Shown piece after piece: positions 1-64,000 of a stretch of DNA of 64,000 bases. This DNA is from Rheinheimera riviphila (lineage in GTDB: Bacteria > Pseudomonadota > Gammaproteobacteria > Enterobacterales > Alteromonadaceae): NCBI RefSeq assembly GCF_004005945.1, contig NZ_SACS01000001.1:372001-436000 (forward strand), written 5' to 3'. Positions within the stretch are counted from its first letter, which is position 1. The number at the start of each line of letters is the position of its first letter. The position numbers were made by a program, and so were the translations under genes. Under the pieces are notes generated by a model that saw only the letters and a list, made by a program, of their open reading frames with translations, was not told the origin of the DNA and did no database searches.

Positions 1-210
1 GCCTTCAATGGCGCTGGAAGTCAGAATATTTGCCAGCATGTTATCTAATACAGCCTGCTGGTTTTGCTGAATACCCATTTTGCCCAGCAACACGCCCTGC
101 AAAAAATGTAATTGGCGTAACATAGGGGCCAACACCACCTCGTCATAACGAAAAACCTTTAACCCTGCATGCCGCTGACCAGGCCAATCAGGTTGTTGCC
201 AAATCCACAT
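1..210 (-). CDS. Fic family protein, N-terminal fragment (cut by window edge)
   Basis: Seventy codons are open from an ATG at 208-210 to base 1, so only the N-terminus is visible. The peptide starts MWIWQQPDWPGQRHA and ends ILTSSAIEG, which fits the DUF4172 N-terminal domain of Fic proteins. SSAIEG matches the (S/T)xxxE(G/N) inhibitory-helix motif, which in characterised Fic enzymes blocks ATP binding by the AMPylation site. The Fic catalytic motif itself would lie outside the window. A second Fic gene lies 288 bp upstream on the same strand. Repeated GAGGTG half-sites sit over and upstream of the start codon, suggesting autoregulation. The family call is fairly sure because of the start signature and inhibitory motif; the target is unknown. 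Confidence 0.8.
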   Translation of the reverse strand, partial: MWIWQQPDWPGQRHAGLKVFRYDEVVLAPMLRQLHFLQGVLLGKMGIQQNQQAVLDNMLANILTSSAIEG

Positions 211-294
211 GAGGTAGTTTCCCGCTTTGTGAGGTGAATACAGATATTAATCTAATCATCACATGAGGTGATTGGCAAGATTAATCACCTCATG
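208..294. promoter_or_regulatory. Operator-like GAGGTG repeats upstream of the first fic gene
   Basis: A perfect 12-bp inverted repeat, CATGAGGTGATT at 262-273 and AATCACCTCATG at 283-294, is separated by 9 bp. Two further direct half-sites occur at 231-239 (GAGGTGAAT) and over the start codon at 208-215 (CATGAGGT). No T-run follows, so a terminator is unlikely. The arrangement fits a binding site for a dimeric regulator, possibly the Fic protein or a linked HTH protein. That role is inferred. Confidence 0.5.
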
Positions 295-497
295 AAACGT
301 CATTCAGATTGCGATGATTCATTCATCATAAACACCAGTGAAACAAACATCACTGACTTTCCTCCTTCACCAAAGTAAGATTGATTATGGGCACGCCATG
401 CAATATCTATTTTTGTATTGGCTATCTCTATGAAACATCGGAGTGTCTGCCCCAGCTCCGCTTCGCAGCTTGTTGATATCACTGGCTGCCACCAAAA

Positions 498-1862
498 CTA
501 CAACTTCAGTCGTTGCTGCAACCCTGCCGGTGATACATAGCTCACCTCTTTGCCTTTTTTGCTTTTCGTCGGCATCAACAAATCTTCATCCACCAGGCCA
601 TTTAAATAGGTTCTGGCGGTGTTTTCAGTGATATCAAACTCGACTGCGACCTGCTTTGCGGTAAACACTTTACCGGGTTGTTTCAATGCATCTTTGAGCA
701 ACTCAAGCTGGCCACGCTTGAGCTTGTGCGACACCGGGCTTTTTTCAATCCACTCGATAAAGTGATAGAAATCCGACTTTTTCGCTGCAATGTGCGCCCG
801 CAGTGCATCAACTGCTTTGATGATCACATCCACTTGATGGTAAATGAAGTACGTCAGATCAAAATCATCGGTCTCGGTGTAAATGTAGGCCGTGTCATAG
901 TCACTCCTTTTTTCTTTGATGAGCTTACTGATAGACACAAACTCAAACAGCCAGTAACCGGAACGCAGCATATACCAGTAAAACAAGGCCCTGGCCGTTC
1001 TGCCGTTGCCGTCGCCAAACGGATGGATGTAGCCAATCATGAAATGCAGAATAATGGCTTTGATCACCGGATGAATAAAGCTATTAGCACTTTCCAAATG
1101 GTTTTCATTAGCGAACTCGCAAAGCGGGCTGAGCCGTTCTTTCAGCGTGGTGTAACAAGGTGGTGTATGCGCGACCTCGTTATAGATATTGCGTACATCA
1201 ATCTCGTTGTCTTGTCTAAGTTCACCAGGCTTGGCATCATTATCAATCGCATTAAAAGTTGCGATCTGGTGCAGCTCTAAAATCAGATCAATGGAAAGTT
1301 GCTCGTCTTTCTTTTCAACGGCTTTTTTCATCAACAGATAATTATTGAAAATCATCTGTTCCGATTTATCTTTTGGCGTCCTGCTGGTTTCTAACATTTC
1401 TTTGGCAACAGCTCTGGTCGTCGATGCCCCCTCCAGCTGTGATGAAGTAATGGCCTCCTCCATCATCAGACTTTTCACCAAATACCTGTCTTTTTCCTTC
1501 GCTGTGATGAAAGTTCCATCTCCCAGGTCGTGGCCACCGCCAGTGCTTTTGTCGATGTGATGCAGTTTGGCGAACAGCGACTCAGGCACACAGTAGCTGA
1601 AATGTTCACCCTCTTTGTCTGCGCTTTTGTTTGCAAGAAGCATTGGCAGAGTTTTCAACATCGTTTTTCTGGCAAACTTCGTCGCTACCCACGCAGCCTC
1701 TTCAGAAATGCCGTTGGGCACCCGCCACATGAACTTATCCCAATGAAGGTAAAGCCCTTCTTCGTTTGTTGCACCGAACTTGCCAAACAAAGCGAAGTAC
1801 TCAGCAGCAGGCATGCTTTGTAACAGTTCACCCAACGATTTTGGCACTCTTACCCTAGCCAT
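498..1862 (-). CDS. Fic/DOC family protein with winged-helix C-terminus
   Basis: A 454-residue Fic protein, predicted to transfer AMP (or another nucleotide moiety) from a nucleotide to a hydroxyl on a target protein. The catalytic motif HPFGDGNGRT is at about residues 280-289 and is intact. The upstream motif TSSQLEG at about 139-145 fits the (S/T)xxxE(G/N) inhibitory helix, so the enzyme is probably self-inhibited. Residues from about 395 resemble a winged-helix DNA-binding domain (GKVFTAKQVAVEFDITENTA), consistent with autoregulation. The ATG at 1860-1862 has an AAGG ribosome-binding site 8 nt upstream. It lies between another Fic gene and a broken TOTE-type helicase gene. Confidence in the family is high; the substrate is unknown. 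Confidence 0.92.
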   Translation of the reverse strand: MARVRVPKSLGELLQSMPAAEYFALFGKFGATNEEGLYLHWDKFMWRVPNGISEEAAWVATKFARKTMLKTLPMLLANKSADKEGEHFSYCVPESLFAKLHHIDKSTGGGHDLGDGTFITAKEKDRYLVKSLMMEEAITSSQLEGASTTRAVAKEMLETSRTPKDKSEQMIFNNYLLMKKAVEKKDEQLSIDLILELHQIATFNAIDNDAKPGELRQDNEIDVRNIYNEVAHTPPCYTTLKERLSPLCEFANENHLESANSFIHPVIKAIILHFMIGYIHPFGDGNGRTARALFYWYMLRSGYWLFEFVSISKLIKEKRSDYDTAYIYTETDDFDLTYFIYHQVDVIIKAVDALRAHIAAKKSDFYHFIEWIEKSPVSHKLKRGQLELLKDALKQPGKVFTAKQVAVEFDITENTARTYLNGLVDEDLLMPTKSKKGKEVSYVSPAGLQQRLKL

Positions 1863-2114
1863 AGCTTTACCTTAAACGCAATTAATATAATTTGAGTTTA
1901 ATTATCACTGGCAGCATGTCAACGAAAATATTAATTTTTGCGTTTTCATTGTGGCTATTCCAGTGTTTGCTTGCACTTGGTTCTGTTCCGACAGTTTGGA
2001 TCATCGGTGAACGATGCATTTGTTCTGACGAACGCACCTGAGATTAATTACGCACCTGTGAATCAAAAATCATTGAATCAAAAATCATTGAATCAAAACG
2101 GATGAAGACAACTT
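1863..2114. repeat. Noncoding gap with a short tandem repeat
   Basis: No gene is seen in this gap. At 2060-2098 the 15-bp unit GAATCAAAAATCATT occurs twice exactly, followed by a partial third copy (GAATCAAAA). It lies just past the 3' end of the broken helicase gene. The AT-rich stretch near 1875-1905 may hold the promoter of the Fic gene on the minus strand. Confidence 0.5.
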
Positions 2115-4555
2115 TCACGAGTCCGCTATTTTGTACCCCATAGCCTTGTAACTTTTCTCACGTTTGGCAAACATCCGCTGCAACATCGGAAAACCGCAAT
2201 CGACATAGTCGTGGATGGTGACCAAAGTTTTACCGGTAGACTCGCGATGGATCCGACCGGCGTATTGCGCCAGCGCGCCTTTCCAGGCGATGGGCATTGC
2301 AAGAAAAAGCGTGTCTAACCTCGGTAGATCAAAACCTTCTCCAATGTATTTTCCGGTGGCAACGACAACTTTGGCCGTCTTTAGATGTTCATTGGCACTT
2401 TTGCGGTCGGCAGCCTTCATGGCCCCAGTGAGAATAACCGAATCAATCCCTTTATCTTGCAGCAGACGATGAAGCATTTGCGCGTGTTCACGCCGTTCGG
2501 TCAGCACTAATGGATGTCGCTGCGCATCAATACTTTGCAGGATATCCGCCACAATCCGGTGGGTGCGGGACTCATTTTCCACAATGGCTCGATAGGCATC
2601 GGTTATTTTCAGTCGCTCTTCAGGTGAAGCTGATTCTAATTTCGCAGCATCATGCAACTGATGGACTTGCACCTCCTGATCGAATTGGTCTTCAGTTTGC
2701 GATTTCACTTTATGCCTGATAGGGCCAGCTGCCATGAAGATAATTTTCTGATGGCCGTCTTGGCGTTCTGGTGTCGCGGTCAACCCTAACATATATTTAG
2801 CCCGAACTTCGTTTAATACCATTTCAAAACGCGGGGCAGAGACGTGGTGGCATTAATCCACAATCACGTGACCATAATCTTGCACCAGTGACAAAATGCT
2901 ATTGTCCTTTAAGTTGATCAGACTTTGATAGGTAGCGATATCAATGACACCGGTTGGCTTTTTCTTGCCGCCTGCTATCACGCCAATTTGGGTGTCTGGT
3001 AAAAATGCGCTCAGCCTTTCCTGCCATTGCTCCAGCAACTGACGACTATGCACCAGTATGAGCGTATTTACTTTGCGTTTTACAATCATACCTATCGCAG
3101 TCACTGTTTTGCCAAATGCGGTCGGCGCATGCAAAGTGCCAGTGTCGTGTTTTGTCATTTCCTTGACAGCAAGTTGCTGGTTTTGCCGCAACGTCAACAG
3201 TGGCTTTAAACCAACCAGCTTTTTTCCCACGACTCGTTTGTCATCAAATCGCGGTTCAATTTTACATTCCTGAAGTAACTCAATTGCCTCATCGAGGCAG
3301 CCACGTGGCAATGACAGGTAACCTTGTTCAATTCGTGCGCATGAGATAAATCTTGGAATGCCATGGGTGGAAAAACGCAGCCCCTGAGTTTTGAAAAACA
3401 CCGGATTTGCAAAGCTGGCTAAGCGTCGCAATCTGGCCACCAGGACTGCTGGAGTTTGGTTCAGGTCAAAGTAGATGCGGTCCACTAAAGTGATGGTTAA
3501 ATGGGATGGAGCATTTTTCAGGATGAACTTATCAGGTTTTGCCGTAAGCTCCCAGGGAGGGCGCTGCTCAATGACTTTCTGCTCTGTCAGTATTGCTGTG
3601 GTTGGTGATAGCAGGCTGAGTAATCTGGCTAGCTCTTGTGGTCTGACTCGCTTCATCTGTGCCAGAAATTGCCATTGATCGCCGATTAACCTCAGATCTG
3701 CATCTACAAATGAACTATTACCGGCGAGCCTTGCTTCTCGTTGCAAAGGCAAAGCAATCAAGTTGCCAAATCCGCCTTCAGGCAGAATATCCTGATTGGG
3801 AAACAATCTGTCATAGGAATCAAACGACAGATGAGGAAAAACTTCCATCGCTTTATCAAGCAGAGCAAAACCCAATAAACGCGCTTGCTGAGCAGACACT
3901 TTATCTTCAAAGAAAATCCATAAATGGGCACCGTTACCAGAGCGGGAAATTTCGATGGCATGAGGAATATCAAATTCCACACAAGCCTTCGACATGGCTT
4001 TGACTTCATCTTGCCAATGTCCTTTATCGAAATCTGCAGCAAGCAGATAACAGGTGTTGTCGTGCAGCAATGGATACAAACCGACGATTTGCTGGCCTGC
4101 CAAATGACGATAGATCACCTGATTGGACAACTCGGTGAATTGCCGGTGCTGGCAATCCTGGCATTTTATACGGGGTTTATGGCAGATCCCCTGCACCCAT
4201 TCATTCGCGCCATCCTTGGCGCTCACCTTTCAGGCAGTCACCCTGTGCAAAACGGCTCTCCTGCCGTTTTGTCGTTATTACAAGCAACCGCATAGCCACT
4301 CCGACCTTGCTTATTTTGCCAGCGGTTGGCAAAAATATCCTGTCGCCCGCGAAACAGGTCGCGAAATATTGCAATTTTTTGATCTTTGGTAAGAATGGCG
4401 TCTGAAGTGTAACTCGGTGGCGGTCGAAGCAACTCTTCCTTGCGCGCTAACAGTTGGGACTTTTCATGCTCAATCTCTGCCAGTCTGGCATCGATATCAG
4501 CCAGATTGTCAAAATGCTGTGAGCCAACTTGATTTTTAGACATAACAGAATTCAT
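2115..4555 (-). pseudogene. TOTE-type primase-helicase, disrupted by insertion and nonsense codon
   Basis: Three stretches on the minus strand together make one protein of roughly 790 residues. The N-terminal piece (to about 4274) has a coiled coil and FRDLFRGRQDIFANRW. The middle piece (2853-4226) has a Cys cluster (CHKPRIKCQDC), an archaeo-eukaryotic primase domain (LLAADFDKG, then SGNGAHLWIFF) and an SF2 helicase Walker A, APTAFGKT. The last piece (2115-2822) has LGLTATPERQDG and the motif VI region YAGRIHR. Two lesions break it. A 71-bp palindromic segment at 4203-4273 shifts the frame between ACNN and NEWVQGIC. A TAA at 2853-2855 interrupts VIVD-stop-CHH, exactly where the Glu of the DECH box belongs. 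The start is uncertain (ATG 4555 or 4543). It follows the DUF6088 gene by 19 bp. The family is used in conflict systems; this copy looks dead. Confidence 0.85.
4203..4273. repeat. 71-bp palindromic insertion inside the TOTE-type gene
   Basis: Aligning the two protein halves (ACNN / NEWVQGIC) leaves 71 extra bases. They contain two perfect hairpins, GCGCCATCCTTGGCGC (6-bp stem) near 4208-4223 and CAAAACGGC/GCCGTTTTG (9-bp arms, 6-bp loop) near 4249-4272. A length of 71 is not divisible by three, so it causes a frameshift. It resembles a REP-like or miniature palindromic element; no second copy was found in this window. Confidence 0.65.
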
Positions 4556-4574
4556 TTTCCTCACTGCTGTAGAA

Positions 4575-4991
4575 TTACGAACGCTGCTCGACCTGAAGTT
4601 TCATATTGCGTAAATAAATTTTGCGGTTGAATCGACTCTTTACGATAACTTTGGCATTCACTGGCACCTGAGTGGTTTCACCCTTGTTGTAACGCACCAG
4701 TTCATCTGAGGGTTGCCAGGCTACACCTAATCGCTCTAACGCTTGTTCTGATACCGCTTTAAACCCGCCAACAGAAGCTAACATCGGTTTTCCGGTAATA
4801 CTGCTGATCCGGGCTTTAGCGTATAAGCCGTAACCAATTTTTAGTAACTTACCTTCAGCAACTAATTTCCGGAGCGCTCGCCCAACCTGATCATAACCAC
4901 CCAGCTGAGCAAAATCAGTACGTAGAAAAACATCCCGCCCTGTGTTAGCAATTTGCTGTTCAACCTGCTGCTTTAGACTGAATTTGGCCAC
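4575..4991 (-). CDS. DUF6088 / AbiEi-like winged-helix antitoxin
   Basis: A 138-residue protein starting with GTG at 4989-4991 (GGAGGCGCCTC just upstream serves as ribosome-binding site). The N-terminal half (RTDFAQLGGYDQVGRALRKL) looks like a winged helix, followed by LLKIGYGLYAKAR, typical of the DUF6088/AbiEi antitoxin group, where the domain binds DNA and represses its own operon. No AbiEii-type nucleotidyltransferase follows; the next gene on this strand, 19 bp downstream, is the broken TOTE-type primase-helicase. This suggests that DUF6088 acts as its regulator or partner. Direct repeats upstream fit an operator. The family call is good, the pairing inferred. Confidence 0.75.
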   Translation of the reverse strand: MAKFSLKQQVEQQIANTGRDVFLRTDFAQLGGYDQVGRALRKLVAEGKLLKIGYGLYAKARISSITGKPMLASVGGFKAVSEQALERLGVAWQPSDELVRYNKGETTQVPVNAKVIVKSRFNRKIYLRNMKLQVEQRS

Positions 4992-5025
4992 GAGGCGCCT
5001 CCAACTGCTACGATTTGTAATTTAA

Positions 5026-5061
5026 CAAAAATACGACAAATCCCCAAGCAAAAATACGACA
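5026..5061. promoter_or_regulatory. Direct-repeat operator upstream of the DUF6088 gene
   Basis: The 13-mer CAAAAATACGACA occurs exactly twice, at 5026-5038 and 5049-5061, offset by 23 bp (about two helical turns). It lies 35-70 bp upstream of the GTG start on the minus strand. It is a good candidate binding site for the winged-helix protein itself. Confidence 0.55.
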
Positions 5062-5113
5062 CTTTGTTGTACAGGCTTTAAACAAGCATCCAAGATGACA
5101 CATGTAAATTGCT

Positions 5114-5146
5114 CAATATGGTTACCGAATCTGGTGCTGAGACTCC
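5114..5146. repeat. Left copy of a direct repeat flanking the phd/doc-like pair
   Basis: The core CAATATGGTTACCGAATCT is followed by an AGACTC that forms an imperfect inverted repeat with GAATCT. A second copy lies at 5912-5943, beyond the toxin gene. The position here is about 80 bp upstream of the antitoxin start, so it could be the operator. Confidence 0.55.
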
Positions 5147-5223
5147 ACCGGGTGTGGACTTTAAGTCGACACTTTGAGCTGTCAGGTTTAGAATCAATAG
5201 CGATCAATGTTAAGGTGACGAAC

Positions 5224-5397
5224 ATGGAAAATAAACTAGCCAAATACGGTGTGGCGGAGCCAGTAAATCGCCCCAAAATCAAGCCTACAAAACAGCTAGA
5301 TTTGAGCACTCCAGAGGGCCAACGATTGGTCTATTCTGAGGCAAAGTTGATCCTCTCTCAGCATAAGAACACTTTCAAACGCTTGGCTGCCATGTGA
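5224..5397 (+). CDS. Putative antitoxin of Doc-type module
   Basis: A 57-residue small protein with the ATG at 5224 and an AAGGTGA ribosome-binding site 5 nt upstream. It reads MENKLAKYGVAEPVNRPK and ends LILSQHKNTFKRLAAM. The C-terminal amphipathic segment (EAKLILSQHKNTFKRLA) resembles the part of Phd-type antitoxins that covers the Doc active site, although no full Phd/YefM DNA-binding domain is evident at this length. Its stop overlaps the toxin start (TGATG), so the two are translationally coupled. The antitoxin role rests mainly on this coupling and the downstream Doc gene. Confidence 0.7.
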   Translation: MENKLAKYGVAEPVNRPKIKPTKQLDLSTPEGQRLVYSEAKLILSQHKNTFKRLAAM

Positions 5398-5795
5398 TGA
5401 ATCTGATTCATTTTCCCGCAGCTCGGGTGATTGAGATCAATGCTTTTATCCTTGCGACCGAACCAGGCAATAAAGGTGCTCCGGACAAAGGCAAACTGGA
5501 GGGTGCACTTTCACGGATCGACAACGCGATGTTGTATGAGGGTCTAGATGACGTTTTCGAAATCGCAGCCAAATATGCGCTAGCAATTGCACAAGCTCAT
5601 GCTCTCTCTGATGCAAATAAACGGACAGGGTTGATGGTTGCCTTGGAATATTTGTCTCTTAATGATTTCGAAGTTAATGTTGAACGTGAACTCATGGCAG
5701 ACGCTATGGTCGACCTGGTGTTAGGCACAATCAACGATAAACAGTTTGCTGACCTGCTTTATGACTGTTTCCTCAAAGGCCACAGTTCGGTCTAA
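5397..5795 (+). CDS. doc: Death-on-curing family toxin (Doc)
   Basis: A 132-residue single-domain Fic-fold protein. The motif HALSDANKRTG at residues 68-78 matches the Doc signature HxFxDANKRT. Doc proteins phosphorylate EF-Tu and stop translation. Length and fold agree with the family (about 125-135 residues). The normally aromatic third position of the motif is Leu, a mild deviation. The ATG at 5397 overlaps the antitoxin TGA; an in-frame GTG one codon earlier is also possible. With the antitoxin it forms a complete two-gene module flanked by a direct repeat. Confidence 0.88.
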   Translation: MNLIHFPAARVIEINAFILATEPGNKGAPDKGKLEGALSRIDNAMLYEGLDDVFEIAAKYALAIAQAHALSDANKRTGLMVALEYLSLNDFEVNVERELMADAMVDLVLGTINDKQFADLLYDCFLKGHSSV

Positions 5796-6426
5796 GTTCA
5801 CATTACATCGCGTGACGTATTTATTGCCCATCAAGAACAAAGATGTATCACATCGATAACCCTAACGATCCCCAGAGTAAAAGTTCGTTTGGAAATGCTT
5901 GTCGCAGTGAACAATATGGTTACCGAGTCTTGTATAGACTCTACTTGAATATCTGGCTGTTGCTGCGACTGCGGCTTCAAGTTAAGGTAAATCTGAGAAA
6001 TTTGATGCGGCAATGATGCTCCTGATGCTTCGAAAAAATGATAATGAAGCCCATTTCAAAAGTGCTTAAATTTCAAGCGATTACAACGCCTTTAAAGCAC
6101 GAGATCGATTCAATCAATAAATTTTTCACTGCGTTTTTGCGCTTTTTTTAGCGAGGGGTAACGTGGGGGGTAGTTATAAAAATAACAACCAAAATAATCT
6201 TCAAGATATTGATTTAAATAGATTTAAAAACAGAAAAATACAGGCAGATCCAGAATATTGAATAGTGTTTATTGACGTCCGAAATCGTCCATTACCAATT
6301 GTATTTCAATCATTTACCAAAACATAGCATCCACCAACGTCCACTGACACCCACCATTACCCTCCCACTTTAATGGGGGATACTGGCATTTACTCGCCAA
6401 CCAGTGCGGGATACAGATCATTCTCA
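5796..6426. other. Intergenic region without a supported gene
   Basis: About 630 bp between the Doc gene and the DUF4143 ATPase. Apart from the second flanking repeat (5912-5943) and AT-rich stretches with T-runs near 6130-6150, I see no gene with coding character. The only sizeable open frame (minus strand, 5831-6013) runs through the repeat and has no family signature. Confidence 0.5.
5912..5943. repeat. Right copy of the direct repeat flanking the phd/doc-like pair
   Basis: CAATATGGTTACCGAGTCT matches the copy at 5114 with one change. Here GAGTCT-TGTAT-AGACTC is a perfect 6-bp inverted repeat. The two copies bracket the toxin-antitoxin pair at about 800 bp spacing in the same orientation. 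Confidence 0.55.
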
Positions 6427-6482
6427 ACACTTTTACGCGCATAAAATTGGTTTTTTTTACATTTTTATGCGCGTAAAAGTGT
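6427..6482. promoter_or_regulatory. 20-bp perfect inverted repeat (tandem operators) before the DUF4143 ATPase
   Basis: ACACTTTTACGCGCATAAAA at 6427-6446 is the exact reverse complement of 6463-6482. Each arm is itself a near-palindrome of the form TTTTA(C/T)GCGC(A/G)TAAAA, so the region holds two equivalent sites about 32 bp apart (three helical turns). The distance to the ATG at 6535 fits a promoter or operator. No T-run lies downstream, so a terminator is unlikely. Confidence 0.65.
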
Positions 6483-6534
6483 GCGTCGGGTTATAGTATT
6501 GACCAGTAAACGATCTTTTTGGCAGGAAATATCG

Positions 6535-7848
6535 ATGCAACGCACCTTACTCAACGCCTTGCTGGTGTGGAAAAGCCAAGCCTTGCGTAAACCCTTATTG
6601 ATTGACGGCGCCAGGCAAACTGGTAAAACTTTTTTGCTGAAAGAACTGTTTGGTAAGACTTTTACCAATGTCCTTCGCATCGACTTTCTGGAAAATCCTG
6701 CCTACAAAGAGGCATTTGATGGCTCGCTTTCACCAGATGAGCTGTTGATGAACATTGAGCTGATCACTAACCAAGCGTTTAATCCAACAACCGACTTGTT
6801 GATTTTAGATGAGATTGGCGAGTGTGAACGTGCCGTCATTTCGCTCAAATATTTCGCGGAAAAGGCGCCCACTTATTATGTAGCGGCAAGTGGCTCAAAT
6901 ATTGGTTTGTTAAACACTTTTCCCGTGGGTAAAGTCGAGCAATACAACTTACGCCCGTTAACCTTTAAAGAGTTTATTTATGCGTCCCAAGAAGCAGCGT
7001 TAATTAAAGCGTTTGATACACAAGCAAATTCTGCTGCTGCGCATGCAAAATTGATGGACAAACTAACAGATTACTTCTTTACGGGTGGCATGCCAGAAGC
7101 CGTTGCCGCCTGGTACCAGTTCAAAGAATTGGGCATTTTAGATCGTGTTGAAAAGGTGACTAAAATTCATGCCGATTTAGTCGAAGGCTACCGACGAGAT
7201 TTTGGTAAATATACCGGTAAGGTTGATGCGACACTGATCGAATCGGTATTCAATAACATCCCTGCACAACTGTCACTGGTGATGGACGAATCAGTTAAAC
7301 GCTACAAGTTTAAAAATGTCCATGACCGCAAATCCCGCTACAGCGATTTTGAAACCGCGATCCACTGGTTAAAATGCTGTCGCCTGGTGTTGGCAAACTA
7401 TCCCATTGAAGGAATGCCTAAATCACCGCTTGCCGCCTATAAAAAAGACAATATGGTGAAGCTGTTTCTGTTTGATGTGGGCCTGCTTCACCATATGCTG
7501 GGAACGCGCTTTAGAGAAATTAAACAGCAAAACTATGAATATAAAGGATATATTGCTGAGAACTTTGTGCAGCAGGAGCTCACCGCTATTGGCATCGACC
7601 CCAGCTACTCTTGGCATGATGCACGTGCCGAAATTGAGTTCATCATTGAAACGAATGAAGGCGATATTGTCCCGGTCGAAGTCAAAAGTGGCAAACGCAC
7701 CAGGGCTAAATCGCTGGCGTCCTACGTCGAAAAGTGTGCGCCAACCAAAACATTCAAATTAACCGGCACCCAGGGCTCTTCAGCATTAGAGCAAACCAAC
7801 ATAGTGCTGCCGTTGTATTTTACGCAGTATTTGCCAATGAAGGGGTAA
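6535..7848 (+). CDS. AAA_14/DUF4143 family ATPase
   Basis: A 437-residue ATPase. Walker A GARQTGKT is at about 25-32 and Walker B LLILDE at about 88-93. The C-terminal DUF4143 part contains a PD-(D/E)XK-like set, ENFVQQEL, AEIEFII and VPVEVKSG, near 350-400, typical of this family. The function is unknown; the genes are common, sporadically distributed and often found in accessory regions. The ATG at 6535 has an AGGA ribosome-binding site; an in-frame GTG at 6481 lies inside the upstream inverted repeat and is less likely. It stands alone, without an obvious operon partner. Confidence 0.85.
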   Translation: MQRTLLNALLVWKSQALRKPLLIDGARQTGKTFLLKELFGKTFTNVLRIDFLENPAYKEAFDGSLSPDELLMNIELITNQAFNPTTDLLILDEIGECERAVISLKYFAEKAPTYYVAASGSNIGLLNTFPVGKVEQYNLRPLTFKEFIYASQEAALIKAFDTQANSAAAHAKLMDKLTDYFFTGGMPEAVAAWYQFKELGILDRVEKVTKIHADLVEGYRRDFGKYTGKVDATLIESVFNNIPAQLSLVMDESVKRYKFKNVHDRKSRYSDFETAIHWLKCCRLVLANYPIEGMPKSPLAAYKKDNMVKLFLFDVGLLHHMLGTRFREIKQQNYEYKGYIAENFVQQELTAIGIDPSYSWHDARAEIEFIIETNEGDIVPVEVKSGKRTRAKSLASYVEKCAPTKTFKLTGTQGSSALEQTNIVLPLYFTQYLPMKG

Positions 7849-8301
7849 CGGCGATCCGGAAGTTGGTCTAAGCCTCGATATTTAGTCAGAACGGAGGTAA
7901 TTCGCTGACGGAATTACCGATCTGCAACCACATGGTAATCAACTCCAGCCATTGTTCAGATCTGTATCATGCAAACGATATCGAAAACCAGCCTGATGCA
8001 GGCTGCGGCGTACCAGCATTTCTGGCCTGGTATTTTTGTTTTTGATGGCCTAAAAATCTATTCCTCTGTGCTGCGTCTGAAACACCTCAACAATAAATCA
8101 CCGAGCTATAGAAACGAAGCGCTTAAGCGAAAATGCTTGAGCGCTTTAACTTACTGGTTCAATCTCAACGATGATTGACGATAAATGTGTCATGACAAAT
8201 CCCTAATGACGGGATATTGTAATATTGCCCCCCTATAAGGTACTAAAGCCTCGAAATCGTCTGTAATACAGGACAGGATCTAAGGGCATGAAAGGAATCT
8301 G
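7849..8301. other. Intergenic region without a supported gene
   Basis: About 450 bp between the ATPase and the large helicase. An open frame of 69 codons at 7969-8178 shows no family signature and no convincing ribosome-binding site, so it is not called. The promoter of the helicase gene is probably in the last 150 bp. Confidence 0.45.
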
Positions 8302-11300
8302 ATGCAACAACTTGGCATTTATGAGCAATTACTTACCCAGCTGATTGAAAGCCGATTGGATCGTGTACGTTATTACGTTGACGAAAGGCCACTCAGCACG
8401 AACGAAGCTGCGAAATGGCTGGCAAATTTTTTAACGCCAATCTTCGAATACGCCATTGCCGCAGTTCCATCTGGCGATTCGCAACTCTACGATCAAATCG
8501 ATTTGGCCAATAAGCTGTTACTATGGTTAAAACAGCAATTCGCCGAGCAGCAATTCTTTGAAGACAACCTGATTGATTCCCAGGGAAAAATACTCCGCGC
8601 AATCTATGACACACAAAATCCAATCGCAGCAAACCTACACGATTATGTTGCGGGCGTTTTTCCACTCACTGGTCTTCGGCAAAGCGAATTGTTTTGCGGC
8701 AGTAACGCGGGTATCTCGTTAGAAACCGAGTTGAAACGGGAGATATTGTCAGCTGACAAAATCTACTGGCTGGTGTCATTTATCAAGTGGACCGGGATTC
8801 GCATCTTCAGTAAAGAACTCGAAGAATTCACCCAAAGCGGGCGGCAGTTAAAAATCATCACCACGTCGTACATGGGTGCTACCGACGCCAAGGCGGTGGA
8901 ATATTTAGCCCAGCTCCCCAACACCGAAATCAAACTCAGCTACAACACCAATCGCGAACGCTTGCATGCCAAGAGCTACTTGTTTTTGCGAAATACCGGC
9001 TACCACACGGGTTACATTGGTTCTTCCAACCTGTCACATTCGGCATTGACCAGTGGCTTGGAGTGGAATCTCAAAATCACATCTAAAGAGATCCCACATA
9101 TTATTGAAAAATCACTCAACACCTTCGAAACCTATTGGGCGTCCAAAGAATTTGAATTGTTTGACGGCTCTAAAGCCAGCAAAACCAAACTCAGCCAAGC
9201 CTTACAAGCATCCAATACGCAAAAGGAAGAAAACTCGACTTTCTTTTTTGAAGTAAAACCGTACGCGCATCAACGTGATATTTTGGAGCAATTGGCCGTC
9301 GAGCGACAGGTACATGGCCGTTACAAAAACTTGGTGGTTGCAGCGACAGGAACCGGCAAAACACTGATCTCTGCCTTTGATTTCGCTCGGTTTTTAAGGG
9401 CTAAACCGAACGCAACATTTCTGTTTGTTGCCCACCGCGAAGAGATCTTAAAGCAAGGCAGAAACGCTTACCGCGGCGTACTTCGTAACAGTAATTTTGG
9501 TGAATTATGGGTTGGCGGCCAGCAACCTGATCATTATCGACAGTTGTTTGCTTCTATCCAAACACTTAATAGTCAGCTCGATACGTTAAAACTCTCGCAT
9601 GATTACTACGACTACATCGTGATCGACGAAGTGCATCACGTCACAGCACAAACCTATCGTAAACTGCTGGATCACTTTACACCGCAGATCTTGTTGGGCT
9701 TAACCGCCACACCCGAACGACACGATGGCGGTGATGTACTGGCTGATTTTTGCGGCGTGATTGCCGCAGAGATCCGATTGCCTGAAGCGATTAATCAGCG
9801 GCACTTGTGCCCATTTCAGTACTTTGCAGTTGATGACGATACCGATCTTCGCAAAATCAGCTGGGCGAGTGGACGTTATGACGTAACACAGCTGACGAAC
9901 CTGTACACCCACAACAGTAGCCGTTTGCATAAAATCGTGTACGAAATGCAGCGAGTGGTCACTGACATCAATCGGATGCGCGCACTGGCGTTTTGCGTCA
10001 GTCGTGATCATGCCAACTACATGGTTCAGCAGTTTCTGCTAAAAGGGATCAAAGCGGACATTCTAATCAGCGACAACAGGGACGAAAGTATTGAAAAACA
10101 ACAAGCGCTACGAAACGGCACTATCAACGTCTTGTGCGTCGTCAATATCTTTAATGAAGGGGTCGATATCCCTGAAGTCGATACTTTGTTGTTTTTACGG
10201 CCAACGGAAAGTTTAACCATTTTCCTGCAACAACTCGGCCGAGGCTTGCGCTTAGCTGACGACAAACAATGCTGCACAGTGCTCGATTTTGTCGGTAATT
10301 CGCGCCCTGAATATGACTTTGCCAGCAAATTTCGCGCACTGATTGGTCGCAGCAACAAAGCAATTTCCAATGAAATTGAGCAGGGTTTTCCAAATGCGCC
10401 GCTTGGTTGCAGTATTCAACTGAGCAAACAGGCACAGGAACTGGTGTTAGCCAATATCCGACACGCCATTTTTAACGCCGCCCGATTACGCCAAGCAGTG
10501 CAGAATTATTCGCAGCACCATAGCGAGCCTTTGAATTTAATTAACTTTTTGCGCTTCAACCCGACTTTAGACATTCAGGCCTTGTATAAACATCGCGGCT
10601 GGGTGCAGCTGTTGCAGGAAACAAATGCACTACCAAATTACCACCCTACTCTGCCGGAGCTCAAAGTAGCGGAAGCCAACACGGCCGGTTTTTACACAGC
10701 ACCTACTGAAGCACTACAAAAAATGTTTAAACGTGCAATTGTGACGCGGTTTCTGGGCTGTGATGACTACCAGTACTTGCAGTATGTCAGGCAGCTCTGT
10801 CTGGACGGTTTTAACCTAAGTGACCTACAAGACGTTCGCGCACTGATGTGCCACTACGATTTTTGGCAAGCCACAGGACAGGCAGCTGGGTTTGAAAGTA
10901 TAAAGACCAGCTTAAAAGCCCTCTCGCAGCCTGAACTATGCCGTGAACTGGCTGAAGTTTTAACCTGGCGGATGCAGCAGATCAAACATCACCAAGCGGC
11001 AATTGCTGACTTGCCGGATGTGCCACTGCGTTTGCATGCCCGTTATGCACGTGAGCAAATAATTACCGCTTTTGGCGCTACGACATTTGAAAACCGAGTT
11101 GTCGTGCGTGAAGGTGTTTACGTAGTTCAGCAACTTAATATCGAATTATTGTTCGTGACTCTGAATAAAAACCCAAAAGTGTTTTCGCCCAATACCATGT
11201 ATCACGACTACGCGATTAATGAAGCATTGTTTCATTGGCAATCCCAAAACAGCTCACGACCAGACGCAGGTAGAGGTTTGGAATATATCCAGCACAAAGA

Positions 11301-11496
11301 AATCGGCAAACGGCTGTTTTTATTCGTACGCGAACAAAGTGATGACGAATTCGGCAACACCATGGGCTTCGTCAACTTCGGCGAAGTCGACTACGTGAGC
11401 CACACCGGCTCACAACCGATGAATATAGTATGGCAACTCCGCAATCCAATGCCTGACTTTATGTGGCACGAGACTGCGAAGTTAGCGGTGGGGTAA
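8302..11496 (+). CDS. PLD-like nuclease / SF2 helicase / DUF3427 protein
   Basis: A 1,064-residue multidomain protein. A phospholipase-D-type nuclease domain comes first, with the HxK motif LHAKSYLF near residue 220 and GSSNLS about 15 residues later. An SF2 helicase of restriction-enzyme type (ResIII) follows, with Walker A AATGTGKT near 350, DEVHH near 440, LLGLTATPER, and motif VI QQLGRGLRL near 643. The C-terminal third fits DUF3427. Such PLD-helicase fusions are thought to cleave and translocate on DNA and are frequent in defence islands; their exact role is unproven. The ATG at 8302 is preceded by GGAATCTG. The gene stands alone between intergenic gaps and appears intact. Confidence 0.88.
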   Translation: MQQLGIYEQLLTQLIESRLDRVRYYVDERPLSTNEAAKWLANFLTPIFEYAIAAVPSGDSQLYDQIDLANKLLLWLKQQFAEQQFFEDNLIDSQGKILRAIYDTQNPIAANLHDYVAGVFPLTGLRQSELFCGSNAGISLETELKREILSADKIYWLVSFIKWTGIRIFSKELEEFTQSGRQLKIITTSYMGATDAKAVEYLAQLPNTEIKLSYNTNRERLHAKSYLFLRNTGYHTGYIGSSNLSHSALTSGLEWNLKITSKEIPHIIEKSLNTFETYWASKEFELFDGSKASKTKLSQALQASNTQKEENSTFFFEVKPYAHQRDILEQLAVERQVHGRYKNLVVAATGTGKTLISAFDFARFLRAKPNATFLFVAHREEILKQGRNAYRGVLRNSNFGELWVGGQQPDHYRQLFASIQTLNSQLDTLKLSHDYYDYIVIDEVHHVTAQTYRKLLDHFTPQILLGLTATPERHDGGDVLADFCGVIAAEIRLPEAINQRHLCPFQYFAVDDDTDLRKISWASGRYDVTQLTNLYTHNSSRLHKIVYEMQRVVTDINRMRALAFCVSRDHANYMVQQFLLKGIKADILISDNRDESIEKQQALRNGTINVLCVVNIFNEGVDIPEVDTLLFLRPTESLTIFLQQLGRGLRLADDKQCCTVLDFVGNSRPEYDFASKFRALIGRSNKAISNEIEQGFPNAPLGCSIQLSKQAQELVLANIRHAIFNAARLRQAVQNYSQHHSEPLNLINFLRFNPTLDIQALYKHRGWVQLLQETNALPNYHPTLPELKVAEANTAGFYTAPTEALQKMFKRAIVTRFLGCDDYQYLQYVRQLCLDGFNLSDLQDVRALMCHYDFWQATGQAAGFESIKTSLKALSQPELCRELAEVLTWRMQQIKHHQAAIADLPDVPLRLHARYAREQIITAFGATTFENRVVVREGVYVVQQLNIELLFVTLNKNPKVFSPNTMYHDYAINEALFHWQSQNSSRPDAGRGLEYIQHKEIGKRLFLFVREQSDDEFGNTMGFVNFGEVDYVSHTGSQPMNIVWQLRNPMPDFMWHETAKLAVG

Positions 11497-11507
11497 CTGT
11501 TCAATCA

Positions 11508-11694
11508 CTACCACCCCGCCACCTGCAAGCGCTGTTTAATCCCTGCCGACTGGAACTGCAGGCTGTAACCTGCGCAGTTGTAGGCGATGTTGGGCAGGGA
11601 CAGCGCGACTTCGGCAAAGAACCTTTTTTGCTCTGTTTCGCCGTGCCAGGCTTGTTGCCACCAGTCGGTAATTTGATGCCGTTCCAGCTATCGC
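11508..11694 (-). pseudogene. Possible C-terminal remnant of an unknown gene
   Basis: On the minus strand a frame from about 11694 to TAG at 11508-11510 reads LERHQITDWWQQAW, then FFAEVALSLPNIAYNC, and ends KQRLQVAGW. Its composition looks like protein rather than random translation, but a stop immediately precedes it and no start is available. I do not recognise the family. It could be the tail of a gene decayed by rearrangement next to the helicase gene. Confidence 0.3.
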
Positions 11695-12019
11695 ACCAGT
11701 TTTGCTGGTTTCATGGATAGGGTCTTGATATGACGATGGTATCGACACAGAAAAATATCATGTCGAAAAAATTCAAATAAATCGAACAGTTGTACACGTC
11801 CTTACGGTATATCAAGTCGCTTTAAGCAGCGAACATCTGTGTACGAGATGATGGCTGATATCATTCTTCCGCTAACAGGCTTAACATCGAATGTGATTGA
11901 GATGCCAGAAGGAGCGGAGCGCAAAAAGGCAGCATAGCTGCTTGCTGCACCCGCGATTAGAATGTAGAGATAAATAATTGGAACAACAAACATCTACATT
12001 GCTGATTCGAAACCCAATA
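11695..12019. other. Intergenic region, possibly with decayed coding sequence
   Basis: No intact gene is seen. A plus-strand frame ending at the TAG near 11936-11938 (VYEMMADIILPLTGLT, then AERKKAA) has some coding look but no start codon or family match. Confidence 0.3.
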
Positions 12020-12140
12020 AATCACCATTATCAGTTAATTATTTAGAATAACACCCCTTATGCCTCATTTGATCACCGTTACCAGTGATTATATTTGAAA
12101 TTTTTCAAGGCCACTCTATAATCACCAAACATAGTGATTA
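12020..12140 (+). promoter_or_regulatory. hipBA promoter with three phased operators
   Basis: Three copies of AATCACC-N6-AGTGATT-like palindromes occur: 12020-12040 (degenerate right half), 12071-12090 and 12119-12140. Their centres are about 50 bp apart. A good promoter, TTGAAA (12095-12100)-N16-TATAAT (12117-12122), places the third operator over the -10 box and start point. This is the expected layout for HipB autorepression. Confidence 0.75.
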
Positions 12141-12163
12141 ATGACGACAGAGTTCCTCCTATA

Positions 12164-12454
12164 ATGGCAAAGAGAGTCACCGCTTCAGATATGCCGAGTT
12201 CAGCGTTTATCGATAACGCAGAAGTACTGGGGCAACTGATCAAAGCGAAACGAACAAAGCTCGGTATTAAACTAGCCGACTGTGCCGCACTCTGTGGAAT
12301 TGGCATCAATACCCTGTCACGCATAGAAAACGGGAACGCGAATTGCACATTAGCTGCGGCATTCTCTGTCTTAAACGGCTTGGGCATTAAACTGACTTCG
12401 AAAGAGCTGATGCTGATCACGCCCCCATCAAGTGAAGAAGACGAGTGGGTTTGA
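12164..12454 (+). CDS. hipB: HipB-like XRE-family antitoxin/repressor
   Basis: A 96-residue protein (from ATG 12164) with a classic XRE helix-turn-helix, LADCAALCGIGINTLSRIEN, and SGLxxx-type continuation LAAAFSVLNGLGIKL. HipB binds operator palindromes and neutralises HipA. Three palindromes precede it. A GTG at 12134 would add ten residues inside the third operator and is less likely. The stop overlaps the hipA start (TGATG), so translation is coupled. The assignment is firm because of the HipA gene that follows. Confidence 0.88.
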   Translation: MAKRVTASDMPSSAFIDNAEVLGQLIKAKRTKLGIKLADCAALCGIGINTLSRIENGNANCTLAAAFSVLNGLGIKLTSKELMLITPPSSEEDEWV

Positions 12455-13818
12455 TGATAGTGAACACTGAAGCCTTTAACATGAACGCCTATCAACTGCA
12501 TGTCAGATATGGCGATGATATCATCGGCACATTGGCACTGGATAACACCACCAGCCTACTGAAACTTAGCTATACGGCGCAGTGGCAGCAACAGGGGTTT
12601 GCCATTTCGCCTCATCTGCCGCTGAATAATCAACATACTCCAGAAGTCGCCTACAACTATATTGATAACGTCCTACCCGAGGGCGAAGCGCGAAAACTAC
12701 TGGCTGAAAACTTGGGTGTTTCTGAAAAAAATGTTTACTCGCAAGTTCGCGCTATTGGTCATGATTTAGCTGGCGCAATAACCTTTAGGCCTGCTCAACA
12801 GAGCCAATCAGATGAGAGTCTGCCCATTTTCAGGCTACTTGAAGAGCCAGAGCTCATCGCCCGACTGAATATAAAAGAAGAGTTTGGCTTACTCACATGG
12901 GATGACAAACCACGACTCAGCGTGGCTGGTGTACAGGACAAATTAAATGTCTTTCTTGATGAAGCTGGTAACCTTGGCTTTGGTGACGGCTCATTGTGCT
13001 CCACTCATATCCTGAAATTTGAACGAAGAAACTGCCCTAACCTCGTGTTGAACGAATTCTTTTGCATGAAACTCTCAACTGCCGTCGGCCTTCCAACCGC
13101 AGAAGTGGTATTTAGACGATTCGGTTCTCACCCGGCACTGGTCGTGAAACGATTTGACCGCAAATACGTTTCAGAGACGCAAAAAGTGATGAGACGTCAT
13201 GTCATCGACGGCTGCCAAGCACTGAATTTACCAAGAGATCACAAATATGAACACAATCTTGGCGATGGCAGAGACGTTCAACACATTCGGGATGGAGCCA
13301 GCCTGCCAAAACTGTTTCAGTTTTGCAGGGGCATGTCTTCCCCCGTAGAAAGCACACAATGGCTGATCCTCTGGCAGTTATTCAATTTAATGATCAGCAA
13401 TTACGACAGCCACGGCAAAAACGTCTCGCTGTACTTCGATAAGCAAAATACCCGATTTACACCCGCCTATGATTTGGTAAATATCGCAATGTTTCCACAG
13501 TTTAAGCATGTTTTAGCCATGGCAATTGGGGACCAGTTTGAACCGCAGGATATTCATGGCTATCAGTTAGCTGACTTTGCTGAAACCTGTATGATTGATA
13601 AGAAGTTGTTGTCGCGACTGTTCGTCGGGCTTGCAAATAAAGTGATCCAGCAACTCTCTGATCAAGGCTCTGGCAGTATTCTGATCAATCACCTAAAAGA
13701 GCAGCCCGATATCACAGCTGACGATATCCAGTATTTTAAGGTCTTAAGTGAGAATATCATCTCACGAACAACTTATCTAAAAGCACAGGCAGTCGAAATT
13801 CCGTTTATCACTGTTTAG
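12454..13818 (+). CDS. hipA: HipA family serine/threonine kinase toxin
   Basis: A 454-residue HipA-type kinase. The N-terminal HipA_N/Couple domain is recognisable from YNYIDNVLPEGEARK. The kinase has SVAGVQDKL (nucleotide-binding loop, about 157-165), the catalytic loop NYDSHGKNVS (about 315-325) with Asp, His, Lys and Asn in place, and AYDLV as the metal-binding equivalent (about 338). HipA of E. coli phosphorylates GltX and causes persistence. The start taken here (ATG 12454) overlaps the hipB stop; ATG 12481 would also fit. All key residues are present, so it is likely active. Confidence 0.92.
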   Translation: MIVNTEAFNMNAYQLHVRYGDDIIGTLALDNTTSLLKLSYTAQWQQQGFAISPHLPLNNQHTPEVAYNYIDNVLPEGEARKLLAENLGVSEKNVYSQVRAIGHDLAGAITFRPAQQSQSDESLPIFRLLEEPELIARLNIKEEFGLLTWDDKPRLSVAGVQDKLNVFLDEAGNLGFGDGSLCSTHILKFERRNCPNLVLNEFFCMKLSTAVGLPTAEVVFRRFGSHPALVVKRFDRKYVSETQKVMRRHVIDGCQALNLPRDHKYEHNLGDGRDVQHIRDGASLPKLFQFCRGMSSPVESTQWLILWQLFNLMISNYDSHGKNVSLYFDKQNTRFTPAYDLVNIAMFPQFKHVLAMAIGDQFEPQDIHGYQLADFAETCMIDKKLLSRLFVGLANKVIQQLSDQGSGSILINHLKEQPDITADDIQYFKVLSENIISRTTYLKAQAVEIPFITV

Positions 13819-13895
13819 TTTGAGTAACCCGGCCAAAGTGTTTGGCATACAACAAGGCGACCAAACGGCGTAGACTGAATCCCTAAACGCCAAAC

Positions 13896-15017
13896 TCACC
13901 AGCTCATTATCGCCAGTCTTCTTAACAGAGCTTTTTTACCCTGATGCCGGGCAACAAAAAGCTTAAAGCGACGATCAAATTCGGCTTGTTCTGCGTTAAA
14001 CCGATAGGCGCCAGCAAGTTGCTGCAGATAGTCAGCTGCATTGTCGTAGCCACTGGCACAAAACCGTGCCGCCTGTTGTTCAGCCATTTGCCAAATCGCA
14101 TCGCGCTCTTGATAAATCTGTGTCAGCTGTTGTGCTTTTTCAACTTGTTCCGCCGCAAATTTTTTCGCCTGAGCAAGCGCTTGTTCCTGCATGTATTGCT
14201 GCGCGGCCAGCGCTAAATAAGGCGCCAATATTTCCGGCTCAAGCCAATGGACATAAACCGCTTGTGCAGCCGCTTGCGCTTGGCGGGTCATTGCCAGTGC
14301 CTGGCTCAGCGATAACTGATTTTGTTCAAAGAGAGTTGTTAACAACTGATTTTTCTGCAAGTCTGTCAACTGATTGAGCCAGGTCGTCACCTCAAGCCGG
14401 GTCTGCAGGACGGAGTGACTTGGATGGTCTGCCAAGACTAAAGACAGCGCTGTTACTGATTCGAAAGGAACATCAAACAATTTGCCAATGGCTCGTTGGG
14501 GATCCGTCAACTGCTGAAAATCTAAATGAAGCAATGGGATAGGCGCAGGCTGTTGTTTTAGATGCAAAGCTCGTAGCCACATCAGGTAGATTAAACGCCA
14601 ATCTCCTTGCATCAGTTCGGCGCGCAGCAACGCCAGATGCGGGAAAAAATCGTTTGTATCGTCCTCGGTAAAATAGTCTTCGTACTCTTCAATTGAAAAA
14701 ATTAACAATTGCCAGGATTGTGTGTTAACCACATCAATATTGATGTCGCTTTTCGGTAAAAATGCATCGGGAATGGTGCCTGAAGGCAACTTGATGTATA
14801 CATCGATATTGCCCCAATCTGCATAGTAGAGGCCAATATCAAAATTATTCAACATCACATCCGCTGGCCCAGCTTTTAAGCCACTGTAGTGATACCCAAC
14901 CTGAAAAGAGTTTGCCGTAATCTCGGCACGGCTTGAAATGGCTCGTAACGCTGACCGTTGTTTGTTATCTAAGTAACCATCCACACATTCAAACCGATAA
15001 CACTGAAATTCACTCAT
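13896..15017 (-). CDS. Conserved hypothetical protein with coiled coil
   Basis: A 373-residue protein beginning MSEFQCYRFECVDGYL and continuing with RAISSRAEITANSF and DIGLYYADWGNIDVYIKLP. I recall this opening as typical of a widespread uncharacterised bacterial family. The C-terminal third (about 265-340) is Ala/Gln-rich and predicted coiled coil. There is no signal peptide or membrane segment, so it is probably cytoplasmic. It stands alone on the minus strand between hipA and the HigA-type gene. No catalytic motif is visible and I assign no function. Confidence 0.7.
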   Translation of the reverse strand: MSEFQCYRFECVDGYLDNKQRSALRAISSRAEITANSFQVGYHYSGLKAGPADVMLNNFDIGLYYADWGNIDVYIKLPSGTIPDAFLPKSDINIDVVNTQSWQLLIFSIEEYEDYFTEDDTNDFFPHLALLRAELMQGDWRLIYLMWLRALHLKQQPAPIPLLHLDFQQLTDPQRAIGKLFDVPFESVTALSLVLADHPSHSVLQTRLEVTTWLNQLTDLQKNQLLTTLFEQNQLSLSQALAMTRQAQAAAQAVYVHWLEPEILAPYLALAAQQYMQEQALAQAKKFAAEQVEKAQQLTQIYQERDAIWQMAEQQAARFCASGYDNAADYLQQLAGAYRFNAEQAEFDRRFKLFVARHQGKKALLRRLAIMSW

Positions 15018-15112
15018 AAAGCATTTATCACCGTTTTAACTTTGAGACAGGTAACATCTGTCAATGCAGATCCCCAAGCTTTGACTCACAATTTTCAGCC
15101 ATTGCCCTGCGA

Positions 15113-15135
15113 CGGCTTAATCAACGATTAAGCCG
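15113..15135. terminator. Hairpin at the 3' end of the HigA-type gene
   Basis: CGGCTTAATC (15113-15122) and GATTAAGCCG (15126-15135) form a perfect 10-bp stem with a 3-nt loop that includes the last codons and stop of the gene. No T-run follows, so it is a hairpin of uncertain terminator strength. Confidence 0.45.
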
Positions 15136-15463
15136 GAATGCCAAGACCTTGATGCAGTCTCCAGATCATTTTTAACGTCAGTGATCTTTTATAGTTCAGG
15201 ATCTCATAGACACGATTGCTTTTGCCGATCATCGGCTCAAGATCCTTCACTGTTAGACCTTTTCGCTCCATTTCAAACTTGATAGCTTCAACAGGATCCG
15301 GTAAATCCAGCTTATAATGTTTTGCTTCATAAGCTTCAAGCAATGTCACCATTACATCCAACTTTTCGCCGTCTGCGGTATCTGCTTCGGCCATCATCAG
15401 ATTTTCAATTTCCTGGAGTGCCGCACGGTAGTCGGCATCCGTTTTAATCGGTTTGATGTCCAT
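15128..15463 (-). CDS. HigA-type XRE antitoxin, orphan
   Basis: A 111-residue protein starting at ATG 15463 with AAGGAG 6 nt upstream. It reads MDIKPIKTDADYRAAL and later GEKLDVMVTLLEAYEAKHY, then a C-terminal XRE HTH (KGLTVKDLEPMIGKSNRVYE and SLTLKMIWRLHQGLGI). This is the pattern of HigA antitoxins of the RelE-superfamily HigBA type. A higB toxin gene normally precedes it. The 250 bp upstream hold no such gene, so this copy is an orphan or has lost its toxin. It may now be a plain regulator. Confidence 0.85.
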   Translation of the reverse strand: MDIKPIKTDADYRAALQEIENLMMAEADTADGEKLDVMVTLLEAYEAKHYKLDLPDPVEAIKFEMERKGLTVKDLEPMIGKSNRVYEILNYKRSLTLKMIWRLHQGLGIPA

Positions 15464-15716
15464 GAATGCTCCTTCGGCAGTTAAATTGTTTGTATGGCGA
15501 TGTTGTTTTATTGGCTGTGCTGACTTGTAAAAAAACGTATAAGACTCGTCAGAAAAAAGCCTAAAACACCCCAATCTTCATTTTGCGATCTACCAACTCG
15601 AGCGTCGCAATCACAACATCACAACGCTTAACTTAGCCCCAAACTAAGGCTAGCATTTAATCGATGTTCAAGCGCATTAAACAGTATAAAGCTCTTGCGC
15701 CAACGCCTAAAACCCC

Positions 15717-16562
15717 TCACTCCAACTCCTGCCTAACCCGTAAAAACCGCGCAAACCTCGGAAGCCCCTTATTGGTAAAACCGTTATAGCGGTAGGTCAC
15801 CACAGTGCCAATTTTCGGTGGATTTTGGCGCAGCGCGTCGGTTAAACCACTGCCGAGGCCAAACGTTTTGCCTTCGGCGGTTTTTACCACTAAAGCGCCA
15901 ACCATGCCCTGGTATTTGCCTTTGCCCGGGCGGTAGCCGATGACTTGCGCTTCGGTGTCCTGATAACTTTTCAGTTTCAGTAAATCGCTGCTGCGGCCGG
16001 TTTTATAAAGCGCATCCTGATGATGCAGCATCAGGCCTTCGGCGCCTTGTTGTTCCAGCTGGCGCAGTTTTTCCAGCAACTGTGTTTTATTTGCAATCCG
16101 AAATTGCGGGATCAGGGTTAAATATGGGCTGTTGTGTTGTTTGATCAGAATTTGCATCGCGCTGATACGCTCGGTAAAGCTGCCGGGAGCGTTTGGTAGT
16201 TCAAAGATATGGTATTGAATTTTCTGCCATTCGTGGTCTTGTGGCTGTAATTTACTGACGATACTGAAGGTCGCAGCAAACTGATTGCGGCCGATCCAAA
16301 GTTCGCCATCTAAGGCTGTTTTTGGAAAGTCAGCCACAAACCAGATCGGCGCCGCGATGACCTCACCGCCGCGACTGATCAGCTGTTTGCCGTCCCAATA
16401 GGCCCGCACGCCATCGAGCTTTTCGCTGATCCAATACTGCTCTACCGCAATACCTTCGCGGTAGACTTCGGCCAGCAACAAATCAGGTTTACTGGCCGCC
16501 ATCAAGAACAAGCAGCAGAGCAACAGCAGCACACGGCACTTAATTAAATAACACATAAACAC
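15717..16562 (-). CDS. ATP-dependent DNA ligase, exported type
   Basis: A 281-residue small ATP-dependent DNA ligase. The adenylation motif SEKLDGVRAYWDG (KxDGxR) is at about 47-59, ALDGELW follows, and the C-terminal OB part ends near FARFLRVRQ. An N-terminal signal peptide (CRVLLLLCCLFLMAAS) indicates transport to the periplasm, as known for the minimal Lig E type found in naturally competent proteobacteria. Such enzymes lack extra DNA-binding domains, matching the short length. It is preceded by the RND operon on the same strand with a short gap. It may repair nicks in incoming or extracellular DNA; that role is inferred. Confidence 0.9.
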   Translation of the reverse strand: MFMCYLIKCRVLLLLCCLFLMAASKPDLLLAEVYREGIAVEQYWISEKLDGVRAYWDGKQLISRGGEVIAAPIWFVADFPKTALDGELWIGRNQFAATFSIVSKLQPQDHEWQKIQYHIFELPNAPGSFTERISAMQILIKQHNSPYLTLIPQFRIANKTQLLEKLRQLEQQGAEGLMLHHQDALYKTGRSSDLLKLKSYQDTEAQVIGYRPGKGKYQGMVGALVVKTAEGKTFGLGSGLTDALRQNPPKIGTVVTYRYNGFTNKGLPRFARFLRVRQELE

Positions 16563-16643
16563 ACTTTAAGTTAACTTTTAATTAACCAAAAGTGTAGTCA
16601 ATGCGCCGTGTTCGACAAGCCTGAAATTAACGTAAATGCAACA

Positions 16644-19600
16644 CTACGATTTTACTGCCACGGCTGATGTCGATACTTGCTGCCGCCGTTTTTCTAAAAA
16701 CAGCCGATCCAAGGTCAAAAACACCACCGGCGTGGTCAGCAACGTCAGGATCTGACTAAAGGCCAGGCCACCAACAATCGCCACCCCCAGCGGCACCCGC
16801 AGTTCCGAACCGGTACCAAACCCCAGCAGCAGCGGCACAGCACCTAAAATGGCCGCCAGTGTGGTCATCATGATTGGCCGAAACCGCACTAAACAGGCTT
16901 GATGGATAGCTTCTTTGGCGCTTAAACCTTGTTCACGCTGGGCTTGCAGCGCAAAATCGACCATCAGAATGCCGTTTTTCTTCACAATACCAATCAGCAA
17001 AATGATGCCAATCAACGCCATAATCGAAAAATCCAGGCCCCAAAGCCATAACAAACCAATGGCGCCAATTGCGGCCGAAGGCAGCGTCGACAGAATAGTG
17101 AGTGGGTGAACGAAGCTTTCGTACAACACGCCAAGAATGATATAAACCGCTAATAACGCAGTTAAAATCAGCATCGGCTGACTGGCAAGTGACTCCTGAA
17201 ACGCCTGCGCAGCGCCCTGGAAATTGCCGCTGACCGCTGCCGGCATATTGAGCTCTGCCCTGGCTTGTTGCAGCGCTTGCACCGCATCGCCCAAAGCGAC
17301 GCCAGGAGCCAGGTTAAACGACAAGTTCGCTGAAGGCTGCATGCCATGATGCGCAATCACCACCGGGCCACTTTCGGCTGGCAGTACTTTGGCAAAAGAC
17401 AACAACGGCACCATTTCACCGCTCAGCGGCGATCGCAGGTAAAAATAATTCAGGCTATCGGCGGTGCCCCGCTGCTCCGGACTCACTTCCAAAATGACAT
17501 TGTATTGATTGGTTTCGGTCTGATATTCGTTAATTTGGCGCTGGCCAAAAGCGTCATACAACGCTTGATCCAAATCGGCGGCGCTAAAACCCAGCCTTGC
17601 AGCCGCCTGCCGATCAAGCTCCAACCGGATAATATTGGCATCCCATTGCAGGTCATTGGATAAGTCGGTGAACATCGGATTTTGCCGTAGTTTAGCGGTT
17701 AACTTATCGGTCCAACTGGCCAGCTCATTGCTATCCAAAGCTTTCAGCACATACAAATACTGCGCCCGCCCTTGGTTTGCGCCCAGGTTTATATCCTGTG
17801 CGGCGCGTAAAAATACTTGTAAACCAGGGATTTGCGCAAACTGCGGTCGTAAGCGGTCAATCACTTCACTGGCCGTGGCGCTGCGATCATCCGGATCGCT
17901 CAGCACCACCCACACCCGGCCCGAACCGGTTGAATTGTTACCACCGACCGCATGGTTAAAACCGGTGATATCCGGGTCGTTGCGTAAAATATCTTCCAGC
18001 TGCTTGTGCTTGGCAACCATATCTTCATACGAAATATCAGAAGCCGCCTGGGTCGAACCAATCACAAAACCGGTGTCCTGCAACGGGAAAAAGCCTTTGG
18101 GGATCATCACAAAACTGGCGACGCTGCCGGCAACCGTCAGGAAAAACACCGCCAGCATGGTGCGTTGATGATCCAATGCCCAGGTCAGCACTTTGTCATA
18201 ACGGTGCATCAGCCGGTCAAAAAATCCCGGATGCGCCGGGTCATGGTGCGGCGCTTTGTCCATAAAGAGTGACGCCAGTGTTGGCGCCAGGGTTAAACAC
18301 ACCACCACTGAAATTAAAATGGCGGCGGCGGCGGTGAGTGAAAACTCCAGGAATAACCGGCCAATAATGCCGCCCATAAATAGCAGCGGAATAAAGGCAG
18401 CAATCAACGACACACTAATAGAAATGACTGTAAAACCAATCTCTTGCGCGCCTTTAAGCGCTGCCTCGGTTTTGCTGTAGCCAAGTTCCAGATACCGGTG
18501 AATATTTTCAATCACGACGATGGCATCATCGACGATAAATCCGACCGCAATCACAATCGCCACCAAAGTCAGGTTATTCAGACTAAAGCCAGCCACATAC
18601 ATAAAGGCACAGGTGGCAATCAACGACACCAACAGCACCGCAGTGACGATTAACGTCGCCGACCACTGTCGTAAAAACACTGCCATCACTGCAATCACCA
18701 GCACCACTGCAATACCCAAGGTTAGCTCCACTTCGGCCAGTGAGGCGCGAATGGTGCGGGTGCGGTCGTTAAATACTTCGACTTTGATATCGGCTGGCAG
18801 CGCGGCCATCAATTGCGGCAAGGCGGCCTGGATCCGATCGGCCGTAGCCACAATATTGGCGCCCGGTTGGCGACGAATAATCAGCGCCACACCAGATTCA
18901 CCATTAGGCCAAATTTGCACAAAATCGTTTTCAGCGCCCAGTTTCACCTGCGCCACATCACGCAAATACACCGGCGAACCATTGTCATAGCGCACGATCA
19001 GCTGGTCATAGTCTTCGACGGTAAACATTTGATCGTTCACCGATAAAGTAGAGACCCGGCTCGCACCAAACAAAGCGCCTTTCGGTTGATTAACACTGGC
19101 TTTTTGCACCACAGCACGGATATCCGCCAGCGTCAGACCCGCAGCAGCCAGCACTTCGGGCTTGGCCTGAATGCGAATGGCCGGTTTTTGCTGACCGCCA
19201 ATAAAAACTTCTCCGACCCCATTAATTTGGCTCATTTGCCGCGCCAGCACGGTTTCGGCCAGATCACTGACTTCGGTGCGCGACAGCGTTTCGGAGGTGA
19301 CACCAATAATTAAAATCGGGCTATCGGCCGGATTGGCTTTGCGCCAGGTCGGCAAATTGGGCATATCCGGCAGCCTGCCAGCAGCCTGATTCAGCGCTGC
19401 CTGAACTTCCTGCGCTGCAGCATCGATGTCTTTTTCCAGCACAAATTGTAGGGTAATGCCGACAGAGCCAAGCGCACTGGTGGAGGTCATTTCGGTAATA
19501 CCCGGCACCGAGCTTAACGCCACTTCCAGCGGCGTTGCCACTGCCGAAGCCATGGTTTCAGCACTGGCGCCCGGCAGCCGCGCATTCACTTCGATGGTTG

Positions 19601-19736
19601 GAAAATCGGCTTCAGGCAAAGGCGCAATTGATAAGCGCGGAAAGGCCAGAATGCCCATCAACACCAGCGCGCAAGTGAGCAGCACTGTGCCAATCGGGTG
19701 ATTCATGCACCAGACAAATAAACCACGGCTGTTCAT
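16644..19736 (-). CDS. RND multidrug efflux permease (MdtB/MdtC-like)
   Basis: A 1,030-residue inner-membrane proton/drug antiporter of the HAE1 RND family. The N-terminus MNSRGLFVWCMNHPIGTVLL is typical of MdtC-type pumps. Twelve membrane segments flank two large periplasmic loops. AIVIAVGFIVDDAIVVIENI in TM4 carries the paired Asp residues of the proton relay. Full length and intact. Its ATG overlaps the stop of the adaptor gene by four bases (19733-19736), so they form one operon. No TolC-type outer-membrane gene is adjacent, so the pump probably uses a channel encoded elsewhere. The substrate cannot be told from sequence. Confidence 0.93.
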   Translation of the reverse strand: MNSRGLFVWCMNHPIGTVLLTCALVLMGILAFPRLSIAPLPEADFPTIEVNARLPGASAETMASAVATPLEVALSSVPGITEMTSTSALGSVGITLQFVLEKDIDAAAQEVQAALNQAAGRLPDMPNLPTWRKANPADSPILIIGVTSETLSRTEVSDLAETVLARQMSQINGVGEVFIGGQQKPAIRIQAKPEVLAAAGLTLADIRAVVQKASVNQPKGALFGASRVSTLSVNDQMFTVEDYDQLIVRYDNGSPVYLRDVAQVKLGAENDFVQIWPNGESGVALIIRRQPGANIVATADRIQAALPQLMAALPADIKVEVFNDRTRTIRASLAEVELTLGIAVVLVIAVMAVFLRQWSATLIVTAVLLVSLIATCAFMYVAGFSLNNLTLVAIVIAVGFIVDDAIVVIENIHRYLELGYSKTEAALKGAQEIGFTVISISVSLIAAFIPLLFMGGIIGRLFLEFSLTAAAAILISVVVCLTLAPTLASLFMDKAPHHDPAHPGFFDRLMHRYDKVLTWALDHQRTMLAVFFLTVAGSVASFVMIPKGFFPLQDTGFVIGSTQAASDISYEDMVAKHKQLEDILRNDPDITGFNHAVGGNNSTGSGRVWVVLSDPDDRSATASEVIDRLRPQFAQIPGLQVFLRAAQDINLGANQGRAQYLYVLKALDSNELASWTDKLTAKLRQNPMFTDLSNDLQWDANIIRLELDRQAAARLGFSAADLDQALYDAFGQRQINEYQTETNQYNVILEVSPEQRGTADSLNYFYLRSPLSGEMVPLLSFAKVLPAESGPVVIAHHGMQPSANLSFNLAPGVALGDAVQALQQARAELNMPAAVSGNFQGAAQAFQESLASQPMLILTALLAVYIILGVLYESFVHPLTILSTLPSAAIGAIGLLWLWGLDFSIMALIGIILLIGIVKKNGILMVDFALQAQREQGLSAKEAIHQACLVRFRPIMMTTLAAILGAVPLLLGFGTGSELRVPLGVAIVGGLAFSQILTLLTTPVVFLTLDRLFLEKRRQQVSTSAVAVKS

Positions 19737-20881
19737 TGCGCTGTCCCTTTTTTACTAAGTTCAGCGTTGGCTTTCACAATGCCCGTTGCCGCAGGCGTCA
19801 CTGCAGAAATGGTCGCGCCTGGTCGTAACCGGCTTTGACCATCGACCACCACTTGCTGGCCAGCGCTAACGCCAGTCACCACAGCTAATACGCCTTCGCT
19901 ATGCAGTAATTGGATTGGCTGCACTGTCGCTTTACCTTGTTCCACTTTCCACACAAAGCTACCTTGCGGCCCTTGTTGCACCGCTTTGACCGGCACCGTC
20001 AGCGCCTGCTTTAATTGTTCGGTATTTACCGCCACCACCACCGATTGCGCTGGCCATAACCGGTGATCCGGATTGGCAAAATCAGCTTTAACCCGAATAG
20101 TGCCACTGCCGCTGGCCACTCTGTTATCCACCACCGTCAGTTTGCCGGTAGCCAATAATTCGGCACCATCCTGTAAATACGCCTGTACTACAACGGGTTG
20201 CTGTTGCCGGATTTGTTGCATCAGCAATTGCAGTTGTGGCAACCGCGCTTGCGGTAACGCCATTTCGACACTGATTGGGTCCAGTTGCACCACCGAAAAC
20301 AGCCCTTGGCTATCGGAAGGACGCACATAATTGCCGGCATCAACATTACGAATGCCGACCTGGCCGCTGATCGGGGAAATAATTTGGGTAAACGACAACT
20401 GCACTTGCTGCGCATGGATGGTGGCCTGAACGCGACGTAATTCAGCTTGTAACTGTTGCACCTGCGCTTGCTGCTGATCTTTTTGCTGCGCCGAAATCGC
20501 CTGGCTTTGGCGTAAATCCTGATACCGTTGTAAATCACGTTTGGCACTGTCGAGCTGCGCCTGCACTACATCCAGTTCGGCTTTGGCTTGCGACAGAGCG
20601 GCGTTAATGGCCCGGTCGTCAATTCGCGCTACCAGTTGACCTGCTGTGACAAGCTGTCCTTCCTGTACCAGAATTTCCTGCAGCAGCCCGTCCACCTGTG
20701 AACGGATCTCGACGCTTTGCTGTGGCTTCACCTGACCCAGTCCGCGCAGCCATACCGGCACGTCCTGCACCTGCACTTGCGCCAGTTGCACCGGTACCGG
20801 CGGAGCTGATGATTTTTCCTGTGCCTGAACCATGCCTGCTAACAAACACCAGCCGGTTAATAAGCTTACTGCTACTTTCAT
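19733..20881 (-). CDS. RND efflux periplasmic adaptor (MdtA-like)
   Basis: Membrane-fusion protein of the RND pump encoded downstream. It has a signal peptide (MKVAVSLLTGWCLLAG), a lipoyl half-motif RSQVDGLLQEILVQEGQLV, a long coiled-coil hairpin rich in Gln and Ala (about 95-170), the second lipoyl half TQIISPISGQVGIRNVDAG, and a beta-barrel/membrane-proximal end. The start at 20881 has GGAG 8 nt upstream; an in-frame ATG at 20905 lacks a ribosome-binding site and would spoil the signal peptide. It ends in a four-base overlap with the permease. Length (382 aa) fits the family. Confidence 0.92.
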   Translation of the reverse strand: MKVAVSLLTGWCLLAGMVQAQEKSSAPPVPVQLAQVQVQDVPVWLRGLGQVKPQQSVEIRSQVDGLLQEILVQEGQLVTAGQLVARIDDRAINAALSQAKAELDVVQAQLDSAKRDLQRYQDLRQSQAISAQQKDQQQAQVQQLQAELRRVQATIHAQQVQLSFTQIISPISGQVGIRNVDAGNYVRPSDSQGLFSVVQLDPISVEMALPQARLPQLQLLMQQIRQQQPVVVQAYLQDGAELLATGKLTVVDNRVASGSGTIRVKADFANPDHRLWPAQSVVVAVNTEQLKQALTVPVKAVQQGPQGSFVWKVEQGKATVQPIQLLHSEGVLAVVTGVSAGQQVVVDGQSRLRPGATISAVTPAATGIVKANAELSKKGTAQ

Positions 20882-21091
20882 CCATTGACTCCATGCGACC
20901 GGCATTTTGGCGCCAGTCTATTGTGCATAATCGTATTTACGGTAATTCATACCGACAGCATTCACTGATTCAAACGCCCCGCACCAGAGTCGGGATCAAC
21001 AGATGCGGTCAATTCCACTATAGCATCGACCAACAACCAAATTCAGATAAGGTCGCGCGCTTTTTGAGGCTTGATTTACCCACCAGACGAC
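20882..21091. other. Intergenic region upstream of the RND operon
   Basis: About 200 bp between the adaptor start and the M16 operon terminator. It presumably contains the RND promoter on the minus strand. I see no clear operator and no divergent regulator gene. Confidence 0.4.
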
Positions 21092-21120
21092 AAATAAAAA
21101 AGGGCAACCGAAGCTGCCCT
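21092..21120 (-). terminator. Rho-independent terminator of the M16 peptidase operon
   Basis: On the minus strand GGGCAGC-TTCG-GTTGCCC forms a 7-bp stem (one G-T pair) with a stable UUCG tetraloop, immediately followed by TTTTTTATTTG. This is a textbook intrinsic terminator, about 60 bp past the stop of the second M16 gene. Confidence 0.92.
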
Positions 21121-21146
21121 GCTCTTACCTTCTTGACCCAAAGCCG

Positions 21147-21197
21147 TTATTTACCAAGGCAATTTATTTACCGAAGCAATTTATTTACCAAAGCCAG
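21147..21197. repeat. 17-bp tandem repeat (x3) at the 3' end of the M16 gene
   Basis: Three consecutive 17-bp units, TTATTTACC(A/G)A(A/G)GCAAT-like, at 21147, 21164 and 21181. The last unit contains the C-terminal Phe-Gly-Lys codons and stop of the M16 gene; the other two are copies in the 3' UTR, each still carrying GGTAAATAA. It looks like a slippage duplication of the end of the gene. Confidence 0.7.
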
Positions 21198-22578
21198 GGG
21201 CTTTAATATCAAGCTGCGTCACTTTACCGTAACTGGCGGCCAGCGGCGCTATCGCTTCTGCTTTGCCAATCAGCACCAATTGCAGTTTGTCTTTTGGAAA
21301 ATAGCTGTTGATCAGTCTTTTGCTATCCGCCAGCGTCAGATTTTCCACTTTGCTTTGAAAACTGTTGATGTAATCTTCAGTAAAACCATACAGATACATA
21401 TCAGCCAATAATTCAGCTAACGCCGCATTGGTTTCAAATTTTGGTGGGAACTGACCTTTGACATAAGCCTTAGCCGAATCCAGCGTCGCTTGATCCAAAC
21501 CCTGACTCCACAATTTTTGGTAAGTTTTTAAGGCTAAATCAAGTGCCGCTTTGGTGCTGTCGGTTTTGGTAAAACTGCTGATGGCAAATAAGCCGGCCGC
21601 AGAATAACGATCAAAACCAGAACGCGCGCCGTAAGTAAGACCACTGTTAACCCGCAGCTCATCATTCAGCCAGGAGGTAAAACGGCCGCCGAGCACGGTG
21701 TTAATCACGCTGATCCCAACATAATCCGGATTAGACTGAGTCACGCCAGGGCCACCAATTAAAAACGTCGTTTCAATGGCATCGCTTTTATCAACCACCA
21801 GTACCTGACTTTCGGCAGGCGCTGTTAAAGCCGCCGTTAAATCCAGCACCGGCAGCTTTTGGGTATTTTTCCAGCTGCCTAATAACTGTTGCAGCTGCTG
21901 TTTCATCGCTGCCGTTTCAAAATCGCCGGCAACCACGATTGCAGTATTGGCCGGTTGATAATATTTTTGATGAAAAGCAGTTAAATCTTTGCGGGCGATC
22001 TGCTTCACCGACTCCGGCTCACCATTTTGAGCATAACCGTATGGGTGTTTGCCAAATACTAAGCGGTGAAAATACTGATCAATCACCTCGCGCGGGCTTT
22101 CTTTGGCCTGGGTCAAAGCAGCAATTTCCCGCTGCTGCATTTTTTTAAATTCGGCGTCATCAAAGGCAGGCTGCGTCAACAGCGCTTTGACCAGTGGCAA
22201 TACAGTAGCACTGTCTTTGGCCATAAAATTCGCTTGCACCATCGAACCTTCCAGCGAAGAACCTGTGCTTAGACTGGCCCCCAGAAAATCAATGGTTTGC
22301 TCTATTTCGGTTTTGGTTTTACCACCAGCACCAAGCATCAAACCCTGGGCTGTCAGATACGACAAACCCGCTTTTTGATCATAAATCGCACCGGCTTTCA
22401 CCACCGCATGCACTGTCACTAGCGGCACTTCGTGTTGTGGTAACAAATACAGCGTTAACCCATTGTCCAAAGTGACTTTTTCGTAGGCCGGTAGTTTAAA
22501 TTCCGCCGCCTGGACGGTGATTGCCAGCACTGAGCAACACAACAGCGCAGTTCTGGTGACTAAACCAATGATTTTCAT
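21181..22578 (-). CDS. M16-family peptidase-like protein, inactive-type subunit
   Basis: A 465-residue periplasmic protein with signal peptide (LVTRTALLCCSVLAITVQAA) and the M16 fold (VTLDNGLTLYLLPQHEVPLV). The zinc motif HxxEH is absent: the corresponding place reads GLSYLTAQGLMLG. In many bacteria such a non-catalytic M16 protein pairs with an active one to form a heterodimeric clamshell protease. The active partner is encoded immediately upstream with a four-base overlap. The gene ends in a tandem repeat and a strong terminator. The loss of zinc ligands is usual for this subunit type, so this is not a broken gene. Confidence 0.9.
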   Translation of the reverse strand: MKIIGLVTRTALLCCSVLAITVQAAEFKLPAYEKVTLDNGLTLYLLPQHEVPLVTVHAVVKAGAIYDQKAGLSYLTAQGLMLGAGGKTKTEIEQTIDFLGASLSTGSSLEGSMVQANFMAKDSATVLPLVKALLTQPAFDDAEFKKMQQREIAALTQAKESPREVIDQYFHRLVFGKHPYGYAQNGEPESVKQIARKDLTAFHQKYYQPANTAIVVAGDFETAAMKQQLQQLLGSWKNTQKLPVLDLTAALTAPAESQVLVVDKSDAIETTFLIGGPGVTQSNPDYVGISVINTVLGGRFTSWLNDELRVNSGLTYGARSGFDRYSAAGLFAISSFTKTDSTKAALDLALKTYQKLWSQGLDQATLDSAKAYVKGQFPPKFETNAALAELLADMYLYGFTEDYINSFQSKVENLTLADSKRLINSYFPKDKLQLVLIGKAEAIAPLAASYGKVTQLDIKAPGFGK

Positions 22579-23900
22579 AAATCTTTATCCTCTTTGGCAT
22601 CCAGCACTGCGACCGAGCGGTTGGATTTTTTCAGATAGGTTTGAGCGACACGCTGCACATCCGCAGCCGTGACTTTCTGATAATGTTTTGGCGCATCAAA
22701 CAAGCGCTGGAAATTGCCAAAATACACTTCATAAGTGCCAATAGTGTCAGACTTGCCGTTGATGGTTTCCATTGCTTGATAGAATTGCATCAAGCGGAAA
22801 TTTTTTGCTTTTTCAAGCTCTTGCGTCGTCACGCCATCTTTGGCCAGCTTGTTAATTTCAGCAACCAGAGCTTGCTCGAGCTTGGCTGCTGTAACGTCCG
22901 GACTCGCCACTGCCATCAGATAAAACAGGTTCGGATCAAACGACATCGGCAAATAACCAAACACTTCCAATGCGATTTGTTTGTCGACCAGATTTTTATA
23001 CAGTCTGGAGCTGTTGCCTTCACTCAGAATGGAAACCATCAAATCCAGCGCATAATAATCAGCATGTGAGGTTGCCGGGACATGGTGGCCCAGCATCACG
23101 TTCGGCGTGCTGACCGAGGCTTTTTGCACGTAAGTGCGACGCTCACCGGTTTGCTCCGGCTCGGTCGTCCGCAGTTTTTCTGGCGCTGGCTGAGCTGGAA
23201 TTGGCCCAAAATACTGCTCGGCCAGACGCTTCACTTCAGCAAACTTCACCGCCCCTGACACCACCATCACCGCGTTATTCGGTGCGTAATAGGTTTTGTG
23301 ATATTGCTTTAAATCGTCCAGCGACCAACCTTTGATATCGGATTCATAGCCAATCACCGACCAACGGTACGGATGGGCCTGAAATGCAATGCCTTTAAGC
23401 TGTTCGTGCAAGGTGCGAAAATTCGAGTTTTCCAGACCGGTGGTGCGCTCAGAGGCGACAACTCCCCGCTCGCTTTCGACCATTTTGGCGTTAATGTCGA
23501 GGTTGGCGATGCGGTCGGCTTCTAAATCAAAAATCGTTTCCGTGGCCGCCGTCGGGAACCAGTTGGTGTACACCGTTAGATCTTCGCTGGTGTAGGCATT
23601 GTTGGCGCCACCAGAATTTTCCATGGTGCGGTCGAACATTTTCGGACCATATTTTTTGGCGCCGTTAAACATCATATGTTCGAAAAAATGTGAAATGCCG
23701 GTAATGCCAGGACGCTCATTGCGCGAGCCAACTTTCCAGAATAAATAACTGTTGGCATTGGGAATTGAATCATCTTCCAGCACCAGAATTTTCATCCCGT
23801 TGTTCAGGGTAAAACTTTGGATCTGGCTACCATCTGTGGCTGCTGCCGGTTGACTGGCCAAAGCCATTCCAAGCATCAACGCCACCAGCGAATATTTCAT
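22575..23900 (-). CDS. M16-family zinc metallopeptidase, active subunit
   Basis: A 441-residue exported peptidase. The zinc site HFFEH is at 71-75 (GISHFFEHMMFNGAKKYG), followed by the distal Glu in FDLEADRIANL about 70 residues on. The signal peptide is MKYSLVALMLGMALASQPAA. It probably degrades peptides or signal fragments in the periplasm together with the inactive subunit encoded downstream (four-base overlap). The ATG at 23900 is preceded by GGAGCTCC. All catalytic residues are in place. Confidence 0.93.
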   Translation of the reverse strand: MKYSLVALMLGMALASQPAAATDGSQIQSFTLNNGMKILVLEDDSIPNANSYLFWKVGSRNERPGITGISHFFEHMMFNGAKKYGPKMFDRTMENSGGANNAYTSEDLTVYTNWFPTAATETIFDLEADRIANLDINAKMVESERGVVASERTTGLENSNFRTLHEQLKGIAFQAHPYRWSVIGYESDIKGWSLDDLKQYHKTYYAPNNAVMVVSGAVKFAEVKRLAEQYFGPIPAQPAPEKLRTTEPEQTGERRTYVQKASVSTPNVMLGHHVPATSHADYYALDLMVSILSEGNSSRLYKNLVDKQIALEVFGYLPMSFDPNLFYLMAVASPDVTAAKLEQALVAEINKLAKDGVTTQELEKAKNFRLMQFYQAMETINGKSDTIGTYEVYFGNFQRLFDAPKHYQKVTAADVQRVAQTYLKKSNRSVAVLDAKEDKDL

Positions 23901-24298
23901 CTGGAGCTCCTGTGAGTAAAGATCTGTTTTTTTAAATTCGTTTTCGCTGACAGCCTAAACCAACTTACCGGTTCCAAGCCAGTCTGTTTGTTCATTTAGT
24001 TGTCACCATGGATTAACCAGAAATGTGCAACTTCAGCGATTTTCACTGCTAGTTTTCTGCTTCTGGGGTTGGCTAAAAACTGCAGTTATGTAACTGACTT
24101 CGGGAAGCCGCGCGCTTTATTATTCAACGAAAAAATCAATCCTGAAAAAAAGATCAATATTTTTTCCCTAATAATTCATGTGGTTATTAAAAAATCGGTA
24201 ATCGAAGCCATTATTCCCGAAAATCTGTCTGGACAGGCCGACAATCCTGATTAATTTTTAATCACCTTTATTTAACAACAAAGTCACAAGGAACAGTG
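23901..24298. other. Divergent intergenic region
   Basis: About 400 bp between the M16 operon and the following plus-strand gene. It should contain both promoters. An open frame at 24000-24254 (plus) has a hydrophobic stretch but no ribosome-binding site and low-complexity Lys/Ile composition from an AT-rich stretch, so I leave it uncalled. Confidence 0.4.
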
Positions 24299-24838
24299 AT
24301 GAATCGTAACTCTGTCATTTTATTTATTGCGCAGTTTATCGTGCTGGTGATCCTGATTTGTTTTGTCGCCAATTTACCTGCGGTCGAGCAATTTAACTTA
24401 AACCAATGCCAGCAGTTACAGGAAGAATTAGAGGGAAACCGCAACCAGCAGCGGAAAGGCTACCGGCTGCGGGATGCTGCAAAAATCAAAGACACTGAGC
24501 AGCGACTGCAAAAACAACTGTTTTACCACTGCGAAAAACCTATTGTGACCCAAACAAAAGCCACAGTGCGCCGTCTGTTGCCTACCTCACGTCAGCCGGC
24601 CTTTGCACCTGATCGCAGCTTGGCTGGCGATTTTTATGCTTCCACCATCGAAGTGAAAGCCCCCTATCAGGGCAAACAATTATCGGCGTGGCTTGGTTAT
24701 TATCAGGAACCGCGCTTTTGTTATGGCGTGCGCACCACCAGCGTGATTGTGGAATGTGCCACCCGCCGCCAGCAAGCGATGCAGCAATTTGAGCAAGATT
24801 GGCGGCAAGATCCACCCAGCTTGTCCGACCAGCGTTAG
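24299..24838 (+). CDS. Hypothetical membrane-anchored protein
   Basis: A 179-residue protein with one N-terminal membrane helix (VILFIAQFIVLVILICFVAN, about 5-25) and a hydrophilic remainder. It has Gln/Arg-rich helical sequence near 40-70 and Cys residues in the soluble part (FYHCEKP, RFCYGV, VIVECATR), possibly forming disulphides outside the cytoplasm. ATG 24299 has AAGGA 6 nt upstream; a GTG one codon earlier is less likely. I do not recognise a family. The next gene starts 67 bp downstream on the same strand, so the two may be co-transcribed. Confidence 0.65.
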   Translation: MNRNSVILFIAQFIVLVILICFVANLPAVEQFNLNQCQQLQEELEGNRNQQRKGYRLRDAAKIKDTEQRLQKQLFYHCEKPIVTQTKATVRRLLPTSRQPAFAPDRSLAGDFYASTIEVKAPYQGKQLSAWLGYYQEPRFCYGVRTTSVIVECATRRQQAMQQFEQDWRQDPPSLSDQR

Positions 24839-24904
24839 CGGTGGTAAGCTCGCTGCACATTAGCGCGCACAACTGCTGGAGCGCGCACAACAGCAGGCAC
24901 TTTG

Positions 24905-25387
24905 ATGAAATTGAATTTAAAACAAGCAAACCGTGAACTCTGGTGGTTCGGCTGGCGTTATATCCCCCTGATCGGATTTTGCTCACCGACCATTCGCGAA
25001 ATGACGGCCTCAACATTAGCGGTCAGCATGCCGCATGGCTGGCGGACCAAAAATCATTTGGGCAGTATCTATTTTGGCGCTTTGGCCATCGGCGCCGATT
25101 TAGCCGGGGCTTTTTTGGTGTTCAGTAAAGCCAAAGCCCGTGGTGTCAACGCCAACTTTGCCTTTAAAGACGTACAAGGCCAGTTTTTAAAACGGCCGGA
25201 AGCTGAAGTCTGGTTTCGCAGCAATGACGGCGCTTTGATTGACGACATGCTGGAAGAGTCGTTAGCGACCGGCCAGCGTATCAATAAAACGGTGGCGGTG
25301 ACCATTACTTGTCCTTCGTTGCATGGTGATGAACCGATGGCAGTGTTTCAGCTGACGCTGTCGATTAAAGCCACCGCCAAGCGCTGA
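24905..25387 (+). CDS. DUF4442-type hotdog-fold protein (thioesterase-like)
   Basis: A 160-residue protein. The layout ASTLAVSMPHGWRTKNHLGS then IYFGALAIGADLAGAF is characteristic of the DUF4442 branch of the hotdog thioesterase superfamily, in which the long helix (GALAIGADLAGAF) carries the active-site region. Substrates are unknown, presumably acyl-CoA-like. No signal peptide is present. A remnant of an ERIC element lies just downstream, before gmk. Confidence 0.75.
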   Translation: MKLNLKQANRELWWFGWRYIPLIGFCSPTIREMTASTLAVSMPHGWRTKNHLGSIYFGALAIGADLAGAFLVFSKAKARGVNANFAFKDVQGQFLKRPEAEVWFRSNDGALIDDMLEESLATGQRINKTVAVTITCPSLHGDEPMAVFQLTLSIKATAKR

Positions 25388-25403
25388 GTTGATGTTGTGC
25401 TTG

Positions 25404-25445
25404 ATTTATCCCCTTCATCCTTGCAGATGCGGGGTTGTTGACCGC
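25404..25445 (-). repeat. ERIC element remnant
   Basis: TTTATCCCCTTCATCC followed by GCAGATGCGGGGTTGTTGAC matches the outer part of the reverse-oriented ERIC-like copy at 46875-47002. The rest of the element is missing. It lies between the DUF4442 gene and gmk. Confidence 0.6.
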
Positions 25446-25534
25446 GAGCTCTCGCTGGTACGCAACAGTTAAAAGTTTGCAGAGCGCAATCACAGCACGT
25501 AAAATCCAGCCTTTGTGTTTATGCAGGCGTTGAT

Positions 25535-26158
25535 ATGCACCATTTACCAGGTAATTTATTTATCTTGTCCGCGCCAAGCGGCGCTGGCAAATCCAGCCTT
25601 ATTCATGCGCTGCTCGGGCAACATCAGGATATGCAACTGAGTGTCTCCCACACCACCCGCGCACCAAGGCCTGGCGAAGTCAATGGTGTGCATTATCACT
25701 TTGTCAAAGTCGATGAATTTAAAGCACTGATTGCACAGAATAACTTCTTAGAATGGGCTGAAGTGTTCGGTAACTTCTACGGCACCTCCCGCACCGCGAT
25801 TGAACATGAACTAGCACAAGGCCGTGATGTGTTTTTAGATATTGACTGGCAAGGCGCGCGGCAAATCAAAGCGCAAGTCCCTTCGGTACTGAGTATTTTT
25901 ATCCTGCCGCCGAGTGTCGCCGAGCTGGAAAAACGCTTAAATCAGCGTGGTCAGGATAGCCAGGAAGTTATTGCTAAACGCATGCAACAAGCAAAAAGCG
26001 AAATCAGCCATGTCACTGAATATGATTATGTTTTAGTGAATGATGATTTCCAGCAATGTTTGTTGCAATTGCAGCAGGTGGTTCTTGGTCAGCGGCTGAC
26101 GCTACAAAAACAGCAACAACACCAGCAGGCATTGCTGACTGAGTTGTTGGCGAATTAA
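25535..26158 (+). CDS. gmk: Guanylate kinase
   Basis: A 207-residue enzyme that phosphorylates GMP to GDP with ATP. The P-loop [10 protein letters not shown] is at about 12-21, and the GMP-binding signature [19 protein letters not shown] follows near 37-55. [11 protein letters not shown] marks the Walker B region. Length matches the E. coli enzyme (207 aa). The rpoZ gene lies 54 bp downstream and spoT after that, the usual gammaproteobacterial order, so a shared transcript is likely. The assignment is firm. Confidence 0.98.
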
Positions 26159-26212
26159 CCGAAATAGCGTAGACTAGTCGGTCTTGTCAGAATTTGAATA
26201 CCGGAGTGGTAA

Positions 26213-26488
26213 ATGGCTCGCGTAACAGTTGAAGATGCAGTAAATAAAATTGGTAACCGTTTTGATCTGATCCTGGTCGCAGCACGCCGTGCACGCCAAT
26301 TGTCAGTCGAAGGCAAAGAGCCAATGGTTGATGTTGAAAACGACAAATCAACCGTCGTCGCTCTGCGGGAAATCGAAAAAGGTTATATCACCGCCAATAT
26401 CCTGGACCAGCAAGAACGTCGCGATCAACTGCAACAGGAAGCATCTGAAATGGCCGCTGTAGCTGCCATCATCGGTACAGAGCAGTAA
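26213..26488 (+). CDS. rpoZ: RNA polymerase omega subunit
   Basis: A 91-residue protein beginning [20 protein letters not shown], the near-invariant omega N-terminus, with [15 protein letters not shown]. Omega helps assemble RNA polymerase and contributes to the ppGpp site 1. ATG 26213 is preceded by GGAGTGG. It sits between gmk and spoT as in most gammaproteobacteria. A 10-bp hairpin follows the stop, then an ERIC element. Confidence 0.98.
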
Positions 26489-26501
26489 GCAAAAATTTCG
26501 G

Positions 26502-26541
26502 GCAGCTGAGCACTTCTGGTGTTAATCCAAAGCTCAGCTGC
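26502..26541. terminator. Hairpin after rpoZ
   Basis: GCAGCTGAGC (26502-26511) pairs perfectly with GCTCAGCTGC (26532-26541) over a 20-nt loop. No T-run follows, so it may be a Rho-dependent or attenuating structure rather than an intrinsic terminator. Confidence 0.4.
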
Positions 26542-26582
26542 TGAAACCCTCCCTAATTGAGTTTCTCCCCGCAATTGTTTCA

Positions 26583-26714
26583 GTTATACCCTAAATCATT
26601 GACGATGCAGGTAGGCGGCAACTGAGCGAGACCCCAGGAGCATAGCTGTCCTATGTGACTGGGGCGAGTGAAGGCGGCCAACAACCCTGCATCTTCAATG
26701 ATAACGGGTATAAC
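26583..26714 (+). repeat. ERIC-like intergenic palindromic element
   Basis: A 132-bp imperfect palindrome bounded by GTTATACCC and GGGTATAAC. It contains the known ERIC core words CCCCAGGAGCATAG and GTGACTGGGGCGAGTG and the inner arms GATGCAGG/CCTGCATC. Length and words agree with the ERIC/IRU family (about 127 bp). It occupies the rpoZ-spoT gap. Confidence 0.88.
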
Positions 26715-26806
26715 AGCTGTCCACCGTTGGCAAGCAGACAAAATCCACGTATATTTTAGGCAGATAGCGGGCGTCAGTGTGACTTCCCGATATGGAGCTT
26801 ATTGCA

Positions 26807-28921
26807 GTGTATTTATTTGAAGGTCTGAAACAACAGATCAGTGCGTATTTGCCGGCCGAGCAGGTTGCCATGGTGCAACAGGCGTATTTGCTGGCAAGGG
26901 ATGCACATGCCCCGCAAACCCGCTCCAGTGGTGAACCTTATATTACCCATCCGGTCGCCGTGACCAGCATCCTTGCCGAAATGCGAATGGACCATGAAAC
27001 GCTGATGGCCGCGTTATTACACGACGTGATTGAAGACACCGAATACAGCAAAGAAGATCTGGAGCAACGTTTTGGCGGCACTGTGGCCGAACTGGTGCAG
27101 GGCGTATCCAAACTCGATAAAGTAAAATTCAAAGATATCAAAGAGTTTGAAGTCACCAACCTGCAGAAAATGTTTATGGCAATGACCCAGGACATCCGGG
27201 TCATCCTGATCAAACTGGCTGATCGCACCCACAACATGCGCACCATCGGCGCGTTAAAACCAGAAAAACGCCGTCGTATTGCCAAAGAAACCCTGGAGCT
27301 GTACGCGCCAATCGCCAACCGACTGGGTATCCACAACATCAAAAACGAACTGGAAGACTGGGGTTTTCGCGCTTTATATCCAATGCGCTACCGGGCTTTG
27401 GAAACCGCGGTGAAACAAGCCCGCGGCAACCGTCGTGAAGTAATCGAAAAAATTCAGAGTGAAATTGAAGCGCGGATTGGCCATGCCGGTATCAAAGCCG
27501 AAGTGTCTGGTCGCGAAAAACATCTGTACAGCATCTATCGTAAGATGAAAAGCAAAGAGCTGATGTTCAATGATGTGATGGATATTTATGGCTTTCGGGT
27601 GTTGGTCGATAGCGTCGACAGCTGCTATCGCATTTTAGGTGTGGTGCATAACCTGTATAAACCGATTGAAATCCGCTTTAAAGATTACATCGCCATTCCC
27701 AAACAAAACGGTTATCAGTCGCTGCATACCTCGCTAATTGGCCCACACGGTATTCCGGTCGAAATTCAGATGCGCACCCGTGAAATGGATGAGATGGCCG
27801 ACAACGGCATCGCCGCGCACTGGAAATACAAAAAGCCCGGTGAACAAGGCGATACTACTGCGCAGATCCGCGCCAGACGCTGGATGCAAAGCCTGCTGGA
27901 AATACAGCAAAGCGCCGGCAACACCTACGAATTTGTCGAGAACGTCAAATCCGAGCTGTATCCGGATGAGCTGTATGTGTTTACGCCCAAAGGCAAAATT
28001 GTGGAATTACCGATTGGCGCCACAGCCGTTGATTTTGCATATGCCGTGCATACCGACATCGGCAACAAATGTGTTGGCGCGCGGGTTGATCGCAAACCTT
28101 ACCCCTTAAGTAAACCACTGGAAACCGGTCAAACGGTGGAAGTCATTACCAGCACCGGCGGTAAACCCAATGCCAACTGGCTGAACTATGTGGTCACCAG
28201 CCGCGCTATCATGGGCATCCGTAATTACCTGAAAAAACAAGAACAAAGCGAAGCCATTGCACTGGGTAAACGACTGCTGACGTCAGCCCTTGGCGAAGTG
28301 CCGTTTGAATCAATAGCGCCGGACAGGGTCGAGCAAGTGCTGCAAAACAGCAAACAAAAAACCCTCGACGAACTTTTTATCGATATTGGGCTTGGTAATC
28401 AATTACCGATTGCAGTTGCGCGGCGGATGCTCGGTGAGTTTGATGAAAACAGTAATACCAACGAGGTCCTGCCGTCAAAACCCAAAGCATTTATTGTCGG
28501 CTCAGAGGGCATGCTCACCACATTTGCCAAATGTTGCCGACCGATCCCGGGTGATGCCATTGCCGCCAGTGCTTCACCGGGCAAAGGCTTAAATATTCAC
28601 CGTTCGGAATGTCGGAATATCCGTGGCTGGGAAAAAGAGCCGGGTAAATACTTCCCGGTGCGCTGGGATAAAACCGGCGACAAACAGTTTTTATGTGATA
28701 TCCGGGTGTTTATTGTCAACAAACAAGGCATGCTGGCGAAACTCACCACTGTGATTGCTGGTCTGGATTCCAATATTCAGGATCTGGCAACGGACGACCG
28801 CGATACCGGCGATTATGTGATTAAAATCACCTTATCGGTGCGCGACCGCATCCATCTTGCTAACGTCATGCGCAAAATCCGGGTCACGCCGGATGTGCTG
28901 AAAGTCTATCGAAGGAAGTAA
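26807..28921 (+). CDS. spoT: Bifunctional (p)ppGpp synthase/hydrolase SpoT
   Basis: A Rel/SpoT protein of about 704 residues. The HD hydrolase domain has TRSSGEPYITHPVAV and ALLHDVIEDT. The synthetase domain has GREKHLYSIYRKMK and RFKDYIAIPKQNGYQSLHT, where RFKD is the RxKD form seen in bifunctional Rel/SpoT proteins, not the ExDD of RelA. A TGS domain (VFTPKGKIVELP) and a C-terminal ACT domain follow. The GTG at 26807 is chosen because VYLFEGL aligns with the E. coli start MYLFESL and GGAG lies 9 nt upstream; an ATG at 26792 would add five residues. ridA follows 6 bp downstream, as is usual. Confidence 0.96.
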   Translation: MYLFEGLKQQISAYLPAEQVAMVQQAYLLARDAHAPQTRSSGEPYITHPVAVTSILAEMRMDHETLMAALLHDVIEDTEYSKEDLEQRFGGTVAELVQGVSKLDKVKFKDIKEFEVTNLQKMFMAMTQDIRVILIKLADRTHNMRTIGALKPEKRRRIAKETLELYAPIANRLGIHNIKNELEDWGFRALYPMRYRALETAVKQARGNRREVIEKIQSEIEARIGHAGIKAEVSGREKHLYSIYRKMKSKELMFNDVMDIYGFRVLVDSVDSCYRILGVVHNLYKPIEIRFKDYIAIPKQNGYQSLHTSLIGPHGIPVEIQMRTREMDEMADNGIAAHWKYKKPGEQGDTTAQIRARRWMQSLLEIQQSAGNTYEFVENVKSELYPDELYVFTPKGKIVELPIGATAVDFAYAVHTDIGNKCVGARVDRKPYPLSKPLETGQTVEVITSTGGKPNANWLNYVVTSRAIMGIRNYLKKQEQSEAIALGKRLLTSALGEVPFESIAPDRVEQVLQNSKQKTLDELFIDIGLGNQLPIAVARRMLGEFDENSNTNEVLPSKPKAFIVGSEGMLTTFAKCCRPIPGDAIAASASPGKGLNIHRSECRNIRGWEKEPGKYFPVRWDKTGDKQFLCDIRVFIVNKQGMLAKLTTVIAGLDSNIQDLATDDRDTGDYVIKITLSVRDRIHLANVMRKIRVTPDVLKVYRRK

Positions 28922-28927
28922 TAGTCT

Positions 28928-29320
28928 ATGTCTAAAGTTATTATCAGTACTGAAAAAGCCCCTGCCGCCATCGGCACTTATAGCCAGGCGGTTAAGATTG
29001 GCACCACGGTGTATTTATCCGGCCAGATCCCACTGGTGCCATCGACCATGCAATTGATTTCGGAAGATTTTGCTGAGCAAGCGGAGCAAGTGTTTCAGAA
29101 TTTAACCGCCGTTTGCCAGGCTGCCGGTGGCAGCATCAACGATATGGTGAAAGTGAATATTTTCCTGACCGATTTATCCAAATTCGCCACCGTGAATGAG
29201 ATTATGGCCCGCCATTTCAGCGCGCCGTATCCTGCTCGCGCCGCCGTTCAGGTCAGTGCTTTACCTCGCGCCTCACAAATTGAAATTGATGGCGTGATGG
29301 AAGTTCCTTCAACTAACTAA
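28928..29320 (+). CDS. ridA: RidA family reactive enamine/imine deaminase
   Basis: A 130-residue RidA/YjgF protein. [16 protein letters not shown] at the start and [19 protein letters not shown] with the catalytic Arg near 105 are the family signatures. It hydrolyses 2-aminoacrylate and related imines, protecting PLP enzymes, and acts as a trimer in the cytoplasm. ATG 28928 follows spoT by 6 bp with AAGGAAG as ribosome-binding site inside the spoT end. The spoT-ridA-recG order is common in gammaproteobacteria, here with two binding-protein genes inserted before recG. Confidence 0.96.
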
Positions 29321-29342
29321 CCGATCTGCTGTAGCGATCTGC

Positions 29343-30227
29343 GTGGAGTTCCAGCTGAAACGACTGAAAACTAAGAGCACACCGGGTTTTGTCAGCGCAT
29401 GGTGGCAGAGCCCTAAGTGGCTGTTGTGGTTATTCTTTATGGCACTGCCCGCGCAAGCTGAAGTGCCGCAACCAATAGTGCACTGGTGTCTTGACCATTT
29501 TCCGCGGTTTCATGAATTTCACGGTCGGAATAAACCAGCAGGTCCTTCGGTCGCCCTGATGGAAGAGCTAGCGCGACGCGCCGGTTTTACCCTTGAATAC
29601 AGTCTGCGCACCCCTTTAGCGCGCTGTTTACGCCAGATGGAAAATGGCGAAAGCGATCTGATGATCAATCTGAATGCCACGCCCGAACGTGCGGCGATGA
29701 TGCACTTGATCCCATATAACGAAACCATTCCGGAAACCTTGTATTTACGCGGCGATGATACACGTTTTATCGATCAACTCAGCCAGTTGACACCACTGAT
29801 TCTGGTCACGGTACGCAACTACAGCTATAACCCAACGCTGATGGCGTTGATGAACGATCAAACCCAACATCACATCGAAGTCGACAGTATTGCGGCTGGT
29901 TTTGAGCTGCTGCTGAAAAAACGGGTTGATGGTCTGATTGTGCCGACCCAAAGTTCTTTAGAAGTGATCCGCAATCAGCCACAGCTGCACTATCAATTTC
30001 GAAAAGCTAACTTAACCTTTAAATTCCCGACCAAAAGATATATCAACATCGGTCTGTCGAAGAAAAGCAAACACTTGTATCTGAAAGAAAAAATCGAGCA
30101 CACTGTCGCAGAGATGGTGGCTGACGGTACCGTGCAACGGTTGTACGGCGTGCACCAGCATTTGCAAGAACCAACCTATCTGCTGACCGAGCCCACCAGA
30201 AGGCGACCACCGGACTCAAACGGCTGA
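29343..30227 (+). CDS. Periplasmic substrate-binding-like protein (SBP_bac_3 type), copy A
   Basis: A 294-residue secreted protein. After a signal region (WLLWLFFMALPAQA) the mature part starts VPQPIVHWCLDHFPRFHEF and continues GPSVALMEELARRAGFTLEY, a type-3 extracellular solute-binding fold as in many alteromonad proteins without a cognate transporter. The start taken is GTG 29343; a later start at the ATG of MALPAQA would shorten the leader. It shares layout with the next gene (WCLDxFPxxH, PTARCL/PLARCL, QxxKxDLM), so the two are paralogues. No permease genes are adjacent; the ligand is unknown. Confidence 0.75.
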   Translation: MEFQLKRLKTKSTPGFVSAWWQSPKWLLWLFFMALPAQAEVPQPIVHWCLDHFPRFHEFHGRNKPAGPSVALMEELARRAGFTLEYSLRTPLARCLRQMENGESDLMINLNATPERAAMMHLIPYNETIPETLYLRGDDTRFIDQLSQLTPLILVTVRNYSYNPTLMALMNDQTQHHIEVDSIAAGFELLLKKRVDGLIVPTQSSLEVIRNQPQLHYQFRKANLTFKFPTKRYINIGLSKKSKHLYLKEKIEHTVAEMVADGTVQRLYGVHQHLQEPTYLLTEPTRRRPPDSNG

Positions 30228-30382
30228 GGGAGCAATCAGCTGCTTTGCACCAAAAAGCACAGCACAACTTTTAGCGATCATCACTGGCATTCAGGTATTC
30301 CCGCTTGTATGCTGATTTTATACATCTTGCCGAGTGGCGACTCAGGGTCAACCTGAAATGTCCTCAACACAGCGGCGGCACC

Positions 30383-31147
30383 ATGCTAAAACTCCCCCGA
30401 TTATTGCTGATTGATGTCGCTGTGTTGCTCTGCATCAGCTGCAGTATTGTCATGGGTCACGCCAATGCCGCAGCGCCTGAGTTGGAATGGTGTCTTGATG
30501 ATTTCCCGCCCCGTCACTCCTACCTGCCAGGCCAACAACCCAGCGGTCCGATGGTCGACATGATGCAAAAACTCGCCAGGCAAAGTGGTTTTACACTCAA
30601 ATTCAGTCCGCCCACCCCTACCGCCCGTTGCTTATTATTGATGCAACAAGGCAAAACTGACTTAATGGCCGGGTTGATGTGGAGCGAACAACGCGAGCAA
30701 TATATGTTGCTGCTGCCGTTTGACGAGGCCAAATCTGAGACTTTATTTGTCCACAAAGACCAGCCTATTGCCGACGAAAACATGCTGCAAAACCTACAAG
30801 TGGCGTTGGTTAAAAGCCGCATCTATAGCAAAGGTTTGATCACCTTACTCGAACAACAGCAAGTCAAAATGCGCAGAGTTGACGATCTGGAGCAAGCCAT
30901 GGCGATGCTACATTTTAAGCAGATTGACGCTGTTGCCGGCCCACTCCACATCACGGAACGGTTGCTCACACACAATCCCAGATTACAAAGCAGTATTGTG
31001 GTGAACGCCTGGCAACCGCCGAGCCGGCGTGAATTACAAAACCATCTGGCGTTATCCAGGATGAGCCCCAATTTCCAACTGCACCTGCAAATTAGTCAGC
31101 AGCTGGAAAAGCTGGTGGCGGCAAAAGAAACGCATTTTTATGAATAG
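30383..31147 (+). CDS. Periplasmic substrate-binding-like protein (SBP_bac_3 type), copy B
   Basis: A 254-residue paralogue of the preceding gene. The chosen ATG at 30383 gives a good signal peptide (LLLIDVAVLLCISCSIVMG); an upstream in-frame start at 30305 would add a 26-residue hydrophilic tail with no ribosome-binding site. The mature part contains LEWCLDDFPPRHSYLPG, PMVDMMQKLARQSGFTL and TARCLLLMQQGKTDLMAG. No transporter genes are near. Such stand-alone proteins may act as sensors or scavengers; the function is unproven. Confidence 0.75.
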   Translation: MLKLPRLLLIDVAVLLCISCSIVMGHANAAAPELEWCLDDFPPRHSYLPGQQPSGPMVDMMQKLARQSGFTLKFSPPTPTARCLLLMQQGKTDLMAGLMWSEQREQYMLLLPFDEAKSETLFVHKDQPIADENMLQNLQVALVKSRIYSKGLITLLEQQQVKMRRVDDLEQAMAMLHFKQIDAVAGPLHITERLLTHNPRLQSSIVVNAWQPPSRRELQNHLALSRMSPNFQLHLQISQQLEKLVAAKETHFYE

Positions 31148-31231
31148 CCGCCATCGGCAGCTTCTTCAAACTGGCCTTTTGACGTTAATCCGTTATGATA
31201 GCCGGAGCTTTTCCACCGCAGGACACTGATT

Positions 31232-33313
31232 TTGCAACGAACTTTACTGAGCAATCTGGCCATCGCCGAACTCAAAGGCGTCGGCGCCAAGACCGCTGAT
31301 TTGCTCAGCAAGCTGGCGATTGAGTCGGTGCAAGACCTGTTATTTCATCTCCCCTTGCGCTACGAAGACCGCACCCGCGTCTGTCCGATTGGCGATGCCT
31401 GGCCGCTGCAAAGTGTTAGTTTGCAAGGTGAAGTGGTCAGTAGCGACATCACCTTTGGCAAAAGACGCAGCTGGGTGGTGGTGTTGCGGGATGGCTCCGG
31501 CACTTTGACCATCCGCTTTTTTAACTTCAGCGCCGCGCAAAAAAATGCCGTGGTGCCCGGTGTCGTGCTGCGCTGCTTTGGCGAAGTCAAACGCGGCATG
31601 CGCGGGGTGGAAATGTTGCACCCTGAATACAAAATCATTAAAGATCAGGAACCTGCAGAAGTCGCAGAAACCCTGACCCCGGTCTACCCCACCACCGAAG
31701 GTTTAAAACAAGCCAGTTGGCGTAATCTGACCGATCAAGCGCTGTTGGAACTTCGTCGTTGTAGCCCGGAAGAATTTTTAGCACCGGTGTTGCCGCCGCA
31801 AGCCTGGTCATTAAGCCAAGCACTTGGGTATTTACACCGGCCACCACCGGATGCGTCGTTGCAATTATTAGAAGCTGGACAACATCCGGCGCAGCAACGA
31901 CTGATTTTTGAAGAATTGGTAGCGCAGCAACTGAGTATGTTGCAGCTACGCAGCCACTGCCAGGTGCAACAGGCGCGAAGCTTTGCTGCAGATCAAAAAC
32001 TCACCCCGGCCTTTTTGGCAAGCTTGCCGTTTGTTCCAACCGGCGCGCAGCAACGGGTGCTGAAAGACATTTTAACCGACCTCGCCAAACCGGAACCGAT
32101 GCTGCGTTTGGTGCAGGGTGATGTTGGCTCCGGTAAAACGCTGGTAGCGGCGCTCGCTGCCTTGCCAATTATTGCTGCCGGTAGTCAAGTGGGGATGATG
32201 GCGCCAACCGAATTACTGGCCGAACAACATGCCAGCACCTTTCGCCGTTGGCTGGAACCGCTGGACATTCAGGTGGCCTGGCTTGGCGGTAAAACCAAAG
32301 GTAAAGCCCGTGACACGGAACTGGCGGCTATCGCGAACGGCGAGGCACAGTTTGTGATTGGTACCCACGCCTTGTTTCAGCAGCAGGTGCAGTTTGCTGA
32401 TTTAGCGCTGGTGATTATCGACGAGCAACACCGCTTTGGTGTGCACCAGCGGCTGGCGCTGCGTGAAAAAGGCAGTCAAAGTGGCTTCTTCCCGCATCAG
32501 TTGGTAATGACCGCCACGCCTATTCCGCGCACGCTGGCGATGACTGCTTATGCTGATTTGGATACCTCGGTGATTGATGAATTGCCACCCGGCCGTACGC
32601 CGGTCACCACAGTGGTGCTGCCGGATAGTCGCCGCGCCGAAGTCGTTTCGCGGGTCGAAAAAGTGGTGCTGGAACAGCAGCGGCAGGCCTATTGGGTTTG
32701 TACCTTGATTGATGAATCTGATGTACTGCAATGTCAGGCTGCTGAAAATACCGCGGTCGAATTAGCCGCCGCACTGCCTGATTTGAAGGTCGGGCTGGTG
32801 CATGGCCGCTTAAAAAGCAGCGAAAAACAAGCGGTGATGCAGGCGTTTGCCGCCAACGAAATTCAGCTGTTGGTGGCAACCACAGTGATTGAAGTGGGCG
32901 TTGATGTGCCCAACGCCAGCCTGATGATTATTGAAAACCCGGAGCGGCTGGGTCTGGCGCAACTGCATCAGCTGCGCGGTCGGGTGGGTCGTGGCAGCGC
33001 GGTGTCGCATTGTGTGCTGCTGTATCACGCGCCATTATCCGGCACAGCGCAGGCGCGGCTTGGGGTATTGCGCGAAAGTAACGATGGTTTTGTCATTGCG
33101 CAGCGCGATTTAGAAATTCGTGGCCCGGGTGAGTTACTCGGCACCCGGCAGACTGGTGTTGCTAACTATCGCATCGCCGATTTAACCCGCGATGCAGCAT
33201 TAATAGCCCCGGCGCAACAAGCAGCGCAGCGACTATGGCAACTGGATAAACGCGCTGCAGAAGGCTTGATCAGACGCTGGCTGGGCTATCGCGATATTTA
33301 TGCGCAAGCTTGA
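31232..33313 (+). CDS. recG: ATP-dependent DNA helicase RecG
   Basis: A 693-residue branched-DNA helicase that reverses stalled forks. The N-terminal wedge OB-fold includes YEDRTRV and GEVKRGMRGVEMLHPEY. Helicase motifs are VQGDVGSGKTLVAA (Walker A), IIDEQHRFGVHQR (motif II DEQH), MTATPIPRTLAM (motif III), and QLRGRVGRG (motif VI). The TTG start at 31232 has GGA about 9 nt upstream. Length equals E. coli RecG (693 aa). The assignment is firm. Confidence 0.97.
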   Translation: MQRTLLSNLAIAELKGVGAKTADLLSKLAIESVQDLLFHLPLRYEDRTRVCPIGDAWPLQSVSLQGEVVSSDITFGKRRSWVVVLRDGSGTLTIRFFNFSAAQKNAVVPGVVLRCFGEVKRGMRGVEMLHPEYKIIKDQEPAEVAETLTPVYPTTEGLKQASWRNLTDQALLELRRCSPEEFLAPVLPPQAWSLSQALGYLHRPPPDASLQLLEAGQHPAQQRLIFEELVAQQLSMLQLRSHCQVQQARSFAADQKLTPAFLASLPFVPTGAQQRVLKDILTDLAKPEPMLRLVQGDVGSGKTLVAALAALPIIAAGSQVGMMAPTELLAEQHASTFRRWLEPLDIQVAWLGGKTKGKARDTELAAIANGEAQFVIGTHALFQQQVQFADLALVIIDEQHRFGVHQRLALREKGSQSGFFPHQLVMTATPIPRTLAMTAYADLDTSVIDELPPGRTPVTTVVLPDSRRAEVVSRVEKVVLEQQRQAYWVCTLIDESDVLQCQAAENTAVELAAALPDLKVGLVHGRLKSSEKQAVMQAFAANEIQLLVATTVIEVGVDVPNASLMIIENPERLGLAQLHQLRGRVGRGSAVSHCVLLYHAPLSGTAQARLGVLRESNDGFVIAQRDLEIRGPGELLGTRQTGVANYRIADLTRDAALIAPAQQAAQRLWQLDKRAAEGLIRRWLGYRDIYAQA

Positions 33314-33333
33314 TAAGCTAAAAGTGTCTACTT

Positions 33334-33603
33334 CTATTCGCTAATACCAATTTTGTAAACAGCTGACACCGACGGATGGGATAACAGCAGCTCTGCTTCG
33401 GCCAATAAAACCACAGCATCGACAACACCATCCGGACAAGTTAACGCCAGCTGCAGACAGTCCTGCTCATGAAAATGCGCCACCACAGGTTCAGCGACAT
33501 CCAGTACCAACGGATGCCGCACATCGTAGCCGCATTGCTCCGCAACTTCAGCCAAAGTCACATCATCATCCGACACATCCACCGCCACATAAAGTTTCAG
33601 CAT
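33334..33603 (-). CDS. Small acidic hypothetical protein
   Basis: An 89-residue acidic protein, MLKLYVAVDVSDDDVTLAEV to AVYKIGISE, without signal peptide or membrane segment. ATG 33603 has AAGGGAA just upstream, overlapping the end of rarD, whose stop is 10 bp away, so the two are likely co-transcribed. I do not recognise a family. Ribosome-binding site, tight spacing and even codon use support a real gene. Confidence 0.65.
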   Translation of the reverse strand: MLKLYVAVDVSDDDVTLAEVAEQCGYDVRHPLVLDVAEPVVAHFHEQDCLQLALTCPDGVVDAVVLLAEAELLLSHPSVSAVYKIGISE

Positions 33604-33612
33604 ATTTTTCCC

Positions 33613-34521
33613 TTATTGTGATGTTGCCGCGCGTCGCCCAAGGCGCAATTGATACACCGCATCGAGCGAATACACCAGCAAGGCGGTCCAGATAAAGGCA
33701 AAGGTTACCAGCTTACTGCTATCGAGCGGCTCGTGGTAAATAAAGACGCCAAACACAAACATAAAACTTGGGCCAATGTACTGGAAAAAACCCATGGTCG
33801 ACAATTGCAGCCGCCTTGCTGCGGCGATAAAACACAGCAGCGGTACTGTAGTGACAACACCGGCGGCGACCAACCATAAGTTCAGCGTCAGACTGTTTTC
33901 CAATAAATTGGCTGAAGCTGAATCGGCAAACGTTATCCAGTAATAAAGCGCCAGCGGCATTAATAATAAAGATTCCACAAACAAACCACTCAGCGCATCT
34001 ACCGCCAGCTTTTTGCGAAACAAACCATAAAGCGCAAAACTACTGGCGAGCACCAGCGCCACCCAGGGCAAAGAGCCAAAATACACCAGTTGGATCAGCA
34101 CCCCGGTAAAGGCCAGCGCCACTGCCGCCCACTGTAATTTACGCAGCCGTTCGCCAAGGAACACCATGCCAAGCAACACGTTTAATAGCGGATTGATGTA
34201 ATAACCCAAGCTCGCTTCGAGCATATGTTCATTATTGACCGCCCAGATAAATAGCCCCCAATTACCGGCCAGCAACAGGCCAGTCCCCAACATGGCCGCT
34301 ACCATTTTTGGTTGTTTTAATACCGCCAGCACCCGCGGCCATTGCTGCATCGCGGTTAAGATCAGCGCCAGCAACAAAAACGACCAGACGATGCGATGCA
34401 GCAGAATTTCCATGGCCGGCACAAAGTCGATACTTTTAAAATACAGCGGCGCGATGCCCCAGAGCGTATAAGCGCTGGCAGCAAAAATACCACCGACTTT
34501 TTGTTCACGAGTTAATTGCAT
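33613..34521 (-). CDS. rarD: EamA family transporter RarD
   Basis: A 302-residue inner-membrane protein with about ten transmembrane helices in two EamA repeats. The start EQKVGGIFAASAYTLWGIAP and the motif GYYINPLLNVLLGMVFLGER are typical of RarD-type permeases, often annotated as chloramphenicol-sensitive protein. The substrate is not established. A small acidic gene follows closely and a YigI-type thioesterase gene lies upstream on the same strand. Confidence 0.93.
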   Translation of the reverse strand: MQLTREQKVGGIFAASAYTLWGIAPLYFKSIDFVPAMEILLHRIVWSFLLLALILTAMQQWPRVLAVLKQPKMVAAMLGTGLLLAGNWGLFIWAVNNEHMLEASLGYYINPLLNVLLGMVFLGERLRKLQWAAVALAFTGVLIQLVYFGSLPWVALVLASSFALYGLFRKKLAVDALSGLFVESLLLMPLALYYWITFADSASANLLENSLTLNLWLVAAGVVTTVPLLCFIAAARRLQLSTMGFFQYIGPSFMFVFGVFIYHEPLDSSKLVTFAFIWTALLVYSLDAVYQLRLGRRAATSQ

Positions 34522-34646
34522 TCACGAGATCCCGGGCGAGGCCAACTTGTAGGAAAAGCATGTCGAAAAAGTTGGCGGGCGAAAAATTGGCGCCAGTGTA
34601 GCGGGTTTTACCTGTTGCAGCTTGCTGTTTTGGACTCGAATTTCGC

Positions 34647-35099
34647 TCAACCGACCAGATAAGTCCCGGTGCCCAGTGCGATATGCACCCCAAGTTCGTT
34701 ATGTAATTCCATCCGGCAAACACAAACTTTATTGCCGGCGCGAATAACTTCTGCCGTGGCGATAAATTCGCTACCACGACCCGGCCGTAAATAATCACTG
34801 CGCATATCAATGGTGCTCATTTTGCCCATCTTCGCTACCAGCACTTCATGCTCGACGCTATTGAGGCGGCGCAGCGCACTGGCAATCGCCATAATGCCGC
34901 CAACGGTATCCAGCACAGTGGCAATCACCCCGCCATGCAGAATTTGTTGCACCGGGTTGCCAACTAACTGTGGCGAAAAATCAAAACGCACTTCGGCTTT
35001 GTCGGCAGAAAAAGCGGTCACTTTCAGGCCGAGTAAACGGTTAAATGGCATTTGATCAAACACTTCGGCGAGAAAGGGTAATAAGGTGTCGGGCTGCAT
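34647..35099 (-). CDS. YigI-type hotdog thioesterase
   Basis: A 150-residue hotdog protein. The start at ATG 35099 has CAGGAA 8 nt upstream and gives MQPDTLLPFLAEVFDQMPFN, the usual opening. LVGNPVQQILHGGVIATVLDT contains the HGG motif of PaaI/YigI thioesterases. YigI-type enzymes hydrolyse acyl-CoAs. A longer in-frame extension to 35219 lacks a ribosome-binding site. It stands between rarD and pbpC on the same strand. Confidence 0.9.
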   Translation of the reverse strand: MQPDTLLPFLAEVFDQMPFNRLLGLKVTAFSADKAEVRFDFSPQLVGNPVQQILHGGVIATVLDTVGGIMAIASALRRLNSVEHEVLVAKMGKMSTIDMRSDYLRPGRGSEFIATAEVIRAGNKVCVCRMELHNELGVHIALGTGTYLVG

Positions 35100-35228
35100 C
35101 GGCGTATTCCTGTGGCAATATTGCACATCACCAAAACTGGTAAGAGCAGTTAATGTAAAGCGCTGTGCCTTTCCTGTAAAGCTGTCCTGTAAAGCTGCGC
35201 TGTAAAGCATCTCTGTCACAAGGCAGGT

Positions 35229-37748
35229 TTAGCGTTTTAACTCAGGATCGCCAAGCACCTCAAACTGCCGCTGCAATCGACTGCCATCACTGGCGGTGAT
35301 CACCAGCTGATGCTGCCCGGCAGTGGTTTGGATCGCCATCTGATGCGGCATCCGGGTCTGGCCAAGATACTGCTCGTCCAGATGCCAGTACAACAGCGCT
35401 TTGTTGTCACGATGTACGGCGCGGAAAATACTTTGTCCCAACTTGCCGTCAAGTTGCAGCGGTAACCGAATTTGACTGTCGCTGCTGGGGTACAGTAAAT
35501 CGAGGCGTAGATTATGTGGCGCCGCGCTGGTTTGCGACTGTTCCTGCATCTGCTCACAACCCGGCCAGATTGGCGGTAAGCCTTGATATTCCGGATGTTG
35601 CGGCTGATAAAAATACGCCATCGCCACCGGCAAAATAAGCCGGGTTTGTTGCTGCCGTGCAACCTCCGGCGCACAACCAGCGGGCAACTGAAACTTGCCG
35701 CTTGGATCCAGCCACAGCTGCTGCTGAAAACTGTGGCTGGTCTGCAACTGCCGCTGTGCTGGCATTTCGGTGGTACTGCGTGGGCAGGAAAAGCGCACCC
35801 GATAACCGTCGTTGGCGCAGACTTCCACCTGCTGCAACGCGGTGACGGGTTTATTCAGCCAGGGCGCGTCTGGCAACAGTCGAAAGGCATCAAACAACAC
35901 CGGCCCGGCACTGCGTGCGCCCGCCAGAATGGCGGCTGGTGAGCCATCAGCATTACCGGTCCAGACGCCGATGGTGTAACGACCATTCGAGCCAATCGCC
36001 CAGGCATCACGCAAACCAAAGCTGGTGCCGGTTTTCCAGGCGATTTTCTGGCTATTCACATAATCGCGCCAGGAGCCTTCGCTATCCGGCCGTTCGACAT
36101 TCAGCAAGGTTTGCATCGTTAGATAAGCAGCGCCGCTGCTGATTGGCAGGCTCAGTGTTTCGGCTTTTGGATCTGGGTGAGGCGCCGCAGCGGGAACAGC
36201 CGGAAATTGCAGACTTAATAACGGTAGCGATGCCGTAGTATTCGTTTGCGCCGCCAGCTGCATCATCGCTGCATAACTGCGACTCAGTTCAAATAAAGTG
36301 GCTTCAGCGCCGCCCAAAATCAGCGACAACCCATAATGATCGGCGCCTTTATTCACCGTACTTAAGCCAAAAGCGGCCAACTGCTGCTTAAACCGGCCAA
36401 CGCCATATTGATGCAACATCCGCACTGCCGGCACGTTTAACGACTGCGCCAAAGCGTCACCGGCTTTGACCGCACCGCGAAACTGCAAATCAAAATTCAC
36501 CGGCGCATAACCACCAAATTTACTGGGCACATCGGGTAACAAAGATTCTGAGGTCAGCAGCCCTTCATCCAGCATTAGCGCGTATAAAAAGGGTTTTAAA
36601 ATACTGCCGGTAGAGCGACGACTTTGAATAATATCGACGGCGCGGCCGTGGGTTGTGGTGTTTGCAGCCTCTGCAGTTGAAGTCTCACCAGCGACACTGG
36701 CATTCCCCACATAAGCACGGATTTTCATCTCTTGATGGTCAATCAGCAACAACGCCGAATTATGCACGCCGGAGATCGCCAAAGTCCGCGCATGTCGCGC
36801 CAATAAAGCGGTCATTTGTTGTTGGAGTTGCTGGTCCAGATCGGTGTAAAACAGCGGTTGTTGCGGCCATTTGCCGCGTAAGGTTTGCAGCAAATGCGGG
36901 CTTTGGGCAGGCCAGCCGGCTGGTTTTTGCGGCAAAGGTTCGAGCAAAGCCAGTTGTAAATCAACCGCTTGCATGGCACCGCGCTGCGCCAGTTTTCGAA
37001 GGAGTTGATCGCGTTTGTGCAGTAACACATCAGCGCGCCGGCCGGGGTGAATAAGGCCCGGACTATTCGGCAGTACCGCCAGCAACGCCGCTTCGGCCCA
37101 GCTCAGCGCGGCCGGTTCACGACCAAAATACCACCAGCTGGCCGCAGTTAGCCCAACAATATTGCCGCCATAAGGCGCGTGATTAGCGTACAGCTGCAGA
37201 ATTTGTGGTTTTTCGTAATGCCATTCCAGCTGCATCGCCAGCCGGGTTTCTTGCAGTTTCTGCGTTAAGGTGCGCGGCTGATTACCATACAGCAGCCGCG
37301 ATACCTGCATGGTGATGGTGCTGGCACCACTTTTAACTTTGCCAGCAACCAGATTGCCCCAAAAAGCCCGCGCTACCGACAGCGGATTGATGCCGGGATG
37401 CTGAAAAAAATACTGATCTTCAAAGGCCAATAGCGCGGTTTGATATCGTGTTGGCAGCTCTACCGCCTGATAAGGCAATCGCCATTGCTGATCTTCGGCA
37501 ATATGCAAATCCAGCAACTGACCTTGCCGGTCGAACAACGCCGTCGACCACTGCGGGCTGGTGAAGCGTAATGGCCAGTCCGGCGCCAGCAGCTGATAAC
37601 CAAGCCCGCCAAGCAGCAAAAACCCGGCGATCAGCGCGGCCAGATAGCGGCGCTTGATTTGCAGTTTTCGCCACTGATTTGTTCGCGGCTTTGGCCAAGC
37701 CTTTCCCAAAGACGGTATGCGCCAACTCAGGGCAGTACCTCCACCCAA
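35229..37748 (-). CDS. pbpC: Penicillin-binding protein 1C
   Basis: A bifunctional peptidoglycan synthase of about 839 residues. One membrane helix (YLAALIAGFLLLGGLGYQLL) precedes a GT51 glycosyltransferase (LLAFEDQYFFQHPGINP with the catalytic Glu, then GASTITMQVSRLL). The transpeptidase has STGSILKPF (SxxK) and KTGTS, and the BiPBP_C domain ends the protein. No ATG is available at the start: the frame opens at TTG 37748 inside the upstream gene, and a CTG codon after GGAGG is another candidate. It overlaps the alpha-2-macroglobulin gene by 22 bp; this pairing is well known (PbpC repairs wall after the macroglobulin traps proteases). Confidence 0.94.
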   Translation of the reverse strand: MGGGTALSWRIPSLGKAWPKPRTNQWRKLQIKRRYLAALIAGFLLLGGLGYQLLAPDWPLRFTSPQWSTALFDRQGQLLDLHIAEDQQWRLPYQAVELPTRYQTALLAFEDQYFFQHPGINPLSVARAFWGNLVAGKVKSGASTITMQVSRLLYGNQPRTLTQKLQETRLAMQLEWHYEKPQILQLYANHAPYGGNIVGLTAASWWYFGREPAALSWAEAALLAVLPNSPGLIHPGRRADVLLHKRDQLLRKLAQRGAMQAVDLQLALLEPLPQKPAGWPAQSPHLLQTLRGKWPQQPLFYTDLDQQLQQQMTALLARHARTLAISGVHNSALLLIDHQEMKIRAYVGNASVAGETSTAEAANTTTHGRAVDIIQSRRSTGSILKPFLYALMLDEGLLTSESLLPDVPSKFGGYAPVNFDLQFRGAVKAGDALAQSLNVPAVRMLHQYGVGRFKQQLAAFGLSTVNKGADHYGLSLILGGAEATLFELSRSYAAMMQLAAQTNTTASLPLLSLQFPAVPAAAPHPDPKAETLSLPISSGAAYLTMQTLLNVERPDSEGSWRDYVNSQKIAWKTGTSFGLRDAWAIGSNGRYTIGVWTGNADGSPAAILAGARSAGPVLFDAFRLLPDAPWLNKPVTALQQVEVCANDGYRVRFSCPRSTTEMPAQRQLQTSHSFQQQLWLDPSGKFQLPAGCAPEVARQQQTRLILPVAMAYFYQPQHPEYQGLPPIWPGCEQMQEQSQTSAAPHNLRLDLLYPSSDSQIRLPLQLDGKLGQSIFRAVHRDNKALLYWHLDEQYLGQTRMPHQMAIQTTAGQHQLVITASDGSRLQRQFEVLGDPELKR

Positions 37749-40700
37749 CGCCCCAGATTATTGGCGCGGATTTTCGGGTTGTACATCGAGCTTGCGGTCC
37801 AACCTGGCAAATAATAACGGCCAACAAAACTGGCATTTAAAGTTGCTTGTAACCGGATACTTTCACCTGCCGCCAGCGGGAAAAAGCTTTGCAGCCTGTC
37901 ATCACCCGCCTGCTGAAAATCCAGTTTGGCCGCTTTGGCATCATCCGACAGCACGGTATTACGCAGTTGCCAGCCCGATGGAAACACCTGCATCAGCGCT
38001 AAGTCTTTCACCGGTGCGGCTGTGGTGTTTTTCACGATGATTTGCGCAATAAAATCAGTGCCCTGCCGGATACTGGCCGGATCAATGGCTTGGCCCTGTA
38101 AATCGCTAAACTGTACTTGCAACTCTAACCCAGCCGCCTGCGCCAGCTCCTGCCCTTCGGCCGGAATGCCTTGTTGCGTCAGTGTCAGATACAACTCGCT
38201 GGTGCCAGTGTTTTTTACAGCAAAAGCATCTGCTTGATAGTCGCTGGTGGCTTCAGTGTAGGCCGGATCGGTCAACTGCCAGACGGTTGCGGCAGCAGCC
38301 TGCCCGGTGCTTAAAGTGATTTCAGAAGTGAGATCAGCTACACCCTGCGCCTGACCAAACTGCTGCAACAGCACCGCCATCGCCCAGGCTTTTTCAATAG
38401 TGTTATGGCCGTTTTGTTGTTTTAACTGATCAGCTAACTCCAGCGCCAATGACCAGCGCCGCTCCGATTGCTGTAACGCCGCAGCAAGTTCCAGCTGCAC
38501 TAATTGCTGCAACATCGGCGAATTCAGCACACCAGGCAATTTTTCTTGTGGCGTTCCAGGTAAAGTCCCTTTTTGTAATTGGCCACCCCGTTGCTGCAAC
38601 GCCAACGCAATATCCGGCAGACTTTGTTCAGCATAAGCCAGTGCCAGGAAATGCTGCGCCAGCGAATGCGATTTCACCGAGCCGCGCAGCAAATCTTCAC
38701 GCAACCGATTCATCGCACCGACATCAGCATTATCGGCCATCGCCAGCAACCACAACCGCCAACCTTGCAGCACCATCGCATCCGGGCTTTTGCCATTAAA
38801 ACCGTTGGCGGTCTGACGGCTATTGGCCAGCCAGTTTTTCAGCATGTCCGCAGGCACGCTATGGCCTTGCTGCTGCGCGCGCAGCATAAAATAGCCGGCG
38901 TATAAATTGGCCCACTCTTCGACCATAGTGGAACCTGGCCAATAACTAAACTGGCCACTGCCTTGCTGATATTTCCCTAACCGGCGCAGATGTTGTTGAA
39001 TAGTCTGCTGAATTTTCAGCGACTGCTCTGGCGTTGGTGTTTGATACAAGCTGCGATAAAGCGACGGCAGCACTTTAGACGTTGATTGCTCCAGACACAT
39101 AAAGGGATATTCATAGAGCTCGAGTTCCAGCCTGGTAAAGCCAAAATCCGGTGAACGACTGGCGGTCAGCCATTGCTCATTGGTGCCCGGCATGCCCAGC
39201 TGGTCAGCGCGTGGCTGCCAGCTTTCACCTGGTTTTAACAAGCGGCTGACACTGCGTTGTTGCGGCGAATTGGCACTTCTTACCGGCAAATGAATGACTT
39301 CGCTGGCGGTTTGCCCGGCCATACTGGCGCTGACCGTCAGTTTACCCATGCCGAGCAGTTGCTTGGCTTTTACTCTCAACAAAGCCGTTTGTTCACCGGG
39401 CTGGCTAAAGGTCAGCGCAGCTTCGGCTTGCAGCACGGTTAATAAATCATCCGTTTGCACCGTGACTTTGACGGTTTGCGGCAAGGTGATTGCTTTGGTT
39501 TTATCGGCTTTAGCAGTTTCGCTAAAAAACACCGCCACCGGCAACGCGAATTCTTCGCCCGGTCCAATTAACCGGGGCACCGTGCTTAAAATCGTCAGCG
39601 GTTGCGTCACCGTCAGGGTACTTTCCTGCTGACCATAAGCGTAACCGTCACCGGCCACCACCATCACCCGTACCGCGCCCATATAAGGCGGTAATTTGAT
39701 CTGCTGCGTGGCAGTCTCACCGGCTTTTAAGGTAAGCGGGCCATAAAACTGCACTATTGGCTTAAAGCGCCGTTCACGCTGACCATCGCGTTTCGGAATT
39801 AAATCCGAACCACCCACCGCCAGCAGGTGTGACAAGTCCGCACTATAAGCGCCGACCACATCGTCAAACAAATCCCAGGTCCGCACGCCTAGCGCTTCGC
39901 GCTGATACAAAGCCGGGTGTGGTTCTGGCACATGAAAATCAGTAATGCCGAGCAAACCTTCGTCGACCAGCGCCAGTGTATAGGTCATGGCGCGACCGGT
40001 TTTTTCGGAAATCTCAATGCTGAATTCACTTTCCGGCATCACTTCGGCCGGCGTTTTCAACAGCGGCTCAAGGTGACTTTTTGCGTCGCTGACCGCTAAA
40101 TTTAAGATGCCGTAACTACGCAGCGGTGTATCACTTTGCCGGTTGTGATGCGGCTGAATTTGTGTCACATGGGCATAGACGTTCGGCACCATGGCGTTGG
40201 TGATGGGGATCTCCAGCAAGTCCTGATCTTTTTTCACCGCCACCCAGCGTTTCTCCAGCACTTTGGAACCATTTTCCAGACTCAACAGCACCTTGCGATC
40301 CGGGCCTGCCGGTAAATGCACTTTGGCGGTATCGCCGACCTGATAACTGGCGGCATCACTGCTCAGGCTCAGCCTGGTGGCGCCATCGCGGCTGGTACTG
40401 TCGCCGTAACCCCAACCGATATAAATTTCTTCGCTGCTACAGTGATTTTCCGGGCTCGCGGCGCTAACACAAGCGGTGAGCCGATAACGACCGGCCGGAT
40501 AATCTTTGCCATACATCAGCCAGTTAGCGGCGCCTTGCGCGTCCGTCACTAAACTGCGATCTTCAACTTGTTTGAGCTGTTCATCGCTGACATAGTTGGC
40601 GTTGTCATCATCCGATTGCTCCCACCACCAACGCCATTTCAGTTGCTGTAACCGCAACTGAATCATACCGTTAGCGACCGGTTTGCCTGCTGGATCAAGC

Positions 40701-43447
40701 AACATCAACGCAATCGCAGCGCTGGCTTTTTCATCGAGCGTGGAGTGCCTGACTTCTTCCGGCAACTGCAGGCCGACCCATTGCGGGTACGGCAGCACTG
40801 TCGTCTGGCGATATTGCGTACTGAACTGGCCGTTCGGCTCAAATACCCGCTGAATAAACATCGCTTTGAGCGCACCTGGGCTTGGTGTATTGAGTTCCGG
40901 CTTAAACTCCAGCTGCACCTGGCCGTTGGCGTCCAGTTTGCCTTCAAAAATCTTCTTCGATTCGGCGGCAAATTTGCGGTTCACATCATCAAACTGATAG
41001 TTGGCGTAACCTTCAAATTGAGTCTTGGTGGTGGAAAGTTTTAGCTCAACATCGGTTTTTAAATGTTGCGCCAGCGCACCGTTCAGCCAGCTTGAGGTAA
41101 GCAGCAGCGGCCGCGCCTCTGCAGAAATCGGTGTTTTGGGTAAATCCAACTCGATTTTTAGCCGATTCGGCAGAATGTTTTCAATTTTCAGCGTCGTATC
41201 AAAATAACTGGCGCCGACTTTGGCCACCACATGCCAGTTGCCGGTTGGCGCATCGTCGTCGGTGGCTAAATCAAAACGGTAAAAACCATCCAGTTGCTGA
41301 CGTTGCACCAGGGTTTTCACTTTTTGACTTTTCGGGTCAAACAGCTCCAGCGTCACCGGGAAATCATCCGGCAGTTGCTGGTTTTTATCCTGCAAAATCA
41401 ACATTAAATGAATAGCATCACCCGGCCGCCACACATTACGCTCGGCGTAGAAAAAGCCTTTTACACCTTCGGTACTTTTGACGCCGCTAGTATCAAACTG
41501 GCCAGTCGGTAAACTTTCATTGGTTGGAATACGCAAATATGCCACGTCCCCATCGGCCTGCGCTTTGAGGTAAAACGGCACCCCTTCCGGTTTGATGGTG
41601 GCAAAACCGTTGGTATCCGACACCGCGCTACCAATTTGTTGCTGTTGGTAGTTCATCACGCTGATGTTCTGGCCGGCAGCAGGCTGGCCGGTTTGCAAAT
41701 TGGTCGTTAACACATGTAGTTGCTGATCGCTGCCGAGTTTACTCAACAGGCCGATATTGGAGGCGATAAACACTTTTGAGGCATTTACATTGTCGTTGTA
41801 GCTGGTGAAATAGGCATCTTTACAAGGGTTACGACGTTCGTCCCAGTCGTAATAGCCTTCGGATTGATAAAACCGCCACAAATGCTCCGGAATTTCATCA
41901 TGCCGCTGATAACTACCTTCGTAATTCAGCCGCTCTAACTCCACCAGCGGCTCACTTTTTAAGGTGGTGTCGCAAGCGTACAAACTATGTTGCGGTAGCA
42001 CTCTGGCTTCGAGGCGCAAAATGCTGCCGCGGTGTTTACCGACCAACGCGGTCACGTCAAGTTGCACTTGCTGTTTTTCATCCAGCGCCGCAGTTTTTAG
42101 CGTGAGTTCATGCTGCGCGATATACCGGCCGACCTCGCGATTGGTGTAATCACTTTGCCAGTTGCGCGGCGCGCCTTGCAAGAACTGGCCGATATTGCTG
42201 CTGTAAATTTCAAAAATCTTCAGCTGCACCGCTTTGACATTGGTCACTTCCACCGGGATCAGTAACCGCTCGGCCTGCGGCAGAATAAAACCACCATCGA
42301 GGAAGCTGATTTGCGGCAACATTGAGCTAACCTGCAACTCGACCGTCTGATCATTGCCCAGCAACTGGCCATTGCTGGCACCGATTTGCCGGGAAATCCA
42401 GATCTTCACTTTTTGTTTGAGCGGTGAATCGGGGAATAATTGCAGTACGTTACCATGCACTTTACTGCGTACCGTCTGGTCGTTCACTTTCACCAGACCG
42501 GTGAGGTCTTGTTTGGCCAGCGGCTGCGAAAACCGCAGTTCAAAGCGTTGTTCCTGTTGTTGCTGCACTTGGGAGGTCAGCAAGCTAAATTGCTCTAACG
42601 CTGGTATTTCAATGCTTCTTTTGGCGCTAAATTGTTTGTCGCTTAAATTCTTATCGCTAACAGCTTTGGCGTCAGCATTGCTGCTTGCATGGTCCGCTGG
42701 CGCATCCTGCCACTGTAACACCATGGTTTGTGCCGCCGTGGTTTTTTCAAGCCCAAGCACAGTAGCGCGCCACAGCCGCGGACTCACCGCCTGCCACTCC
42801 AGCGTCAGCGCTTTCTCGGGCTGCTGGCTTACGGCAAACATGCTATTGATTTGGTTTTGCGACACCGGATCCAGCGTATGCACTTCAAATTGATAACTGA
42901 GCGCAGAGTTGTTATCGGCTTGCTGGAAACCCACTTCACGCAGGCTGATTTGTTGTGGCAGCACCTGTACTGGATGGCTGAAATCGGTGCTCGGCGTAGT
43001 TGCTGGGGTCGTAACAGGAGAATCGAGTAATAAGCCTTGGCGATGTAAGGTCAGCTGCAGTTTTTCACCGGATGGCAAAGGCCCAACCGGGGTTAATTGT
43101 AAGGTAGAGGTATCAAGCCACAGAGCGCTGAATTCATGCGCCGGCGCCATGCTCACGCGCTGCAATTCGGTTTTGCCAACCAACGCCGCATCCACCACCG
43201 GCCGGTTAAAGCGGTACAGCAGCTTTTGCTCAGCACCGATAAAACCTTGAGGATATTCAGTTAGATACTGTTGCCATTGCTGCAGAGCTGCATCTTGCGA
43301 AGCCGCTTGTTCGGTGCTTTGTGAAGAAGCTGTCTGGCCGCGGTCAACAGCTGAGTCCGTGGATGGCAGCCGATTAATCAGCAGCGCCAACCCCGCAATA
43401 ACCACCGCCACCACCAAGCCGATTAAAGCATGTTGTCGATTCATCAT
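37727..43447 (-). CDS. yfhM: Bacterial alpha-2-macroglobulin
   Basis: A 1,906-residue periplasmic protease trap. The thioester motif CLEQ (MCLEQSTSKVLPS) is present near residue 1450, so covalent capture is possible. The N-terminus has a membrane segment (HALIGLVVAVVIAGLALLIN) but no lipobox Cys, so it is anchored by a helix rather than lipidated as in E. coli. MG domains, a bait region and a helical thioester domain are expected by family. ATG 43447 or 43444, with AAGGA upstream. It is translationally coupled to pbpC downstream. Length and motif make the call firm. Confidence 0.95.
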   Translation of the reverse strand: MMNRQHALIGLVVAVVIAGLALLINRLPSTDSAVDRGQTASSQSTEQAASQDAALQQWQQYLTEYPQGFIGAEQKLLYRFNRPVVDAALVGKTELQRVSMAPAHEFSALWLDTSTLQLTPVGPLPSGEKLQLTLHRQGLLLDSPVTTPATTPSTDFSHPVQVLPQQISLREVGFQQADNNSALSYQFEVHTLDPVSQNQINSMFAVSQQPEKALTLEWQAVSPRLWRATVLGLEKTTAAQTMVLQWQDAPADHASSNADAKAVSDKNLSDKQFSAKRSIEIPALEQFSLLTSQVQQQQEQRFELRFSQPLAKQDLTGLVKVNDQTVRSKVHGNVLQLFPDSPLKQKVKIWISRQIGASNGQLLGNDQTVELQVSSMLPQISFLDGGFILPQAERLLIPVEVTNVKAVQLKIFEIYSSNIGQFLQGAPRNWQSDYTNREVGRYIAQHELTLKTAALDEKQQVQLDVTALVGKHRGSILRLEARVLPQHSLYACDTTLKSEPLVELERLNYEGSYQRHDEIPEHLWRFYQSEGYYDWDERRNPCKDAYFTSYNDNVNASKVFIASNIGLLSKLGSDQQLHVLTTNLQTGQPAAGQNISVMNYQQQQIGSAVSDTNGFATIKPEGVPFYLKAQADGDVAYLRIPTNESLPTGQFDTSGVKSTEGVKGFFYAERNVWRPGDAIHLMLILQDKNQQLPDDFPVTLELFDPKSQKVKTLVQRQQLDGFYRFDLATDDDAPTGNWHVVAKVGASYFDTTLKIENILPNRLKIELDLPKTPISAEARPLLLTSSWLNGALAQHLKTDVELKLSTTKTQFEGYANYQFDDVNRKFAAESKKIFEGKLDANGQVQLEFKPELNTPSPGALKAMFIQRVFEPNGQFSTQYRQTTVLPYPQWVGLQLPEEVRHSTLDEKASAAIALMLLDPAGKPVANGMIQLRLQQLKWRWWWEQSDDDNANYVSDEQLKQVEDRSLVTDAQGAANWLMYGKDYPAGRYRLTACVSAASPENHCSSEEIYIGWGYGDSTSRDGATRLSLSSDAASYQVGDTAKVHLPAGPDRKVLLSLENGSKVLEKRWVAVKKDQDLLEIPITNAMVPNVYAHVTQIQPHHNRQSDTPLRSYGILNLAVSDAKSHLEPLLKTPAEVMPESEFSIEISEKTGRAMTYTLALVDEGLLGITDFHVPEPHPALYQREALGVRTWDLFDDVVGAYSADLSHLLAVGGSDLIPKRDGQRERRFKPIVQFYGPLTLKAGETATQQIKLPPYMGAVRVMVVAGDGYAYGQQESTLTVTQPLTILSTVPRLIGPGEEFALPVAVFFSETAKADKTKAITLPQTVKVTVQTDDLLTVLQAEAALTFSQPGEQTALLRVKAKQLLGMGKLTVSASMAGQTASEVIHLPVRSANSPQQRSVSRLLKPGESWQPRADQLGMPGTNEQWLTASRSPDFGFTRLELELYEYPFMCLEQSTSKVLPSLYRSLYQTPTPEQSLKIQQTIQQHLRRLGKYQQGSGQFSYWPGSTMVEEWANLYAGYFMLRAQQQGHSVPADMLKNWLANSRQTANGFNGKSPDAMVLQGWRLWLLAMADNADVGAMNRLREDLLRGSVKSHSLAQHFLALAYAEQSLPDIALALQQRGGQLQKGTLPGTPQEKLPGVLNSPMLQQLVQLELAAALQQSERRWSLALELADQLKQQNGHNTIEKAWAMAVLLQQFGQAQGVADLTSEITLSTGQAAAATVWQLTDPAYTEATSDYQADAFAVKNTGTSELYLTLTQQGIPAEGQELAQAAGLELQVQFSDLQGQAIDPASIRQGTDFIAQIIVKNTTAAPVKDLALMQVFPSGWQLRNTVLSDDAKAAKLDFQQAGDDRLQSFFPLAAGESIRLQATLNASFVGRYYLPGWTASSMYNPKIRANNLGRWVEVLP

Positions 43448-43498
43448 ACCGTCCTTGAAATGCGAATTTTGAGCCTGCCATTACTTCGCGAAACTACC

Positions 43499-43588
43499 CG
43501 AAATAAAGCTGTCAGATTAGAGCTCTAGCCTACGGGATAGCGGCATTTTTTGAAATGGCAATGGCGGGGTTGGCGGAAATATATTGGG
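43499..43588 (+). repeat. Interspersed repeat block, copy 1
   Basis: From CCGAAATAAAGCTGTCAGAT to ATATATTGGG, about 90 bp, roughly 80 percent identical to 46660-46750. It is followed further downstream by a REP-like hairpin, as is the other copy. Noncoding. Confidence 0.7.
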
Positions 43589-43647
43589 TAAGACGGTTAC
43601 CTTTCAAATGACTGTGCAAAAGCAAAGGATCGTAGGAGCAAAGAACC

Positions 43648-43747
43648 GTAGGGAGTCACTCACCGCGTCAGCGGCAGTGCGCCATAGTCCAATTTAAAGT
43701 GGGTGTTCGATGGCGTACTGCCGCTGTCGCGGCGAGTAGCGCCCTAC
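43648..43747. repeat. Large palindromic element with 38-bp arms
   Basis: Positions 43648-43685 and 43710-43747 are inverted repeats of 38 bp with 32 matches, starting GTAGGG and containing CAGCGGCAGT/ACTGCCGCTG. The loop is 24 bp and a T-run (ATTTTTTT) follows the right arm at 43749, so it could also terminate transcription on the plus strand. Confidence 0.7.
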
Positions 43748-43782
43748 TATTTTTTTAAACAATTCGTTAAGAGCATCTTGGG

Positions 43783-43812
43783 GTCGGATCAACGTAAAGC
43801 GTGCCATCCGAC
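43783..43812. repeat. REP-like hairpin, copy 1
   Basis: GTCGGAT and ATCCGAC form a perfect 7-bp stem around a loop containing AAGCGTGCC. It is 27/30 identical to 46813-46842. Layout resembles REP/PU elements. Confidence 0.65.
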
Positions 43813-43820
43813 GGGAATTT

Positions 43821-43967
43821 GAGGGTCAACACAAAATTAAATGCTATGACGGCTTTTGGCAAAACAACACTTGCCAGCGGCTTTGCCGGTAGAATTCAAA
43901 AGTATTATTGCGGATAATTCACTTTGTGTCAGCAGCGAAAATTCAGCTTAATTTTGTTCTGACCCTC
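43821..43967. repeat. MITE-like segment with 20-bp inverted ends
   Basis: GAGGGTCAACACAAAATTAA (43821-43840) is the inverted copy, with two mismatches, of 43948-43967. The 147-bp segment carries no gene. A sequence like its right end (AGCTTAATTTTG-TCTG) recurs near 47019-47035, at the end of the second repeat block. Confidence 0.5.
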
Positions 43968-44057
43968 ATAATTTCTGGAATTGTCTGCAGTTGGGCACTC
44001 ATTCTAAAAAAACCAGACCATGCAACTTTAAGGGCAGAAACTGAGGAAACCGTTATC

Positions 44058-44510
44058 ATGAAAACCGAAGTTCCGGGTATAAACGATTGGCACGGATATC
44101 AAGACGATATGGATGCCCATTATGCGTTTAAGGTGTTTTTCGGAAAAACATTAGCAGAAATGCAACCCTGGTTCCGTCAAAGCGTCATCGAACGCACCGA
44201 TGAATTGCGCTTTATGCCAACCAAGGCGTTTCAGTACTACATCTTCGCCCTTCGTGATTACATTATCGAAAAAAACTACAGCGAAGATGACGATGATTGT
44301 GCAGTTGATTGTTTATTTAACCTGGTGCAACAGAAAATAAACTCAGACCCTGGCGCAATTTTGCCGGTGATTGACGAGTTGATACCCGCTTTGCATGTTA
44401 TTGCTGCTAATGTGGCGATGTACAACATCAACATGGACATCTACGGATCTATCCCACAGCGTCTGCAGTTACTGTTGCAAAGTTACCAACAACTGCATTT
44501 GCCCTCTTGA
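44058..44510 (+). CDS. Hypothetical protein
   Basis: A 150-residue soluble protein from ATG 44058 (MKTEVPGINDWHGYQDDMDA). It has AYVFKVFF-like aromatic content, a run of acidic residues (SEDDDDCAVDC, about 75-85) and helical C-terminus ending LLLQSYQQLHLPS. The frame is open upstream to 43908, but that part falls in the MITE-like repeat and would make an odd leader, so the shorter start is preferred. No family is recognised. It faces the convergent membrane gene downstream. Confidence 0.65.
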   Translation: MKTEVPGINDWHGYQDDMDAHYAFKVFFGKTLAEMQPWFRQSVIERTDELRFMPTKAFQYYIFALRDYIIEKNYSEDDDDCAVDCLFNLVQQKINSDPGAILPVIDELIPALHVIAANVAMYNINMDIYGSIPQRLQLLLQSYQQLHLPS

Positions 44511-44562
44511 TTTCAGAGTCGCCCTCAGGGAGTGAATTTAATGCAAAACCAGACGCTGACCG

Positions 44563-45075
44563 TTAATGTTTCAGTAGTTGTTGCTCATCCAACAACGCCA
44601 ACAATGCTGGCTCCTGATTTGGAGCAACACTCAGCCACAGCCGCCGACCATCTGTGAGCGTTAGTTGATAGAGCGGACCGGGTCCTGCGGCCAGATACAC
44701 CGGCCCATCGCTTAGCTTAAAATGACCTTTTCGGGTCCAATACAAATCAAGACCATTGCGCCGGTAGAGTTGATATTGTTGTAGTGTCCCAGGCACTGCC
44801 GTCACGCCATGCCGCGCAATTTCGCCTTGTGTTTGATACCTCAAACCATCAATCTGGATCTGACGTCCTGAAATCGTAATCTTGCTAAACCAGATTTCCG
44901 TACAAAGACTTAACCCCACCATTGTTGCAACGACCACCGTCAACAACCATACAGCACGAGGGATTGGCTGAATATGCCGGTGGATCAGCGTAATCGGCAC
45001 TGCTGGCAGCAGTATACAAACAGCGAACAACAACAAAAATGTCGCTGCTGGTAATTCAAGGTAATAACTAAGCAT
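44563..45075 (-). CDS. Hypothetical membrane protein with PH-like domain
   Basis: A 170-residue protein with two N-terminal membrane helices (FLLLFAVCILLPAVPITLI, then WLLTVVVATMVGLSL) followed by a soluble beta-rich part (ITISGRQIQIDG, LYQLTLTDGRRLWLSV) reminiscent of bacterial PH domains. No operon partner on this strand. The fold suggestion is from pattern only; the function is unknown. Confidence 0.6.
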   Translation of the reverse strand: MLSYYLELPAATFLLLFAVCILLPAVPITLIHRHIQPIPRAVWLLTVVVATMVGLSLCTEIWFSKITISGRQIQIDGLRYQTQGEIARHGVTAVPGTLQQYQLYRRNGLDLYWTRKGHFKLSDGPVYLAAGPGPLYQLTLTDGRRLWLSVAPNQEPALLALLDEQQLLKH

Positions 45076-45352
45076 CGAACTTACCTGTTATTTGTTTGTT
45101 TTTTATCATGGAGATGAGTAGTTTGGATTTTCGATTGATCGTCCACTCAGCGGTGCAGACCATGGAATGGCGTCAATTTTGGCAACCAAATCAAAAGTCT
45201 TCGCTGCGAAGTTAAATCCCAAAAACTGCACTCATAAGCTTCCTAAGTCAATAGACCAAGCACTACCGAACTGTATATTTTATTTCTATGAGTTTAATAA
45301 AGTGTAACTTTATGATGTTTTTTAAAGTCCTGCTCAATACACTTATCAGTGC
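45076..45352. other. Intergenic region without a supported gene
   Basis: About 280 bp of AT-rich sequence between divergent genes; both promoters are expected here. No repeat or structured element stands out. Confidence 0.4.
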
Positions 45353-46570
45353 ATGCATCTATCTTCAGAGGCGAGGTTATCGCAAGTGACAACCAGCAAG
45401 CGTTTTATTCGGTTAGGTTATGTCGCGCTGTTCGGCGTATTGCTGGTTGCCGCCAACTGGCTATTTGAGGCCGCCTGGTCAGATATCCGAACAGGGCCGT
45501 TGCCTGTGCTGTTGGATGATGGTTGGTCGGTGAACCAAACTGCCGCAGGTTTTAATCAAGTCGCTTTGCACCAAACGCTGACGAATGCGCTGGAAGAACC
45601 CTTCAACATACACAGTATTATTGTTGAACGTCATGGCAAGCTGGTTGCTGAGTACTATCAAACGGGGCCCGACCGTTCTGTGTATGCATTGTGGTCGCGG
45701 CCACAACATTTCGAGCCAACTACTTTGCATGATGTGCGTTCTGTTGGAAAAAGTGTTACCAGCCTGTTATTTGGCATTGCCGCTGCGCAATATCCGCTAT
45801 TACACCCTGATACTGTTGTTGCTGATCTTTACTCTGATCAGTGTGTATCGCAAAGGCCTGCGCATCAATCCCTGAAAATATCCCACTTGCTGACCATGAG
45901 TTCAGGGCTCGACTGGCAGGAAGGTGCTGGTATTGTTGATGATGAAATCCAGATGTTCTGGCGAAAAGACCTGGTTTGTCATGTACTTAATCGTGGAATA
46001 ACAACTCAACCCGGTGGTAGTTTTGGGTATAACAGTGGTGCAACCGCCTTGCTGGCGGATCTGATTGTCCGGCACTCAGGGTTATCGTTACCGGAATTTG
46101 CCGATCGGTTCCTATTGACGCCAATGAACATTAAAGATTGGCAGTGGGCCACTGATTTACATGGGCGGGCAATGGCATTTAATGGTCTGCGACTGCGTCC
46201 GCGTGATTTGGTGAAGATCGGCAGGTTGGTACTGAACAACGGCCGCTGGCATGGCCAACAGTTGGTGCCCGAGTCGTGGATCAAGGATTCATTACAACCC
46301 CGGCTGGCAACGGGGGTCAGCAATTTTCAATATGGCTATCAGTGGTGGACCGGCACTGTAATTTGGCCGGGGTCGGGGCAAAGTCTGCAGTGGCAGGCTG
46401 GTTTTGGCAATGGAGGACAACGATTGTTTGTCGTGCCGGCGTTAGATTTAGTGGTCGTCACCACTGCGGGAGCTTATGGCGACATCGAGACGGCAAAACG
46501 GGTGAACTTGTTGTTGCAACAAATCGTCAATACTGTGCTGACCGATGGTTCTAACGAGCATGAACGGTAG
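45353..46570 (+). CDS. Serine beta-lactamase-fold hydrolase (class C / esterase type)
   Basis: A 405-residue protein with an N-terminal membrane or signal segment (YVALFGVLLVAANWLF). The active-site motif SVGK (RSVGKSVTSLLFGIA, about 137-140) fits SxxK, GYNSG gives the YxN motif near 226, and LQWQAGFGNGGQRLFVVP is the region of the third motif. The family includes class C beta-lactamases, DD-peptidases and esterases; a true beta-lactamase cannot be inferred. Start: ATG 45353, or GTG 45386 with a better GAGG site. It is flanked by repeat-rich noncoding DNA on the 3' side. Confidence 0.85.
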   Translation: MHLSSEARLSQVTTSKRFIRLGYVALFGVLLVAANWLFEAAWSDIRTGPLPVLLDDGWSVNQTAAGFNQVALHQTLTNALEEPFNIHSIIVERHGKLVAEYYQTGPDRSVYALWSRPQHFEPTTLHDVRSVGKSVTSLLFGIAAAQYPLLHPDTVVADLYSDQCVSQRPAHQSLKISHLLTMSSGLDWQEGAGIVDDEIQMFWRKDLVCHVLNRGITTQPGGSFGYNSGATALLADLIVRHSGLSLPEFADRFLLTPMNIKDWQWATDLHGRAMAFNGLRLRPRDLVKIGRLVLNNGRWHGQQLVPESWIKDSLQPRLATGVSNFQYGYQWWTGTVIWPGSGQSLQWQAGFGNGGQRLFVVPALDLVVVTTAGAYGDIETAKRVNLLLQQIVNTVLTDGSNEHER

Positions 46571-46659
46571 TTCGTACTAATTTCAAAAAATAGGCATCTG
46601 GCTTTTTGCCTTTTCTGTTCGGATGGTAAAAGGCATTAGACTTGGCCGCTACTTACTTT

Positions 46660-46750
46660 CCGAAATAAAGTTGTCTGATTAGGGCTCTAGCACTACGGGA
46701 TGACGGCTTTATTTGAAATGACAATGGCGAGGTTGTTGCGAATATATTGG
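46660..46750 (+). repeat. Interspersed repeat block, copy 2
   Basis: About 90 bp starting CCGAAATAAAGTTGTCTGAT, homologous to 43499-43588. It is followed by the second REP-like hairpin and an ERIC-like element. Confidence 0.7.
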
Positions 46751-46812
46751 CCGTAACAATCTTGGTGTAATGGCGTTTTGACAACAAAAAATGTAGAGAA
46801 ACAAAAGCGTAG

Positions 46813-46842
46813 GTCGGATAAACGCGAAGCGTGCCATCCGAC
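46813..46842. repeat. REP-like hairpin, copy 2
   Basis: GTCGGAT/ATCCGAC stem and AAGCGTGCC in the loop, nearly identical to 43783-43812. Confidence 0.65.
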
Positions 46843-46874
46843 AGGTTCCCGGCTGGCATTGTTTTGGCACGCGA

Positions 46875-47002
46875 TTTACCCGTCATCCTTGATGATGCGG
46901 GGTTGTTGACTTCACTCACGCGCCCAGTCACACAGTACCGCTATGCTCCTGGAACCTCGCGCCTTCGTCGCCTACCCGCATCTTCAATGATTTTGGGCAT
47001 AG
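46875..47002 (-). repeat. ERIC-like element, reverse orientation
   Basis: About 128 bp, from TTTACCCGTCATCC to GATTTTGGGCATA, the reverse complement of the copy at 26583-26714 with divergence. It keeps the core words (CGCCCAGTCAC, CTATGCTCCTGG) and inner arms GATGCGGG/CCCGCATC. Confidence 0.8.
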
Positions 47003-47065
47003 TTGAAGCTGCTTAGATTTAGCTTAATTTTGCTCTGGCGACAATAATACAGTTGTTTATTTCAG

Positions 47066-48244
47066 CTAGCTTGCAGCTGTTTGCTTTTGACGCCGCATAA
47101 ATTCCGCAAACAGTGGAACTGTAAAATTGAGATAACCATGATCGGTGCTATACACCATCCCCTTATGAATGATGCTCGCCCTGGTCGGCCCAAGGGATGA
47201 CAAGGTACGTCCCATTCCTTTGGCAATATCAGCCATGGCATATGGACCGTCACCCAATTCTGACATCGTTTTTACGAATTGAACCTCGGATTTGGTGAGC
47301 CGATCAATTCGGACCCTGAAGAATCCCTCATCAAGGGACGCCAGAGTTTCAGCGTACGAATTTTTCACATCACCAAAGGTGATTTCTGGCCCGCCAGCAT
47401 AGTTCCATGCTGTAGATGCCCACTCCTGCAGGAAGAAAGGATAACCTCGGGTCAGTTCTACGATTTCATTCAGTGCAAGCGCCTCAATTGCAGCCCCCTC
47501 GTCGAGTATTGGCTTTTCGACGGCTTGAATGGCCGATGGTCGGTCGAGCGCATCAACCGTTGGGTAAAGAAAGAGTCGTTCGGCATAAGACTTTGCTTCG
47601 CCTGCCAGACGAGCGACTTGTGGCAGCCCTGCACCGACAAGTAGCACTGGAAGACCGTCTTGAGACATACGGTGAATAGCAACGATCAGTGCGGATAAAT
47701 CTGCGTCTGACAGGTACTGAACTTCATCAATCAGCAAGATCCATCCTTTGCCTGCTGCTTGTGCTGCTTGACCAATGACCTCAAAAATGTCCGGCAGGTC
47801 ATATTGAAGATCTCCACTATCAGCGAGTCCCGGCTCAGGCTCAACGCCAATCTCAACACCTGCAATGTCGATTTTGAAGATAGATGCAAAATTGCGAAGC
47901 CCTTTTAACCCACGATTGGCAATATGCTTCGCAGTTTCAACTCCCGAAAGGGAGCGCATTACCTTACGCATTTCCGGGTATAGCAGGCGCGCAAGACTCT
48001 CTCGTTCCGGAGACTCGACTTTGGACACTATCAGTCCTTGTTGTTGCGCGATCCTCCCTATTTCGTTTAACAGAACTGTTTTGCCTGTTCCTCTTAAACC
48101 CAAGAGCATGATGGAGCGAGCGTTCCGCCCTTTTATGGCACGGCCACATGAAACTCTGGCCGCGTCAAGAATAGTATCACGGCCCGCAAGTTCAGGTGGC
48201 CGACTTCCAGCGCCCGGCGCGAATGGGTTGCTGTATGGATCCAT
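47066..48244 (-). CDS. AAA+/archaeal-type ATPase with winged-helix C-terminus
   Basis: A 392-residue ATPase. Walker A LLGLRGTGKTVLLNE is near 48-62 and Walker B GWILLIDEVQYLSD near 165-178, followed by the sensor region PVLLVGAGLPQV. The C-terminal part (AMADIAKGMGRTLSSLGPTR) looks like a winged helix. This is the ORC/Cdc6-like or STAND-type layout (AAA_16) of unknown role. The gene stands alone with its own AT-rich inverted repeat upstream, and the neighbourhood is repeat-rich, suggesting horizontal origin. Confidence 0.85.
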   Translation of the reverse strand: MDPYSNPFAPGAGSRPPELAGRDTILDAARVSCGRAIKGRNARSIMLLGLRGTGKTVLLNEIGRIAQQQGLIVSKVESPERESLARLLYPEMRKVMRSLSGVETAKHIANRGLKGLRNFASIFKIDIAGVEIGVEPEPGLADSGDLQYDLPDIFEVIGQAAQAAGKGWILLIDEVQYLSDADLSALIVAIHRMSQDGLPVLLVGAGLPQVARLAGEAKSYAERLFLYPTVDALDRPSAIQAVEKPILDEGAAIEALALNEIVELTRGYPFFLQEWASTAWNYAGGPEITFGDVKNSYAETLASLDEGFFRVRIDRLTKSEVQFVKTMSELGDGPYAMADIAKGMGRTLSSLGPTRASIIHKGMVYSTDHGYLNFTVPLFAEFMRRQKQTAAS

Positions 48245-48297
48245 ATCTACACCCTAATAAATATCAATATCTAGCATAATATATCAATGTATATAAA

Positions 48298-48329
48298 ATA
48301 TACCTATACATTGGTATATATAGGTATAT
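48298..48329. promoter_or_regulatory. AT-rich inverted repeat upstream of the ATPase gene
   Basis: ATATACCTATA (48298-48308) and TATAGGTATAT (48319-48329) are a perfect 11-bp inverted repeat with a 10-bp spacer, about 60 bp upstream of the ATPase start. It is likely a repressor site in the promoter region. Confidence 0.5.
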
Positions 48330-48428
48330 TTGTCATGATGCAGCGGCACAAGGCCAGTTCCTTTTCTGCCTTTTCATTGCCACTTAGCAAAATACATTCC
48401 CCCTCGCTTGTGTAGGTTGTTGCATATA

Positions 48429-48998
48429 TCACCAATTTACGGCAACCGCTTGGTAATCGGATGTTGGCGAAGACGTTGAACCATTCAGATGCACATGGAA
48501 AGAAAACAAAGGTTCTGTCGTTGCATCGTGCCTGATGCCTTCTGCATCGAAAACTACCAGTTTAAGACCGATTGGGATGAGCTTCCACCCAGGCCTTTTG
48601 CCCATTGCGCCAGATGCAGCCAATCCTGTTTGATACATCTCTGACCAATCAACTGAGGTTCGCTCAAGCTTTATCTTCAAAATGCTTCCTGGCTGAAGAA
48701 TAGCTGGCAAGCCTTGAGGTAGACTTTCAACAAAACAATTTCCGGCGTTTGTAATGGGGTCAGCAGTCGTCGTAACAACACATGCCCTGTCAATCAATGC
48801 TGCCTTATTTCCGGAATTAAAGAATGCAACTTCAAAAACGTAACTTCGGGGACCAATTGAAGGAGCGACCGCTGTGACTGTTAGCTGTGATATTGAACGC
48901 AGGCTTTGGTAATAAAATGCTGCAATAGAGACTATCAATGCAAAAGCAGCCATTGTGAGCGAAAGTTTTTCGTTGAGTGTCAGCTTGGGTCTGCGCAT
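48429..48998 (-). CDS. Hypothetical membrane-anchored protein
   Basis: A 189-residue protein from ATG 48998 with one N-terminal membrane helix (LSLTMAAFALIVSIAAFYYQ) and a soluble beta-rich domain containing VFEVAFFNSGNKAALIDRAC and ILKIKLERTSVDW, reminiscent of extracytoplasmic immunoglobulin-like domains. It starts just past the stop of the porin gene, with GGAG inside the porin end, so the two are co-transcribed. I do not recognise a family. Confidence 0.65.
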   Translation of the reverse strand: MRRPKLTLNEKLSLTMAAFALIVSIAAFYYQSLRSISQLTVTAVAPSIGPRSYVFEVAFFNSGNKAALIDRACVVTTTADPITNAGNCFVESLPQGLPAILQPGSILKIKLERTSVDWSEMYQTGLAASGAMGKRPGWKLIPIGLKLVVFDAEGIRHDATTEPLFSFHVHLNGSTSSPTSDYQAVAVNW

Positions 48999-49001
48999 CA
49001 A

Positions 49002-49994
49002 CTAAAAACTCCAGTTCAAGCGCAAACTCCAAACCCATTGATTCTCCAGCCCCACTTCTCCATGATTCACCCATTGCAACACCGGTTGCAGTAGCAAATC
49101 GGGTAGCAGTTGATACTGCCAGTACAACTCGGTCAGGTAGTCTTTCGCTGAATGCTGCTGCGTCACTTCACTGAACATCATCCCGAGCTGGTGTTGCTCA
49201 AATTGCCGCACTGCACCGAGCATATGGTGTTGGCGGGTGATGTCGACTTCGTCGTTGAGCGAAGACCAGACTGCGAATAGCGCCCAGTCTTGGTTCAGTT
49301 GCAATTGGTAGTTCAGATACCAGCCGGAAATGGCTTTGATTTTGGTTTCGTCGAGTAATTCCCAGTCGCCGCTGTGGTGCCAGAAACCATAAGACCAACG
49401 ACTATTGGCCGTGACATACCGGCCTTCCACCACGTAAAACTGTTCGGCAAAATCCAGATGGTCGCGTCCGGCAAAGACCCCGCCCATCCACTGAAACCCT
49501 TGTCCGGGTTCGTAAAAAACACTGCAGGATAACGCTGGATCATAATAAGTTGGCAAAGCGATCGCGGTTGGCGTGATGCCAAGCGGCGGTGAAATAAAAG
49601 TCCCGGCGACCGGCACAAAGGCGAACTCCAGATTCGCATCGACTTGGCCACATTTGGCCCGGGTTTCGGCTGTAAACTGATATTGCACATAGGCTTCGTA
49701 TATTTTGCTGAATTTCTCGGCATCGATATTGGATATGCCCTGCAGATTTTCCGTCAGCCCTTCGCCATTGTCACCGCGAAAAGCTTTCAGATTACCCGCC
49801 ACCAGCCAGCGATCGTCGGCCTGCCATTGCCATTCGGCGGTGAATAACAGCCGATGTGCACTGCTATCATCTTGCCGGGTATTGGATGCAACTGAATGAT
49901 CTGAAAGCAAATTAAAGCTATGTTCGAAACTATTCCCAGAGGCGCAACAGCTGGTCAATCCGACGAAGGTGCCGAGCAGGACAGGAGCTTTCAT
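49002..49994 (-). CDS. OprB-like carbohydrate-selective porin
   Basis: A 330-residue outer-membrane beta-barrel. From ATG 49994 the protein has a short signal (MKAPVLLGTFVGLTSCCASG), then alternating aromatic strands and the C-terminal Phe (LRLNWSF) typical of outer-membrane proteins. WLVAGNLKAFRGDNGEGL and ISPPLGITPTAIALPTYYDP fit the OprB family. An in-frame extension to 50054 lacks a ribosome-binding site. Co-transcribed with the following membrane-anchored protein. The substrate is unknown. Confidence 0.75.
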   Translation of the reverse strand: MKAPVLLGTFVGLTSCCASGNSFEHSFNLLSDHSVASNTRQDDSSAHRLLFTAEWQWQADDRWLVAGNLKAFRGDNGEGLTENLQGISNIDAEKFSKIYEAYVQYQFTAETRAKCGQVDANLEFAFVPVAGTFISPPLGITPTAIALPTYYDPALSCSVFYEPGQGFQWMGGVFAGRDHLDFAEQFYVVEGRYVTANSRWSYGFWHHSGDWELLDETKIKAISGWYLNYQLQLNQDWALFAVWSSLNDEVDITRQHHMLGAVRQFEQHQLGMMFSEVTQQHSAKDYLTELYWQYQLLPDLLLQPVLQWVNHGEVGLENQWVWSLRLNWSF

Positions 49995-50144
49995 CGGTGA
50001 AGTATCCAACAGAAGATTTGCGATAGGTATAGGAACAAGCTTTCGCGGTGTCAAATCAGTTTCAAAGAGTGCAACAGCTTGTAATCACTGGATCCCTCTA
50101 CTAAGGTTTGACTGGTTCAGGAATACACACAAAAGGACAACAGG

Positions 50145-51728
50145 ATGCAGATTAAACACAGTGTTACGTTAATTTCCGGCGCCATTCTGAGTTTAGTCAT
50201 TGTGCTGGTCGCCTCCTCTGTTCGCCTCACCACCGACCTCACCGATTTATTAAGCTTTATCACTGGCCCTGCCTGGTCCACAGCCGATGGCGCGATGGAA
50301 GGTACCATTGGCTTACAACAACAAATTATTGCTTTGCAGATGCTGAATCTGCAGCCGGAGCAACGAACCGAACACATGGCACTGCTCGACGCAGGCACCG
50401 AAATGGCCGATGAATCAATGGGACGGATGGTGGCGGCGAAGCTGGTCAGCCCGACATCCGTGGCGAAACTGCAGCAAATGAAACAAAGCTTTGATCAGGC
50501 CAAAACCAGTTTGTTAGTTGATCCTGCCAATCCTGAACAACTAGCCGCTTTTGGCAAGGAAAGCCGGGAGTTGCTGGCGTTTTTAAGTGCACTGGAAGAA
50601 GAAGGTGACAGCACTGTCGAGAAACAATTTGCCGTCAAAGAGCAGCTGGAACAGTGGTCTTATGTCGTCAATGGCGCCGGCCTCATATTTGGCATCCTGA
50701 TTTGCATCGCGGTCAGCTGGTTTGCCCGCAAGGCCATTTTACGTCCGCTGGATGAAGTGAATCAGAATCTGGCGGAATTAACCCGTGGTGAAGGCGATTT
50801 AACGGTGCGGCTTAGCAGTAACCATCACAACGAGTTTGACCAGATTTCACAGTCATTTAATACTTTTGTAGGCAATATCCAGCAACTTATCCGTCAATTA
50901 CAGCAAAGCAATCAACTGTTGGCCGATAACAGTCAGACCATCCATGTCGCCATCAATACCGTGGTTGAAGGTGGTGATATGCAGCTTAAAGAAACCACGC
51001 AAGTCGCCATCACCATCGACCAGATGACGCAAGTGCTGAATGAACTGGCACGGCATGCTGAATCAGCGAGCCTGAATGCCAAGGACTCCGATCAAGCAAT
51101 TCACTCCGGCGTCGCTGCGGTAGAAGAAGCGCGGGCATCGATGCAAAAAGTGCATCAGGTAGTTGAACAGGCCAGCAGCCAAATTCAGCAGGTGCAGGCC
51201 GACAGTCAGGGCATCGTGAAAATGCTGGAAATGATCCGCAGCATCGCTGATCAAACCAATTTATTGGCACTCAATGCCGCTATTGAAGCTGCCCGCGCCG
51301 GTGAATCGGGCCGTGGTTTTGCGGTGGTCGCTGACGAGGTGCGGAATCTGGCGTCGCGCACTCAAGCATCCACGGTGGAAATAGAACAGAATATCAGTAT
51401 GTTAAGTAACGGTTTAAACCGCACTGTGGCGCTGATGAGCCAGGTCAATGCCGAAAGTGATCAGGTGGCTGAGAAAAACCTGTTAGCGCTTAACATGATG
51501 CAGGCGATGTCAGAACAAATTAACCTGATGAATCAGCTTAATACCCAGGTCGCAAAAGCGTCTTCCGAACAAGATCATGCCATTCACGATGTCAGCACCA
51601 GCATGCGCACTATCAAACAACATGGCGACGATGCGCATCAGCAGGGGTTATTGGTTACAAAAACTTTGGCGCAGCTGCTGGCACAAATTTCTGCGGTGTC
51701 ACAGCAATTGGTGAAGTTTAAGACCTGA
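50145..51728 (+). CDS. Methyl-accepting chemotaxis protein
   Basis: A 527-residue chemoreceptor. Membrane helices at about 9-28 and 175-195 enclose a small helical periplasmic sensor domain; a HAMP domain follows ([20 protein letters not shown]). The signalling hairpin tip, [20 protein letters not shown] with [15 protein letters not shown], is canonical and binds CheA/CheW. No C-terminal NWETF-type pentapeptide is present. ATG 50145 has AGGACAACAGG upstream. It stands alone; the ligand is unknown. Confidence 0.95.
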
Positions 51729-51844
51729 ACCGGCTGCAGAACAGGCAGGCTGTTATTGCCGATCCGCTGCTACATCCGTAAGCCGTCCCAGTCGCGTTAG
51801 CGGCGACAATAGCACCTTGTTTTGTGGAGAATCGCCAGCCAATG

Positions 51845-52078
51845 TTATTCTTGAAATTCCCACGGAATTTCCTTTTTAAATATGGCAATTGCTTGCTCTA
51901 CAAGCTCAAGATCTAGTTCCTTTTTGTAAAGGGTCACCTCTCTTACCTTTTTAGTATCATCTCGAAAGATTTCCAGAAGCATATCTTTACCAGAATAAAC
52001 TTCGACTCCAATCCCATCCCGAACAGAGCTAACATCACTTGCTACAATGTACTTTTCGAGCTTGGAATACTCATCCAT
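51845..52078 (-). CDS. Small hypothetical protein (probable integron cassette gene)
   Basis: A 77-residue protein, MDEYSKLEKYIVASDVSSVR to KKEIPWEFQE, with the start at ATG 52078 (GAGAAA upstream). It has an immunity-like or small enzyme-subunit look but no recognised family. It follows an attC-like site directly, has a very short leader and no promoter of its own, as in integron gene cassettes. A downstream attC could not be defined. Confidence 0.65.
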   Translation of the reverse strand: MDEYSKLEKYIVASDVSSVRDGIGVEVYSGKDMLLEIFRDDTKKVREVTLYKKELDLELVEQAIAIFKKEIPWEFQE

Positions 52079-52098
52079 GCTAGTTTCTCTGCGATCCC

Positions 52099-52153
52099 AC
52101 ATAACGCCCAAAGCCGTGCGACGGTAGGAGCGTAATTAATGGTCTTGTTAGGG
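52099..52153 (-). other. attC-like recombination site between cassette genes
   Basis: Read on the minus strand, CCCTAAC (R'') at 52147-52153 and GTTATGT (R') at 52099-52105 bound 55 bp with an internal hairpin CCGT-CGC-ACGG. R'' is the exact complement of the R' box (GTTAGGG) at the left end of the same cassette, as the cassette model demands. The L boxes are weak. Confidence 0.55.
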
Positions 52154-52156
52154 TAA

Positions 52157-52531
52157 CTACTCAAATGCGTTACATAAGGTGCCCTGATGGAAGATCATTT
52201 GCCACCTCCCATTTATCAGAGACCATATTGAACATCGTAATGAGTAAATAGCGGTTTTCTCACCACCTTTTACCATTACAGCCTTATAAAGTAACTGGGC
52301 ACAATTTGGCGCTAAATGTCTCAATTCATATTCAGATGCACTGATCTTAGGAGGCAATTCTGATGGCAGACGCTCCAGAGCTTCTTTTTTTCCAAATCGA
52401 ACTCCAGAACCACCAATTTCAGTGAACTCATCCGCAATTAGTTCATCCAATTCACCGTATGAAGCTCTGGTCTCAGCCTTAAATAACTGCTCTTCTAATT
52501 CGATGAGCTTCGCCTTTAAATTTTCCACCAT
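52157..52531 (-). CDS. DUF4440/SnoaL-like protein (probable integron cassette gene)
   Basis: A 124-residue NTF2-fold protein, MVENLKAKLIELEEQLFKAE with ELIADEFTEIGGSGVRFGKK and a C-terminal GRWQMIFHQGT. DUF4440/SnoaL domains are frequent in integron cassettes and as small enzymes or binding proteins. It lies between two attC-like sites with little leader (CTCGGAGAT precedes ATG), and shares the minus orientation of its neighbours. The function is unknown. Confidence 0.8.
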   Translation of the reverse strand: MVENLKAKLIELEEQLFKAETRASYGELDELIADEFTEIGGSGVRFGKKEALERLPSELPPKISASEYELRHLAPNCAQLLYKAVMVKGGEKTAIYSLRCSIWSLINGRWQMIFHQGTLCNAFE

Positions 52532-52543
52532 ATCTCCGAGTAA

Positions 52544-52608
52544 CCCTAACAGTGCTTTTTAAACGGCGCAAAACCCGTAAGTCGCGGCCGTCTTTTATAA
52601 CAATTAGT
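52544..52608 (-). other. attC-like recombination site upstream of the DUF4440 gene
   Basis: On the minus strand, ACTAATTGTTATAAAAGACGG (R''/L'') and GCCGTTTAAAAAGCACT followed by GTTAGGG (L'/R') bound 65 bp. AAA-G-ACGGC pairs with GCCGTTT leaving one unpaired G, the extrahelical base typical of attC folded sites. The R'' box ends in T instead of C, a decay from the RYYYAAC consensus. Confidence 0.6.
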
Positions 52609-52728
52609 ATTTTAAGCTATCTGCTTTTTGAGCTAAATTCAACAATGTACAAACAACAGTAAAGATTTAGGGAACAAGAAAGAAGGCTTTATGCCCGCGA
52701 GTTCCGGAAAATTACCTCGTGGTCCACT

Positions 52729-52816
52729 TCAATGCCGGTTTAAACTTTGGATTCTGAAAGTCTTATCGAGCGCATTTAATACAAAGTTCAAGTCCTTGCG
52801 CTTTTCCTCCCCGTAA
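52729..52816 (-). pseudogene. Possible gene fragment cut by the IS1111 insertion
   Basis: On the minus strand a frame reads LYGEEKRKDLNFVLNALDKT and ends FRIQSLNRH before TGA at 52729-52731. It would be the third gene of the cassette row, truncated by the insertion sequence. When the two flanks are rejoined, a stop lies just upstream in the same frame, so the host gene was already broken or this is not coding. Confidence 0.35.
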
Positions 52817-52832
52817 AGATAATTGGACTCCC

Positions 52833-52851
52833 CCAGCTCAAAGAGCTGGGT
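52833..52851. promoter_or_regulatory. Hairpin at the left end of the IS1111 element
   Basis: CCCAGCTC-AAA-GAGCTGGG is a perfect 8-bp stem directly inside the left subterminal repeat and 40 bp upstream of the transposase start, where it may limit read-in transcription or translation. Confidence 0.5.
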
Positions 52852-53833
52852 TAATATTTAAGTTCTCACACAAAAATATTTGGAGTCCAACATGCACAAG
52901 ATAATCACAGGTGTTGATTTAGCAAAAGAAGAAATTCAAGTTTGTGTTTGTAAACACAACAAGGTGCAGTCTAATCAGGCGCAGACACCGACACAGTTTT
53001 CTTCTTGGTTAGCTTCGTCAAAACCAATGACTATTGTATTTGAGGCCTGTAGTACATCAAATTATTGGAAGCAAATAGCGCTCAAATACGGGCATGATGC
53101 TCGACTTATTTCAGCCAAACTTGTGGCGAGTGTGAGACAAAACCAAAAAACAGATAAAAATGACGCTTTAGCCGTTGCCCAAGCTGCTCAACTTATAGAT
53201 GTTTCATTTATTAACGGTAAATCAAAAGAGCAACAAGAACTCCAAACGTTGGCTCGTTTACGAGAATTGGCCGTTAAACACAAAGTGGCGATGGAACATC
53301 AGATAAAATCGCTTTTGTTAGAATTCAATATTCGGATATCACCACGCCTAGGAGGCTTAAGCGGTGTTGTTCAAGCCGTTTTGGAAGATGCTGAAAACGG
53401 CTTTTCAATGGTCTTTCGGGAAGCATTAAAAACAGCGTGGGAACAGCTCCTGCAAAGTATTGATTCGATAAAAAAGTATGATGGTTATCTGGAAAAAGCG
53501 GCGAACCAGCATGTGATTTGCAAATCACTACAAGCTTTAGAGGGCGTCGGGCCATTGAATGCGATTAACCTATACATTGCTCTGGGTTGCGGAGAAATGG
53601 GGCAATTTAAAAAAGGCCGTGATGCCTCTGCATGTATTGGTTTAACCCCAATTCAGCATACTTCCGGTGGCAAAGTGAAGCTCGGCTCTATCGGCAAGTA
53701 TGTTAAGAATCACACCGTAAGAAGCTCTTTAGTGTGTGGCTCGATGGCAGTGGTTCAGCAAGTGCTTCGACGCGTTGCTAAAACAAAGAAAGATTTGTGG
53801 ATACAACAAATGGTCGCGCGTCGAGGAAAACGC

Positions 53834-55157
53834 CTGAGGGATCCCCACAAATTTTGCAGGCATATCATACCCTTATTTTCCTTACATTTTTCCAGTCCCA
53901 ATATGCCGCCCAAGCCAGAATTTGCCTGATGGCTGCAAAGATTTCCTCAGTTGTAATTTTCACTCTGGCCAGCCTGCACAATCGTTTACCAAGGTAGTTA
54001 AACGATAGCACTCGTCTGTTTTTCACCGTATTGGCCTGAAATTGCAAGTGTTTTCCTGCCAGTTCTGCCGCAAGTCCCAGCATATAATGAAGCCAGTTTG
54101 CCAACGCAGCCAGCAGTAACAACACTTCTAATCGCGCTTTATTTTTAGTGCGGTGTGCGTTACTGCCAAGCCCGTATGTCTGGCTTTTCTGATCGCGGAA
54201 GGCTTCTTCAATTTGCATCCGAAAACCATACAGTCGGGTAATTTTTTTAGCAAAATCAAAACAGTGTTTCAATGAAGTCACTAACAACCATGGCTCTTTA
54301 AATAGCAGATTTTTGTCCCGCTTGTGCAATTTCCAACCAGAGCCGAGCAACACCGCTTTTGTCTGATATTCATGCGCCTTACTCAGCTTCACTTCGCCAA
54401 GGTATTGCGCTGTTTTCCGTGCTTTTTTATATACTTTACTGATGCTTACAAATTCATCTTGCCCTGGCAGCTGCACCAAAACCAGGCCACGAACCCGGGC
54501 AATATAATCCCAGCCCATGGCCCGAACCTGTTTTAACCAAGGCACTTTGTACCCTGCATCTGTCACGACAACGGGGCGACATTTTTCGGGTAGCATTTCT
54601 TTAAGGCGGGTTAAAAAAGCCAGGTGATAGTGCGGGCAGTTGTAATTGGATTCGGTCGTAACCATTTGCAGCAAAGTCAAAGCTCGTCCTTCGAGCGCCA
54701 TGCTGGCCCGGAGGATAAAGTGGCGTTTCTCACTATCCGCATTACTCCAGTCAACTAGGATAAGTGGCTGTTTTCCCTGAACTAACGAACGAGTCAGGGC
54801 GGTATAAAAATAAGGAACATCCTGTTGCATTGCTGTATTACTGAGCAGGCGGTCCGCTCTTTTAATACAGTGTTTTTCAGTCGCAGGGCTATCAATACCA
54901 CGACCAATTGCAGTGACCGTACACAGCCCGTTTTGCAGCAAGCTTGAAAGTGCGGCACAAACTGATGCCATGCGGCGTTTATGAAAGGATTCAGGGGTGA
55001 CAAAAGACAAAAAATCGGCGAGCATAGTTTGAACGTTCATGGCAAAGCACCGCGGTCAGGTTTAGTTTTGGCGAACGATCAGATCAGGAACTGCCATGAA
55101 TGTTCCTTTCTCGCCTAACTATTTGTTTTACCCACACCATTTGTGGGGATTCCTCAG
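53834..55157 (-). mobile_element. IS10-like element of the IS4 family
   Basis: A 1,324-bp element bounded by inverted repeats CTGAGGGATCCCCACAAAT (left) and CTGAGGAATCCCCACAAAT (right, reverse complement), one mismatch. The 9-bp target duplication GGAAAACGC flanks it at 53825-53833 and 55158-55166. Size, repeat sequence and 9-bp duplication all agree with the IS10 group. One transposase gene on the minus strand fills it. It sits inside the IS1111 transposase gene. Confidence 0.95.
53865..55040 (-). CDS. IS4-family transposase, IS10 group
   Basis: A 391-residue DDE transposase, full length. The catalytic residues lie in LILVDWSNADSEKRHF (first Asp), PVVVTDAGYKVPWL (second Asp) and YGFRMQIEEAFRDQKS (Glu, with the Y-R-E-K-like motif of IS4 enzymes). 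The sequence parallels Tn10/IS10 transposase closely, including KEPWLLVTSL and the C-terminal NTVKNRRVLS. ATG 55040. Two GATC sites lie 73-81 bp inside the outer end, near where IS10 has the Dam-regulated promoter pIN. Intact, so likely functional. Confidence 0.95.
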   Translation of the reverse strand: MNVQTMLADFLSFVTPESFHKRRMASVCAALSSLLQNGLCTVTAIGRGIDSPATEKHCIKRADRLLSNTAMQQDVPYFYTALTRSLVQGKQPLILVDWSNADSEKRHFILRASMALEGRALTLLQMVTTESNYNCPHYHLAFLTRLKEMLPEKCRPVVVTDAGYKVPWLKQVRAMGWDYIARVRGLVLVQLPGQDEFVSISKVYKKARKTAQYLGEVKLSKAHEYQTKAVLLGSGWKLHKRDKNLLFKEPWLLVTSLKHCFDFAKKITRLYGFRMQIEEAFRDQKSQTYGLGSNAHRTKNKARLEVLLLLAALANWLHYMLGLAAELAGKHLQFQANTVKNRRVLSFNYLGKRLCRLARVKITTEEIFAAIRQILAWAAYWDWKNVRKIRV

Positions 55158-55262
55158 GGAAAACGCTGTACAGCTGTTGCATTGGCCAATAAAACAGTCA
55201 GAACAGCCTACGCGATGATAACGAATGGCACAGAATATAAAGCAGAACTTTTGGCTGCTTAA

Positions 55263-55475
55263 AAAGGTTTGTCAAACAACAAAATGCTCGATAAAAGATG
55301 AAAATCAACTTGTTAAGTCAGTGGCTCGCTAAGAGCTTTGAGCTCGCCGTAAAGATTTGACAACAAGTTCGCGTAAATATCATAGAGCCTGGGATAGCTA
55401 CCCAATCAGAGCTCGTACATAAGCACGCATTTATTCTTTCATCGATAATAATGTTGTTGACAAGGGGGAGTCCAC
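55263..55475 (+). ncRNA. Putative bridge/seek RNA of the IS1111 element
   Basis: The noncoding right end folds into a hairpin: AACTTGTT-AA-GTCA (55307-55320) pairs with TGAC-AACAAGTT (55358-55369). It encloses a symmetric internal loop of 12 nt on each side (55321-55332 and 55346-55357) and a terminal hairpin GAGCT-TTG-AGCTC. The 3' loop strand contains CCGTAAAGAT, identical to the left flank at 52811-52820. The 5' loop strand contains GGCTCGCT, the reverse complement of the right flank at 55479-55486. A second region has CCAAT (55402-55406; complement of the left end ATTGG) and ACATAAGC (55417-55424, identical to the right end at 55474-55481). This is what a target loop plus donor loop should show. 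Confidence 0.75.
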
Positions 55476-55500
55476 ATAAGCGAGCCGCTTTAAAATCTGC

Positions 55501-55579
55501 GGTTTGAGGTTTTAAGACGGCGCACTGTTTGAGCGGTTCGACGTTAGCGAACCGCGAGTTTGCGCAGTCGCCTCAAACC
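55501..55579. repeat. Long nested palindrome next to the IS1111 right end
   Basis: Outer arms GGTTTGAGG (55501-55509) and CCTCAAACC (55571-55579), middle partial pairing (CGGCGCA/TGCGC) and an inner hairpin GCGGTTCG/CGAACCGC (55533-55540, 55548-55555). About 79 bp; noncoding. Confidence 0.6.
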
Positions 55580-55612
55580 ACTGATTTTATTGCGGGCTTT
55601 CGAGCGATCCGG

Positions 55613-55676
55613 GGTCGCCTTTTGTTGGTTACTTATTTTGGCGAAGCAAAATAAGTAACTCGCCGGAGGCGAAACC
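55613..55676. repeat. Second palindrome upstream of recQ
   Basis: GTTACTTATTTTG (55628-55640) and CAAAATAAGTAAC (55647-55659) are perfect 13-bp arms around GCGAAG; outer partial arms GGTCGCC and GGCGAAACC extend it. It resembles a common proteobacterial intergenic palindrome. The remaining 240 bp to recQ hold no supported gene, only two similar CATGCCGT-GCATGA words (near 55683 and 55792). Confidence 0.6.
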
Positions 55677-55920
55677 TGGGCCATGCCGTTGGCATGAACA
55701 CAATCAAAATGACCAACAATCCAATTCAGTTAATACCAAATGGGCGATTGCGCTTCGCTTATGCGCCCCTACGCTGTCCGCGAAACTACCACCATGCCGT
55801 CAGCATGAAACAAACCAAATCACCATTTACCCGATGGCGCCCAACTAACCGCGCCATGGTTAGAGACAGCCACAGCGCTTTTGATTACAATGCCGCTTTT
55901 GCCCACATAGCGAAATCACT

Positions 55921-57726
55921 TTGACTGATCTGCTGCACAGCACCTTAAAACAATACTTCGGCTACAGCGAATTCCGCTCGGGTCAGACTGAAGTTATTGC
56001 GGCGGCAATGCAGGGACAAGATAGTTTTGTGCTGATGCCAACCGGTGGTGGCAAGTCGATGTGTTATCAGCTGCCGGCGCTGTTATTGCCTTATGTTACG
56101 GTCGTGGTTTCGCCCTTGATGTCGCTGATGAAGGACCAAGTTGATAGCCTGCAAGCGATGGGTATTGCCGCCGATTTTATCAATAGCAGCCTGAGCCGCG
56201 ACCAAGTGGTGGACGTGTTCCGCCGCTTACGCCAGCAACAAATCAAACTGTTATATGTGGCGCCGGAGCGCTTGTTGCAACCGCAATTTCTGGAACGGTT
56301 GTCGGAAGTCGGTGTCAGTTTATTCGCTATTGATGAAGCGCATTGTGTGTCGCAATGGGGCCACGATTTTCGGCCGGACTATATTGCACTCGCCCAATTA
56401 AAACAGCATTTCCCGCAGGTGCCGTTGATGGCGCTGACCGCCACCGCCGATCCGGCAACCCAGCAAGATATCCGCCAGCAGCTGCGTTTAGTCCAGCCTT
56501 ATACCAGCATCAGCAGTTTTGACCGCCCCAACATTCGTTACACAGTGCAGGAAAAATTCCGCCCCTTCGAGCAGCTTGTAGCGTTACTTAAACAGCAAGA
56601 AAATCAAAGCGGTATTGTCTATTGCTCGTCGCGTAAAAAAGTCGATGAGCTGTACCAGCAGCTGAAAAACAAAGGTTTTGCCGTGGGTGCTTACCACGCT
56701 GGTTTAACCAATGAAGACCGCGCCAGGGTGCAAGACGAATTTAAACGCGACCATCTGCAGTTAATAGTGGCGACCGTGGCTTTTGGTATGGGCGTCAATA
56801 AACCGAATATCCGGTTTGTGGTGCATTTTGATTTACCGCGCACCATTGAAGCTTATTATCAGGAAACCGGTCGCGCCGGACGGGATGGCGTGGCTGCGGA
56901 AGCAGTGATGCTGGTCGACCCGGCCGATATTGCCAGGATGCGCAGCTGGATCCAGGCCGAAGAAAATCAGGCGCGCGCCGAAGTCACCATGCAGCGGTTT
57001 AATGCGATGGCAGCCTTTGCCGAATCCCAAACCTGCCGCCGGCTGGTACTGCTGAATTATTTTGGCGAGGCTAGTCAAAAACCCTGCGGCAACTGCGATA
57101 TTTGCCTCGACCCGCCCAAAGGTTTTGATGGCACAGTACTGGCACAAAAAGCACTGTCTTGTGTCTATCGGGTAGGCCAGAGTTTTGGTATGCACCATGT
57201 GATTGATGTGCTGCGCGGTAGCCAAAACCAACGCATTCTGGAATTGGGTCAGGATAAATTATCGACTTATGGTATTGGTAAGGAAATCGGCCACGATTAT
57301 TGGTTGTCGATTTTACGCCAACTGATCCACTACGGCATGTTGCAACAAGATATCACCCAACATTCGGTGCTGAAGTTGCTGCCCGCCGCCAGACCTGTGC
57401 TACGCGGTGAACTGGCATTACAACTGGCGGTACCGCGGTTGGTGCCGGCGAAAACTGCCAAGCAAGCAAAAGAGCCGAAAGCGGCGCAAAAACAAGATTA
57501 CGATCGGGTGCTGTTCAGTAAATTACGCGCCTTGCGCAAACAAATTGCTGAACGTGATGATGTAGCGCCTTTTGTGGTATTCAGCGATGCGACTTTAATT
57601 GCCATGTCGCAGCAAATGCCGCAAAACCAAAGCGAATTTTTGGCGGTCAGCGGCGTGGGTCAGACCAAACTCAGTCGTTATGGTGATGATTTCCTGCAAT
57701 TGATTGCTGATTATCTCGATAGTTAG
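55921..57726 (+). CDS. recQ: ATP-dependent DNA helicase RecQ
   Basis: A 601-residue 3'-5' helicase of recombination repair. Motifs: FRSGQTEVI (motif 0), LMPTGGGKSMCYQLPALL (Walker A), AIDEAHCVSQWGHDFRPDY (DEAH plus aromatic-rich loop), QETGRAGRDG (motif VI). The zinc-binding Cys set (CRRLVLLNYFGE, then CGNCDIC) and winged helix follow, and an HRDC domain ends the protein (DRVLFSKLRALRKQIAERDD). The start is TTG 55921, MTDLLHSTLKQYFGYSEFR, which aligns with family starts. Length fits. A small gene starts 3 bp after the stop. Confidence 0.97.
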   Translation: MTDLLHSTLKQYFGYSEFRSGQTEVIAAAMQGQDSFVLMPTGGGKSMCYQLPALLLPYVTVVVSPLMSLMKDQVDSLQAMGIAADFINSSLSRDQVVDVFRRLRQQQIKLLYVAPERLLQPQFLERLSEVGVSLFAIDEAHCVSQWGHDFRPDYIALAQLKQHFPQVPLMALTATADPATQQDIRQQLRLVQPYTSISSFDRPNIRYTVQEKFRPFEQLVALLKQQENQSGIVYCSSRKKVDELYQQLKNKGFAVGAYHAGLTNEDRARVQDEFKRDHLQLIVATVAFGMGVNKPNIRFVVHFDLPRTIEAYYQETGRAGRDGVAAEAVMLVDPADIARMRSWIQAEENQARAEVTMQRFNAMAAFAESQTCRRLVLLNYFGEASQKPCGNCDICLDPPKGFDGTVLAQKALSCVYRVGQSFGMHHVIDVLRGSQNQRILELGQDKLSTYGIGKEIGHDYWLSILRQLIHYGMLQQDITQHSVLKLLPAARPVLRGELALQLAVPRLVPAKTAKQAKEPKAAQKQDYDRVLFSKLRALRKQIAERDDVAPFVVFSDATLIAMSQQMPQNQSEFLAVSGVGQTKLSRYGDDFLQLIADYLDS

Positions 57727-57729
57727 CCG

Positions 57730-58119
57730 ATGCTGCACACCATGCCGATCAGCCATTTTCATGTCACCCCTGAATTCACCCGTGAATTCACAATAGAACT
57801 CGCCACTGAACCCGGAGAAACAATCCCAGTACGGCTGCTACTGACACCAACAGTCGCCGCAGCTTTCGCGGAACCATTTGCGCCACTCAAAGCCTGGCTA
57901 CACAGCGTCAAAGAATTCAGTCAAATCCAGCCGGAACAAGGCGCGGACTGGATCCAGATCCGCTTTTATTTCCAAATGCAGCCATTTTGTCTGCATTATG
58001 AGCACTATAGTGATTGTTACTGGATTGATGCTGACAGTCAGGCCAGCCTTGTGTTACTGTCACAATTGGCTGAGTTTATTGCAAGCATTGAGCATAATCA
58101 TAGACTTAGCCAGCCTTAA
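57730..58119 (+). CDS. Small protein encoded behind recQ (DUF3630-like)
   Basis: A 129-residue soluble protein, MLHTMPISHFHVTPEFTREF with RFYFQMQPFCLHYEHYSDCY and a helical C-terminus. The size and aromatic pattern suggest the small gammaproteobacterial family DUF3630, but I am not certain of that assignment. The start is 3 bp after the recQ stop, so it is in the recQ transcript. The true start could be ATG 57742 (MPISHF). No enzymatic motif is visible. Confidence 0.6.
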   Translation: MLHTMPISHFHVTPEFTREFTIELATEPGETIPVRLLLTPTVAAAFAEPFAPLKAWLHSVKEFSQIQPEQGADWIQIRFYFQMQPFCLHYEHYSDCYWIDADSQASLVLLSQLAEFIASIEHNHRLSQP

Positions 58120-58173
58120 TCTTCTTTATTACGCACAAAGTGCAAGCAGCTATCAGAACATGGGAGGTTTGGG

Positions 58174-61116
58174 TTGTTCACAATATGGTGGCCTACATAC
58201 CTGTTTTCGGGTCTTTTTTCGGGCCTATTTTCAGGCCAGTTTTCAAGTAAGAATCGCAGCCTGCTTTTGGGTCTTTTTTGCGCCCTGCTGTGGTGCCCGC
58301 TTGCGGCGAAGGCTTTCCCGACTGAAACCATCCGCTTTGATGAAAATTTAAAGCAGCAACAACTTTATCCCAAATTACATTATCAAATCACCGATGCCGA
58401 ATTAGCGGTTGAAGACATCGTATTTGAACCCGAACGGGCGCACGCCTTTTTAACGGTGATGGCGCCGAATCAGGTGTTTCATGTCAACCCGGGGGCGGTC
58501 TGGTTTATCGCGCGGCTGCATTATCAGGGTCAACGCGCGACCAAACTGGTCCTCGATTACAATTTCCCATCCGCCGATCTGGTTGAATTTTATACCTTTG
58601 ACCGGCAAAGCCATGAACTGCATAAGATTAATCGCGCTGGTACCAACCTGCCGTTCAGCGAGCGCCAGCTCAGTAGCCGCAGTTATGCCGTTGAGCTGAC
58701 GTTTAAAGCCGGTCAGGAATTGGATGTGTTAGTGAAAGTGCAGGATGGCGCTGTGGTGCAATCGCATTTCACCTTAATTCAGCCAGATAAGTTTTATCAG
58801 CAGCAACTGACCAGCAACTTATTTGATGGCATTTTGCTTGGGCTGTTGCTGTTGATGGCCGCTTACAACATCTTGTTATATCTGAATATTCGTGAGCAGC
58901 TTTACTTGTATTTTGCTGGTTTTTTCCTGTTTTTCACGCTGGTGATTTCCATTCTGAACGGCGCCGGTTTTGCGTTGTTGTGGCCGGAATATCCGGAAGT
59001 GAATCCGGCCATTTTTTATGTGGCGGTCGGCGCTTGTCTGGCCTGTTTAAGTTTATCCACCAGCACCATGCTCAATCAAAATCCATCCTGGTGGCTGTGG
59101 CTGAATTTACTCTGGTCCGGTTTGTTGTTATTCAGCCCCCTGTATATCGATTTTAACCAGCGCCTGAACTTGCTGTTGCTGGTACTTGGCATGGTGATGG
59201 GCAGCAATTTAGTACAGGTCATGCGGCATACATTTAGTGGCAAACCGCGGGCCAGGACGTTCAGCTTAAGCTGGCTGCTGTTTTTTGCGGCAAGTTTAGT
59301 GCTGCTGTTGTCGCAGCTCGGGTATTTGTCGGACTCGCGCTTGTGGCAATATTTATTAGTCGCATCCGTCGTTTGCAATATGGCGTTGATGAGTTACGGC
59401 CTGGCGCAGCGCATGCAGCTGGCGACTGAACTCACCACCCAAGCGCATCAACAAGCGATTAATTCGTTAAAACAGTATTACGACATTTACCACAACGCGG
59501 TGGAAGGCATGTTCACCACCACCATGCATGGCCAGCTGATTGCCGCCAACCGCGCGCTGTTGAATATTCTGGGTTACCAGGAACTGAGCCAGATGGAAAT
59601 TGACGTCAAACGGTTTGGCATGGCGAAATATTATGCCAACCCGGATGATCGCACCCATATGGTTCGGCAGTTGCAACATAGCAACAATAAAAGCTTTGAA
59701 TTGCGTGGCTTACGCTCAGATGGCTCGCCGTTCTGGGCGCTGATGTCGGCACGCCTGGCGCATGATGCCAATGGCGAAGCCTTTATTCATGGCTCGGTGA
59801 TTGACATTACCGAGCAAAAAGTCAGCCACGAACAGTTGGCCTATCTGGCGTCGCACGATCCTCTGACCGGCCTGTATAACCGCCATCATTTCGCCACGCT
59901 GGCGCAACAAGCCTGGCAAAGACTACAGGTTGAAAAACACACCAGCGCCATTTTATACATCGACATTGACCAGTTTAAGTTGGTCAACAGCACCTGTAAT
60001 CACAGTGCCGGTGATGCGTTATTGCTGCAAATCAGCGATCAGCTGAAACGGGCACTAGGCCAAAGTGGCATTCTGGCGCGCCTGGGCGGTGATGAATTTG
60101 CCGTGCTGCTGCCGGGTAAAACCGCACAAGAAGCTTTTGCGGTGGCTTATAACCTGCTGGAAGTGGTCAAAGAATTCCGCTTTTTCTGGCAGGACAGCCT
60201 GTTTAGTATCAGCGTCAGCATCGGCATGACCGAAATCACTTTTGATGATTTGTCGGCCGAACAAACCATCAAAAAAGCCGACTCCGCCTGTTTTGTCGCC
60301 AAAGAAAAAGGCCGCAACCGTATTCATTTGTTCCACCCGGACGATGCCGAATTACAAAAGCAACAAGCCGAAATTCAGTGGGTACAAATTCTGCAACGGG
60401 CGCTGGAACACGATAGCTTTGTGCTCTATATGCAGCCAATTCAGGCCATTCAGCATCGGGATACCGTCGCCAATTACGAGCTGTTATTAAGGCTGCGTAG
60501 CGACGACAACACCATTATCGCGCCGGGTAACTTTTTAAGCTCGGCCGAGCGTTATGGCCTGATGCCGCAAATTGACCGCTGGGTCATTCGCAACTATTTC
60601 CGCTGGCTGGCACAACATCCGCAGCATCTGGACGTACTGGGCCATTGCAGCATCAATTTATCCGGCGCTTCGTTAATCGACCCGCTGTTTAAAGCTTATG
60701 TGTTAGCGCTGTTTGAAGAATACAAAATTCCGGCACGCTTTATCTGTTTTGAAATTACCGAAAGTATGGCGATTTTAAATTTACAAAATACCTTAGATTT
60801 TATCCATCATTTCAGAAGCTTAGGCTGTCAGTTTGCACTGGATGATTTTGGCAGTGGCTTTTCATCTTATGGCTATCTGAAAAACTTCCCGGTCGATTAC
60901 ATCAAAATTGACGGCAATTTTGTCCGCGATTTACTGACCGACAAATTCGACCGCGCTATCGTCAACTCCATCCATGATGTGGCCGCGGCGATGGGGATTA
61001 AAACGGTGGCGGAATATGTTGAGAGCACCGAAATTCTGCTGGAACTGCGCAAAATGGGCGTTGATTATGCGCAGGGTTATGGCATCGCCAAGCCAAAACC
61101 GCTGAGCGATTTGTAA
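58174..61116 (+). CDS. 7TM sensor with PAS, GGDEF and EAL domains
   Basis: A 980-residue membrane-bound cyclic-di-GMP protein. The TTG at 58174 has GGGAGG 6 nt upstream. The N-terminal FSGLFSGLFSGQFSS repeat precedes a signal-like segment, a periplasmic 7TMR-DISM extracellular domain, then seven membrane helices (about 215-415), a PAS domain (AVEGMFTTTMHGQLIAANRA), GGDEF (ARLGGDEFAVLLPG, intact) and EAL (YELLLRL in place of EALLR, with EITES and ALDDFGSGFSSYGYL intact). The catalytic Glu of the EAL loop is kept, so both activities are possible. The signal is unknown. The YkgJ-type gene follows 70 bp later. Confidence 0.92.
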   Translation: MFTIWWPTYLFSGLFSGLFSGQFSSKNRSLLLGLFCALLWCPLAAKAFPTETIRFDENLKQQQLYPKLHYQITDAELAVEDIVFEPERAHAFLTVMAPNQVFHVNPGAVWFIARLHYQGQRATKLVLDYNFPSADLVEFYTFDRQSHELHKINRAGTNLPFSERQLSSRSYAVELTFKAGQELDVLVKVQDGAVVQSHFTLIQPDKFYQQQLTSNLFDGILLGLLLLMAAYNILLYLNIREQLYLYFAGFFLFFTLVISILNGAGFALLWPEYPEVNPAIFYVAVGACLACLSLSTSTMLNQNPSWWLWLNLLWSGLLLFSPLYIDFNQRLNLLLLVLGMVMGSNLVQVMRHTFSGKPRARTFSLSWLLFFAASLVLLLSQLGYLSDSRLWQYLLVASVVCNMALMSYGLAQRMQLATELTTQAHQQAINSLKQYYDIYHNAVEGMFTTTMHGQLIAANRALLNILGYQELSQMEIDVKRFGMAKYYANPDDRTHMVRQLQHSNNKSFELRGLRSDGSPFWALMSARLAHDANGEAFIHGSVIDITEQKVSHEQLAYLASHDPLTGLYNRHHFATLAQQAWQRLQVEKHTSAILYIDIDQFKLVNSTCNHSAGDALLLQISDQLKRALGQSGILARLGGDEFAVLLPGKTAQEAFAVAYNLLEVVKEFRFFWQDSLFSISVSIGMTEITFDDLSAEQTIKKADSACFVAKEKGRNRIHLFHPDDAELQKQQAEIQWVQILQRALEHDSFVLYMQPIQAIQHRDTVANYELLLRLRSDDNTIIAPGNFLSSAERYGLMPQIDRWVIRNYFRWLAQHPQHLDVLGHCSINLSGASLIDPLFKAYVLALFEEYKIPARFICFEITESMAILNLQNTLDFIHHFRSLGCQFALDDFGSGFSSYGYLKNFPVDYIKIDGNFVRDLLTDKFDRAIVNSIHDVAAAMGIKTVAEYVESTEILLELRKMGVDYAQGYGIAKPKPLSDL

Positions 61117-61187
61117 CCGAAAGTCGATGAAACTTGCCGTTGGCGCTGCGGGATCAGTACAATACGCGCCCCAACTGAGGTAGCACG

Positions 61188-61772
61188 ATGGCAAGGTTAG
61201 AACAATTATCACAGCAAGTGCTTGCCGTGATGGCCGAGATTGGTCAGGATTACTCGAAGTATCAACACCATCGCGGGTTATTCTGCCGCAGTGGTTGTGG
61301 TGAATGTTGCCAGCATCCGGGCATTGAAGCGACGGTGCTGGAAATGTTGCCGCTGGCGTTCCGGTTGATTGAAGAACAACGCGCCGATCAGGTGCTCAGT
61401 GATTTAGCCGAACGTGATGACGCCCGTTGTTACTTTTATCAAAGCCATTCCGAAGATCGTAAACAAGGTCAGTGCAGTGTGTATCAGCAGCGCCCCGGCA
61501 TTTGCCGCTTCTTTGGTGCTGCGGGGACCACTGGCCGCGCTGGTGAATATCAGCTATCAACCTGTCGTAATATCAAAACCGACCACCCTGCTGCTTACGC
61601 CGAGACCCTGATTGCACTGGAATCTGATCCGCCACCGCTCATTCGCCACGGCCAGGAACAAATCCGCCAGCTTGACCCGGAACTCGCCAGCAACCCAATG
61701 CCATTAAATCAGGCACTGGCGACGGCGCTGGAAAAGGCTTTGTTTGAGCAGTATTACCAATCAGCAGAGTGA
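61188..61772 (+). CDS. YkgJ-type cysteine cluster protein
   Basis: A 194-residue protein with CRSGCGECCQHPG near 33-45 and further Cys in ARCYFYQ, GQCSVYQQRPGICRFFG and LSTCRNIK, the CxxxCxxCC...C pattern of the YkgJ zinc/iron-chelating family. The role is not established; metal binding is presumed. ATG 61188 is preceded by GAGGTAGCACG, a good ribosome-binding site. It converges on the oxidoreductase gene. Confidence 0.85.
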   Translation: MARLEQLSQQVLAVMAEIGQDYSKYQHHRGLFCRSGCGECCQHPGIEATVLEMLPLAFRLIEEQRADQVLSDLAERDDARCYFYQSHSEDRKQGQCSVYQQRPGICRFFGAAGTTGRAGEYQLSTCRNIKTDHPAAYAETLIALESDPPPLIRHGQEQIRQLDPELASNPMPLNQALATALEKALFEQYYQSAE

Positions 61773-61791
61773 TCCAGGTAACCGCTCGCCT

Positions 61792-62802
61792 TCAACACTC
61801 CGACTGGTGACTGACAATAATTTTGCCACTGGCCCGACCGGTTTCGGCATAAGCGATGGCTTCGTTGACGCGCTCAAAGGGGTAAATCCGGTCGATCACC
61901 GGACGGATCACTCCGGCGTCAATCAGCGCGCTGATTTGCGCCAGCTGTAATCCACAGGGACGCATCAGCATAAAACGATAACCACATTGGTATTTGCGGG
62001 CCACATACCGGACTTTCCAGCTGATGGCGCGGATCCCGAGTCGCAAATAGAGGGGCATCGGCCACTCGCGTGCCAAGATAAGATCCGGTGGACCGGCGAC
62101 AGAAACTACCATGCCGCCTTGACGCAACACCCGGAACGAGTTCAGTAGCGTGTCACCTCCCAAAGTATCAAAGACCATGTCGAAGTCTTCGAGCATTTGT
62201 GAAAAGTCTTGCTGTTGATAATCAATCACTTCGTTGGCGCCTAACGATAGCACCAACGCATGTTTGGGTTTGCTTGCGGTTGCCACCACGTACGCCCCCA
62301 GATGCTTCGCCAGCTGCACGGCAAAGGTACCGATGCCACCAGCTCCGGCGTGGATCAGGACTTTCTGACCGGGCTGGATATTCGCGAGATCAACCATCGC
62401 TTGTAACGATGTCAGAGCAACCAATGGCATCGCCGCCGCTTCTTCAAAACTCAGGCTAGTGGGTTTTAACGCCACTTCCGATTCATGCACGGCAATTCGC
62501 TCGGCAAATGTTCCGATCCGGCGTCGGTTTGGACGAGCATACACCGCGTCGCCAACCTGAAAGCGGCTCACCGCAGCTCCTTTGGCAATCACAATACCAG
62601 CCAAATCTGTTCCCATGACCAGCGGAAAGCTGTATTTGACAAGCCGCTTCAACTGCCCTTTGCGTACCCGGATATCAATAGGATTCACACTGGCGGCTTT
62701 GATCTCGACCAATACATCGTGATCCCCAGCCACCGGCTCAGTCGCTTGCCCGAATTTAAGTACCTCGGGTCCACCATACGAACCAATAAACCATGCTTTC
62801 AA
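61792..62802 (-). CDS. NADP-dependent quinone oxidoreductase-like (zinc-free MDR) protein
   Basis: A 336-residue medium-chain dehydrogenase/reductase. The TTG at 62802 has GGGAGG just upstream and gives the normal start KAWFIGSYGGPEVLKFGQ; the frame is open further to 62856 but that extension is atypical. SVNPIDIRVRKGQ is the N-terminal GroES-like part; VLIHAGAGGIGTFAVQLAK is the NADPH-binding Rossmann motif. The catalytic-zinc Cys and His of alcohol dehydrogenases are absent, fitting the quinone reductase branch. The substrate is unknown. Confidence 0.88.
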   Translation of the reverse strand: MKAWFIGSYGGPEVLKFGQATEPVAGDHDVLVEIKAASVNPIDIRVRKGQLKRLVKYSFPLVMGTDLAGIVIAKGAAVSRFQVGDAVYARPNRRRIGTFAERIAVHESEVALKPTSLSFEEAAAMPLVALTSLQAMVDLANIQPGQKVLIHAGAGGIGTFAVQLAKHLGAYVVATASKPKHALVLSLGANEVIDYQQQDFSQMLEDFDMVFDTLGGDTLLNSFRVLRQGGMVVSVAGPPDLILAREWPMPLYLRLGIRAISWKVRYVARKYQCGYRFMLMRPCGLQLAQISALIDAGVIRPVIDRIYPFERVNEAIAYAETGRASGKIIVSHQSEC

Positions 62803-63434
62803 GCAGCCTCCCTGAGCCTCAAAAGTTATGTCACTTTTACCATGGTAGCTGTGCATCGAGACACAGTTTCAGCGACAACATCAACCCAACATACGCCATT
62901 TATCGGCATATTTGCACCTGTTTCCCCAATGACCACCGCTGAACCCGCAAATACCGCCATCAGAATCCTAACCCGGCCACCAGGTTCGCGGTTGAAATCT
63001 AACTGAAGTCAGCAGCGGCCGATGAGTCATCAACATGCCTGTTGTTATATTTAAGTGATATTCAAGTGGTATTCACGACCCGGACGGCATTCAGCGTACC
63101 GGCTCCCCACTTAGAGATTAAGTAGGTGTTTGATTGTACGAAATATAATCAGATCCCACCCCACTGTTTCGCCTGAGCTGACAACTAAAACACATCCACA
63201 CGCAGCAAATACAACCAGTAGCGCTGCCAGCCAATATCAATTTTTTATCATAATTTTATGGCATTTTTATCAATCTTTGGACTTGGCCGACCTGTAGATT
63301 GCTGAATGAGAGATCGCTGAACGTACCGTAAAAATCTGAATTTCCCTTGACTGATGACCACAAAACACCGGAACAGGTGCGCTGGGAGTTGTCAGTTAAG
63401 CCTGATGACCTGGCGAGAAAGAGAAAGTACTTTT
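62803..63434. other. Divergent intergenic region without a supported gene
   Basis: About 630 bp. A plus-strand open frame covering 62485-63006 mostly runs antisense to the oxidoreductase and is not called. AT-rich sequence near 63240-63275 may hold the promoter of the next gene. No repeat stands out. Confidence 0.4.
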
Positions 63435-64000
63435 ATGAAAACAGTCCTCAAGAAAGTGATGGTTTTATCTGTGGTCAGCAGCATCAGCTGTATGGCTACA
63501 GCGGCTGGTCTTAGTCATCCCAAAGAGCCCGGCCAGCTCCCCACCGGCAAAGACATTTTTGCCAATGAAGATAAGGTTGTCGGTAGTTTCTACGCTGCCG
63601 GTGACAAACAAGGTCTGCTTGACCAGATCACTAAACTGAATCAACTACTGAGCTCTGACAAAGCCATCTCCAAAGCTGATGCCCGTTATTATCTGGCACT
63701 CTCGAGTTACCGGCTTGGCCTTGTTGACTACAAAAATGCCAAAACCCACTTACAGAAATGTATTGATGAGACCAACGGCATTGTGACAACCGATGCTCAA
63801 TATACCGAAGCTTACATTCTTACTGCAGCCTGCTCCAATTCACTGATTGGCAATATGCCGGAACGCACCATGGAATTGTCGCTGGCCGGGCGCACCGCAT
63901 TGCAACGCGCTGCGGAGCTGGAACCTGCGAACCCTCGTCTACTGTATATCCAGGCCGTAACGGCGCTTTACACTCCCCCACAATTCGGCGGCGGCTTACC
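63435..64000 (+). CDS. Exported TPR-like protein, 5' part (cut by window edge)
   Basis: The frame is open from ATG 63435 to the window end (188 codons). The signal peptide is MKTVLKKVMVLSVVSSISC, with cleavage probably after MATAA. The mature part has helical repeats (ARYYLALSSYRLGLVDYKNA, then YTEAYILTAACSNSL and LQRAAELEPANPRLLYIQA) like tetratricopeptide repeats. It looks like a periplasmic protein of unknown role. The end is missing. Confidence 0.8.
   Translation, partial: MKTVLKKVMVLSVVSSISCMATAAGLSHPKEPGQLPTGKDIFANEDKVVGSFYAAGDKQGLLDQITKLNQLLSSDKAISKADARYYLALSSYRLGLVDYKNAKTHLQKCIDETNGIVTTDAQYTEAYILTAACSNSLIGNMPERTMELSLAGRTALQRAAELEPANPRLLYIQAVTALYTPPQFGGGL

Follow-up and report, generated by a model that had tools for sequence, protein, structure and literature searches.

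An attI-like site that heads two gene cassettes away from any integrase gene in Rheinheimera riviphila, and its dispersed relatives as candidate cassette-capture sites

Layout of the locus

We analysed a stretch of 64,000 nucleotides of the genome of Rheinheimera riviphila, hereafter called the window, which spans C26:372001-436000 of an assembly of 4.75 Mb in 114 contigs. Genomes, contigs and loci are indicated by G, C and L numbers, respectively, and the genome of the window is G000. In minus-strand order, which runs from high to low window coordinates, the locus consists of an attI-like site, a first cassette with a DUF4440 gene, a probably decayed attC site, a second cassette with a gene of 77 amino acids and a truncated attC site (Table 1). 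An earlier note on this DNA had described three short genes or gene fragments on the same strand. Two of these are the minus-strand genes of the two cassettes, whereas the third 'fragment' turned out to be the leader of the attI-like site together with a REP-like repeat. The 77-aa protein had no Pfam match above cut-off, and no Rfam family reached its gathering score in the window.

Table 1. Features of the locus, in window coordinates (crossover point between G and TT marked by an arrow)
Feature	Position	Strand	Basis
Left part of third attC site; loop truncated at 51777, R'' box changed	51777..51826	-	45-50 bp at 84-90% to other attC sites
Gene of cassette 2, 77 aa, without assigned function	51845..52078	-	87% identity in G157, 83% in G083
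attC site of cassette 1, probably decayed; R'' CCCTAAC, R' GTTATGT	52099..52153	-	Score under the attC model; homologue in L041
Cassette 1 (DUF4440), 445 bp	52105..52549	-	G↓TT to G↓TT; homology stops
DUF4440 (NTF2-like) gene, 124 aa	52157..52531	-	PF14534, E = 4.9e-14
attI-like module without intI; crossover G at 52550	52547..52724	-	Match to the model of dispersed sites (trained on the window site too)
Promoter-like TTGAAT-N17-TAGCTT, candidate Pc	52614..52642	-	Pattern match inside the attI-like module
Second copy of the attI motif (GCGGGCATAAAGCC), direct-repeat-like	52681..52703	-	Second-best HMM match
IS1111-group element; transposase ORF from 52880	52825..55477	+	Pfam DEDD_Tnp_IS110 and Transposase_20; ends approximate, GGACTCC inverted repeats by eye
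Element with DDE transposase within IS1111; ORF 53865-55040	53838..55150	-	DDE_Tnp_1, 7.3e-18; ends approximate
REP-like repeat, other flank of the IS1111 insertion	55478..55675	.	Comparison with L132 of G137

Gene cassettes

The limits of the cassettes were read from homology. When positions 51501-53000 were compared by blastn with loci of other genomes, the matching blocks ended on the crossover points or only a few bases away from them; the G bases of these points lie at 52550 and 52105. The DUF4440 unit matched G176 (L041) over 52105-52550 at 95.5% and G230 (L042), a member of another genus of the same family, over 52153-52549 at 92.7%; the latter block shares the right-hand crossover, but its other end is the R'' box and not the second crossover. 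The 77-aa unit matched G157 (L043) over 51777-52109 at 86.8% and G083 (L044) over 51815-52109 at 82.1%. In G176 two attC matches flank the DUF4440 gene, on a contig of 3.7 kb, and in G083 the 77-aa gene is part of an array about 2.2 kb from intI. The units are thus bounded by G↓TT and recur in other arrays, with breaks at 52549/52550 and at 52105-52109 in independent genomes. By this comparison, more than by the attC model, both genes are integron cassettes. As the earlier note had observed, CCCTAAC, which forms the R'' box of the DUF4440 cassette, is exactly complementary to the GTTAGGG at the left end of this cassette.

Relatives of the 77-aa protein at 53-87% identity (L135-L144) were found in, among others, Idiomarina, Methylomonas, Pseudoalteromonas, Aminobacter, Acidovorax and Tamlana, which is a broad range for a small protein without assigned function. 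A distant homologue is located in a dense array of G001 (L051, contig C21), with more than 20 attC matches, each about 100 nt long and all on the same strand.

The upstream site

We searched the window with an HMM of 20 attI sequences (11 linked to intI and nine dispersed ones of another subtype), from which the window site and its close subtype had been excluded. The model matched 52649-52548 with 25.1 bits (E = 5.9e-7) and the match ended on the crossover, so that by sequence the locus has the insertion site of a complete integron. The next best match in the window had E = 0.37, and the best control matches had E = 1.2 in the reversed window, 1.4 in L012 and 0.25 in L125. An HMM of the 11 intI-linked attI sites only, again without the window site, matched best at 52606-52556 (E = 0.002). 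With the same model, the relatives of the window site in the closest sibling genome, G137, were weak (L131, E = 0.0029; L132, 0.18; core of L133, 1.2). These three G137 segments resemble 52547-52723 at 67-74%, and a different sequence follows G↓TTA in each of them.

The second copy of the attI motif is weak when taken alone (E = 0.16 with the HMM of 11 sites and 0.37 with that of 20), and a second match occurs at the same place in L131, L132 and L133 (E = 0.12, 0.62 and 0.075, respectively).

The earlier note had taken the upstream site for a second attC site with an unpaired G in its L'' arm. This does not hold: the segment concerned (52551-52610) lacks an R'' AAC box and has no credible match to the attC model, while the attI profile fits it. 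The upstream site is attI-like and a predicted insertion site, and this correction is a more interesting result than the original observation.

A generic sigma-70 scan returned no promoter-like site in 51700-52850. The pattern TTGANN-N17-TANNN[TG], of which the window has one instance, was found in all 11 intI-linked attI sites and in 30 of the 37 dispersed sites described below, and we infer that it represents the cassette promoter.

attC sites

The attC sites were evaluated with a covariance model of attC sites that were taken from integron arrays within the genus and aligned. A pattern scan gave 142 matches, compared with 94 in reversed sequence; 70 sites were retained by their position and strand in arrays, and 42 of these, hand-picked and mostly shorter ones, formed the training set, which excluded relatives of the second and third window sites. 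The alignment contained 147 cells in which both sides of a pair had changed, against a mean of 63 in shuffled alignments, and none of 500 shuffles reached this number. The same was true of the number of cells paired and of the covariation score, whereas the other two of the five measures were no higher than in the shuffles (both-sides-changed pairs, 320 of 500; further pair types, 343 of 500).

The earlier note had named a covariance-model search as its check, and by this check the window sites score poorly. The site at 52099-52153 obtained 14.3 bits (E = 0.72), and nothing else in the 64 kb matched at E ≤ 10; in a search space of 1.4 kb its E value is 0.016. The upstream site gave no credible match. 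Comparison with relatives suggests that decay is behind these poor scores. We read the site at 52099-52153 as a probably decayed attC site because its homologue in G176 (L041:998-1055), which was outside the training set, scores 33.1 bits (E = 8.9e-5). The segment 51777-51826 corresponds to the first part of attC sites that are intact in L071, L080, L082, L083 and L089, and every match ends at 51777, in the hairpin loop. As judged by our own model and not by IntegronFinder 2.0, the window contains one probably decayed full attC site and one truncated one, and so falls short of the IntegronFinder default for a CALIN, at least two attC sites without intI. More than one match to the attC model was obtained at other dispersed loci, for example L181, L192, L201 and L202.

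Insertion sequences and surroundings

According to the earlier note, the IS1111 element had cut the array. We found the element in the REP-like repeat upstream of the attI-like site and not in an attC site. At L132 of G137, positions 3937-4113 are close to 52547-52723 of the window and positions 4205-4405 to the REP-like flank, with no IS between them; at L134 of G083 the same IS1111 element occupies the same repeat, without the DDE insert. Because the uninterrupted junction of repeat and attI-like site exists in G137, we rejected the idea that the element cuts the array.

In G137 the flanks of window positions 43586-55861 are only 2.4 kb apart and enclose other content, so the window copy lies in an accessory block. 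The same G137 flanks were considered as an exact empty site for the window copy and rejected, as they give no clean boundary. The MCP gene upstream has matches at E ≤ 1e-60 in five of the 22 genomes, its own included, and the best match in another genome is at 52%.

Integrase and resident integron

The window has no credible match to an integron integrase, in agreement with the earlier note, and hence lacks the intI that a complete integron has at its locus. The earlier note had also suggested looking for an integrase elsewhere in the genome. One is encoded on contig C20, with 479 bits against a family cut-off of 265, and it is the only match in the genome above this cut-off. In the resident integron of G000 (L011), the attC model found no site at E ≤ 1, and the best site had 17.8 bits with filters off. 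The C20 integrase may no longer be active, given that the attC sites of its own integron are this weak. The resident integron is interrupted at L011:12432-14614 by an element that looks by eye like an IS91-type one, with xerC-like pieces.

With this, the anatomy of the window feature, an attI-like site and two cassettes but no intI, can be given with high confidence.

A family of dispersed attI-like sites

We built a second model from four dispersed sites only, the window site among them. This model recovered the resident attI beside intI in G000 (E = 0.0044), G137 (E = 0.0024) and G251 (E = 3.2e-4). At E ≤ 0.01 it had matches in 12 of the 22 genomes of the genus, including 13 places in G000, 13 in G137, five in G251 and four in G253; one of the places in each of G000, G137 and G251 is the resident attI, and the four training sites are among the matches. 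By these matches, there are about 12 dispersed attI-like modules in G000, about 12 in its sibling G137, and more across the genus. The earlier note was right about an array without a neighbouring integrase, but the array has an attI-like site in place of one of its two supposed attC sites and is no lone remnant: it belongs to one of many dispersed attI-like sites without intI.

In total there were 47 places, comprising three residents and 44 dispersed ones, of which we read 37 (22 and 15 in two sets, window included). The other seven are at C12:288067 and C20:118671 of G137, at two places in G111, and at one place each in G045, G248 and G208. At E ≤ 1, 42 of the 43 attC matches lie downstream of the attI module on the same strand (23 of 23 and 19 of 20); the sole upstream match is L196:1488-1565. 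A downstream attC site accompanies 19 of the 37 dispersed sites, with the weak one of the window counted, and 18 have none that the model detects. In copies with a readable crossover, conservation runs up to G↓TT and then gives way to a different sequence in each.

These observations bear on two simpler explanations. The first is that the family is a dispersed promoter repeat, beside which cassette genes were selected for their expression without involvement of an integrase. The promoter-like pattern in most sites would fit. We nevertheless consider this explanation very improbable, since it leaves the stop of conservation at G↓TT and the attC sites on the same strand unaccounted for, and since the homology is to attI beside intI. 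The second is that the window holds an ordinary CALIN, a fragment of an array that was moved by rearrangement or formed at a chance attG, so that its resemblance to attI has no functional meaning. CALINs and single attC cassettes are common according to two studies (PMC9024848, PMC9229058), and the left end of the array is broken at 51777, which is not a crossover point. We give this explanation equally little credence, as it is at odds with a significant attI match that ends on the crossover and with related modules at the head of other arrays.

A tblastn search with nine IntI proteins, which included none of the second intI group, found no complete intI at the 37 loci, with flanks of 2-4 kb as a rule and about 100 bp between L191 and its contig end. 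Only L189, L193 and L180 gave IntI matches, and those of L193 and L180 are short and probably represent translated leader rather than intI. In G253, with four sites and an assembly of about 680 contigs, there was no intI match at E ≤ 1e-60. Sequence comparison shows the attI homology, the cassette boundaries and the sharing of cassettes, and also that none of the sites read has a complete intI next to it.

The first cassette-like gene behind one dispersed site of G137 (contig C16, L133:3730-2960, minus strand) reads by eye as TIR-like. Dispersed arrays may include defence genes.

Anatomy and origin of the modules

We compared 19 dispersed sites with the resident attI of their own genome by blastn, and 13 of them matched. 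There was no match for the window site, L131-L133, L175 and L194, and the window site accordingly represents a more diverged subtype. In 12 of the 13 matched sites the homology begins at -167 to -211 from the crossover, while intI starts at -221 to -225. At the remaining site, L189, the alignment extends to -344 and about 40 codons of intI are retained, with the intI start at about -222.

The crossover could be read by pattern in 19 of the 37 dispersed sites; the 18 others include both orthologous pairs discussed below (L176/L184 and L183a/L188). An A-rich 3' end characterizes 16 of the 19 readable sites, from several genomes, and none of the 11 residents. It reads ..TTTAAAAAGCACTG↓TT in the window and mostly ..TTGAAAA....(C/T)TG↓TT elsewhere. 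The other three readable sites, L189, L193 and L204, have a 3' end of the resident type. A LexA-like box (CTG-N10-CAG) occurs at -206 in both residents that were scanned (L011 and L087) and in L189. Among the other 36 dispersed sites it occurs near -206 in four (L181, L186, L193 and L202) and at -145 in L197.

Dispersed sites could be the stubs of complete integron copies that lost intI by deletion, in which case the cassettes were captured with intI in cis and the window is a decayed integron. The intI fragment of L189, which tblastn also matched, and the resident-type ends of L189, L193 and L204 point in this direction and imply that at least some copies came from whole integrons; the decayed attC sites of the window would fit as well. 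Conversely, a 3' end that is absent from the residents prevails among readable sites of several genomes, nearly all alignments stop before the intI start, and IntI proteins, those of the second group aside, match at three loci only. A further argument against stubs is that the dispersed array of L181 has a piece 97% identical to one in the intI array of another genome. On balance, we judge it unlikely, but by no means negligible, that deletion of intI explains the window feature.

In favour of use in trans, the sites of two lineages match the integrase type. The three sites L191-L193 of G251 are 90-92% identical to the attI of G251, compared with at most 81% to others. Likewise, L201-L203 are 83-96% identical to the attI type of G111, G247 and G248, compared with at most 74% to the types of G000, G137 and G251. 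The sites of G000 and G137 are 72-82% identical to their own attI type, with other types about as close. L204 of G192 resembles an attI type of which the intI is absent among the matches listed for G192. Because no more than two lineages show this correspondence with their own integrase, use in trans is somewhat less sure, and so is the distributed integron proposed below.

The places corresponding to L181 in other genomes were considered as empty sites for locating the exact ends of the module and rejected. The ends are unreadable there, with about 60 bp in G253 and an unrelated insert of 4.6 kb in G137.

Cassette pool and turnover

Dispersed arrays share DNA with arrays that contain intI. 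Three pieces of the dispersed L181 array of G000 are common to the intI array of G137, at 97%, 91% and 75%, and one piece of the dispersed L187 array of G137 is common to the intI array of G083, at 93%. At two orthologous pairs of G000 and G137 (L176/L184 and L183a/L188), the upstream flank, the attI-like site and the downstream flank are the same and the DNA between them differs; the conserved downstream sequence resumes at +2118 versus +831 in the first pair and at +1348 versus +320 in the second. Neither pair has a recognisable crossover or an attC site at E ≤ 1, and for this reason the turnover is support but not proof. The different DNA could also reflect old loss and not exchange.

The L187 piece at 3805-4078 has several tens of matches in G000 (C27, C70, C42, C41, C25 and others), many of them clustered, and represents a high-copy repeat of about 100-160 bp in this genome.

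Related modules on plasmids

Among plasmid records, the attI-like module of the window had no match, but two other modules did. The L180 module was found in 42 records (Citrobacter 25, Enterobacter 8, Klebsiella 8, Kluyvera 1), the best 10 of the 42 at 79.5-80.5%, and the L202 module in 51 records (Escherichia 25, Klebsiella 12, Shigella 11, Enterobacter 3), the best 10 of the 51 at 84-87%. Moreover, the IncC plasmid pVIM-Exn692 of Enterobacter hormaechei (NZ_OR497351.1; L238) carries a module with 98.2% identity to L203 of G247 along 284 bp. It heads three genes, for a predicted SMR efflux protein, an alpha/beta hydrolase and a hypothetical protein, with attC-like junctions by eye, and neither annotation nor tblastn revealed intI within 5 kb. 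Of the four plasmid loci read, L238 has an end of the dispersed type and L237 one of the resident type; a distant tyrosine recombinase is encoded 2.7 kb downstream of L237. In L235 the final bases ahead of the crossover are gone, and ISSen4 interrupts L236. An attC-like site on an E. kobei plasmid scored only 10.5 bits (E = 2) under the attC model.

A motif resembling TTTGTGCCAAAAGCGGACATT, with up to 5 mismatches in 21 positions, is located to the left of 12 of the 37 chromosomal modules and of all four plasmid modules, at -154 to -314 from the crossover. Loci with this motif include L131-L133, L177, L179, L180, L185, L187, L196, L203 and L204 on chromosomes and L235-L238 on plasmids. In two plasmid arrays (L235 and L238) it occurs again after the last attC-like site, and it may mark a boundary of a mobile unit.

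Interpretation

With modest confidence, we favour the reading that the window feature is a cassette-capture platform without intI, on which the integrase of contig C20 acts in trans. According to this proposal, the single integron integrase would act on remote attI sites and recombine circular cassettes, through their attC sites, with the G↓TT of dispersed attI sites, after which the attI promoter would express the captured cassettes at the platform. Recombination in trans, promoter activity and the mode by which modules spread are what we infer from the sequences. The copy in the window looks old, in view of its decayed or cut attC sites.

A more general proposal, which we put forward tentatively and rate at somewhat below even, is that Rheinheimera and its relatives have a distributed integron, in which one integrase gene would serve about a dozen dedicated attI platforms across the chromosome. 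These platforms would form a site class of their own, with a shared 3' end and in most cases no LexA-like box such as the integrase promoter has, that tracks the type of the integrase in at least two lineages, and the module of about 285-300 bp, with the TTTGTGCCAAAAGCGGACATT-like left end in a third of the cases, would itself be mobile.

If a genome retains many attI copies and uses them in trans, it could insert and express cassettes at many loci simultaneously, and the CALINs of such genomes would be outposts, not ruins. A distributed integron, if true, would account for the origin of many CALINs. Related modules also reach plasmids of Enterobacteriaceae, where the array on a VIM-named IncC plasmid holds the predicted efflux gene. 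In the literature searched, which took in a minority of the subscription papers, we came across no description of a genome with many attI sites that lack intI. Such a layout would be missed and CALINs headed by attI would go unrecognised, because IntegronFinder 2.0 detects attI in class 1 only (PMC9024848).

Comparison with known systems

The attC-targeting members of the IS1111 group named in PMC11187229 are ISKpn4 and ISPst6, with ISPa11 as a member that targets REP sequences. The window resembles the former in having an IS1111-group element near cassettes; unlike these, the copies in the window and in G083 are inserted in a REP-like repeat.

Two systems are known in which cassettes or attI sequences occur outside their usual place. 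As described in PMC12901181, attG sites are non-classical genomic sites of cassette integration that diverge from classical att sites. Our proposal has in common with these that cassettes lie outside an integron and that an integrase would act in trans; here, in contrast, the sites are homologues of attI. The same source describes attI-type (delta-attI) cassettes of mobile integrons in class 1 or 2 material, in which a partial attI replaces the attC site of the cassette. They are similar in that an attI sequence occurs away from its usual place and is used there by the integrase, a use that is proposed for our sites. They differ in that our sites consist of an attI leader at scattered places of the chromosome.

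A CALIN likewise consists of cassettes with attC sites and no intI nearby, but the array in the window is headed by an attI-like module and has just one full and one partial attC site. With a sedentary chromosomal integron, the dispersed sites share the attI, the cassettes and attC sites, cassettes in common with other arrays, and a probable Pc. Unlike such an integron, they have no intI at the locus, number many per genome instead of one, and have a distinct 3' end in most readable cases.
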